Shown here piece after piece: positions 1-35,788 of a stretch of DNA of 35,788 nt. The translations under genes were made by a program, and so were the position numbers. Numbering within the stretch: the stretch's first letter is position 1; every line of letters begins with the position of its first letter. A model generated the notes under the pieces. It was not told the DNA's origin. It was given only the letters and a program-made list of their open reading frames with translations, and ran no database searches. Origin of the DNA: Aequorivita sp. (lineage in GTDB: Bacteria > Bacteroidota > Bacteroidia > Flavobacteriales > Flavobacteriaceae); contig PAZL01000044.1 of the NCBI GenBank assembly GCA_002715485.1, positions 1 to 35,788 of the forward strand, given 5' to 3'.

Positions 1-1
1 T

Positions 2-1186
2 GGTGGTGCCACAACTAGTAAAGCACACACGGCTGTTAAAATTGACCCCGAATACGAATGTGCTGTGGTGCATATAAACGATGCTTCCCGGGCGGTAACA
101 GTTGTAGGCGATTTGTTGAAAAAGGAAACTTCGGATTTATATAAATTTAATCTTAAAAAAGAATACGACATATTCAGAAAGGATTTTCTAAAACGTCAAA
201 AAGTAAAAACTTATTTGTCCATTTCCGAAGCACGAAAAAATAAATTTCAAATTGATTGGAACACTTCAGAAATAAAAAAACCGAATCAGTTGGGGGTGCA
301 GGTTTTAAATGATTTCGATTTGAGTATTTTAAAAGAATATATCGATTGGACACCCTTTTTCCGAAGTTGGGAACTTCACGGAAAGTATCCAAATATTTTG
401 AAGGATGAAATTGTAGGCAAGCAAGCAACCGAATTATTCGCTGATGCCCAAAAAATGCTCGACAAAATCATTTCAGAAAAACTTTTGGAAGCGCGTGCGG
501 TCTTTGGAATTTTTGAGGCGAATACTGTAAATGATGATGATATAACAATTCAAAATTCAGAATTCAGAATTCAAAATTATTTTTTCCGAACACTTCGCCA
601 ACAATCACAAAAAGCCACTGGAAAACCGAATCTTGCCTTAGCCGATTTTATTGCGCCAAAGGAAACCGGAATTCAGGATTATATCGGCTGTTTCTGTGTA
701 AGTACGGGTTTTGGTACTGCGGAATTGGCTTCAAAATATGAGAATGAGCACGACGATTACAATGCCATAATGGTAAAAGCTTTGGCAGACCGTTTGGCAG
801 AGGCCTTTGCGGAATATCTTCACAAAAAAGTGCGCACGGAATATTGGGGTTACGCTTCCGAAGAAAATCTTTCCAATGAAGATTTAATTTCAGAAAAATA
901 TAAAGGCATTCGTCCCGCGCCGGGCTATCCCGCTTGTCCCGACCATTTGGAGAAATTGACTATTTGGGAAGTTTTAAAAGTAAAAGAAAACATTGGCGTT
1001 GAACTTACCGAAAGTTTGGCAATGTGGCCTGCGGCTTCGGTTTCGGGCTATTATTTTGCGAACCCCGAAGCGCGTTATTTCGGACTTGGAAAAATAAAGG
1101 AAGATCAAGTGGAAGATTTCGCAAAACGAAAAAATATGAATTTAGAAGAAGCCACAAACTGGCTTAAAACAAACTTAGCGGATTAA
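2..1186 (+). CDS. metH: Cobalamin-dependent methionine synthase, C-terminal part (5' end outside window)
   Basis: Transfers the methyl group of methyltetrahydrofolate to homocysteine through cobalamin, in the cytoplasm. The frame is open from base 2, so the start lies upstream; 394 residues are visible. They begin at the end of the B12-binding domain (GGATTSKAHTAVKI) and continue through the whole activation domain, which rebinds S-adenosylmethionine to reactivate oxidised cobalamin. The AdoMet-binding signature RPAPGYPACPDHLEK begins near visible residue 304, and FGLGKI lies close to the C-terminus as in the family. A run of 7-bp repeats inserted in the coding sequence (547-578) encodes ITIQNSEFRIQN, which sits in a loop before TLRQQ. 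metF follows 34 bases later, so the two probably share a transcript. Identity is very secure; the gene is incomplete only because of the window edge. Confidence 0.97.
   Translation, partial: GGATTSKAHTAVKIDPEYECAVVHINDASRAVTVVGDLLKKETSDLYKFNLKKEYDIFRKDFLKRQKVKTYLSISEARKNKFQIDWNTSEIKKPNQLGVQVLNDFDLSILKEYIDWTPFFRSWELHGKYPNILKDEIVGKQATELFADAQKMLDKIISEKLLEARAVFGIFEANTVNDDDITIQNSEFRIQNYFFRTLRQQSQKATGKPNLALADFIAPKETGIQDYIGCFCVSTGFGTAELASKYENEHDDYNAIMVKALADRLAEAFAEYLHKKVRTEYWGYASEENLSNEDLISEKYKGIRPAPGYPACPDHLEKLTIWEVLKVKENIGVELTESLAMWPAASVSGYYFANPEARYFGLGKIKEDQVEDFAKRKNMNLEEATNWLKTNLAD
547..578 (+). repeat. Heptamer tandem repeat (AATTCAR)x4 inside metH
   Basis: Four perfect-period 7-bp units (AATTCAA, AATTCAG, AATTCAG, AATTCAA) followed by AATT. 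The array is in frame within the metH activation-domain coding region and is translated without breaking the frame. It is unlike the flanking codons. Confidence 0.85.
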
Positions 1187-1198
1187 TTATAAAAAGAT

Positions 1199-1220
1199 AA
1201 CCGCCTTCGCGGGCATGACT
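1199..1220 (+). repeat. Small GC-rich hairpin repeat between metH and metF
   Basis: CCGC-CTTC-GCGG (1201-1212) is a perfect 4-bp stem with a tetraloop, followed by GGCATGAC. It is GC-rich inside an AT-rich spacer. It resembles small dispersed intergenic palindromes that I recall from flavobacterial genomes. The first possible metF ATG (1215) lies in the tail of this element, which argues for the next ATG at 1221 as the real start. Confidence 0.4.
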
Positions 1221-2177
1221 ATGAAAGTAACCGAACACATAGAAAACGGAAAGGGGAAAACACAATTTTCGTTTGAGATTTTACCGCCTTTAAAGGGCGA
1301 AAATATCCATTCCATCTTTGAAAATATTGACCCTTTGATGGAGTTTAAACCACCTTACATAAATGTGACTTATCACCGTGAGGAATACGTTTTTAAGGAA
1401 TTAAAAAATGGCTTGATTGAAAAGAAAATAGTTCGTAAACGTCCTGGAACGGTGGGAATTTGTGCCGCAATTCAAAACAAATATGATGTGGATGCCGTAC
1501 CACACATTCTTTGTGGAGGTTTCACTAAAGAAGAAACCGAGAATTTTTTGATCGATCTTCAGTTTTTGGGGATCGACAATGTTATGGCGCTACGGGGCGA
1601 TGCGGTAAAAAGTGAAACCTATTTTACACCTGAAAAAAACGGCCATAAATATGCCTGTGATCTGGTTTCGCAAATAAATGCACTAAATAAAGGAACCTAT
1701 TTGGATGACGAGCTTCAGCATACTTTTCCAACCGACTTCTGCGTGGGAGTTGCGGGTTATCCCGAAAAGCATATGGAAGCTCCTAGCAGCGAAAGCGATA
1801 TCCATTTCCTAAAAAAGAAAATTAAGAATGGTGCGGAATATATAGTGACACAGATGTTTTTCGACAATGAAAAGTATTTCAAATTTGTGGAAAAATGCAG
1901 GGCGGAGGGTATTACCGTTCCTATTATTCCCGGCCTAAAACCCATTGCTGTGAAATCGCATCTCAATTTAATTCCACATCGCTTTAAAGTTGATTTACCC
2001 GATGCTTTGGTAATGGAAGTGGTTAAAGCAAAGGATAACAAAGCCGTTCGGCAGATTGGGATTGATTGGTGCGTAAAGCAAAGCAAGGAACTGGTAAAAG
2101 CGGGCGTGCCCTTTCTTCATTATTATTCTATGGGAAAAAGCAGCAATATTAAGGAAATTGCTTCGCAGGTATTTTAA
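1221..2177 (+). CDS. metF: Methylenetetrahydrofolate reductase
   Basis: Reduces 5,10-methylene-THF to 5-methyl-THF, the methyl donor used by MetH directly upstream; a cytoplasmic FAD enzyme with a beta/alpha barrel. The N-terminal FSFEILPP carries the conserved catalytic-site glutamate. Further family signatures are NVTYHREE, the MALRGD segment, the VAGYPEKH block and VTQMFFDNEKYFKF. The 318-residue length fits bacterial MetF. The ATG at 1221 (MKVTEHIENGKGK) is preferred to the ATG at 1215 because the latter lies in a hairpin repeat and adds only two residues. A PagL-like gene begins about 20 bases after the stop. Function is secure. Confidence 0.96.
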   Translation: MKVTEHIENGKGKTQFSFEILPPLKGENIHSIFENIDPLMEFKPPYINVTYHREEYVFKELKNGLIEKKIVRKRPGTVGICAAIQNKYDVDAVPHILCGGFTKEETENFLIDLQFLGIDNVMALRGDAVKSETYFTPEKNGHKYACDLVSQINALNKGTYLDDELQHTFPTDFCVGVAGYPEKHMEAPSSESDIHFLKKKIKNGAEYIVTQMFFDNEKYFKFVEKCRAEGITVPIIPGLKPIAVKSHLNLIPHRFKVDLPDALVMEVVKAKDNKAVRQIGIDWCVKQSKELVKAGVPFLHYYSMGKSSNIKEIASQVF

Positions 2178-2197
2178 GATTGCTTTATTTTGCGGCG

Positions 2198-3292
2198 ATG
2201 TCCCGGATTGCACTTTTAGTATTTCTTTTCACCACTTCTTTGATTTTTTCGCAAGAAAAAAACAAGGATTTCTTTGTGGACGCTAATTATTTCTACGGAA
2301 CTATACTTCGGCACAATAAGGATATTTCACATTTAGTGAAAGCACATCCCTATGGTTTCATTCTCGGGTTCAACCGAAAAACTTATGGAAACGAAAGTTG
2401 GCAACAGGAATACAATTACCCCGATTGGGGTTTTTCATTTGTGCATCAAAACGCAAATTATGATGTGCTGGGACAAAATTATGGTCTGTACGGTCATTTC
2501 AATTTTTACTTTTTAAAACGAAATCTCTTCTTCCGAATAGGGCAAGGGATTGCCTATAACACCAATCCTTTTGATTTGGAAACCAATTTTAAAAACAATG
2601 CATACGGAACCCGTTTGTTGAGTTCAACCTATTTAATGCTGAATTACAACAAACAAAACCTTTTTAAGAATTTTGGAGTACAGGCAGGGATTGCTTTGGT
2701 GCATTATTCCAACGGAAATTTTAAGGCGCCAAATTCGAGTACGAATGCATTTACGGTAAATATAGGAGTGCAATATGCTGTTACTGATGAAAGAAATCCT
2801 GAATACATTTCCGATTCCCTTCCCAATAAAATTACAGAACCCATAAAGTACAACTTTGTGCTTCGCGGCGGTTTGAACGAAAGTGATTATTTAAACCTTG
2901 GCCAGCACCCGTTTTTTGTGGTTTCGGCCTTTGCGGATAAGCGAGTGAGTTATAAAAGTACGCTTCAGTTGGGGGCTGATTTTTTCTATCTGCCATTTCT
3001 GAAAAAGGAAATAGAATATCTTTCCATTGCTTTTCCGAATATGGGCGTGGAAGGCGATGAGGATTTTAAGCGAGTCGGGGTTTTTGCAGGACACGAACTT
3101 CACATCAATAAATTGGCTATCGTTTCACAGGTTGGTTATTATGTTTATTATCCATACGATTTTGAGGGAAGGACTTATTTTCGGGTTGGTCTGAAATATT
3201 ATTTTTCCGAAAAACTTTTTAGTGCCATCACCTTAAAATCACACGGTGCAAAAGTGGAAGGCGTGGAATTTGGCGTGGGAATTAGAATATAG
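2198..3292 (+). CDS. PagL-like acyloxyacyl hydrolase / lipid A deacylase family outer-membrane protein, copy 1
   Basis: Predicted outer-membrane beta-barrel of the lipid A 3-O-deacylase (PagL)-related family, which in characterised members removes acyl chains from lipid A. The start at 2198 gives a clean signal peptide (MSRIALLVFLFTTSLIFSQ); an upstream TTG at 2180 would add six residues of no clear use. The mature part is rich in alternating aromatic strands. It carries the HYSNGNFKAPN motif, equivalent to the family His-x-Ser-Asn catalytic segment. At about 364 residues it is roughly twice the length of PagL, so a C-terminal extension is present. The GIN-domain lipoprotein starts 3 bases after the stop. 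A close paralogue with the same partner follows at 4076. Family assignment is good; the substrate is inferred. Confidence 0.75.
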   Translation: MSRIALLVFLFTTSLIFSQEKNKDFFVDANYFYGTILRHNKDISHLVKAHPYGFILGFNRKTYGNESWQQEYNYPDWGFSFVHQNANYDVLGQNYGLYGHFNFYFLKRNLFFRIGQGIAYNTNPFDLETNFKNNAYGTRLLSSTYLMLNYNKQNLFKNFGVQAGIALVHYSNGNFKAPNSSTNAFTVNIGVQYAVTDERNPEYISDSLPNKITEPIKYNFVLRGGLNESDYLNLGQHPFFVVSAFADKRVSYKSTLQLGADFFYLPFLKKEIEYLSIAFPNMGVEGDEDFKRVGVFAGHELHINKLAIVSQVGYYVYYPYDFEGRTYFRVGLKYYFSEKLFSAITLKSHGAKVEGVEFGVGIRI

Positions 3293-3295
3293 ATT

Positions 3296-4048
3296 ATGAA
3301 GAAGTTTCTTTTTATTGGGCTCATGTTTTTGTTGTTTTCATGCGATTCCGACAAGAGTTGGGATTGCGTTCAAACTGCTGGAAGTACGGTTTCCAAGGAA
3401 TATGTTGTTTCCGAATTTTCGAAAATCAGGATTGAGGATGATGTCACGCTCTATCTTAAACAAGGAGAAACGCAAGAAGTAAAACTTGAAACCGGTGAAA
3501 ACCTTTTGAGTGATATTTCCGTAAGTGTTGAAGAAAATACTTTGGTGGTTAAAGATAATAATGACTGTAATTTGGTGCGAGATTATGGAATTACGAAAGT
3601 ATTTGTAACCGTTCCAAACATTACTGAAATCAGGAATAGCTCGGCTTATGATGTGATTGGGGAAGGAACTTTAAACTTTCCAAATCTGACCTTGGTTAGC
3701 AATAGCTCAGCGGGACCAGAAACAATTAGAAAAAGTGGCGATTTTTATTTGAATATTATTTGTGAAAAATTTCGCGTAAGTGCAAACGGACAAAGTATTT
3801 TTTACATATCGGGCAATTCTGAAGAGGCCATTCTAAGTTTTGCGGATGAAATGCCACGCTTTGAGGGAAAGGATTTTATAATAAATGAACTTACTGTTTT
3901 TCAGCGAAGTGCAAACAAAATGATTGTAAACCCGCAAGAAAGTATCGTTGGAAAAATCGTGGCAACGGGCGATATTGTTAGCTACAACCGCCCGCCATTG
4001 GTAGATGTAAAAGAATTATTCACGGGCAGGCTATTATTTAAAGATTAG
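3296..4048 (+). CDS. GIN-domain (DUF2807-type) lipoprotein, copy 1
   Basis: The signal peptide ends in a lipobox (LLFSC, Cys16), so the product is an exported lipoprotein. The mature 235 residues begin DSDKSWDCVQTAG and consist of repeated short beta-strand motifs (IRIEDDVTLYLKQG, VFVTVPNITEIRNSSAYD) typical of the right-handed beta-solenoid of the putative auto-transporter adhesin, head GIN domain family. Two conserved cysteines (in WDCVQ and NDCNLVRDY) recur in the paralogue at 5214 and may form a disulfide. It lies 3 bases behind the PagL-like gene and is surely co-transcribed with it. The family has no firmly known biochemical function; a partner or scaffold role for the neighbouring barrel is only inference. 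Confidence 0.75.
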   Translation: MKKFLFIGLMFLLFSCDSDKSWDCVQTAGSTVSKEYVVSEFSKIRIEDDVTLYLKQGETQEVKLETGENLLSDISVSVEENTLVVKDNNDCNLVRDYGITKVFVTVPNITEIRNSSAYDVIGEGTLNFPNLTLVSNSSAGPETIRKSGDFYLNIICEKFRVSANGQSIFYISGNSEEAILSFADEMPRFEGKDFIINELTVFQRSANKMIVNPQESIVGKIVATGDIVSYNRPPLVDVKELFTGRLLFKD

Positions 4049-4050
4049 TT

Positions 4051-4058
4051 TATCTTTA
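4051..4058 (+). promoter_or_regulatory. Possible -7 element before the second PagL/GIN pair
   Basis: TATCTTTA matches the Bacteroidota TAnnTTTG element at seven of eight positions and lies 17 bases before the ATG at 4076. No convincing -33 TTG is visible. It would let the second copy of the module be transcribed separately. Confidence 0.3.
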
Positions 4059-4075
4059 CGGGCGTTGAAAAAAAT

Positions 4076-5185
4076 ATGAAGTACTTTCTTTCCGTATTCT
4101 CAGCTTTAATCTTGAGTATTCCTCTTTTTTCGCAGGAAAAAGAACTGAAGCCCGTTTCTTTGGAAGCAGATTTTTTCTATGGAAGCATTCTGGAACACAA
4201 TCCAGATATCGAACACTTAATTACTGGGCATCCCACTGGTTTCGTTCTCTCCTATAACCGAAAAAGTTATGGGTTTAATGAATGGGAACGTCGCTATAAT
4301 TACCCAGATTGGGGTTTTACGGTTGCCTATCAGAGTATGCATAACGAATATTTGGGTGATATTGTAGGCGCTTATGGGCATATAAACTGGTATTTTTTAA
4401 ACAGACATTTTATGCTCCGGGTAGGTCAGGGAATCGCCTATTCAGGAAGCCCTTTTGACGCCCAATCCAATTTCAATAATAACGCATACGGCACACAACT
4501 TTTAAGCACAACCCTTTTAAAAGGAAATTTTGTTCGCGAGAATATATGGAAGGGGCTTGGTTTTCATGCTGGATTTACAATTATTCATTATAGCAATGCC
4601 AATTTTAAAGCGCCAAACAATAGTACAAACACTTTTGCGCTGAATGCAGGAGTTAGCTATCAATTGGATTATAAAGAGTTTCCAGAGTATATCAAAAAAG
4701 AAGATTCGCTTAGCAGAACACACGCTGAGCGTGTAAAGTTCAATTTTGCCTTTCGGACTGGCGTTAATGAAAGTGATGTGGTTGGGCTCGGGCAGGAACC
4801 CTTTTATGTAGCTTCTGTTTTTGCCGATAAACGCATAAACTATAAAAGCACATTTACCGCTGGGGTAGATGTTTTCTTTTCAACTTTTTTAAAGGAATTG
4901 ATCAATTATCGCTCTATCGCTTACCCTGAAGACGGTCTTTCTGGTGATGAAGATTACAAGCGGGTTGGTATTTTTGTGGGCCATGAATGGCGTTTCAATA
5001 AAGTGGCCTTTGTTTCGCAGTTAGGGTATTATGTATATTGGCCCTATGAATTTGAAAACCGAGTTTATAACCGTTTGGGGTTGAAAAGATATTTTTTCAG
5101 TGATAAGGTCTTTGCCGCGGTAACCGTTCACGCGCATTGGGCGAAGGCCGAAGCTGTGGAATTTGGCGTTGGTTACCGATTGTAA
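4076..5185 (+). CDS. PagL-like acyloxyacyl hydrolase / lipid A deacylase family outer-membrane protein, copy 2
   Basis: Paralogue of the gene at 2198, collinear over the entire length. It shares NYPDWGF, RVGQGIAY, NNAYGTQLLSTT, the catalytic-type motif HYSNANFKAPN, ASVFADKRINYKST, GDEDYKRVGIFVGHEW and the C-terminus EAVEFGVGYRL. The signal peptide is MKYFLSVFSALILSIPLFSQ. Length is 369 residues. Nucleotide identity is clearly broken up by substitutions, so the duplication is not recent. The His and Ser of the HxSN motif are kept, so both copies look active. The GIN lipoprotein paralogue starts 28 bases after its stop, repeating the arrangement of copy 1. Outer-membrane location is inferred from the signal peptide, the aromatic strand pattern and family knowledge. 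Confidence 0.75.
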   Translation: MKYFLSVFSALILSIPLFSQEKELKPVSLEADFFYGSILEHNPDIEHLITGHPTGFVLSYNRKSYGFNEWERRYNYPDWGFTVAYQSMHNEYLGDIVGAYGHINWYFLNRHFMLRVGQGIAYSGSPFDAQSNFNNNAYGTQLLSTTLLKGNFVRENIWKGLGFHAGFTIIHYSNANFKAPNNSTNTFALNAGVSYQLDYKEFPEYIKKEDSLSRTHAERVKFNFAFRTGVNESDVVGLGQEPFYVASVFADKRINYKSTFTAGVDVFFSTFLKELINYRSIAYPEDGLSGDEDYKRVGIFVGHEWRFNKVAFVSQLGYYVYWPYEFENRVYNRLGLKRYFFSDKVFAAVTVHAHWAKAEAVEFGVGYRL

Positions 5186-5213
5186 AATTCTGAAATTTTC
5201 AGAAATAATAAAT

Positions 5214-5963
5214 ATGAAGAATTTAGTTTACGCTTTATTGATTTTGTTTTTTGCTGGATGTAGTTCAGATTCGGGCTGGAACTGTATTCAGACATCCGGA
5301 GATATTGTACAGAAAGAAGTTATGGTACCTTCATTTACCAAAATATTGGTTTGGGAACGTACCAAAGTATTCATCCAGCAGGGTGATGTTCAAAAAGTAA
5401 TTATTGAAACTGGCGAAAATTTAATGAACGATGTTGAGGTTTCGGTAACCGACGGAATGCTTGAAATTCACAATAATAATAGTTGCAATTTGGTCCGCGA
5501 TTATGAGCTTACAAAAATTTACATAACATCTCCTAATATTTCTGAAATAAGAAGCAGTACGGGTTATGCCATTGAAAGTATAGGTGTGCTTCGCTATCCG
5601 TCATTAACACTTTTATCTGAAGATCAGGAAAACGAGGATCAATACCACATTGACGGTGATTTTAAATTGAATTTAGAAGTACAGAGTTTAAGTGTTGTGG
5701 CAAACGGACTATCCAAATTTTATTTAAAGGGAAGTGCAACAAACACCAATTTTGGTCTGTACGCGGGCGATTGCCGAATTTTTGCTGAAAATTTAACCGT
5801 ACAAAATCTATATGTTTATCATCGAAGTACAGGTGAAATGATAGTAAATCCACAACTGGCCATTCGCGGCAAGATTGTGAGTTTGGGAAATGTTATTTCC
5901 AAAAACAGACCTTCAATCGTTGAGGTTGAAGAGCTCTATCGCGGCAAGCTTATTTTTGAATAG
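5214..5963 (+). CDS. GIN-domain (DUF2807-type) lipoprotein, copy 2
   Basis: Paralogue of the lipoprotein at 3296. The frame is open from 5163, but the ATG at 5214 gives a proper lipoprotein signal (MKNLVYALLILFFAGC, lipid-modified Cys16), so that start is used. The product has 249 residues. The mature protein begins SSDSGWNCIQTSG and repeats the blocks of copy 1: ETGENLMNDVEVSV, NNNSCNLVRDYELTKIYIT, NISEIRSSTGY, GEMIVNPQLAIRGKIV and NRPSIVEVEELYRGKLIF. Both conserved cysteines are retained. The last 14 bases overlap the 3' end of gldA on the opposite strand. Function unknown; strict pairing with a PagL-like barrel in both copies suggests a joint role. Confidence 0.73.
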   Translation: MKNLVYALLILFFAGCSSDSGWNCIQTSGDIVQKEVMVPSFTKILVWERTKVFIQQGDVQKVIIETGENLMNDVEVSVTDGMLEIHNNNSCNLVRDYELTKIYITSPNISEIRSSTGYAIESIGVLRYPSLTLLSEDQENEDQYHIDGDFKLNLEVQSLSVVANGLSKFYLKGSATNTNFGLYAGDCRIFAENLTVQNLYVYHRSTGEMIVNPQLAIRGKIVSLGNVISKNRPSIVEVEELYRGKLIFE

Positions 5964-6849
5964 TCAATTCCGAAAACAATTTTTCTAGCGTAGTGTTTTT
6001 TTGGTGTAGCTGAAGAATCTTTAAGCCATTATCGTGCGCAAAATCAAACACTTTTCCGCGCATATCCTGCTCGGTTTCAAAGTAAAGCTGATACACAAAA
6101 CCAATGGAGTTTTCAACTTTTTGAATCTTCGGAAGCTGCTGCAGTGCCACTTCTTCCACGCGATAATCAAATTCCACTTCAATAATCTGTTGCTGATTAT
6201 TTTTTAAATCTGAAAGTTTTTTATCGAGCACAATTTCGCCTTTGTTTATAATTATTACGCGATCACAAATGGCTTCCACTTCCTGCATAATGTGTGTGGA
6301 AAGCAATACCGTTTTTTCCTTCCCCACGTTTTTTATGAGCTGTCGGATTTCAATCAATTGATTTGGGTCTAAGCCCGTAGTCGGTTCATCCAAAATTAAG
6401 ACTTCCGGGTTGTGCAACAGCGCATTTGCAAGCCCAACGCGTTGGCGATACCCTTTTGAAAGTTGGCCTATTTTTTTGTTCGCTTCGGGCAGTAATCCTG
6501 TTTGTTCAATAACGTTTTCAACTTCAGATTTCGGAATATCATAAATCCCTGCATTAAAAAGAAGATATTCCCTAACATACATATCCAAATAAAGCGGGTT
6601 GTGTTCAGGCAGATAGCCCACGCTTTTTTTTACGGAAATATCATCCTTGGTTATTTCAAAACCATTCACGATAGCCACGCCTTCCGTAGCGGGAAGAAAG
6701 GTAGTCAATATTTTCATCATTGTGGATTTTCCAGCGCCGTTCGGGCCTAGAAAACCTACGATTTCACCTTTTTCAATAGTGAATGAAACTTTGTTTAGCG
6801 CTTTTTGTTCGCCGTATGTTTTGGTAATATTTTCTACTTGTATCGACAT
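5950..6849 (-). CDS. gldA: Gliding motility-associated ABC transporter ATP-binding subunit
   Basis: ATPase subunit of the GldA-GldF-GldG ABC transporter associated with gliding in Flavobacterium; works at the cytoplasmic face of the inner membrane. It has Walker A GPNGAGKST at residues 35-43, the signature LSKGYRQRVGLANALLHNP, Walker B VLILDEPTTGLD, and the H-loop STHIMQEVEAICDR. Length 299 with a C-terminal regulatory-type domain (VEVEFDYRVEEVALQQLP onward) matches GldA rather than a bare 220-residue ABC domain. gldF and gldG are not adjacent here. It is convergent with the GIN lipoprotein (14-base 3' overlap) and divergent from the pheA leader. A generic multidrug or Na+ export ATPase is the alternative, but GldA is the closer match. 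Confidence 0.85.
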   Translation of the reverse strand: MSIQVENITKTYGEQKALNKVSFTIEKGEIVGFLGPNGAGKSTMMKILTTFLPATEGVAIVNGFEITKDDISVKKSVGYLPEHNPLYLDMYVREYLLFNAGIYDIPKSEVENVIEQTGLLPEANKKIGQLSKGYRQRVGLANALLHNPEVLILDEPTTGLDPNQLIEIRQLIKNVGKEKTVLLSTHIMQEVEAICDRVIIINKGEIVLDKKLSDLKNNQQQIIEVEFDYRVEEVALQQLPKIQKVENSIGFVYQLYFETEQDMRGKVFDFAHDNGLKILQLHQKNTTLEKLFSELTIQK

Positions 6850-6865
6850 ATTTTTAGAAGTTGAA

Positions 6866-6873
6866 CAAAGTTA
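6866..6873 (-). promoter_or_regulatory. gldA -7 promoter element
   Basis: On the minus strand this reads TAACTTTG, a perfect match to the Bacteroidota -7 consensus TAnnTTTG. It lies 16 bases upstream of the gldA ATG. A clear -33 TTG is not seen in the T-rich upstream run. Confidence 0.5.
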
Positions 6874-6920
6874 AGCAAATAAAAAAATGAAAAAAGGCTT
6901 TTCCGCTGTTAAGAATTTTA

Positions 6921-6928
6921 TACATTAG
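6921..6928 (+). promoter_or_regulatory. Possible -7 element for the pheA leader transcript
   Basis: TACATTAG matches TAnnTTTG at seven of eight positions. It would place transcription initiation about 6935, ten or so bases before the leader peptide ATG at 6946. No good -33 element is seen, so this is tentative. Confidence 0.3.
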
Positions 6929-6945
6929 CAATCTATTAAAACACA

Positions 6946-7017
6946 ATGAGCACAATTTTTACTTTCAACAATTTTTGGTTTTTCTATTTTAACGATAGAA
7001 CCGGGATTGTTGTATAG
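6946..7017 (+). CDS. pheL: Phenylalanine-rich leader peptide of the pheA attenuator
   Basis: A 23-codon open frame (ATG 6946, TAG 7015) upstream of pheA. Residues 5-15 read FTFNNFWFFYF: six Phe, one Trp and one Tyr in eleven codons, an extreme bias for the end products of the downstream pathway. The peptide ends NDRTGIVV. Its codons for Thr-Gly-Ile contain the antiterminator strand (7001-7008), and the Phe codons begin just as RNA segment 1 (6966-6972) ends. This arrangement, followed by a Rho-independent terminator and then pheA, is that of a ribosome-mediated attenuation leader. It is too short for usual gene-calling thresholds. No Shine-Dalgarno sequence is seen, as usual in this phylum. 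Confidence 0.85.
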   Translation: MSTIFTFNNFWFFYFNDRTGIVV

Positions 7018-7074
7018 GTAACTGAACCATAAAAACATTTAAAGTCCCGGAATTATTTTCCGGGATTTTTTTTT
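6966..7074 (+). promoter_or_regulatory. Transcription attenuator of the pheA-aroG operon
   Basis: All three mutually exclusive pairings of a classical attenuator can be drawn. 1:2 is CAACAAT (6966-6972) with ATTGTTG (7006-7012), 7 bp perfect, enclosing the Phe codons. 2:3 is CCGGGATT (7001-7008) with AAGTCCCGG (7043-7050 region), 8 bp including one G-U. 3:4 is the terminator TCCCGGAA (7045-7052) with TTCCGGGA (7058-7065), followed by nine T. Segment 2 is shared by 1:2 and 2:3; segment 3 by 2:3 and 3:4. Stalling on Phe codons when charged tRNA-Phe is scarce would cover segment 1, free segment 2, form 2:3 and let RNA polymerase continue into pheA. The mechanism is inferred from the pairing; the pairings themselves are seen directly. 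Confidence 0.8.
7045..7074 (+). terminator. Intrinsic terminator (attenuator arm 3:4) before pheA
   Basis: Perfect 8-bp GC-rich stem, loop TTATT (7053-7057), then nine consecutive T (7066-7074). It sits 18 bases before the pheA ATG, between the leader peptide and the structural gene. Confidence 0.92.
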
Positions 7075-7091
7075 AACCTAATTTTAAAATT

Positions 7092-7967
7092 ATGAGCCTT
7101 AAAGTCGCGATACAGGGAATTGAAAGTTCGTTCCACCACCAAGCCGTCCAAAAACTTTTTCCTAATGAGGAAATTACAATTTTAAATTGTGATTCTTTCG
7201 AAAAGGTAACAACCGCCGTAAATAATGGTAATGCAGATTACGGAGTAATTGCCATTGAAAATACCATTGTGGGCTCTATTTTGTCCAATTACGGATTGAT
7301 TGATACTGGCCATTTTGGAATCTTGGCTGAAACGATTTTAAATATTCAGATGTATGTAATGGCTTTGGAAAGTGAGTCCATCCACGATATAAAGGAGATT
7401 CACTCACATCCCGTTGCGTTGCTTCAGTGTCGGGATTATTTGCAGAAATTTCCGCCACAGTTTAAAGTCATTGAAGGAAAGGACACAGCTTCCGAAGCAA
7501 AAAGAATAAAAGATGAAAAATTAATGGGCGTTGCGGCTATTGCGGGAAGGCAAGTTGCAGAAAAGTTCGGTCTCAAAATTTTAGACAGCAATATCCAAGA
7601 TATAAAGGAAAACCACACGCGCTTCGTACTTTTGGGCAAAAAAGAGAATCAAACTATTCGGCGAGCTGACAAAGCTTCCATTAAATTTGTTTTGGAACAC
7701 AATGTGGGAAGTTTGGGAAATGTGTTGAATCTTTTGACTACTTTCAACATAAACCTGACCAAAATACAGTCGTTGCCAATTGTTGGCAAACCTTGGCAGT
7801 ATGCGTTTTTTGTGGATGTGGTTTTTGAGGATAAAAATTTATTTTTTGAAGTAATGGAAATGCTAAAAAAAACAGTGAAAGAATTAAAAATATTGGGCGT
7901 TTACAAACAAGATGAAAGTCATGCCCAAGCTCAATTTTCAAATGCAATTTTAAATGGAAAACAATAA
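7092..7967 (+). CDS. pheA: Prephenate dehydratase
   Basis: Converts prephenate to phenylpyruvate, the committed step to phenylalanine. The N-terminal two-lobed dehydratase domain covers about residues 1-180, with IAIENTIVGS and the catalytic ENHTRFVLLG (Thr-Arg-Phe). A C-terminal ACT domain (about 195-275) contains VGSLGNVLNLLTTFNINLTKIQSLP, the Phe-binding allosteric region. No N-terminal chorismate mutase is present; that activity is supplied by the downstream fusion. 291 residues is normal for the monofunctional enzyme. The gene overlaps aroG by 14 bases, implying translational coupling. Expression is probably set by the attenuator immediately upstream, and enzyme activity by Phe at the ACT domain. 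Confidence 0.95.
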   Translation: MSLKVAIQGIESSFHHQAVQKLFPNEEITILNCDSFEKVTTAVNNGNADYGVIAIENTIVGSILSNYGLIDTGHFGILAETILNIQMYVMALESESIHDIKEIHSHPVALLQCRDYLQKFPPQFKVIEGKDTASEAKRIKDEKLMGVAAIAGRQVAEKFGLKILDSNIQDIKENHTRFVLLGKKENQTIRRADKASIKFVLEHNVGSLGNVLNLLTTFNINLTKIQSLPIVGKPWQYAFFVDVVFEDKNLFFEVMEMLKKTVKELKILGVYKQDESHAQAQFSNAILNGKQ

Positions 7968-9036
7968 AAACCTTCGCAACTGGCTGAATAAAATGGAGCT
8001 TGCCCATCCACTAGTTATCGCTGGGCCGTGCAGTGCCGAAACGGAAGAACAAGTATTGAAAATTGCACATCAATTAAAAGAAACAGACACTACCGTACTA
8101 CGTGCAGGAATTTGGAAACCGAGAACCCGTCCGGGAAATTTTGAGGGGGTGGGTGCCCTGGGGCTTAAATGGCTTCAAAAAGCAAAACAGGAAACTGGCT
8201 TAATGACCGCAACCGAAGTAGCAAATGCCAATCACGTAGATTTGGCCTTAAAACACGATGTTGATATTCTCTGGGTTGGCGCGCGCACTACAGTTTCGCC
8301 ATTTATCGTGCAGGAAATCGCCGATGCTTTAAAGGGAACGGAAAAAATTGTTTTGATAAAAAATCCCGTGAACCCAGATTTGGCGCTTTGGCTGGGTGCT
8401 GTAGAGCGCTTTTATGAAAGTGATGTGAAAAACCTGGGCGTAATTCATCGTGGATTCTCAACGTATGAAAAAACACGCTACCGTAACAACCCTGAATGGC
8501 AAATACCCATTGACCTTCAAAATAAATTTCCAGATTTGCCTTTAATCCTCGATCCTTCACATATTGCGGGGCGCAGGGATATTATATTTGACCTTTGCCA
8601 AACTGCTTTGGACCTAAATTACGATGGCTTGATGGTAGAAACGCATTTTGATCCCGATAACGCCTGGAGCGATGCAGCACAGCAAATTACTCCCGCAAGT
8701 TTAAAACAAATGACGATTGATTTGCGAATTCGAAAACAGGAAGGCGATGCAGTTGAGTTTAAAAATAAACTGAATACTTTGCGAACCAAGATAGATGTAT
8801 TGGATCATCAACTGATAGAGTCCTTAGGAAAACGAATGAAAATTGCCGATGATATTGGGATGTTGAAAAAGAAGAACAACGTTGCCATTCTTCAAACAAA
8901 ACGTTGGAACGAAATTTTGGGAAAAATGATTTTGGAGGGCGAAGAAAACCAGTTAAGTGAGGAATTTATTTTACGAATTTTTAAAGCAATTCACCAAGAA
9001 TCAATCAATCATCAAAAAAAGGTTATTAATGATTGA
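7954..9036 (+). CDS. aroG: Bifunctional 3-deoxy-7-phosphoheptulonate synthase / chorismate mutase
   Basis: First step of the shikimate pathway (PEP + erythrose-4-phosphate) fused to the step that turns chorismate into prephenate. The DAHP synthase domain (about residues 15-260, type I-beta) shows VIAGPCSAE, RAGIWKPRTRPGNFEG, VGARTTVSPF, KNPVNPDL, RGFSTYEKTRYRN and ILDPSHIAGRRD. The AroQ-type helical chorismate mutase follows (about 270-350), with LRTKIDVLDHQLIESLGKRM and the invariant basic residues in GMLKKKN. Bacteroidota carry this fusion, the reverse order of the Bacillus CM-DAHPS fusion. The symbol is approximate; aroF or aroA(G) are also used. The product, prephenate, is the substrate of PheA encoded just upstream. 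Confidence 0.95.
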   Translation: MENNKNLRNWLNKMELAHPLVIAGPCSAETEEQVLKIAHQLKETDTTVLRAGIWKPRTRPGNFEGVGALGLKWLQKAKQETGLMTATEVANANHVDLALKHDVDILWVGARTTVSPFIVQEIADALKGTEKIVLIKNPVNPDLALWLGAVERFYESDVKNLGVIHRGFSTYEKTRYRNNPEWQIPIDLQNKFPDLPLILDPSHIAGRRDIIFDLCQTALDLNYDGLMVETHFDPDNAWSDAAQQITPASLKQMTIDLRIRKQEGDAVEFKNKLNTLRTKIDVLDHQLIESLGKRMKIADDIGMLKKKNNVAILQTKRWNEILGKMILEGEENQLSEEFILRIFKAIHQESINHQKKVIND

Positions 9037-9057
9037 AAAGTTTTGCAACTTTGTGCA

Positions 9058-10008
9058 ATGAAAGGCCTTGTATATAAATCTACTGGAAGCTGGTATAGCG
9101 TAAAAGCTGAAAACGGTACATTTTACGATTGTCGTATAAAGGGCAAATTCCGTATTGGGGGCATTAAAAGCACCAACCCTGTAGCTGTAGGGGATCAAGT
9201 AGATTTTGAAATAGAAAAAAAGGGTGATGAAACTGTCGGCGTAATCTCACATATTGATGAGCGCGAAAACTACATCATCCGAAAATCCGTAAATCTTTCC
9301 AAACAGACCCATATTATTGCTGCGAATATTGATGTTGCCTTTTTGTTGATTACTCTAAATAATCCGCCAACATTTACCACTTTTATAGATCGTTTTCTGG
9401 TAACTGCTGAAGCCTATCATATTAAAGCTGTATTGCTTTTCAATAAAATTGATACTTACAATGAAGACGAGTTGTTGGAGATAAAATTTCTTGCTGCGCT
9501 TTATCGAAAAATTGGGTATGAGTGTATTGGAATTTCAGCAATAACAGGAAAAAATATTGATAAAGTTAAAACATTGATGCAGGATAAAGTAACTATGTTT
9601 TCTGGTCACAGCGGGGTTGGAAAATCTACTTTAATCAATGCAATCGAACCTGGCTTGGCCTTAAAAACCTCCGAAATTTCAGAGCAACATTTGCAAGGGC
9701 AACACACCACAACTTTTGCTGAAATGTTTGATCTTTCCTCTGGCGGACAAATAATAGACACTCCCGGCATCAAAGGTTTTGGGGTAGTTGAAATTGATAA
9801 GGAAGAACTTGGCGATTACTTTCCAGAGTTTTTCGAACTGAAAGAAAACTGCAAGTTTAACAACTGTCTGCATCTGGAGGAGCCGCACTGCGCTGTAAAA
9901 GAAGCATTGGAAAATGAAGAAATAGCATGGTCCCGCTACAAAAGTTATCTCCAGATTTTGGAAGGCGAAGAGGATCATTTCAGAAAAGATATTTATAATG
10001 AAAAGTAG
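9058..10008 (+). CDS. rsgA: Ribosome small-subunit-dependent GTPase A
   Basis: Late 30S subunit maturation GTPase with a circularly permuted G domain. Order seen: N-terminal OB fold (residues about 5-65), G4 LLFNKID, G5-like GISAITGK, G1 GHSGVGKST (183-191), switch segment GQHTTTF, G3 DTPGIKGFG, then the C-terminal zinc knuckle CKFNNCLHLEEPHC (C-x5-C-x-H-x5-C). The ATG at 9058 (MKGLVYKSTGSWY) is preferred; a TTG five codons upstream is in frame but fits the family less well. 316 residues is the usual length. It follows aroG by 21 bases, so read-through from the pheA operon is likely. A near-consensus -7 (CAACTTTG) just before the start could add a separate promoter. Confidence 0.96.
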   Translation: MKGLVYKSTGSWYSVKAENGTFYDCRIKGKFRIGGIKSTNPVAVGDQVDFEIEKKGDETVGVISHIDERENYIIRKSVNLSKQTHIIAANIDVAFLLITLNNPPTFTTFIDRFLVTAEAYHIKAVLLFNKIDTYNEDELLEIKFLAALYRKIGYECIGISAITGKNIDKVKTLMQDKVTMFSGHSGVGKSTLINAIEPGLALKTSEISEQHLQGQHTTTFAEMFDLSSGGQIIDTPGIKGFGVVEIDKEELGDYFPEFFELKENCKFNNCLHLEEPHCAVKEALENEEIAWSRYKSYLQILEGEEDHFRKDIYNEK

Positions 10009-10048
10009 CTTTACTTTAGCTAGCTGTCCAAAAATCTAACAATCCAAA

Positions 10049-10501
10049 ATGCGCGTTTTAATCCAAAGAGTAAAAAAAGCATCCGTAACGATAGAGGGAG
10101 AAATTTTTTCTGAAATAAACCAAGGATTGCTCATTTTGTTGGGAATTGAAACTGAAGACACCCAAGAAGACATTGACTGGTTGGCGGGGAAAATTGCACG
10201 TTTGCGGATTTTTTCAGATGAAAACGATGCGATGAATTTATCTGTACAGGACATTAATGGTGATTGTTTGGTCGTAAGCCAATTCACGCTTCACGCAAAT
10301 ACAAAAAAAGGAAACCGACCTTCGTTCATTCATGCCGCAAGACCTGAAAAGGCTATCCCGATGTACGAAAAATTTGTGCTTCAACTTGAAAATGAAACAA
10401 ATAAAAGTATAAAAACTGGTAGCTTCGGAGCTATGATGGATGTTTCTTTAATAAACGACGGCCCTGTGACAATTTGGATAGATTCAAAAAGAAGAGAATA
10501 A
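10049..10501 (+). CDS. dtd: D-aminoacyl-tRNA deacylase
   Basis: Hydrolyses D-aminoacyl-tRNA (and Gly-tRNA-Ala), recycling tRNA. Family motifs are MRVLIQRVKKASV at the N-terminus, the active-site SQFTLHANTKKGNRPSF (SQxT) and the C-terminal GAMMDVSLINDGPVTIWID (NxGPVT). 150 residues is exactly the family size. It follows rsgA by 40 bases and is probably the last gene of the pheA transcript. Confidence 0.97.
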   Translation: MRVLIQRVKKASVTIEGEIFSEINQGLLILLGIETEDTQEDIDWLAGKIARLRIFSDENDAMNLSVQDINGDCLVVSQFTLHANTKKGNRPSFIHAARPEKAIPMYEKFVLQLENETNKSIKTGSFGAMMDVSLINDGPVTIWIDSKRRE

Positions 10502-10645
10502 ATTCTTTAACTTTTTTTTAACCTTTCAGAATTTTTATATATTGCCGAAAAAAATTGAATTCAGGTTATCCAGCGATGTAACTAAAACATTGAAAATAAT
10601 AAAATTGGGTCTTCCGTCTTCCTTTTTGCAAATTATTCTATACAG

Positions 10646-12547
10646 ATGAAAAAGATTTTTTGCTTTGCATTTCTTATTTGCACGGCTCATATTTATTCAC
10701 AAAAGGATTATTCCATCGCATCTATCCCAAAAGAACTAACAGAATATTCCAATAGTGTTTTGATTGATGAATTGGTTGAAATTGACGTAACCGACATCAA
10801 TAAAATGATGGAGAAAACACATCGTATTATTGCAATATTGAATAAACTTGGCGATGGCGATGCACGGCTTTATGAATATTATGATTCAAATTCACGTGTC
10901 AAGAATGTGGAGGTTAGAATTTACAATGCCTTTGGAAAGGAAATTGAACACTTTAAAAAGAAGGATTTCAAGGATGTGAGCCGAACTGGAAGTAATATGT
11001 ATGCAGATTCACGAGTATTTTATTTAGATTATACACCTACATCATATCCTTACATTGTTGTTTTTGATAGTGAAACTGAAACGGGTGATACTGCATTTTT
11101 AAGTCCTTGGTTTCCTTTGAATGGACATGCTGAAAGCACTCAGAAAAGTGTATTAAAAATTAAATACAATCCTGCAAATAAACCCAAATATAAACCGCAA
11201 AATCTAGACGGTTTTGATATTACAATCTCAGATACTCCCGACGAACTCGTTTTCTCAGCTTCAAACTTAAAAGCTATTAGGTACGAAGAACATGCTCCTT
11301 TAATGAACAAGATATTTCCAAACATTTATGTTGCTCTCAATAATTTTAAACTGAAAGAATCTATGGGTTCAGGCAAGGATTGGCAACAATTTGGAAGTTG
11401 GATGAACAAAAGTTTGCTTTCAGATGTTAGTGATTTGCCAGAGGGTACTTTAGCACGTATAAAAAGTCTTGTTGCCAATGAGACTACAAATGAAGGTAAG
11501 GCTCGAAAAATATATCAGTTTGTACAAGACAAAGTACGTTACATTAGTATTCAAATAGGGATCGGCGGGTGGAAACCTATGTTGGCCTCAGATGTGGACA
11601 AACTCAGTTATGGTGACTGTAAGGCATTGACAAATTACACTAAAACGCTGCTTGATGCTGTTGGCGTACCCTCTTACTATACCGTTGTATATGGTGATAG
11701 GATGAAGTGGGATATTATGGAAGATTTTTCATCCTTACAAGGTAACCATGTAATTTTAGGAATACCAGATAATGATGAGATAACTTGGTTAGAATGTACC
11801 AGCCAAGATACGCCTTATGGATACATCGGAAAATTTACCAATGATAGGGATGTACTGATAATAACACCCGAGGGGGGCAAAATAGCACATACCAAAGTTT
11901 ATGAAACTGAAGAAAACATCCAAGAAGGTATAGCCAATGTGAAGGTAGATGCCAATGGAAATGTAACTGCAACTTTCAAACGTATTTCCAAGGGGCTTCA
12001 ATACGATGATAAATACATGCTTCCAAAAGAAAAACAAGAAGACATAGACCAATATTATAAAAAGAAGTGGAATTATATAAATGGCTTTTCACTCACAGAT
12101 ATAAAGCTGGATAATAACAGGCAGGAAGTAATATTTACTGAAGAACTGACCCTCAATATCCCAAATTACGCAAACCCTGTTAGTAACGATTATCTTTTTT
12201 GCGCCAATATCTTTAATCAGAACCAATACATTCCGCCGCGAATAGATACCCGCAAACAAAATCTTTACATAGGGAATGGGTATGTTGATATTGATACGGT
12301 TACTGTTGAGGTGCCCGAAAATTTTGACATTGATGGACTTCCCGATGAAACAATTTTGGAAACCAAATTCGGGAAATATCAAATTAATTTCAATATAAAT
12401 TCAGATAACAACTTAGTCTATACTCGTAAAATGGTGCTAAATAAAGGTGAATATCCACCTTCGGAATATGAAAATTTCCGTGATTTTTTGCGATCCATTG
12501 CTCGATTGGACAAAACTAAAATTCTATTAAAACAAAATGTACAATAA
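10646..12547 (+). CDS. Secreted DUF3857 / transglutaminase-like protein, catalytic-type copy
   Basis: Exported protein with signal peptide MKKIFCFAFLICTAHIYS. A DUF3857 domain (about residues 40-220, including TDINKMMEKTHRIIAILNKLG) is followed by a transglutaminase-core domain (about 260-400) and a DUF2569/C-terminal beta domain. The core keeps Cys325 in SYGDCKALTNYTK and His368 in QGNHVILG; the third position, normally Asp, is Glu383 in TWLECTSQ. This family is common in Bacteroidota and may act as a periplasmic peptidase or cross-linking enzyme; the substrate is unknown. It overlaps or abuts the second DUF3857 gene (12561). Its 5' region contains a tandem GTCTTCC GTCTTCC followed by a T-run, about 30 bases before the ATG. 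Confidence 0.82.
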   Translation: MKKIFCFAFLICTAHIYSQKDYSIASIPKELTEYSNSVLIDELVEIDVTDINKMMEKTHRIIAILNKLGDGDARLYEYYDSNSRVKNVEVRIYNAFGKEIEHFKKKDFKDVSRTGSNMYADSRVFYLDYTPTSYPYIVVFDSETETGDTAFLSPWFPLNGHAESTQKSVLKIKYNPANKPKYKPQNLDGFDITISDTPDELVFSASNLKAIRYEEHAPLMNKIFPNIYVALNNFKLKESMGSGKDWQQFGSWMNKSLLSDVSDLPEGTLARIKSLVANETTNEGKARKIYQFVQDKVRYISIQIGIGGWKPMLASDVDKLSYGDCKALTNYTKTLLDAVGVPSYYTVVYGDRMKWDIMEDFSSLQGNHVILGIPDNDEITWLECTSQDTPYGYIGKFTNDRDVLIITPEGGKIAHTKVYETEENIQEGIANVKVDANGNVTATFKRISKGLQYDDKYMLPKEKQEDIDQYYKKKWNYINGFSLTDIKLDNNRQEVIFTEELTLNIPNYANPVSNDYLFCANIFNQNQYIPPRIDTRKQNLYIGNGYVDIDTVTVEVPENFDIDGLPDETILETKFGKYQINFNINSDNNLVYTRKMVLNKGEYPPSEYENFRDFLRSIARLDKTKILLKQNVQ

Positions 12548-12560
12548 ATTCCTAACCCAC

Positions 12561-14582
12561 ATGAAATCTACCTTACTCACTGTAATTGCTGTTTTGTGTT
12601 TTTTTAACGCATCTTTTGCCCAAGATTATAAATTTGGAAAAGTTTCCAAAGAAGAAATACTTCAAAAAGAACATCCAGTTGATCCAACAGCAGAGGCTGC
12701 AATATTGTATCGGGAAGTCCATACAAATTTTGAATTTTCAACAAGTTCAGGGTTTTATATGGTTACCGATGTTTTTGAACGTGTAAAAATTTACACTAAA
12801 AAAGGTTTTGATTGGGCTTCAAAAGAGGTTGAACTATATCAAGGCAATTCGGGCTCAAATGATGAAATTTCTGGTCTTAGGGGATATACATACTATCTGG
12901 ATGGCAACGATAAAATTGAGGAAGTGAAACTTAGAAATGATGGTATTTTTGAAGAAAAGACAACTAAATATGTCCACAAATTAAAGTTCACTATGCCAGA
13001 CATACGTGAAGGTTGCGTAATTGAATATAAGTATAGTATAAAATCTCCCTTCATTAGCAATATTGACGAATTCCGCTTTCAGGAGACCATTCCGGTTGAC
13101 AATGTAGATGTTCGTTTTGCTTCTCCAGAATATTTCGTTTTTAAAACCCACCAAAAAGGATGGGTACCTTATAAGGTTAAAACGGAGGGAAGAGATAGGA
13201 CTATTGCATTGTCAAATGCCCGAACAGAATATGATAAGTACGGAAATATAATTAACAAAGGAGGTGCAAGAGATTTAAAATACAAGGAAGATATTTACTT
13301 AATAAATTTATCTGATGTACCGGCCTTAAAGGAGGAAGCTTATGCAGGTAATATAGATAATTACTCAACTGGACTAAAATTTGAATTAAGTTATGTAGAC
13401 TTTCCGGGCTCTCCCCAAAAGACTTTTTCGACTACCTGGGAAGATGTTTCAAAAGGAATATACGAAGTGGATTCATTCGGAAATGAATTATCAAAAGATA
13501 ATTATTTCGAAAATGACTTAAACAATCTATTAAGCGGAGTAAGCAATCCCGAAGAAAAAGTTGGTAAAATCTTCTCTTTTTTATTGAACAAAATGACCTG
13601 GAATAACTATCTGGGTTATTATACCAATGAAGGGGTAAGGGAAGCTTATAAAAAAGGATCTGGTAATGTGGCCGATATCAATTTAATGCTTATTGCTATG
13701 TTGCGAAAAGCCAACCTTACTGCCAATCCTGTATTGGTGAGTACCAAAGATCATGGTATGCCCCTGTTTCCTACACGTAACGGATTTAATTATGTAATTG
13801 CTGCCGTGGAGCTTCCGCAAGGTGTCGTACTTCTTGACGCAACCAATAAAGATGCGGAAATAGGTGTTTTAAGAACCAGTATAATGAATTGGAAAGGCCG
13901 TTTAATAACAAAAAATGGGGCTTCTAGTTGGATCTCATTAAATCCGCAAATTCCAGCGGTTAAAAGCGCTATGGTAAACGCTGAAATAAAACCAGATCTT
14001 AAAGTGGTAGGTAAAGCCCAAAACAGGTTTACTGGTAATTATGCTTTTCAATATAGAAATGAGTATAAAAGCTTGAATGAAGATGCACAACGCAAAGCCG
14101 TAGAAAAAGAAGCTAACCAAGCAGAACTTTCCAACTTGAGTTTTGAAAACCTCAATAGTTTGGGCAAGCCTGTTTCTTTAGGATATGATTTTGAAGTGGT
14201 TGATGCCGTGGAAGATGTGGCTGGAAAACTTTATTTCTCACCAATGGTATTCTTGGCTGCCAAAGAGAGTCCTTTTAAGCCTGAAACCCGTTTATACCCT
14301 ATAGATTTTGGCTTTCCTATGAAGGATCGTTATATTGTAAATATAGATTTGCCTGAAGGGTATAAAGTAGAGTCTCTGCCAGAAAATGCCGTGTTTAATC
14401 TAGGGGAAGATACTGGCAGTTTCCGTTACTTGATTTCGCAGGTAGGTAACAAATTGCAACTTTCAGTTGAACTTTCTATCAATAAATCTTTTATTGCTGC
14501 AGAAGAATACGGAAATTTGAAAAAGTTCTATGAACTTTTAATTGCAAAAGAAAACGAGAAAGTTGTACTTTCAAAGGCATAA
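12561..14582 (+). CDS. Secreted DUF3857 protein with inactive-looking transglutaminase fold
   Basis: 673-residue exported protein. An in-frame ATG at 12537 overlaps the previous gene, but the ATG at 12561 gives a canonical signal peptide (MKSTLLTVIAVLCFFNASFAQ) and is preferred. DUF3857 domain at about 50-240 (YTYYLDGNDKIEEVKLRNDG, VIEYKYSIKSPFI) and a transglutaminase-like core at about 325-440. In the core the catalytic Cys is replaced by Val370 (GSGNVADINLML) and the His by Tyr411 (GFNYVIAAV), while the Asp (VLLDATN) is kept. It is therefore probably a binding or structural partner rather than an enzyme. It follows the catalytic-type copy directly and ends in a TAATG overlap with the MazG-like gene, so the three are one operon. 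Confidence 0.8.
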   Translation: MKSTLLTVIAVLCFFNASFAQDYKFGKVSKEEILQKEHPVDPTAEAAILYREVHTNFEFSTSSGFYMVTDVFERVKIYTKKGFDWASKEVELYQGNSGSNDEISGLRGYTYYLDGNDKIEEVKLRNDGIFEEKTTKYVHKLKFTMPDIREGCVIEYKYSIKSPFISNIDEFRFQETIPVDNVDVRFASPEYFVFKTHQKGWVPYKVKTEGRDRTIALSNARTEYDKYGNIINKGGARDLKYKEDIYLINLSDVPALKEEAYAGNIDNYSTGLKFELSYVDFPGSPQKTFSTTWEDVSKGIYEVDSFGNELSKDNYFENDLNNLLSGVSNPEEKVGKIFSFLLNKMTWNNYLGYYTNEGVREAYKKGSGNVADINLMLIAMLRKANLTANPVLVSTKDHGMPLFPTRNGFNYVIAAVELPQGVVLLDATNKDAEIGVLRTSIMNWKGRLITKNGASSWISLNPQIPAVKSAMVNAEIKPDLKVVGKAQNRFTGNYAFQYRNEYKSLNEDAQRKAVEKEANQAELSNLSFENLNSLGKPVSLGYDFEVVDAVEDVAGKLYFSPMVFLAAKESPFKPETRLYPIDFGFPMKDRYIVNIDLPEGYKVESLPENAVFNLGEDTGSFRYLISQVGNKLQLSVELSINKSFIAAEEYGNLKKFYELLIAKENEKVVLSKA

Positions 14583-14908
14583 TGGATATTAAAAACGCAC
14601 AACAGGCAGTAGACGAGTGGATAAAGCAGCACGGTGTGCGCTATTTCAATGAGCTAACAAATATGGCTCAACTCACCGAAGAAGTAGGCGAGGTGGCACG
14701 TATTATTGCCCGCCGTTATGGCGAACAGAGCGAAAAAGAAAGTGATAAACACAAAGATTTAGCCGAAGAGCTTGCCGATGTTATTTTTGTGGTACTTTGT
14801 TTGGCCAATCAAACTGGGGTTGATCTTGAAAAGGCATTTCAAAAAAAATTGGAACTAAAAACCAAACGCGACCATGATAGGCACCATAGCAATGAAAAAC
14901 TCAAATAA
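14582..14908 (+). CDS. MazG-like nucleotide pyrophosphohydrolase
   Basis: A 108-residue all-alpha NTP pyrophosphatase of the MazG/dUTPase superfamily, which hydrolyses nucleoside triphosphates to monophosphates as a house-cleaning enzyme. Metal-binding acidic motifs are visible: LTEEVGEVARIIARR (ExxE-type helix) and DLAEELADVIFVVLCLA (ExxD). The single-domain length fits the short MazG-like subgroup, not full MazG. The ATG shares one base with the preceding TAA, which implies translational coupling. The substrate nucleotide cannot be told from sequence. Confidence 0.88.
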   Translation: MDIKNAQQAVDEWIKQHGVRYFNELTNMAQLTEEVGEVARIIARRYGEQSEKESDKHKDLAEELADVIFVVLCLANQTGVDLEKAFQKKLELKTKRDHDRHHSNEKLK

Positions 14909-15151
14909 ATGTTCAAAAAAGTTATAAGTACAAAAGGTTTCTGGAAATCGGTGTTTTCGCTAGCAGCGGCTTTCGCAATATTGTTCACGTTGATTAAGTG
15001 GGCAATTGAAGGTTTTGAAATTGCGTATTTTACTGAAAGAGATCCTGTAATGTTTATACTCACTCTTATTTTGGCAGGTTTTGTTTATGGTTTTTTTGTC
15101 ACTTTCGGAAAGTTTAGAGCAAAGCTCAAACAAAATGATTCTGGACGATGA
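14909..15151 (+). CDS. Small two-helix membrane protein, unrecognised
   Basis: 80 residues beginning directly after the stop of the MazG-like gene, with the last four bases (ATGA) overlapping aroA. Two hydrophobic helices are visible, about residues 13-33 (VFSLAAAFAILFTLIKWAIEG) broken by a charged loop, and about 47-66 (VMFILTLILAGFVYGFFVTF), with a basic C-terminal tail KFRAKLKQ. Tight packing on both sides supports that it is a real gene. No family is recognised; a small inner-membrane protein is all that can be said. Confidence 0.7.
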   Translation: MFKKVISTKGFWKSVFSLAAAFAILFTLIKWAIEGFEIAYFTERDPVMFILTLILAGFVYGFFVTFGKFRAKLKQNDSGR

Positions 15152-16392
15152 ACGCCAAACTAAAAAACGTATCGCTCCCTTCAGAAAATATTAAAATCAA
15201 TATCTGCGGTTCGAAAAGCGAATCGAATCGTTTGCTTGTTCTGCAAGCGGAATTTCCAAATATTGCTATTGAAAATCTTTCAGACAGTGATGATACTACT
15301 GTTTTAAAAAAAGGGATAAAGGTTCTAGAAGGAACTGTAAATGTTCACCACGCCGGTACAGCAATGCGCTTTTTAACTGCTTATTTCGCTGCAAAAAAAG
15401 GAGCCGATGTGTTGCTCACCGGAAGCCAGCGAATGCAGGAGCGCCCCATAGAAATTTTGGTCAATGCACTTAGAAAATTAGGTGCAGATATTGAATATGT
15501 TCAAAATGAAGGTTTCCCTCCTTTAAAGATAAAGGGTAAAAATCTTCAGGAGAATGAAGTGACAATCAAGTCTGAGGTGAGTAGTCAATATATATCTGCT
15601 TTAATGTTGATCGCTCCGATGCTTCCCGCAGGCTTGAAAATTTCATTGGAAGGCAAAACCACTTCACTTCCGTATATAGAAATGACACTCCAGCTTTTAA
15701 AAAAAATTGGAGTTACTGGAAATTTCTCTGGAAATTCTATTGAAGTTTCTTCTGCTAAAAATATTGAAGACGTGCGGATGAATGTGGAATCTGATTGGAG
15801 CTCGGCATCCTACTTTTACAGTTTGGTGGCGCTTTCTGAAAACCTTCAAGTAACACTTGGCAGTTTTTCAGAAGAAAGTTTACAGGGCGATGCAGCATTA
15901 GCGAAGCTATATAATTTATTGGGTGTAGAAACGATTTTTAATACTTCTGAAAAAACCATTTCGCTTTCAAAAAAATCCATTCAATTGCCTGATTCATTAC
16001 TTCTCGATCTTACCAATACGCCAGATTTGGCACAAACCATTGCAGTAAGTTGCTTTGGTTTGGGCATAGGCTGTAGTTTGACGGGATTACATACTTTAAA
16101 AATTAAGGAAACGGACAGGCTTTTGGCTTTAAAAACAGAATTGGAAAAATTAGGAGCTTCCGTTCATATTGATGACAACTCCTTGAATCTTGAAAAAAGG
16201 CAAAAAATTAATAAGGGAATTGCTGTGGAAACCTACCAAGACCACAGAATGGCAATGGCCTTTGCACCGCTTGCCCTTAAAACAGAAATTAGAATCAACA
16301 ACGCCGGAGTAGTTTCAAAATCGTATCCAAAATTTTGGGAAGATATGGAAAAAGCAGGCATTACATGTGTTTTTGATGATAGCGAAAATTAA
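15148..16392 (+). CDS. aroA: 3-phosphoshikimate 1-carboxyvinyltransferase (EPSP synthase)
   Basis: Sixth step of the shikimate pathway, joining shikimate-3-phosphate and PEP. The substrate-binding motif GSKSESNRLL, the HHAGTAMRFLTAYFA segment (family NAGTAMR), QERPIEILVNALRKLGADIEY, the SSQYISALMLIAP block, LKIKETDRLLAL and the C-terminal YQDHRMAMAFAPLAL are all present. 414 residues is slightly short of the 425-430 of Proteobacteria and typical of Bacteroidota. The AT-rich start ATG overlaps the preceding small membrane gene by four bases, so it is translated from the same mRNA. It supplies the pathway that feeds PheA and AroG-CM at 7-9 kb. Confidence 0.96.
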   Translation: MNAKLKNVSLPSENIKINICGSKSESNRLLVLQAEFPNIAIENLSDSDDTTVLKKGIKVLEGTVNVHHAGTAMRFLTAYFAAKKGADVLLTGSQRMQERPIEILVNALRKLGADIEYVQNEGFPPLKIKGKNLQENEVTIKSEVSSQYISALMLIAPMLPAGLKISLEGKTTSLPYIEMTLQLLKKIGVTGNFSGNSIEVSSAKNIEDVRMNVESDWSSASYFYSLVALSENLQVTLGSFSEESLQGDAALAKLYNLLGVETIFNTSEKTISLSKKSIQLPDSLLLDLTNTPDLAQTIAVSCFGLGIGCSLTGLHTLKIKETDRLLALKTELEKLGASVHIDDNSLNLEKRQKINKGIAVETYQDHRMAMAFAPLALKTEIRINNAGVVSKSYPKFWEDMEKAGITCVFDDSEN

Positions 16393-16464
16393 CCGCTTTT
16401 GCTTCATTTTTTTAACTACGAACCCCTTGCGTCAAACATTTAAAAATAATAAACCGTCATTTAC

Positions 16465-16496
16465 TTGACAACGCCTGTCTTGAGGTTGTATATTTG
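16465..16496 (+). promoter_or_regulatory. queA promoter (TTG-N21-TAnnTTTG)
   Basis: TTG at 16465-16467, a 21-base spacer and TATATTTG at 16489-16496 form a full match to the flavobacterial consensus TTG-N17-23-TAnnTTTG. Initiation near 16503 gives a leader of about 60 bases before queA. This is the best complete promoter in the window. Confidence 0.7.
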
Positions 16497-16561
16497 CGCC
16501 CTTGTAAACCAAAGCCTTGAAAGGGGCATTTTAAATTTTAAAGAAACGACGCATTATGGGA

Positions 16562-17611
16562 ATGAAACTTTCAAACTTCAACTTTAACCTTCCTGAAGAA
16601 TTATTGGCAGAATATCCAGCGCCAAACCGTGACGAAGCTCGCTTGATGGTATTGGATAGAAAAAATAAAACCATTGAACACAAAATGTTCAAAGACCTGA
16701 TTGATTATTTTGATGAAGATGATGTTTTGGTAACCAATAACACAAAAGTTTTTCCGGCACGTTTATTCGGAAATAAGGAGAAAACCGGTGCCCGTATTGA
16801 AGTTTTTCTGTTAAGGGAATTAAATTCCGAAACACGTTTGTGGGATGTTTTGGTAGATCCGGCCCGAAAAATAAGAATTGGAAACAAGCTGTATTTTGGC
16901 GATGACGAAACCCTTGTGGCAGAGGTTATAGACAATACAACTTCACGCGGAAGAACATTACGCTTTCTATTTGATGGGTCTTATGAAGAGTTCAGAAATA
17001 AATTGACGGAATTGGGTGAAACGCCCCTTCCAAAGTATATAAAAAGAGAAGTAGAGCCAGAAGATGCGGAGCGCTACCAAACTATTTTTGCCAAAAATGA
17101 AGGAGCCGTTGCGGCACCCACTGCTGGACTTCACTTTTCAAAACATCTTTTAAAACGTCTTGAGATTAAAGGAGTAAATGTTGCCGAAGTAACGCTTCAC
17201 GTAGGCTTGGGAACTTTCAGCTCTGTAGAGGTGGAAGATCTTTCAAAACACAAGATGGATTCTGAGGAGATGGAAATAGACCAGCAGGCAGTCAATATAA
17301 TTAATGCTGGTATTCAAAAGAAAAAGAGAGTTTGCGCCGTAGGAACAACCGCTATGCGTGCTTTGGAAAGTTCCGTTTCTTCAAATCACACCTTAAATCC
17401 TTACAAAGGGTGGACAAACAAATTTATTTTCCCACCTTATGATTTCAGCATTGCCAATGCCATGGTTACAAATTTCCATACCCCAAAATCTACTTTATTA
17501 ATGATGGTTTCGGCATTTGCAGGACATGATTTTATTAAGGAAGCCTATGCAGAGGCCATTAAGGAAAAATATAGATTTTATACCTATGGCGATGCTATGT
17601 TGATAATCTAA
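16562..17611 (+). CDS. queA: S-adenosylmethionine:tRNA ribosyltransferase-isomerase
   Basis: Penultimate step of queuosine synthesis: moves the ribosyl group of AdoMet to 7-aminomethyl-7-deazaguanine in tRNA. Signatures are [84 protein letters not shown] and the C-terminal [18 protein letters not shown]. The ATG at 16562 ([13 protein letters not shown]) matches the usual family start; the one at 16556 adds only Met-Gly. Length 349. It has its own promoter (16465-16496) and a strong terminator (17638-17661), so it is monocistronic. Confidence 0.96.
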
Positions 17612-17637
17612 TATTTTTTTCGATATAATATTGTTAA

Positions 17638-17667
17638 GAATCCCGATGCGTATCGGGATTCCTTATT
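17638..17667 (+). terminator. Terminator after queA
   Basis: Perfect 10-bp stem GAATCCCGAT (17638-17647) with ATCGGGATTC (17652-17661), loop GCGT, followed by CTTATTTTAT. The downstream T-tract is imperfect but the stem is strong. The symmetrical sequence could also work on the other strand. Confidence 0.85.
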
Positions 17668-17744
17668 TTATAAGCATTTGGTTTTCAAATGTCAAAATAA
17701 TAATATACCTTAGTCTTCCTTTTGTAAACTAACCAGCAAGTTGA

Positions 17745-19403
17745 ATGAAAAAAACAATACTTTTCTTCATTTTTACACTTTTCTTTTTTGTTGCCTTCTC
17801 GCAAGGCGCTGGTGATGATTTGCCTGAAAGTTGGGATCTAAATTTACAACAGCAACCAGAAGTCATTCGCCTTCCCCCACTAAATTTGGAAATGATTGTA
17901 CGGGAGGATAGCATTAATGATCTTGATAAAAGCATGCCTTGGCGTTATGGAATTGAGATTCCCGTAAATATTAATATGGAACAGGAAGGTTTGTGGACCA
18001 CGCTTCCAGATGGGGCTAAAATATGGCAGGCTACCATCCAATCAACTGGAGCATTAAATCTTAGTATTAATTTCAGTGATTTTTATTTGCCACACGGCTC
18101 AAAAGTTCAACTTTACAATCAGCAGCGAACCGACGTTACCCGTACTTATAATAACAATCAGAACAGGGTTAATGGGCAATTGGGCACTTGGTTTGTTGAT
18201 GGCGATATTATTTGGATTGAATATTATCAACCACCAAATACCCAGAATGTAGCACGTCTCCAGATAAATAGTGTTATTCACGGATATAGAATGGGTAGGG
18301 TAAATGCTCTTCTTGAAGACAACCGTGGCCTGAACGATTCAGGAGAATGTAACTATGATGTAAACTGTCCAGTTGGAAGTGATTTTGACACTAAGAAGGA
18401 TTTGGTGAAAAAAGCAGTTTCACTTTTAAACTTAGGAAATGGTTATCTCTGTTCTGCTGCTTTGATAAACAATACAAGAAATGATAAAACCCCATATCTT
18501 TTAACAGCCAACCACTGTCTTGAAAACAGCAATCCTTCACTTTGGTCTATTCGGTTTAACTGGGTAAGTCCCACTCCTGTATGTGGAACTGGCGACGAAA
18601 GTGGTGATTTGCAAACAAACTTTACTATCAGCGGGGCAGAATTAAGGGCAAACAATGCTAAAAGTGATTTTGCGCTTGTTGAGCTTTTTGATAAAATACC
18701 AGAATCATGGGATGTTGCATTTGCAGGCTGGGATAACTCTGACAATGACCCCTTGTTTGAGGTTGGTATTCATCACCCCAATGGAGATATTATGAAAATT
18801 TGCCGTGATGATTCCGGTGCCGAAAAAGTGGATGCTAATGGTACGCAAGTTTGGTTAATTGGTGGGGGAAATCATGGAACCGGAAATGGGTGGGAAATAG
18901 GCACTACAGAGAGCGGCTCATCGGGTTCGCCACTTTTTGACGAAAACGGAAGAATAATTGGGCAGCTTTACGCAGGGCAGTCTGCCTGCAACGGTTTGGA
19001 AAACAATGGGGATTACGATATTTACGGTAGGTTTGGTATTTCCTGGAATTATGGGACAACACAACAAGCCCGACTTAAGGAATGGCTAGACCCTACCAAT
19101 TCTGGGCATACCACAGTGGAAACACTTCAAAATCTATTGAATATTCCAGATTTTGAACTTACGGGAGATCTTAAAATCTACCCCAATCCTGCAAGCTCAA
19201 CCATTACAGTTATGAATAATAGATACCCACACCTGTCATTTCAATTTTTAAACGTTGTGGGTCAACGTATCCATTCAGGGTCATTATCAAACACTATGAA
19301 CACTATCAATGTGTCTAATCTAGCCGATGGTGTTTATTTTCTTCACTTAATTGATGAGGACAGCAAAAACGCTATAACCAAAAAAGTTATTATTAATAAA
19401 TAA
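17745..19403 (+). CDS. Secreted trypsin-like serine protease with T9SS type A sorting domain
   Basis: Secreted endopeptidase resembling lysyl endopeptidase/trypsin-fold proteases. Signal peptide MKKTILFFIFTLFFFVAFSQ; propeptide and beta-rich N-terminal region to about residue 200; protease domain about 215-450. The triad is His257 (LLTANHCLEN), Asp308 (AKSDFALVEL) and Ser393 (ESGSSGSPLFD). Paired cysteines (GECNYDVNC, YLCSAAL, NHC, PVCG, KICRDD, SACNG) indicate disulfides outside the cell. The last 75 residues (LKIYPNPASSTITVMN ... NVSNLADGVYFLHLI ... KKVIINK) are a type A T9SS C-terminal domain, so it leaves by the type IX system used by gliding flavobacteria. The gene is monocistronic, flanked by terminators. 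The Lys/Arg specificity is not established from sequence. Confidence 0.88.
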   Translation: MKKTILFFIFTLFFFVAFSQGAGDDLPESWDLNLQQQPEVIRLPPLNLEMIVREDSINDLDKSMPWRYGIEIPVNINMEQEGLWTTLPDGAKIWQATIQSTGALNLSINFSDFYLPHGSKVQLYNQQRTDVTRTYNNNQNRVNGQLGTWFVDGDIIWIEYYQPPNTQNVARLQINSVIHGYRMGRVNALLEDNRGLNDSGECNYDVNCPVGSDFDTKKDLVKKAVSLLNLGNGYLCSAALINNTRNDKTPYLLTANHCLENSNPSLWSIRFNWVSPTPVCGTGDESGDLQTNFTISGAELRANNAKSDFALVELFDKIPESWDVAFAGWDNSDNDPLFEVGIHHPNGDIMKICRDDSGAEKVDANGTQVWLIGGGNHGTGNGWEIGTTESGSSGSPLFDENGRIIGQLYAGQSACNGLENNGDYDIYGRFGISWNYGTTQQARLKEWLDPTNSGHTTVETLQNLLNIPDFELTGDLKIYPNPASSTITVMNNRYPHLSFQFLNVVGQRIHSGSLSNTMNTINVSNLADGVYFLHLIDEDSKNAITKKVIINK

Positions 19404-19427
19404 GACATTATTTTATCTAATTAGATT

Positions 19428-19463
19428 AAGCCTCTATTCTGAAAAGGAAAAGAGGCTTTTTTC
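19428..19463 (+). terminator. Terminator after the serine protease gene
   Basis: 8-bp perfect stem AAGCCTCT (19428-19435) with AGAGGCTT (19451-19458), 15-base A-rich loop, followed by a T-run (TTTTTTC). Confidence 0.82.
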
Positions 19464-19475
19464 TTTAAAATACAG

Positions 19476-19483
19476 TAATTTTG
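19476..19483 (+). promoter_or_regulatory. rlmN -7 promoter element
   Basis: TAATTTTG is a perfect TAnnTTTG match ending only four bases before the rlmN ATG (19488). Initiation about seven bases downstream of the element would put the mRNA 5' end at or next to the start codon. No clear -33 TTG is visible. Confidence 0.5.
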
Positions 19484-19487
19484 CACG

Positions 19488-20528
19488 ATGGTTTCAGAAA
19501 AAAAAGATATTCGGGCACTCTCAAAAGAAGAATTGCGAAGTTTTTTCGAGAGCATTGGAGACAAAGCTTTTCGGGGAACACAGGTATATGACTGGTTATG
19601 GAGTAAGGGAATTCACAGTTTTGATGATATGACCAATATTTCCAAAGAAACCCGCAAACACCTAGATGATAATTTCGTTATCAACCATATTAAGGTTGAT
19701 CATCTTCAAAAAAGCAACGATGGCACCATCAAAAATGCAGTAAAGCTTCACGACGACCTCGTGGTAGAATCTGTCCTTATTCCAACAAAAAGTAGAACAA
19801 CTGCTTGCGTTTCCTCCCAAGTAGGGTGTAGTTTGGATTGTACGTTTTGCGCTACCGCAAAATTGAAACGAATGCGCAATCTAAATCCCGATGAAATTTA
19901 CGACCAAGTAGTGGCAATTGATAAAGAAAGTCGCTTATATCATCACAAGCCGCTTTCAAACATTGTTTTTATGGGAATGGGCGAACCGCTCATGAATTAT
20001 AAAAATGTCTTGGAGTCTATTGAAAAGATCACCTCAGATGACGGTTTGGGAATGTCGCCCAAACGCATAACGGTATCTACTTCGGGCGTTCCAAAAATGA
20101 TTAAGAAGCTCGCCGATGATGAAGTGAAGTTCAATCTTGCGGTATCATTGCACTCTGCCATTCAAGAAACACGAGAGCAGATTATGCCTTTTGCAAAGAA
20201 TTTTACACTCTCAGACCTGCGGGAAGCTTTGGAATATTGGTACAGTAAAACTAAACGCAAAATCACCTATGAGTATATTGTTTGGAAAGGTATAAATGAT
20301 GCCTGGGCAGATATTGAAGCACTGGTTACTTTTTGTAAATATGTGCCCTGCAAAGTAAATATTATTGAGTACAACCCAATAGATGATGGCCATTTTCAAC
20401 AGGCTTCTTCCACAGTAATTGATGATTATATACAGGCTTTGGAGCATGACAGAATTCCGGTAACGGTCCGCCGAAGTCGCGGTAAAGATATTGACGCTGC
20501 CTGCGGGCAGTTGGCAAACAAACAATAA
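19488..20528 (+). CDS. rlmN: 23S rRNA (adenine2503-C2) / tRNA A37 methyltransferase, radical SAM
   Basis: Radical-SAM methylation of 23S rRNA A2503 (and tRNA A37). The cluster motif is Cys114-x3-Cys118-x2-Cys121 (CSLDCTFCATAKL). Other signatures are the N-terminal RNA-binding FRGTQVYDWLWSKGIHSFDDMTN, MGMGEPLMNY, STSGVPKMIKKLA, NLAVSLHSA and YEYIVWKGIND; the methyl-carrying cysteine is Cys339 in DIDAACGQLA. 346 residues is standard. The frame starts with ATG 19488, only four bases after a -7 element, suggesting a nearly leaderless message. Gene is bounded by terminators on both sides. Confidence 0.97.
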   Translation: MVSEKKDIRALSKEELRSFFESIGDKAFRGTQVYDWLWSKGIHSFDDMTNISKETRKHLDDNFVINHIKVDHLQKSNDGTIKNAVKLHDDLVVESVLIPTKSRTTACVSSQVGCSLDCTFCATAKLKRMRNLNPDEIYDQVVAIDKESRLYHHKPLSNIVFMGMGEPLMNYKNVLESIEKITSDDGLGMSPKRITVSTSGVPKMIKKLADDEVKFNLAVSLHSAIQETREQIMPFAKNFTLSDLREALEYWYSKTKRKITYEYIVWKGINDAWADIEALVTFCKYVPCKVNIIEYNPIDDGHFQQASSTVIDDYIQALEHDRIPVTVRRSRGKDIDAACGQLANKQ

Positions 20529-20530
20529 AA

Positions 20531-20558
20531 AAAGAGCGGCTTTTGCCGCTCTTTTCAA
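20531..20558. terminator. Bidirectional terminator between rlmN and the T9SS adhesin-like gene
   Basis: 10-bp perfect stem AAAGAGCGGC (20531-20540) with GCCGCTCTTT (20545-20554), TTTT loop. The stem is flanked by A on the left and T on the right, so it can stop transcripts of both converging genes. Confidence 0.9.
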
Positions 20559-20576
20559 TTCAGAATAAAATCTAAA

Positions 20577-21461
20577 TTAGTTTTTTACAATTCTGAAAGT
20601 TTTGCTTGCTCCTTCAATAGAAACGGTAGCAATGTAAACACCAGACTGAAGTCCAGCAATGTTTACAGTTTCATTATTGCTAGCTAGTTTTTGCGAAACT
20701 ACTTCTTGGCCTAACATATTGTAAAGGGCAACACGCTCCATAGCTGTGTTTGCAGAAAGGTTTAATTGACCGTTAGCAACAAAGTGTTTGAAACCTTGGA
20801 AAGCTTCATCGTTCACACTCAAAACATCAGCTGTAACTTTAAAATCATCAACTTGGAAACCAAATTGGTCAGAAGCTACATGGTTTATTGCGATGTTAAC
20901 ATCTTGTCCTGCGAAAGCATCAAGATTAACTGTAAATTCTTCCCAATCAATCCCTGAAGGCTCTAATCCAGCTGCAATGATAGCAAAATCGTTAGGGTCT
21001 GTGCCAGCTACAGAAACAGCTACATTAAATGTTTCAACTGTATACAAAGGATCGGTAGCTTTAGCCCAGAAAGAAAGAATGTTTCCAGATAATCCAAGTG
21101 TTATTTGTGGAGAAATAAGCCAATCATTATTTGCATTTGTTGTACCATCAGGAACAGACGCAATTGACGTCATTGCTTTTACACCACTATAAGCAGTCCA
21201 ATCTTGAGAACCATCTGGCTCAATTGGGGGAGTTGTCGCGGTAGAATTAAATACTATAAAAGGGATTGGTTGGTAAATGTTTGGCCAATCATAAGCAGTG
21301 TAACCATAAGTAGGCAAAAGATCAACATCAATTAACGTCCAATCTCCAACGTTATCAATTGCAAAGTCATCGTAAGATTCGAAATCATCTTCAAAAATAG
21401 TTGTCTGTGCATTCATAGCAAAGCCAGCAAATAATGCGGCCAATAATGTAATTTTTTTCAT
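20577..21461 (-). CDS. Secreted choice-of-anchor J protein with T9SS type A sorting domain
   Basis: 294-residue secreted protein. Signal peptide MKKITLLAALFAGFAMNAQ. Residues about 20-210 form one choice-of-anchor J/cleaved-adhesin-like jelly-roll domain (IFEDDFESYDDFAIDNVGDW, NNDWLISPQITLG, ILSFWAKATD, GFQVDDFKV). The last 75 residues (LNLSANTAMERVALYNMLGQEVVSQKL..., NIAGLQSGVYIATV, KTFRIVKN) are a T9SS sorting domain. It is expected on the cell surface or in the medium, perhaps binding polysaccharide or another cell; ligand unknown. Good codon regularity and a perfect -7 element upstream suggest solid expression. Confidence 0.83.
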   Translation of the reverse strand: MKKITLLAALFAGFAMNAQTTIFEDDFESYDDFAIDNVGDWTLIDVDLLPTYGYTAYDWPNIYQPIPFIVFNSTATTPPIEPDGSQDWTAYSGVKAMTSIASVPDGTTNANNDWLISPQITLGLSGNILSFWAKATDPLYTVETFNVAVSVAGTDPNDFAIIAAGLEPSGIDWEEFTVNLDAFAGQDVNIAINHVASDQFGFQVDDFKVTADVLSVNDEAFQGFKHFVANGQLNLSANTAMERVALYNMLGQEVVSQKLASNNETVNIAGLQSGVYIATVSIEGASKTFRIVKN

Positions 21462-21496
21462 TTTAATATTAATTAAGGAGTTAAAATTTATTGTTC

Positions 21497-21504
21497 CAAA
21501 TTTA
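21497..21504 (-). promoter_or_regulatory. -7 promoter element of the choice-of-anchor J gene
   Basis: On the minus strand this reads TAAATTTG, a perfect TAnnTTTG match, 35 bases upstream of the ATG. No clear -33 TTG was found at the usual spacing. Confidence 0.45.
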
Positions 21505-21767
21505 ACTTTTGACCTTCTGTTTTACTGTACATCCCAAGAGTTTAACGTATTTTTGAATATTCTGATAAGGTTTACAGGTTATATTGTATTCTCCACAATT
21601 ATTAACAAGCTTTTTAAAGATTTCTGTGCAAAGCCTATAATTGATTGCGCTTTTTACTTTTTGGAAATTAATCCAGACTGCTAAAATTTTGTTAAGGAAA
21701 ATTTTCAGCAACTAATTTTGGTAGATTTTATAAAATAGTACCTCCAAATCCATCATTCAAATTTGAC

Positions 21768-21775
21768 TATCTTTG
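21768..21775 (+). promoter_or_regulatory. -7 promoter element of the polyprenyl synthase gene
   Basis: TATCTTTG is a perfect TAnnTTTG match, seven bases before the ATG at 21783. The mRNA would start right at the start codon. Confidence 0.5.
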
Positions 21776-21782
21776 AACCTTT

Positions 21783-22760
21783 ATGAAGATAGTTTCGCGC
21801 ATCAAACTTCCCATTGAAACCGAAATGGAGCTTTTTGAAAAAAAGTTCTCCGCTTCTATGTCTTCCAAAGTTTCCCTACTAAACAGAATTACACATTATG
21901 TGGTAAACCGAAAGGGAAAGCAGATGCGGCCCATGTTTGTTTTCTTAATCGCAAAAATGACAGGCAACGGCCAAGTGAACGAACGTACCTATCGTGGAGC
22001 TTCCGTTATTGAGCTTATCCACACTGCCACCTTGGTGCACGATGATGTGGTGGACGATAGTAACCGACGTCGTGGTTTCTTCTCCATAAACGCGCTTTGG
22101 AAGAATAAAATAGCAGTTTTGGTTGGCGATTATTTGCTTTCAAAAGGATTGTTGCTTTCCATTGACAACGATGATTTTGATTTGCTAAAAATAATTTCTG
22201 TAGCCGTGCGCGAAATGAGCGAGGGCGAATTGCTACAAATTGAAAAGGCCAGAAGGCTCGATATTACTGAAGAAATCTATTTTGAAATCATTCGCCAAAA
22301 AACCGCCACATTAATAGCCGCTTGTTGTGCCATGGGCGCCCGCTCTGTAATGGCACCCGATGAAGAAGTTGAAAAAATGCGCAAATTCGGTGAACTTATA
22401 GGTACAGCCTTTCAAATAAAGGATGACCTTTTTGACTACGGTAACGAACGCATAGGCAAGCCCACGGGCATAGATATTAAGGAACAAAAAATGACACTAC
22501 CTTTAATATATGCGTTAAATAATTCTTCTTCCGAAGAAAAAAAATGGCTTATCAATTCGGTTAAAAACCATAACAAAGACAAGCAGCGCGTTAAGGAGGT
22601 TATCGCCTTTGTAAAAGATAACGGCGGTCTTGATTATGCTGTTGCAAAAATGAAGGAGTATCAAAAACATGCGCTGCAACTTCTTGAAACTTATCCCCCC
22701 TCACCCTACAAAGAATCACTGGAGTTAATGGTGAATTACGTAATTGACAGGAAAAAGTAG
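21783..22760 (+). CDS. ispB: Trans-polyprenyl diphosphate synthase (octaprenyl/heptaprenyl type)
   Basis: Elongates farnesyl diphosphate with isopentenyl units to make the side chain of menaquinone. First Asp-rich motif D87-D88-VVDD (HDDVVDDSNRRRG), second DDLFDYG at 214-220, and KGKQMRPMFVFLIAK substrate region. 325 residues is the length of medium/long-chain synthases. The small residues before the first motif (IELIHTATLVHDD) fit a long-chain rather than farnesyl synthase; exact chain length cannot be read. Promoter element lies just upstream. Symbol given by convention; the menaquinone context is known for the group, not seen here. Confidence 0.9.
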   Translation: MKIVSRIKLPIETEMELFEKKFSASMSSKVSLLNRITHYVVNRKGKQMRPMFVFLIAKMTGNGQVNERTYRGASVIELIHTATLVHDDVVDDSNRRRGFFSINALWKNKIAVLVGDYLLSKGLLLSIDNDDFDLLKIISVAVREMSEGELLQIEKARRLDITEEIYFEIIRQKTATLIAACCAMGARSVMAPDEEVEKMRKFGELIGTAFQIKDDLFDYGNERIGKPTGIDIKEQKMTLPLIYALNNSSSEEKKWLINSVKNHNKDKQRVKEVIAFVKDNGGLDYAVAKMKEYQKHALQLLETYPPSPYKESLELMVNYVIDRKK

Positions 22761-22814
22761 CAGTAAGCAGTGCCAGTATGCAGTGGTTTAACTGCAAACT
22801 GCGAATAAAAACTG
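22761..22814 (+). repeat. CAGT/ACTG mini-repeat cluster before the ECF sigma gene
   Basis: Four CAGT units (22761, 22768, 22774, 22781) followed by three ACTG units in opposite sense (22791, 22798, 22811). GCAGT (22780-22784) and ACTGC (22791-22795) form a small hairpin. It starts right at the end of the prenyl synthase gene and looks like a decayed intergenic repeat. Confidence 0.55.
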
Positions 22815-22894
22815 AAAACTTTTTTAATTTCAGACAACCATTCTTCAAAAACCTGCGTCTATTAAAATAGAAGCCTTAAACAGCAAAGCGTATT

Positions 22895-23461
22895 TTGAAA
22901 ATTATCCCCTTACATAAAAACTATTCAAAGTTGATTGCCAAAGCGTCCAAGGGTGACCGTCGTGCGCAGCATCAATTGTTTGAAATGTTTGCGCCAAAAA
23001 TGCTGGGCGTGTGCAGACAGTATTTAAAAAATAATGATTTGGCTGAGGAGGTTATGCTTTCGGGATTTTTCAAAATGTTTACACATTTAAATGATTTTAA
23101 GAACGAAGGCAGTTTTGAGGGTTGGATACGAAGAATTATGGTGAACGAAAGTATTTCGCAACTTCGGAAAGACAAAAAGCTGCATTTCGTTTCCGAAACG
23201 GAAATAGAAAACACAACAGAGCATTCCACCTTTATTGAAACGGAACTTGAGGAAGCCGATATCCAAAAAATGATAGATAGTCTGCCGGACGGTTACAAAA
23301 CTGTGTTTGTGCTTTATGCGGTGGAAGGTTATAAGCACAGTGAGATAGGGGAGTTGTTGCAGATTAGTGAAAACACTTCAAAAACGCAACTTTTCAAAGC
23401 ACGCAAGATGCTTCAAAATATGGTAAAACAACAAAATAATTTAAGCTATGGCACCCTATAA
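22895..23461 (+). CDS. ECF-type RNA polymerase sigma factor
   Basis: 188-residue sigma-70 family extracytoplasmic-function factor. Region 2 at about 18-85 (DRRAQHQLFEMFAPKMLGVCRQYLKNNDLAEEVMLSGFFKMFTHL) with region 2.4-like GSFEGWIRRIMVNESISQLRK, and region 4 at about 125-175 (LPDGYKTVFVLYAVEGYKHSEIGELLQISENTSKTQLFKARKML). The only plausible start is TTG 22895: homologues begin at this residue and no ATG or GTG is close. The end overlaps the putative anti-sigma gene by 14 bases. Together with the following membrane protein and outer-membrane protein this is a typical sigma/anti-sigma/target cluster, so it likely reads an envelope signal. Confidence 0.92.
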   Translation: MKIIPLHKNYSKLIAKASKGDRRAQHQLFEMFAPKMLGVCRQYLKNNDLAEEVMLSGFFKMFTHLNDFKNEGSFEGWIRRIMVNESISQLRKDKKLHFVSETEIENTTEHSTFIETELEEADIQKMIDSLPDGYKTVFVLYAVEGYKHSEIGELLQISENTSKTQLFKARKMLQNMVKQQNNLSYGTL

Positions 23462-24242
23462 ATTGGAAGACAACATTCGCGAAAAGCTGGAGGCAAGAGA
23501 ACTTAAGCCATCAGCCGACGCATGGAAAAAACTGGAAGCAAAATTGGATGCCGAACAGCCCAAAAGGAAAAACTTTTTTTGGTATTACGCTGCCGCAAGT
23601 TTTGCGGGGTTGCTAATAGTAGCGTCAATTTTCTTTAGTAGAAATACTCCAGAGATAAACAATCAAGTAGTTAATAAAAATATTGAACAGCCCAAAGTTG
23701 AAGATAATTCTGAAATTGTTCCTCAAACTATTAATAAGGTAGAAATTGCTTCGGAAGAAAAAAAGAATGATAAAAATACTTCTGAAAACCAACAGGAAAA
23801 TAAACAAACGCCCCGTTCAAATAAATCGCAACTTCTTCCACAGCCCAATGGAGCAAAAAAGTCTGCCGTTGAAAAAAAGATTGAAAAGACCGACGCCATT
23901 GCCGAACAAACTGAAGTAAAACAACCCATTAATGTTGAGAAGCCCGTTCCTTCTGAAGAAGACAGGATTTTTAATACAAAGGTAAATGAAGTGGTTGCAT
24001 CAGTTAAAAAATTGCAGGAAAACAACACTGAAGTTACCGCCACAGAAGTGGAAGCATTGCTAAACAGCGCCCGTCGCGATATTCAAACCCAACGAATTCT
24101 CAGCAGTCCAAAGGTAGATGCCACCGCTCTGTTGCAGGACGTAGAATGGGAGCTTGAAAAAAGTTTCCGCGACAAGGTTTTTGACGCGCTCGGCGAAGGT
24201 TTTAATAAAATCAGGACTGCAGTTTCGGAGCGTAACGATTAA
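23448..24242 (+). CDS. Putative membrane-bound anti-sigma factor
   Basis: 264 residues starting inside the sigma gene. The N-terminal 40 residues (KLEDNIREKLEARELKPSADAWKKLEAKL) are charged and helical, fitting a cytoplasmic sigma-binding segment. One transmembrane helix at about 43-62 (FFWYYAAASFAGLLIVASIFF) follows. Then comes a long low-complexity stretch rich in Asn, Glu, Lys, Gln and Pro (about 65-165), and a helical C-terminal domain with EVEALLNSARRDIQTQRIL and VEWELEKSFRDKVFDALGEGFNKI. The layout and the overlap with the sigma gene are typical of anti-sigma factors in Bacteroidota. No zinc-binding anti-sigma motif is present, so the assignment rests on context. Confidence 0.7.
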   Translation: MAPYKLEDNIREKLEARELKPSADAWKKLEAKLDAEQPKRKNFFWYYAAASFAGLLIVASIFFSRNTPEINNQVVNKNIEQPKVEDNSEIVPQTINKVEIASEEKKNDKNTSENQQENKQTPRSNKSQLLPQPNGAKKSAVEKKIEKTDAIAEQTEVKQPINVEKPVPSEEDRIFNTKVNEVVASVKKLQENNTEVTATEVEALLNSARRDIQTQRILSSPKVDATALLQDVEWELEKSFRDKVFDALGEGFNKIRTAVSERND

Positions 24243-24300
24243 GCAGTTACACTATAAATTATTCATCAATAAATTATCATTAATCAAAAATCGAACAGTT

Positions 24301-25371
24301 ATGAAATTAATTACACTTACAATCGCCCTTGCCCTTTGGCTGCTTGCTGGGGTTTATACACAGGCTCAAGAAAACGACCAAGACACACAAACCGCTGTGG
24401 AGCGTCTTAATTCATTAAAAGAAAAAATTATTCAAGAGGAAAAAGATGCGTTGAAAGTTGAAGTTGAAAGTATTAGCAAGAGTCTGGAAAACGGTAATAT
24501 TACCGAAGTTGAGGCCGAAACCTTTAAGAAGGAGGCTGCAGAAAAACACGCCTTGAATATCGAAAATCGATTGGCTATTATTGACAATAAAGTTGCCTTA
24601 TTACAACGAAATGGAAACTTAGATGAAGATGAGGACGGCCAAATTATTTTGCGCTTCGGTTCCTCTGGCAAAGACAGTGAAAATGACAATGTGCTCTACA
24701 TTGGCCCGAAAAATAAAAAGCGTAAATACGACCGCAGAACCACCTCTGATCTTGTCTTTGCTTTTGGCCTCAATAACGCAATTACAGAAGGCGAGTCCTT
24801 GCAGGACTCCGATTTCAAAGTTGCGGGAAGTCGCTTTGCCGAGCTCGGTTGGGCTTGGAAAACAAGGGTGTTCAAAAATACAAATTGGCTGCGCGTTAAG
24901 TATGGTCTTTCTTTTCAATTTAATGGATTAAAACCTACTGACAACCGTTATTATGTAGATACAGGCGAGCAAACCGAACTTCAGCAATACCCATTAGATT
25001 TAGACAAATCAAAATTTAGAATGGACAACCTCGTAGTTCCTATCCATTTTGAATTTGGCCCATCAAAAAAGATAGAGCACGATGATTATTTTCGTTACTC
25101 CACCGAAAATAAAATTAAGATTGGCCTTGGTGGTTATGCCGGTATCAACCTTAGTACACGTCAAAAACTAAAGTTTGAAGAAGATGGTGAAGACAGAAAA
25201 CTTAAACTAAAAGCGAATTATAATACAAATAATTTCATTTACGGTCTTAGTGGTTATATAGGATGGCATGGTGTAGCATTGTATGCTAAGTATGACTTAA
25301 ATACTATTTTCAAAAATAACCCTGTAGACCAACGCAACGTTTCCCTCGGGCTTCGTTTTGATGTGGACTAG
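24301..25371 (+). CDS. Putative outer-membrane beta-barrel protein with N-terminal coiled coil
   Basis: 356 residues with signal peptide MKLITLTIALALWLLAGVYTQAQ. The frame is open upstream to 24154 inside the preceding gene, but only the ATG at 24301 gives a signal sequence, so it is chosen. Residues about 27-105 are charged and heptad-like (LKEKIIQEEKDALKVEVESISKSL), suggesting a periplasmic coiled coil. Residues about 125-356 show alternating aromatic beta strands (DLVFAFGLNN, KIGLGGYAGINLSTRQKL, NFIYGLSGYIGWHGVALYAKYDL) ending in LGLRFDVD, as in a PorT-type outer-membrane barrel. Co-transcribed with the sigma and anti-sigma genes, it may be their target or sensor partner. Family not recognised precisely. 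Confidence 0.7.
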   Translation: MKLITLTIALALWLLAGVYTQAQENDQDTQTAVERLNSLKEKIIQEEKDALKVEVESISKSLENGNITEVEAETFKKEAAEKHALNIENRLAIIDNKVALLQRNGNLDEDEDGQIILRFGSSGKDSENDNVLYIGPKNKKRKYDRRTTSDLVFAFGLNNAITEGESLQDSDFKVAGSRFAELGWAWKTRVFKNTNWLRVKYGLSFQFNGLKPTDNRYYVDTGEQTELQQYPLDLDKSKFRMDNLVVPIHFEFGPSKKIEHDDYFRYSTENKIKIGLGGYAGINLSTRQKLKFEEDGEDRKLKLKANYNTNNFIYGLSGYIGWHGVALYAKYDLNTIFKNNPVDQRNVSLGLRFDVD

Positions 25372-25400
25372 TTAAAAATTTACTATTCGTTTGTTTTCTG

Positions 25401-25435
25401 CCTGTGAGGATTATACGCCTTGCAGGTTTTTTTTT
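25401..25435 (+). terminator. Terminator after the sigma/anti-sigma/OMP operon
   Basis: CCTGTGAGG (25401-25409) pairs with CCTTGCAGG (25418-25426), nine pairs including two G-U, loop of eight, followed by nine T (25427-25435). Confidence 0.88.
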
Positions 25436-25560
25436 GAGTAAATCCCTGTCCAATATTAAGTTAACGTTAATTCAGTGTAAAGAAATATTTTTAAAATGCT
25501 TTTTTAACTAAATTTAAATCGACAAAAACTGAGCCTCTTAAATTTTAAATCATCATCGCT

Positions 25561-25947
25561 ATGAAAAGAGACCTCCGTAAGCAGAATCTAAAGCTGAATA
25601 TCCGTCTTTCAAAAGGCTTGAATATAACTAATTTGCTTTCCGATAAAAATATTGTTGAAGATATTGATGACGAAAATTATGTGATTTCCCTAGATTTGAC
25701 CAAAAACAAAAATCTTCATGCGCAACATTATGAAAGCATCAATAAAAGCTTGGATTATATTGAATTTATTGAGATTGACGATAATTATGCGGTAAAAAAT
25801 TTTAAGGATTATTATATAACCCGATATAGTACCAATAAAAGAGCATACCTAAAAAATGTACTTGTAAAGCTAATCATGGGCCAAACCAAAACCATAAAAT
25901 GCGATGTGGAGGTTGAGAAAGTTTTGAGACTTTCAAGAGTGCAATGA
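25561..25947 (+). CDS. Conserved-looking small protein of unknown function
   Basis: 128 residues, no signal peptide, no membrane helix. It is rich in Asn, Lys, Asp and Tyr, with a predicted alternating alpha/beta pattern: LNIRLSKGLNITNLLSD, DENYVISLDLTKN, YESINKSLDYIEFIEID, FKDYYITRYSTN. The gene is isolated between a strong terminator (25401-25435) and an inverted repeat (25971-26001), so it is monocistronic. I do not recognise the family. The ATG has good A-rich context and no competing start. Confidence 0.6.
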   Translation: MKRDLRKQNLKLNIRLSKGLNITNLLSDKNIVEDIDDENYVISLDLTKNKNLHAQHYESINKSLDYIEFIEIDDNYAVKNFKDYYITRYSTNKRAYLKNVLVKLIMGQTKTIKCDVEVEKVLRLSRVQ

Positions 25948-25970
25948 AATAAAAAGATTTTTTGTAATAC

Positions 25971-26010
25971 AACCTACAAGGTTTTTAAAACCTTGTAGGT
26001 TTCTTTTTTT
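25971..26010 (+). terminator. Long inverted repeat / terminator after the 128-residue protein
   Basis: AACCTACAAGGTTTT (25971-25985) and AAAACCTTGTAGGTT (25987-26001) are exact inverted copies around one base; the usable stem is about 13 bp with a short A/T loop. It is followed by TTCTTTTTTT. It sits 60 bases before the dnaG coding region and belongs to a palindrome type that I recall as repeated in flavobacterial genomes. Confidence 0.8.
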
Positions 26011-26071
26011 AATATCCCTATTTTTACACTTCCAAAGTCTAGCTGCCCAACAATTTAAAATATTTAGCATT

Positions 26072-28030
26072 CTGATTTCCAAAACCACCATAGACAATGT
26101 TTTTGAAACCGCCCGAGTAGAGGAGGTAATCGGTGATTTTGTACAGCTTAAAAAATCTGGAAGCAACTTTAAAGGGCTTAGTCCCTTTACAGATGAGCGC
26201 TCACCAAGTTTTATGGTATCGCCCGTTAAACAAATTTGGAAAGATTTCAGTAGTGGAAAGGGCGGAAACGTAGTGGCTTTTTTAATGGAGCACGAACACT
26301 TTACCTACCCAGAGGCCATAAAATATCTTGCCAAAAAGTATGGAATAGAAATAGAGGAAACCGAACAGACTGCCGAAGAAAAGGAACATGCCAACGAGCG
26401 CGAAAGTCTTTATTTGGTAAGCGAGTTCGCAAAAGATTATTTTCACAATACTTTACTCAAAACAGAGGAAGGCAAGGCCATAGGGCTTTCCTATTTTAAG
26501 GAACGCGGATTTACAGAAGATACCATAAAAAAGTTTGCGCTAGGATATTCGCCAGATTCTTGGGATGCGTTTACTAGCCACGCCATTAAAAAAGGATACA
26601 AACTTGAGTTTTTGGAAAAGACGGGCTTAACGATTGTAAAAGAAGAAAAACAATTTGACCGTTTTAAAGGCAGGGTAATGTTCCCAATACTTAGTATGAG
26701 TGGTCGTACGCTGGGATTTGGTGGAAGAATTTTAACTTCAGATAAAAAGGCTGCAAAGTATTTAAACTCTCCCGAGAGCGAAATTTACCATAAGAGCAAG
26801 GTTCTCTATGGGATTTTTCACGCCAAGCAAAGCATAGCAAAAGAGGACAATTGCTACTTGGTAGAAGGCTATACCGACGTTATCCAGTTTTACCAAACTG
26901 GAATCCACAATGTAGTTTCTTCTTCCGGAACGGCGCTTACTTCAGAGCAGATCCGGCTAATAAACCGACTTACAAAAAACATAACGGTTCTTTTTGACGG
27001 TGACGCTGCAGGGCTTCGCGCATCGCTTCGCGGCATCGATTTGATTTTGGAACAGGGGCTCAATGTGAAGATTTGTACTTTTCCCGAAGGAGAGGATCCG
27101 GATAGTTTTTCACGTAAAAATTCTTTGGAAGAACTTACCCTTTATTTGGAAGAAAACGCCAAGGATTTTATCACTTTTAAAGCCTCCCTTCTCGCTTCCG
27201 AAGCAAAGAACGACCCCATAAAAAAATCAGAGACCATTCACGATATGGTTAATAGCATCGCCAAAATTCCCGATGTTATAAAAAGAGAAGTGTATATAAA
27301 GGAATGCTCCCGAATAATGGACATTTCAGAACAGGTACTATTCAATACCCTTGCGCAGATATTTCAGAAAGACAGAAAGGATGCTGCCAAAAAAGCTGTT
27401 GTCTCGCAGGAAGCCTTTGAGGTAATACCCGCCGAAAAGAAGATTGAAAAGGTAGATGTCCAACTTCAGTTGGAGCAAAAAATAATTGAGCTTTTGTTGT
27501 TATACGGAAACGTAGAGGAGGATTTTGAGGAATTAATCTTGGAGGCTGATGAAAAAGGTGAAATTACTTTAAAGCCGGAAATTCACAAATCACGCGTGTT
27601 TGAAAAAATTTACCTCGATCTTCAAGAAGATGAAATAGAATTTACCAACCCAGAATTTAAGGATTTATATTTTGAAGTGGTCAATCGTTTTAACCTAAAC
27701 CCTGATGCGAAGGCTGAAACTTTTATTAATGAATTGGAACCAAAAATGGCTTCAGCCGTTACTCATATATTGATGGAAGAGGAGCGGTATGTTTTGCACA
27801 ATTGGGAGCGCAAGGAAATTTATGTAAAAGAAAAGGAACAGACTATCGCGCAAATGGTGAGTGAGACTATTTTGAACCTGCGCCGCCATTTGGTGTCGCA
27901 AAAAATAAACGAACTTTCCGAAACAATGAAACAGGAAGACAATCCTGAAAAAGAATCAGGTTTACAGGAAATTGTAGATTATTTGAGTTTGAAAAAAGTA
28001 CTTTCCAATAAACTTAATCGGGTTTTGTAA
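26072..28030 (+). CDS. dnaG: DNA primase, zinc-ligand-less type, non-standard start codon
   Basis: Makes RNA primers at the replication fork. The frame lacks any ATG, GTG or TTG between a stop at 25925 and ATG 26213, yet the segment from 26072 encodes the family N-terminus (ISKTTIDNVFETARVEEVIGDF). CTG 26072 therefore fits as start (652 residues), with ATT 26069 or 26075 as alternatives. The zinc-binding domain fold is present (KGLSPFTDERSPSF ... WKDFSSGKGGNVVAFLM), but the four ligands Cys, His, Cys, Cys are Ser37, Thr40, Asp58 and Ser61. The catalytic TOPRIM domain is intact: VEGYTD, SSGTAL and LFDGDAAG. A C-terminal helicase-binding region is also present. The stop is two bases from the converging response regulator gene. 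Confidence 0.93.
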   Translation: MISKTTIDNVFETARVEEVIGDFVQLKKSGSNFKGLSPFTDERSPSFMVSPVKQIWKDFSSGKGGNVVAFLMEHEHFTYPEAIKYLAKKYGIEIEETEQTAEEKEHANERESLYLVSEFAKDYFHNTLLKTEEGKAIGLSYFKERGFTEDTIKKFALGYSPDSWDAFTSHAIKKGYKLEFLEKTGLTIVKEEKQFDRFKGRVMFPILSMSGRTLGFGGRILTSDKKAAKYLNSPESEIYHKSKVLYGIFHAKQSIAKEDNCYLVEGYTDVIQFYQTGIHNVVSSSGTALTSEQIRLINRLTKNITVLFDGDAAGLRASLRGIDLILEQGLNVKICTFPEGEDPDSFSRKNSLEELTLYLEENAKDFITFKASLLASEAKNDPIKKSETIHDMVNSIAKIPDVIKREVYIKECSRIMDISEQVLFNTLAQIFQKDRKDAAKKAVVSQEAFEVIPAEKKIEKVDVQLQLEQKIIELLLLYGNVEEDFEELILEADEKGEITLKPEIHKSRVFEKIYLDLQEDEIEFTNPEFKDLYFEVVNRFNLNPDAKAETFINELEPKMASAVTHILMEEERYVLHNWERKEIYVKEKEQTIAQMVSETILNLRRHLVSQKINELSETMKQEDNPEKESGLQEIVDYLSLKKVLSNKLNRVL

Positions 28031-28031
28031 A

Positions 28032-28664
28032 TTAAGAAAACTGAAACATCCGCGCTTGGTTTATCAATTCTGCCAAACTTGTAACATTCAGTTTTTTTAG
28101 AAGTCTTGTTTTGTAGGTGCTTACAGTCTTTTCATTAATTTCCAAAAGGGATGCAATGTCTTTATTGCGCTTTCCATTTGATAGTAGATTGAGTACTTCA
28201 ATTTCCCTTGCGGAAAGCTTTTTGTATCGGCCCACAATGGTATTGTCATTTACAGAACGGCTGTTGAAAGCTGCTGCAAGCTCATCATTTAAAAATATAC
28301 CGCCCATCGCGATACGTTTAATAGCCTGGAGGAATACTTCAGAAGAAGTAGTTTTTGGAATATAACCCGCAGCACCAGATTTTACTGAGCGCAGTGCATA
28401 AATTTCTTCAGGATGTGATGAAAAGATAGCGATTCGGGTTTTTGGGAACTCTTCGCGTATGCTACGAAGTGCGTGAAAGCCATTGATTTCAGGAATGTTC
28501 AATTCTAAAATTAAAATATCTGGACGTTCTTTCTCAAGGCATTTTAATAGTTCGGATCCGCGCGATACTTTTCCAACAATTAAATATTCATTGGTGCTAT
28601 CAAGTAAAACGGAAGCACCTTTTCTAGTTACAGGGTGGTGGTCTGCAATTACAACTTTTTTCAT
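28032..28664 (-). CDS. NarL/LuxR-type response regulator with atypical receiver domain
   Basis: 210 residues. A receiver domain (1-120) joins a LuxR-type helix-turn-helix (about 145-205: LSAREIEVLNLLSNGKRNKDIASLLEINEKTVSTYKTRLLKKL). The receiver is non-canonical: the phosphorylatable Asp is Glu54 (LILELNIPEING) and the second acidic-pocket residue is His9 (VIADHHPV). The switch Ser (SSHPE) and Lys104 (YIPKT) are kept. No sensor kinase is adjacent. It may act as a phosphorylation-independent or constitutively active DNA-binding regulator. It converges on dnaG with one base between the stops; no promoter element is obvious upstream. Confidence 0.88.
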   Translation of the reverse strand: MKKVVIADHHPVTRKGASVLLDSTNEYLIVGKVSRGSELLKCLEKERPDILILELNIPEINGFHALRSIREEFPKTRIAIFSSHPEEIYALRSVKSGAAGYIPKTTSSEVFLQAIKRIAMGGIFLNDELAAAFNSRSVNDNTIVGRYKKLSAREIEVLNLLSNGKRNKDIASLLEINEKTVSTYKTRLLKKLNVTSLAELINQARMFQFS

Positions 28665-28828
28665 CTTAGTGTTTTTATAAATTCAAGAATGTATAAAACC
28701 TTCAGATTTGGGGAGGAAACGAGTTTTAGACACGTAATATTAATACTACATTTTGAATATATAAAATATCCACGGGAAGAAAAGCAAACCTTTCGTTTAA
28801 TGGTTAAATTGTTCGGTAAATAACAATA

Positions 28829-29617
28829 TTATTTCAATTCTTTGGGGATTTCGCAAATAGGAATCGGGAGCATTTTATGCTGGTTGGCCTTATTTAATCT
28901 TTTATAAATATCAAAGACTACTTTTTCCCTCTCTGAAAAATCTGAGCTGCTTTTACCCTTTTCATCCATTCTCATCGCCCATTCCAGTTCGTCATAGCTT
29001 GCGCCAAGTTGGTCTTCATCTGTTCGGTCGTCGCCCCATAATCCATCTGTTGGTGCCGCTGCAATTATTTCTTTATTTATTCCCAAGAAGCGTGCAATTT
29101 CATAGACCTCACTTTTCATCAAATCGGCAATAGGGCTTAAATCCACACCGCCGTCGCCGTATTTGGTATAAAAACCTACACCAAAATCTTCTACTTTATT
29201 GCCGGTTCCCGCAACTAAATATTTGTTAAGGGCTGCAAAATAATAAAGAGTTGTCATCCGCAATCGGGCACGTGTATTTGCTAGCGACATGAAACGCTCT
29301 TCTTCTTTTTCAACTTTTGGTAAAGCGGTAATCAAAGAATCGAAAACAGGGGTGAGGTTTACTTCAATTTTTTCAACTTTTGGAAAATTTTTCTTCAGCC
29401 AAGCAATATGATTGACTGCTCGGCTTACTTGTGATGATGCCTGATGAATGGGCATTTCCACACATAATAAATTAAGCCCGGTTTTTGCACATAGCGCTGA
29501 GGTTACCGCGGAATCTATACCGCCACTTACTCCTATTACAAAACCATCCATTTTTGCATTTTGCGCATAGTTTTTTAGCCAATCTACAATATATTCTATA
29601 ACTTTTTCAGTCTGCAT
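28829..29617 (-). CDS. nadE: NH3-dependent NAD+ synthetase
   Basis: Last step of NAD synthesis: amidates nicotinic acid adenine dinucleotide with ammonia and ATP. ATP-pyrophosphatase loop SGGIDS at residues 31-36; further signatures are NTRARLRMTTLYYFA, VAGTGNKVEDFGVGFYTKYGDGGVDLSPIADL, KSEVYEIARFLGI and PTDGLWGDDRTDEDQLGASYDELE. Length 262 with no glutaminase domain fits the ammonia-dependent class. The Met at 29617 (MQTEKVIEYIVDWLKNY) is preferred over one 13 codons upstream, which adds a basic stretch absent from the family. Divergent from gldB, with the gldB promoter element just upstream. Confidence 0.95.
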   Translation of the reverse strand: MQTEKVIEYIVDWLKNYAQNAKMDGFVIGVSGGIDSAVTSALCAKTGLNLLCVEMPIHQASSQVSRAVNHIAWLKKNFPKVEKIEVNLTPVFDSLITALPKVEKEEERFMSLANTRARLRMTTLYYFAALNKYLVAGTGNKVEDFGVGFYTKYGDGGVDLSPIADLMKSEVYEIARFLGINKEIIAAAPTDGLWGDDRTDEDQLGASYDELEWAMRMDEKGKSSSDFSEREKVVFDIYKRLNKANQHKMLPIPICEIPKELK

Positions 29618-29645
29618 TTTCTGTGTTTTTAATCTTTTATAATAA

Positions 29646-29653
29646 TACCTTTG
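29646..29653 (+). promoter_or_regulatory. gldB-gldC -7 promoter element
   Basis: TACCTTTG, a perfect TAnnTTTG match, followed by CACC, with the gldB ATG 70 bases downstream. It points away from nadE. The -33 region is T-rich with no distinct TTG. Confidence 0.5.
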
Positions 29654-29664
29654 CACCGCAAAAG

Positions 29665-29705
29665 TGGTTAAAGATAAAATTAATAAAAAGGAATTGCGTT
29701 AACCA
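29665..29705 (+). repeat. Inverted repeat in the gldBC leader
   Basis: TGGTTAA (29665-29671) and TTAACCA (29699-29705) are exact inverted copies separated by 27 A-rich bases. They lie between the -7 element and the gldB ATG. It could be a stem in the 5' untranslated region or a two-half operator. Confidence 0.4.
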
Positions 29706-29722
29706 ACAATAACATTTTTTCT

Positions 29723-30682
29723 ATGATAAAATATTGCGCATTGGTTCTCTTGGGTGTTTTCTTTTTTTCCTGTAATGACGGGAGCAAGGTTGAAAAGGAG
29801 ATTGAAAGAATTCCTATAAATGTGGAAATTATCCGTTTTGATAAGAAGTTTGCGGCTACTACACCCCAAACACTAACGAAATTGAAAGCTGAATTTCCGG
29901 CATTCTTCCCAAAACAGTACGGCGATAGTATATGGATTGAAAAATTAAATGATACGTTACAAAACCAGCTAGAAGAAGAAGTTGCAAAAGCCTTTCCGAA
30001 TGAGGAATCTTTGGACGGGATATTTATACCCTTATTTCAACATATTAAGTATTACTTCCCGAACTTTAAAACCCCACTTGTTGTGACCACTACCTCAGAC
30101 GTAGATTATCGCAACAAGGTCATACTTGCAGATAGTATGTTGGTTGTTGGTTTGGACAATTATCTGGGAGCCAATCACCGTTTTTATGAAGGCATTGATA
30201 AGTATATTTCCAAAGAAATGAAATCTTCGCAAATAGGTCCCGATGTGGCTGAAACCTATGCAAGTCAGTATATAAAACCACCTAGTAAAGCTACTTTTCT
30301 GGGACAGATTATTTACTTTGGGAAAGAACTTTATTTAAAAGATTTATGGCTTCCAAATGCTTCAGATGCTGAAAAGATAGGCTATACCGAAGAGGAATTT
30401 CAATGGGCCGAAGAGAACGAGGAATATATGTGGCGCTATTTTATTGAAAAGGAATTGCTCTACAGTACAGACCCAAAGCTTGGAGCACGATTTATAAACC
30501 CAGCGCCTTTTTCAAAATTTTATTTGGAAATAGATAATGAATCTCCGGGAATGTTGGGGCGCTATTTGGGCTGGAAGATTGTCCGTGCCTATATGAAAAA
30601 AAATGATACAGATGTTCAGCGACTAATGATAACAGATGCTGAAGAAATATTTACAAACTCAAAATACAAACCAAAGAAATAA
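29723..30682 (+). CDS. gldB: Gliding motility lipoprotein GldB
   Basis: Exported lipoprotein required for gliding in Flavobacterium johnsoniae. The signal ends at lipobox FFFSC (Cys17). The mature region carries GldB hallmarks: ERIPINVEIIRFDKKF, LKAEFPAFFPKQYGDSIW, LFQHIKYYFPNFKTPLVVTTTSDVDYRNKVI, a DNYLGANHRFYEGIDKYI block and the C-terminal ESPGMLGRYLGWKIVRAYMKKN. The fold resembles zinc-protease-like domains, with no full metal motif claimed here. 319 residues matches the family. The stop overlaps the gldC start by one base (TAATG). Its -7 element is at 29646. Confidence 0.93.
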   Translation: MIKYCALVLLGVFFFSCNDGSKVEKEIERIPINVEIIRFDKKFAATTPQTLTKLKAEFPAFFPKQYGDSIWIEKLNDTLQNQLEEEVAKAFPNEESLDGIFIPLFQHIKYYFPNFKTPLVVTTTSDVDYRNKVILADSMLVVGLDNYLGANHRFYEGIDKYISKEMKSSQIGPDVAETYASQYIKPPSKATFLGQIIYFGKELYLKDLWLPNASDAEKIGYTEEEFQWAEENEEYMWRYFIEKELLYSTDPKLGARFINPAPFSKFYLEIDNESPGMLGRYLGWKIVRAYMKKNDTDVQRLMITDAEEIFTNSKYKPKK

Positions 30683-31020
30683 TGGCAATTAAACATACTT
30701 CAGAAATAAGTCTAAAAGTAGGTCTTGACGAAAATAAAATTCCGGAAATTATTCATTGGACAGCCGAGGACGGAGGTGTTTCTAATGAAGAAACCAAAGC
30801 AGTGATGTTATCGGTTTGGGACAGCAAAAGCAAGGAATCGCTTAGAATAGATCTTTGGACTAAAGAAATGCCGGTTGATGAAATGAAGGTTTTTTTCCAC
30901 CAAACCTTAAGTGCGATGGCCGATACTTTTCAGCGTGCAACAAACGATGACAAAATGAGCGACACAATGCGTGATTTTTGTGATTATTTTGCTGAAAAGC
31001 TAGAATTGAAGCGGGGCTAG
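30682..31020 (+). CDS. gldC: Gliding motility protein GldC
   Basis: 112-residue soluble cytoplasmic protein that accompanies GldB in gliding bacteria. Begins MAIKHTSEISLKVGLDENKIPE and contains the family block IHWTAEDGG and KESLRIDLWTKEMPVDEMKVFFHQTL. Its start shares a base with the gldB stop, so both are translated from one mRNA. It converges on engB with six bases between the stops. Biochemical function is not known. Confidence 0.92.
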   Translation: MAIKHTSEISLKVGLDENKIPEIIHWTAEDGGVSNEETKAVMLSVWDSKSKESLRIDLWTKEMPVDEMKVFFHQTLSAMADTFQRATNDDKMSDTMRDFCDYFAEKLELKRG

Positions 31021-31026
31021 GAAAAT

Positions 31027-31638
31027 TTAAAATTCGGAAGTTTGAATAGAATTATTTAATTCATCAATATAATTCAACACTTCATCCCTTCCCGTGGAAT
31101 CACTGGCTGAAGTAACAAAATACGGAGGCATTTCTTCCCAGGTTTCCAGCATTTTTTCAGTGTAAGCGGCAATGTTTCGTTTCAAAGCATTTGGTTTCAA
31201 TTTGTCTGCTTTTGTAAAAATGATATTGAAGGGAATACCGCTTTCGCCCATCCATTGCATAAACTCCAAATCTATAGGTTGCGGTTCGTGGCGGCAGTCT
31301 ACCAAAACAAAAGCGAGCACCATTTGCTCTCTCTTTTCAAAGTAATTTGTAATGAATTTTTGAAACGTCTTTTTGCTACTTTTTGAAACACGGGCATAAC
31401 CATAGCCGGGCAAATCCACCAAATACCAATTTTTATTTACAAGAAAATGGTTTATCAGCTGAGTTTTTCCGGGTCTTCCCGATGTTTTGGCCAAACTCTT
31501 ACGCTGCATCAACATATTTATCAAAGAAGATTTGCCAACGTTACTGCGTCCAATAAAAGCGTATTCCGGCAAGCGGTCTTTGGGACATTTTGCAACCTCG
31601 CTGTTGCTCATTACAAATTCCGCCGATTTAATCTGCAT
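31027..31638 (-). CDS. engB: Ribosome biogenesis GTPase YsxC/YihA
   Basis: GTPase needed for 50S subunit assembly. G1 GRSNVGKSS (residues 30-38), G2 region [14 protein letters not shown]3 [11 protein letters not shown]4 FTKADKLKP and G5 [12 protein letters not shown] are all present. 203 residues is the normal size. The alpha/beta hydrolase gene precedes it on the same strand with a 46-base gap, so the two probably form an operon. Confidence 0.97.
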
Positions 31639-31684
31639 TGCCTAAAGTTTGTGTTATAGTTTTTCCCAGGTAGGAAATGTTTTC

Positions 31685-32449
31685 TTAAAGTCCCCTTTTT
31701 TCCAACCAAGCATAAAGCAATTGGTTAAATTCAGTGGGGTGCTCCATCATAGCTGCGTGACCACATTTATCAATCCAAAATAATTCAGAATCTGGTAAAA
31801 GCTCATCAAATTCTATAGCAACTTCCGGAGGGGTTACATTGTCATTTTTACCCCAGATTATGCAGGTTGGGGTGTGCATTTTTGGTAAATCCTTGGCCAT
31901 ATTGTGCCTAATGGCACTTTTCGCAATGGCAAGGGTTCGTATGAGTTTGTTTCGGTCGTTTACGGTTTCATAAACATCATCAACAATCTCTTTGGTTGCA
32001 ACAGCAGGGTCATAAAAAACATTTTCGGCCTTTTGACGGATATACTCATAATCGCCGCGTTTTGGATAGCTTTCTCCCATAGCGCTTTCATAAAGACCGG
32101 AACTTCCAGTTATTACCAATGCTTTTATCTTTTCAGGATACATTTTTGTACAAAGCAGGCCAATGTGTCCGCCCAATGAATTTCCCAAAAGGATTACTTC
32201 GTTGTACTCCAAATGATCGATAAACTGTGCTACATATTTTGCGAAATTTTTCACATTCGTGCGCAGTAGTGTCATTTTGTAAATGGGCAATTCGGGAATA
32301 AGGATTTTGTAACCTTTTGACGGAAAGAAATCTGCAACTCCGTCAAAATTGCTCAACCCGCCCATAAGTCCGTGAAGGATAATAATTGGTGTGCCTTCAC
32401 CTATTTCTAAATATGAAAATTTACCTTCTTTCTTTAAGTTTTCCGACAT
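31685..32449 (-). CDS. Alpha/beta hydrolase
   Basis: About 254 residues, cytoplasmic. Oxyanion segment ILHGLMGG; nucleophile elbow GNSLGGH (Ser), acid WGKNDNVTPPE (Asp), and His in DKCGHAAMMEHP form a complete triad. It resembles MhpC/BphD-type serine hydrolases; the ester or C-C bond substrate cannot be told. The Met at 32449 (MSENLKKEGKFSYLEIGEGTP) is preferred to one five codons upstream because the extension is not family-like. A perfect -7 element lies just upstream. It is the divergent neighbour of mraZ. Confidence 0.85.
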   Translation of the reverse strand: MSENLKKEGKFSYLEIGEGTPIIILHGLMGGLSNFDGVADFFPSKGYKILIPELPIYKMTLLRTNVKNFAKYVAQFIDHLEYNEVILLGNSLGGHIGLLCTKMYPEKIKALVITGSSGLYESAMGESYPKRGDYEYIRQKAENVFYDPAVATKEIVDDVYETVNDRNKLIRTLAIAKSAIRHNMAKDLPKMHTPTCIIWGKNDNVTPPEVAIEFDELLPDSELFWIDKCGHAAMMEHPTEFNQLLYAWLEKRGL

Positions 32450-32474
32450 GCTTGGTTGTTGCAATTTAGAATGA

Positions 32475-32482
32475 CAAAAGTA
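32475..32482 (-). promoter_or_regulatory. -7 promoter element of the alpha/beta hydrolase-engB operon
   Basis: On the minus strand this reads TACTTTTG, a perfect TAnnTTTG match, 25 bases upstream of the chosen ATG. Confidence 0.5.
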
Positions 32483-32557
32483 AACAAAAATAATTCATAA
32501 GGTCTATTTAAAATTAGGCTTTGTTGATTGCTCATTCATTTTCACTTTATCTACAAT

Positions 32558-32604
32558 GTGGTAAAACTTATCAACAAAGTGGTAGAATGTGGTAAAAAGT
32601 GGTA
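32558..32604 (+). promoter_or_regulatory. MraZ-box-like operator: GTGGTA repeats upstream of mraZ
   Basis: GTGGTA occurs at 32558, 32579, 32589 and 32599, the last three spaced exactly 10 bp, one helical turn apart; the first is 21 bp further upstream. Characterised MraZ operators are direct G-rich repeats with a 10-bp period in front of mraZ. The last copy ends 10 bases before the -7 element, so a bound oligomer would cover the -33 region. Autorepression is inferred. Confidence 0.7.
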
Positions 32605-32613
32605 AAAGTTCTA

Positions 32614-32621
32614 TATATTTG
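32614..32621 (+). promoter_or_regulatory. -7 promoter element of the mraZ operon
   Basis: TATATTTG is a perfect TAnnTTTG match, 32 bases before the mraZ ATG. The -33 position falls inside the GTGGTA repeats and shows no TTG, which fits a regulated promoter. Confidence 0.6.
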
Positions 32622-32653
32622 AAACTATAATTTACAAATCGGGAATTTTCACA

Positions 32654-33127
32654 ATGCTCAATCTAATAGGCACATACGAATGTAAAGCAGACGTAAAGGG
32701 GCGGGTCATGGTGCCTGCGCCGCTTAAAAAGCAATTGGCGACAGTGGCTCCCGAGGGTTTTGTGATCAAGCGGGCTGTCTTTCAACCGTGCTTGGAAATT
32801 TACCCAATGAAAGAATGGGATGCGCTTATGCTGAAAATGGGGCAACTGAACCGATTCAGCAGAAAAAACAATGATTTTATCAGGAGGTTTACTGCAGGCG
32901 TAAAGACCGTGGAGCTTGATGCTACGGGAAGATTGCTAATTCCTAAAGACCTGCTCTCGTTTGCTGGTATCAGTAAAGAAATTGTTTTCTCTTCTGCAAT
33001 AAACATTGTAGAGGTTTGGGATAAAGACAAATACGAGCAGGCTATTGATAATGCTGCGAGCGATTTTGCCGATTTGGCCGAAGAAGTAATGGGGGACAAA
33101 AGCAATGATGGTGATGGAATATCATAA
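32654..33127 (+). CDS. mraZ: Transcriptional regulator MraZ
   Basis: First gene of the division and cell-wall cluster. 157 residues with two SpoVT/AbrB-like swapped-hairpin domains: NLIGTYECKADVKGRVMVPAPLKKQL (first) and VKTVELDATGRLLIPKDLLSFAGISKEIVFSSAINIVEVWDKDKYEQ (second), as in the ring-forming family. The repeats just upstream are its likely binding sites. The gene overlaps rsmH by up to 23 bases. Confidence 0.96.
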   Translation: MLNLIGTYECKADVKGRVMVPAPLKKQLATVAPEGFVIKRAVFQPCLEIYPMKEWDALMLKMGQLNRFSRKNNDFIRRFTAGVKTVELDATGRLLIPKDLLSFAGISKEIVFSSAINIVEVWDKDKYEQAIDNAASDFADLAEEVMGDKSNDGDGIS

Positions 33128-34010
33128 CCCGGTTTTGTTAAAAGAAACTGTTGAAGGGCTAAACTTAAAGCCAGATGGGGTTTATGTGGACGTTACTTTT
33201 GGCGGCGGTGGCCACTCCCGCGAAATCTTACAGCATTTGGGTCCCGAGGGAAAACTCATTGCTTTTGACCAAGATAAAGACGCTTTGGAAAACGCTATCG
33301 ACGACAAGCGTTTTTTGCTTATAAATCAAAATTTTCGGTTTCTGAAACAATTTTTGAGATTTCACGGCTACCGAACCGTTGATGGAATTTTAGGCGATTT
33401 TGGTGTTTCCTCACATCAATTTGATGTTGCTGAGAGAGGTTTTTCAACACGATTTGAGGCCGATTTGGATATGAGGATGAATCGCGACAGCAATTTTTCA
33501 GCATATACGGTAGTGAATAAATATGAAGAAGCGCAGTTGCGAAGTGTGCTTTCCAATTATGGCGAATTGCGAAGCGCTGCGGGAATGGCCCGTGTAATTG
33601 TTGAAGCGCGCCAAGCTGAAAAAATAAAAACCAGCGAACAGCTAAAAAAAGTGCTCGGAAGATTTCTGCCGGCGCATAAGGAAAACAAAATTTTAGCCCA
33701 GATTTATCAGGCCATTCGCATTGAGGTAAATCAAGAATTGGAAGCGCTGAAAGAGTTTTTGCTTCAAACAAATGAGGTTTTAAAGCCTGGTGGGCGCCTT
33801 AGTTTGATAAGCTATCACTCTTTGGAAGATAGACTGGTGAAAAGATATATCCGAAATGGATTGTTTGAAGGGGAGCCGGAGAAAGATGCCTTCGGGCGTT
33901 TTGAGGTGCCTTTTAAAGCAGTTGGAAAATTTATAATCCCTTCCGAAGAAGAAATAAAACTAAATAACCGAGCCCGAAGCGCAAAGCTGCGTATTGCAGA
34001 AAAACTATAG
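33105..34010 (+). CDS. rsmH: 16S rRNA (cytosine1402-N4) methyltransferase
   Basis: Methylates C1402 in the decoding centre of 16S rRNA. Motifs: EYHNPVLLKETVEGL, SAM-binding DVTFGGGGHSREIL, FDQDKDAL, GILGDFGVSSHQFDVAERGFSTRFEADLDMRM, and the C-terminal GGRLSLISYHSLEDRLVK and NNRARSAKLRIAE. The start is ATG 33105; ATG 33108 or 33114 are in frame and equally possible, differing by one to three residues. About 300 residues is normal. It overlaps mraZ upstream and is followed immediately by the ftsL-like gene. Confidence 0.97.
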   Translation: MMVMEYHNPVLLKETVEGLNLKPDGVYVDVTFGGGGHSREILQHLGPEGKLIAFDQDKDALENAIDDKRFLLINQNFRFLKQFLRFHGYRTVDGILGDFGVSSHQFDVAERGFSTRFEADLDMRMNRDSNFSAYTVVNKYEEAQLRSVLSNYGELRSAAGMARVIVEARQAEKIKTSEQLKKVLGRFLPAHKENKILAQIYQAIRIEVNQELEALKEFLLQTNEVLKPGGRLSLISYHSLEDRLVKRYIRNGLFEGEPEKDAFGRFEVPFKAVGKFIIPSEEEIKLNNRARSAKLRIAEKL

Positions 34011-34011
34011 T

Positions 34012-34338
34012 ATGAAAGAAGGTTTTTACAACATAATTAAAGGAAAATTCTTGGTGAGTGACGATGCGCTAAAAAACTGGCGCTTTATCATTTTTCTATC
34101 TATTCTGGCTTTGATTATGATCGGCAGCTCGCATAGTGCGGATAAAAAGGTACATAGAATCTCAAAGCTTAATGCACAGGTCAAAGAATTGAAAAGTGAA
34201 TATGTTGATGTGCGAATGCTTTTGATGAAGGCAAGGATGGAAAGCAAAATTATAGCAGCAATGGAAAATCGTGGTTTGCAGCCCTCCACAACGCCCCCGA
34301 AGAGAATTCGAATAATTAAACCAGAAGATAAAAAATAG
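34012..34338 (+). CDS. ftsL: FtsL-like division protein
   Basis: 108-residue bitopic protein in the position of ftsL between rsmH and the PBP gene. The ATG at 34012 (TAGTATG context, one base after the rsmH stop) is preferred. A cytoplasmic N-terminus of about 25 residues (KEGFYNIIKGKFLVSDDALKNW) precedes one transmembrane helix (about 26-43, IIFLSILALIMIGSSH). A short periplasmic coiled coil follows (VHRISKLNAQVKELKSEYVDVRMLLMKARME) and then a basic Pro/Ile-rich tail. FtsL is poorly conserved; assignment rests on topology and synteny. Confidence 0.8.
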   Translation: MKEGFYNIIKGKFLVSDDALKNWRFIIFLSILALIMIGSSHSADKKVHRISKLNAQVKELKSEYVDVRMLLMKARMESKIIAAMENRGLQPSTTPPKRIRIIKPEDKK

Positions 34339-34383
34339 CTAAAGCTAAATGTGTAACCAATAAATGTCAACTGATAACTGAAC

Positions 34384-35788
34384 ATGGCTATTGAAGATAA
34401 AAACATACTGAATCGCTTATACATAATCGCCGGATGTATGTTTCTGTTTGCGCTTGCCATTACTGTGAAGCTGATGAACATTCAGTTTGTTGATGGTGAA
34501 AAATATAGGGAATTGGCGAAGGAAAACACTACAAAAAATTTTGTGATTCCTGCGAACCGCGGAAACGTTTACGCTGATGACGGCAGCCTTTTGGCTACTT
34601 CGGTTCCAAAATATGATATTCGCTTTGATGCCGTAACTGTTTCTTCTGAAGATTTCAAGGAAAATTTAAAGCCGCTTTCCGAAGGGTTGAGCGAAATGTT
34701 TGGTAAATCGGTTTCGCATTATCAAAACATGTTCAGAAAAGCGCGTGCAGATAAAAACAGGTATTTACTTATCGTGAAAAATCTGGGCTATTCAGATTAT
34801 ATAAAAGTGAAAAACCTACCGCTTTTCCGCAAAGGACCTTATAAAGGAGGGATTATTGTGGAGCAGCGCACCGTTCGCGAACATCCCATTGGTAAAATTG
34901 CCCAAAGAACCGTGGGTGATGAAGCGTATGATCGCCCAGGGTATTATGCGGTAGGTTTAGAAGGCGCTTTCAATGATTTATTGACGGGAAAGGAAGGTCA
35001 CCGGCTTAAGCAAAAAATAGCCAAAGGGCAGTGGAAACCAGTTTCTGACGATAACGAAATTGAGCCCCAAGATGGGTATGATATTGTTTCGACTATTAAT
35101 GTGAATATGCAGGATATTGCCCATCATGCTTTGTTGAAGCAATTGGAATATTACGAAGCCGAGCACGGAACTGTAATTGTGATGGAGGTGGCAACGGGTG
35201 AAATTAAGGCGGTTTCCAATTTAGGACGCACTTCCAACGGAACCTACTATGAAAAGTTAAACTACGCCATTGGCGAATCGCACGAACCTGGTTCTACTTT
35301 TAAGGTTATGGCCATGATGGCTGCTTTGGAAGACAGGGTTATTGATACGAGTACGGTGGTGGATACTGGAAACGGTAGAAAATTATTTTACGGAGAACCA
35401 ATTAACGATTCGCACCGGGGCGGCTTCGGAAAAATTTCTGCTGCTAGAGCATTAGAGGTTTCTTCAAATATTGGTCTAGCTACAATTATTGACAATGGCT
35501 ATTCTAAAAATCCTAAAAAATTTATTAACCGTTTAAAAAGTTGGCACCTAACCGAAAAAACAGGTGTTGCTATTAAAGGTGAAGGCGAACCAATGTTTCT
35601 TGAGCCAGGAGACAAAAAGTGGAGTAGAATTGCCCTGCCCTCTATGTCTTACGGTTATGGGATACATCTCACTCCACTCCAAACATTAAATTTTTACAAT
35701 GCTATTGCTAATAATGGTGTAATGGTAAAACCCCGTTTCATTAAAGAAGTTAGAGCATGGAATGAGAAGGTTAGTACATACGATACAA
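34384..35788 (+). CDS. ftsI: Division-specific penicillin-binding protein (transpeptidase), 3' end outside window
   Basis: Septal peptidoglycan transpeptidase (PBP3/FtsI class), inner membrane with a periplasmic catalytic domain. 468 residues are visible, with no stop before the edge. One N-terminal transmembrane helix (about 12-30, YIIAGCMFLFALAITVKLM) leads to the dimerisation-type domain (VIPANRGNVYADDGSLLATS, RTVGDEAYDRPGYYAVGLEGAFNDLLTGKEG). The transpeptidase domain has the SxxK motif Ser304-Thr-Phe-Lys307 (HEPGSTFK) and SxN Ser360-Ser-Asn362. The KTG motif should lie just downstream. It follows the ftsL-like gene by 45 bases, in the usual order before murE. Confidence 0.93.
   Translation, partial: MAIEDKNILNRLYIIAGCMFLFALAITVKLMNIQFVDGEKYRELAKENTTKNFVIPANRGNVYADDGSLLATSVPKYDIRFDAVTVSSEDFKENLKPLSEGLSEMFGKSVSHYQNMFRKARADKNRYLLIVKNLGYSDYIKVKNLPLFRKGPYKGGIIVEQRTVREHPIGKIAQRTVGDEAYDRPGYYAVGLEGAFNDLLTGKEGHRLKQKIAKGQWKPVSDDNEIEPQDGYDIVSTINVNMQDIAHHALLKQLEYYEAEHGTVIVMEVATGEIKAVSNLGRTSNGTYYEKLNYAIGESHEPGSTFKVMAMMAALEDRVIDTSTVVDTGNGRKLFYGEPINDSHRGGFGKISAARALEVSSNIGLATIIDNGYSKNPKKFINRLKSWHLTEKTGVAIKGEGEPMFLEPGDKKWSRIALPSMSYGYGIHLTPLQTLNFYNAIANNGVMVKPRFIKEVRAWNEKVSTYDT

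Follow-up and report, generated by a model that had tools for sequence, protein, structure and literature searches.

A putative leader-peptide attenuator with aromatic control codons upstream of pheA-aroG in Aequorivita sp. and related Flavobacteriaceae

Genes, leader and RNA segments at the pheA locus

The stretch of DNA analyzed here (35,788 nt; hereafter the window) comes from an Aequorivita genome. The PheA of this genome shares 91% identity with the protein of Aequorivita lipolytica and 88% with that of A. antarctica. The order of features at the locus is a divergent gldA, a promoter-like box, a 23-codon open reading frame (ORF), a terminator hairpin, pheA and aroG. The gldA gene (TIGR03522) occupies 5950-6849 on the (−) strand, divergent from pheA, and all of the other features lie on the (+) strand. 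Prephenate dehydratase is encoded by pheA (7092-7967; PF00800, E = 1.1e-52), the C-terminal part of which gave a weak match to the ACT domain (PF01842; 22.8 bits, under the cut-off of 27). Overlapping the end of pheA, aroG (7954-9036) encodes a fusion of DAHP synthase with type II chorismate mutase (PF00793 and PF01817) and is the sole match to the PF00793 family of DAHP synthases in the window's 90%-complete genome. Farther upstream, at 2180-5963, tandem gene pairs that are similar by eye (2180-3292 with 4076-5185, and 3296-4048 with 5163-5963) look like a segmental duplication.

The leader ORF (MSTIFTFNNFWFFYFNDRTGIVV; 6946-7017) runs for 23 codons from an ATG at 6946 to a TAG at 7015-7017, and residues 5-15, where the control codons lie (F5 to F15), include six Phe along with a single Trp and a single Tyr. 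It is a short ORF rich in codons for the product of the operon, as attenuation calls for, and it ends 74 bases ahead of the pheA ATG (7092). A promoter-like −7 box, TACATTAG (6921-6928), was recognized by motif likeness, and its function is predicted; it matches TANNTTTG, which we take to be the consensus of the Bacteroidota-type −7 element, and would place the transcription start at around 6935. Of 161 leaders (a set that includes 10 repeats of others), 148 have the word TANNTT[TA]G no more than 60 bases 5′ of their ATG, compared with 8% of shuffled stretches, and its spacing from the ATG is 16-19 bases in 97 of those 148.

Four RNA segments within and beyond the ORF define three stems. Segment 1 (6966-6972, within the Phe-rich codons) is a perfect 7-bp complement of 7006-7012 (CAACAAT with ATTGTTG), and this 1:2 stem is present in the minimum-free-energy (MFE) fold. 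Segment 2 (7001-7012, codons 19-23) can use 7006-7012 for segment 1 or 7001-7008 for segment 3, the latter giving the predicted antiterminator (CCGGGATT with AGTCCCGG at 7043-7050; seven Watson-Crick pairs and one G-U). Segment 3 (7041-7052) is common to antiterminator and terminator, as judged by folding and covariation, and pairs through TCCCGGAA (7045-7052) with TTCCGGGA (7058-7065) in a terminator stem that can be extended to 12 pairs (7041-7052 with 7058-7069). Segment 4 (7058-7069) is the 3′ arm of this putative intrinsic terminator, as the 3:4 covariation described below suggests, and a run of nine T, read directly from the sequence, occupies 7066-7074.

The leader RNA (6936-7076) folds at −34.9 kcal/mol (z = −4.47), and none of 200 dinucleotide shuffles was as good. 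An ORF with at least 7 aromatics per 9 residues, as in the window, arose in only 7 of 4,500 dinucleotide-shuffled upstream regions and in none of 414 other 400-base stretches from the first 30 loci. A preliminary description of this DNA had given coordinates for the leader, the stems, the T-run and the gap to pheA, all of which proved exact on re-reading the sequence; the MFE fold that it had proposed as a check indicates an unusually stable RNA that contains the 1:2 stem.

Distribution of the leader and covariation of its stems

PheA was found at a cut-off of E = 1e-20 in 178 of 199 family genomes, and the DNA upstream of it was read for the best 90 of these 178, the window included. An aromatic leader (an aromatic cluster of at least 5 per 9 residues, and at least 7 in 86 leaders) followed by a hairpin with a T-run precedes pheA in 89 of these 90 genomes; the exception (L030) has pheA without the leader and neither aroG nor tyrA beside it. 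Among named loci, taken as the best 80 of 576 with a PheA alignment, 45 fall in the PheA clade of the window. All 45 have the leader and the terminator, and aroG follows pheA in 44; in the remaining one (probably L113), the stretch ends just past pheA. The other 35 named loci are mostly Bacteroidales, with an aromatic leader in 27 and none in 8, and a perfect-stem terminator lies downstream of 19 of the 27 leaders. The family and named sets overlap, ten leaders of the latter being identical to ones in the former.

We sampled 99 genomes of the phylum, 87 of which encode PheA, and fetched 20 of these 87 upstream regions; genomes with a longer, fused-frame PheA (e.g., G245, of the same class) are among those outside the fetch. 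The leader was found in 0 of 2 genomes labeled as same order, 8 of 9 labeled as same class (a label with 10 PheA-encoding genomes among 13 sampled), 1 of 1 of the same family and 2 of 8 from the wider phylum. Within the same class outside the family, this amounts to 8 of 11 fetched genomes. By these comparisons, the device is common in the class, yet not universal. Relatives of PheA, TyrA and AroG also stand behind an aromatic leader on a contig labeled Lentisphaeria (L144), which may reflect transfer or a misplaced contig.

Within the family, PheA falls into two lineages: one with 57-67% identity to the window's protein and the order pheA-aroG, and one with 42-49% identity among the other matches listed, in which the order pheA-aminotransferase-tyrA was seen in 13 of the 15 loci with gene order read. 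A covariance model built from 26 leaders and run on 29 genomes returned the pheA leader as its top match in 24, 6 of which are in the training set. At E = 0.1, it had no match in four genomes (G060, G025, G027 and G023) and a match elsewhere in a fifth (G119), and many of the 29 genomes also have weaker extra matches.

We scored base-pair changes in alignment A3, which holds 26 leaders in one register; the larger alignment A2 (50 leaders) mixes two reading registers of segment 2, and its other 24 leaders were left out of the pair counts. For 3:4, 95.3% of cells are paired and 5 pairs have changed on both sides, with a covariation score of 0.349 (shuffled mean, 0.230; reached by 0 of 500 shuffles, which leave relatedness in). 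For 2:3, the corresponding values are 88.9% of cells, 4 pairs and 0.242 (shuffled mean, 0.170; again reached by 0 of 500 such shuffles). Sliding the stems by 1 to 3 columns lowered pairing to 25-62% (3:4) and 5-62% (2:3). The number of further pair types did not rise above shuffles, which reached it in 377 of 500 cases for 3:4 and 414 of 500 for 2:3. Segments 2, 3 and 4 of Aequorivita antarctica (L096) have changed together at a single position of the GC core when compared with the window and with the other four rows of the genus. Duplexes of a leader's own segments were also more stable than duplexes with swapped partners, both for 2:3 (−12.19 vs −8.79; own better in 85 of 89; 0 of 5,000 permutations) and for 1:2 (−18.01 vs −12.67; own better in 84 of 89; 0 of 5,000 permutations), a comparison that likewise leaves relatedness in.

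The antiterminator and the terminator are thus mutually exclusive structures backed by covariation in the aligned leaders. The 1:2 stem is less well supported: over its 25 MFE pairs, 78.0% of cells are paired in the 26 leaders, compared with 38-52% for slid versions, and its covariation score is no better than that of shuffles (142 of 500 reach it). The preliminary description had named conservation and covariation among relatives as a check; the core of the peptide, like the stems 2:3 and 3:4, is indeed conserved and covarying, and of its three stems only 1:2, at 78% pairing, shows covariation not beyond shuffles.

Aromatic codons of the leader and operon content

The preliminary description took the device to be a Phe sensor. 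One way to keep that view is to suppose the same attenuator, in which Phe codons alone matter and Tyr and Trp are tolerated passengers that persist through RNA structure or chance, a reading that we regard as possible though rather doubtful. It draws on E. coli, our sole enterobacterial comparison, in which pheL uses Phe only (7 Phe, no Tyr and no Trp) and which differs in this from the mixture of Phe, Tyr and Trp found here. In a first count, ORFs and cores were picked by Phe, Tyr and Trp jointly and are hence biased for Tyr and Trp; Phe was present in 89 of 89 family leaders, in keeping with that reading, Tyr in 89 of 89 and Trp in 66 of 89.

A repeat count, with the ORF picked by Phe alone, returned the same ORF in 86 of 89 cases, and the 3 differing leaders were left out. 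The residues lying between Phe residues in these 86 leaders are Tyr (126), Asn (34), Trp (26), Ser (12), Thr (11), Arg (6), Gly (6), Lys (2) and Gln, Leu, His and Val (1 each), with no Ile and no Cys. Since drift in AT-rich DNA should also yield Ile, Leu and Lys, the preference for Tyr and Trp speaks against mere drift, as does the scarcity of Leu, Val and Lys against the idea that Phe alone matters. The Asn residues are probably kept by pairing.

Among leaders of the window's type with 23 codons (43 different sequences), column counts revealed that columns 10-15 are near-frozen: Phe 40/Tyr 3 in column 10; Trp 40 and Tyr, Ser and Arg once each in column 11; Phe 32/Tyr 10/His 1 in column 12; Phe 43 in column 13; Tyr 34/Phe 9 in column 14; and Phe 42/Gly 1 in column 15. 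The single Ser and the single Arg at the Trp column of the window's clade would suit a passenger role. So would the place of codon 14 (Tyr/Phe) in a small MFE hairpin, where alignment columns 41 and 51 pair as A-U (10 rows) or U-A (5 rows); however, this pair is broken in 10 of 26 rows. A script selecting on later motifs and ends gave 14 leaders of one clade-2 type; their column 7 holds only Trp (10), Tyr (2) or Phe (2), which also argues against Phe codons alone being read. Across these leaders, Phe and Tyr replace each other almost exclusively and Trp is common, so that, as far as the sequences tell, this is not a pure Phe sensor. Phe alone is probably too narrow, Tyr and Trp codons being apparently under the same constraint.

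The Tyr load of the leader follows operon content in the sequences compared. Tyr residues average 1.84 per leader in the window's clade (49 unique leaders) and 3.00 in 13 leaders with tyrA beside pheA, these 13 being assigned by eye together with PF02153 matches at those places (Mann-Whitney p = 1e-4, relatedness left in). Another 60 leaders from the family, taken without regard to gene order, average 3.43. In the 26 unique leaders of the other named loci, Tyr (4.27 per leader) and Phe (4.85) are nearly equal, which again weighs against Phe codons alone. A tyrA match (PF02153) over the cut-off was found in 0 of 15 genomes of the window's clade (two weak matches lie below it) vs 14 of 14 in a comparison set, and a biopterin-dependent hydroxylase (PF00351) in 13 of 15 vs 6 of 14. 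Judging by the protein family, the window's clade probably makes Tyr from Phe via this hydroxylase; if it does, the supply of Phe in this clade also feeds Tyr. One genome of the window's clade (G060, 99% complete) is without both tyrA and the hydroxylase. A counter-case to the trend is G007, which has pheA-aroG and no tyrA, yet up to 4 Phe and 3 Tyr in its leader core.

A genome of the same genus (G027, 99% complete) lacks a PheA match at E = 1e-20 and a tyrA match and has the hydroxylase. Its locus is syntenic (gldA, leader, aroG [83% identical] and rsgA), with no pheA between leader and aroG. The leader, read by eye on the (−) strand of L210 (G027:C6; ATG at L210:2718, running down), includes a short ORF, MIMKPIYNFSKAWWHMFQNIR, with Trp-Trp where relatives have the Phe run; the box, segments 2, 3 and 4 and the T-run are recognizable by eye. 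Trp-Trp is absent from all 89 family leaders, and its replacement of the Phe run at this locus, where pheA was not found, weighs against Phe codons alone being read. Covariance model R1 does not recover this leader, whose fold stands out less (z = −1.58; equaled by 13 of 200 shuffles), and G027 is a single case. Of the amino acids derived from the aroG product, the chief one left to G027 would be Trp. Leaders of the trpL type have tandem Trp codons, and the G027 leader resembles them but precedes aroG at a locus that elsewhere reads pheA-aroG.

For the wider proposal, we see the evidence as evenly poised: this may be a multivalent attenuator for the aromatic amino acids that is widespread in the class and has control codons retuned in evolution to the products of the operon. 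They would be Phe and Tyr (with Trp) where pheA is accompanied by the Tyr branch and an aminotransferase, chiefly Phe and less Tyr where tyrA is missing and a hydroxylase probably supplies Tyr from Phe, and Trp-Trp where pheA is absent and the leader is followed by the DAHP synthase gene alone. Multivalent attenuators such as those of ilvGMEDA and thrABC have one leader with codons for several operon end products; they read branched-chain amino acids or Thr and Ile, whereas all three aromatics would be read here.

Probable attenuation of pheA-aroG and its relation to known systems

Attenuation places different demands on the two parts of the leader. Over 2,094 codons, we counted 834 aromatic codons in frame vs 274 and 390 in the other frames (the ORFs having been picked for aromatics), and 0 stops in frame vs 109 and 142. 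Third-base change in columns 10-15 is modest (codon 13 is TTC in 38 leaders and TTT in 5). Most of codons 16-23 vary as peptide, columns 16-22 far more than columns 10-15, and in part of the clade segment 2 is shifted by one base in the codon frame, so that its RNA word reads Arg-Val rather than Gly-Ile. In these alignments, the core of the leader is kept as codons and its tail as RNA; a core under codon constraint and a tail under RNA constraint is the pattern that attenuation requires. It is also what makes it very improbable that the region is a constitutive or protein-controlled 5′ UTR terminator with an incidental ORF: a strong intrinsic terminator alone could set expression, but the aromatic codons are specific to one stop-free frame, the amino acids are kept despite some third-base change, and changes in the tail of the ORF track the RNA rather than the peptide.

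In other phyla, aromatic genes are under T-box control, and this precedent is what favors a T-box, riboswitch or other known RNA family, a reading that we give almost no weight. Across the whole window, no Rfam family attained its gathering score, and a permissive scan of 6850-7120 gave 25 sub-gathering matches (including His_leader at 20.7 bits, Phe_leader at 18.4 and Thr_leader at 17.4) without a T-box or riboswitch among them; this candidate was dropped on these grounds. Nor do we give more than negligible weight to a terminator of the upstream gene or a functional small protein: gldA is on the (−) strand and runs the other way, so the terminator cannot serve it, and although short ORFs can be functional, the C-terminal third of this peptide is poorly conserved and its register changes with segment 2.

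We are therefore highly confident, from anatomy, conservation and the covariation of 2:3 and 3:4, which bear out the interpretation first offered, that a ribosome-mediated transcription attenuator controls pheA-aroG. Polymerase would start near 6935, and a ribosome would translate the leader. With charged aromatic tRNAs plentiful, the ribosome would reach the TAG (7015-7017) and cover segment 2, the 3:4 terminator would form and a transcript of ~140 nt would result. With charged tRNA-Phe scarce (or, by extension, tRNA-Tyr or tRNA-Trp), it would stall in codons 10-15 and leave segment 2 free to take segment 3 before segment 4 exists, and with the antiterminator formed polymerase would continue into pheA-aroG. 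It is from this arrangement that we infer a translated leader, ribosome stalling, a response to amino acids and the identity of the sensed aromatics.

The geometry and energies are consistent with this scheme. The last core codon, F15, lies at 6988-6990 and segment 2 starts at 7001; a ribosome halted at codons 10-14 would not cover segment 2, and one at the stop would. The stop codon is near segment 2, and the distance from it to 7041 is 23 bases (median, 24; range, 20-53 over 89 leaders), which leaves segment 3 clear of a ribosome at the stop. A ribosome is said to cover up to 12 nt downstream (PMC4833913). With a ribosome assumed over the sequence to 6996 and segment 4 unmade, 2:3 is predicted to form (−15.7 in all), and with the ribosome placed at the stop, 3:4 forms (−17.3). 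At equilibrium with segment 2 free, the terminator is still favored (3:4, −17.3 vs 2:3 alone, −11.5), while in the naked leader that does not yet contain segment 4, 2:3 is favored over 1:2; the switch must therefore be kinetic, and the untranslated state is ambiguous.

The arrangement is like that of enterobacterial pheL-pheA (Phe_leader, RF01859), in which a leader peptide precedes the gene for prephenate dehydratase and which has both an antiterminator and a terminator in E. coli. The gap between leader and pheA measures 74 bases in the window, compared with 98 in E. coli K-12. Unlike in pheL-pheA, segment 2 here is within the last sense codons. The Phe_leader model scored 18.4 bits on the window, below its gathering score of 55. 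Work by Vitreschak from 2004 is said to list Bacteroidetes/Chlorobi attenuators, and Lopatovskaya reportedly published a paper on attenuation in 2010.

The preliminary description also held such attenuation to be little described in Flavobacteriia, which is half true, as two papers precede this analysis (PMC9723704; PMC1173090). In Flavobacterium psychrophilum, a structured, transcribed 5′ element without Rfam matches was reported 5′ of pheA and said to occur in other genera of the Flavobacteriaceae, and strong clues for leader-peptide attenuation 5′ of amino-acid operons were described (PMC9723704, 2021); the consulted portions of its main text describe neither a leader peptide for pheA and its codons nor a switch. 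The element described here would be the same one. A putative attenuator was also placed before the Bacteroides thetaiotaomicron operon pheA>hisHb>aroAI-beta-aroQ>tyrA (PMC1173090, 2005, Table 7), an operon of the same type in the same phylum as the window; in the part of the source consulted, it is a structure prediction from a website, without leader peptide or codon logic. With the 2005 prediction and the 2021 element, the device is not undescribed. Mixed aromatic codons that change with operon content were not found in searches of the openly licensed PubMed Central literature.

Two further candidate leaders occur in the window's genome. Before hisG (L196; G000:C13), MNNSFLHHHHIFLHALAR includes four His codons in a row, and a hairpin with a T-run comes after it; a short ORF with three consecutive Trp codons, MKTFTQNTWWWKNLRKNS, lies at a contig end (L199; G000:C22) some 0.7 kb 5′ of a truncated chorismate-binding match, perhaps trpE. 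Given a His-rich hisG leader and a Trp-rich ORF, attenuation may be general in this genome.

To our knowledge, regulation of the aromatic amino acid pathways has been little studied in this large bacterial group, for which the leader provides a concrete, testable control element of aromatic amino acid synthesis; leader peptides of such length fall below normal annotation. The series of lineages in which the Tyr branch is present, the Tyr branch is absent or pheA is absent opens the question of how attenuators switch the amino acid that they sense, and because codons and RNA segments evolve under separable constraints, such a change would be directly testable.
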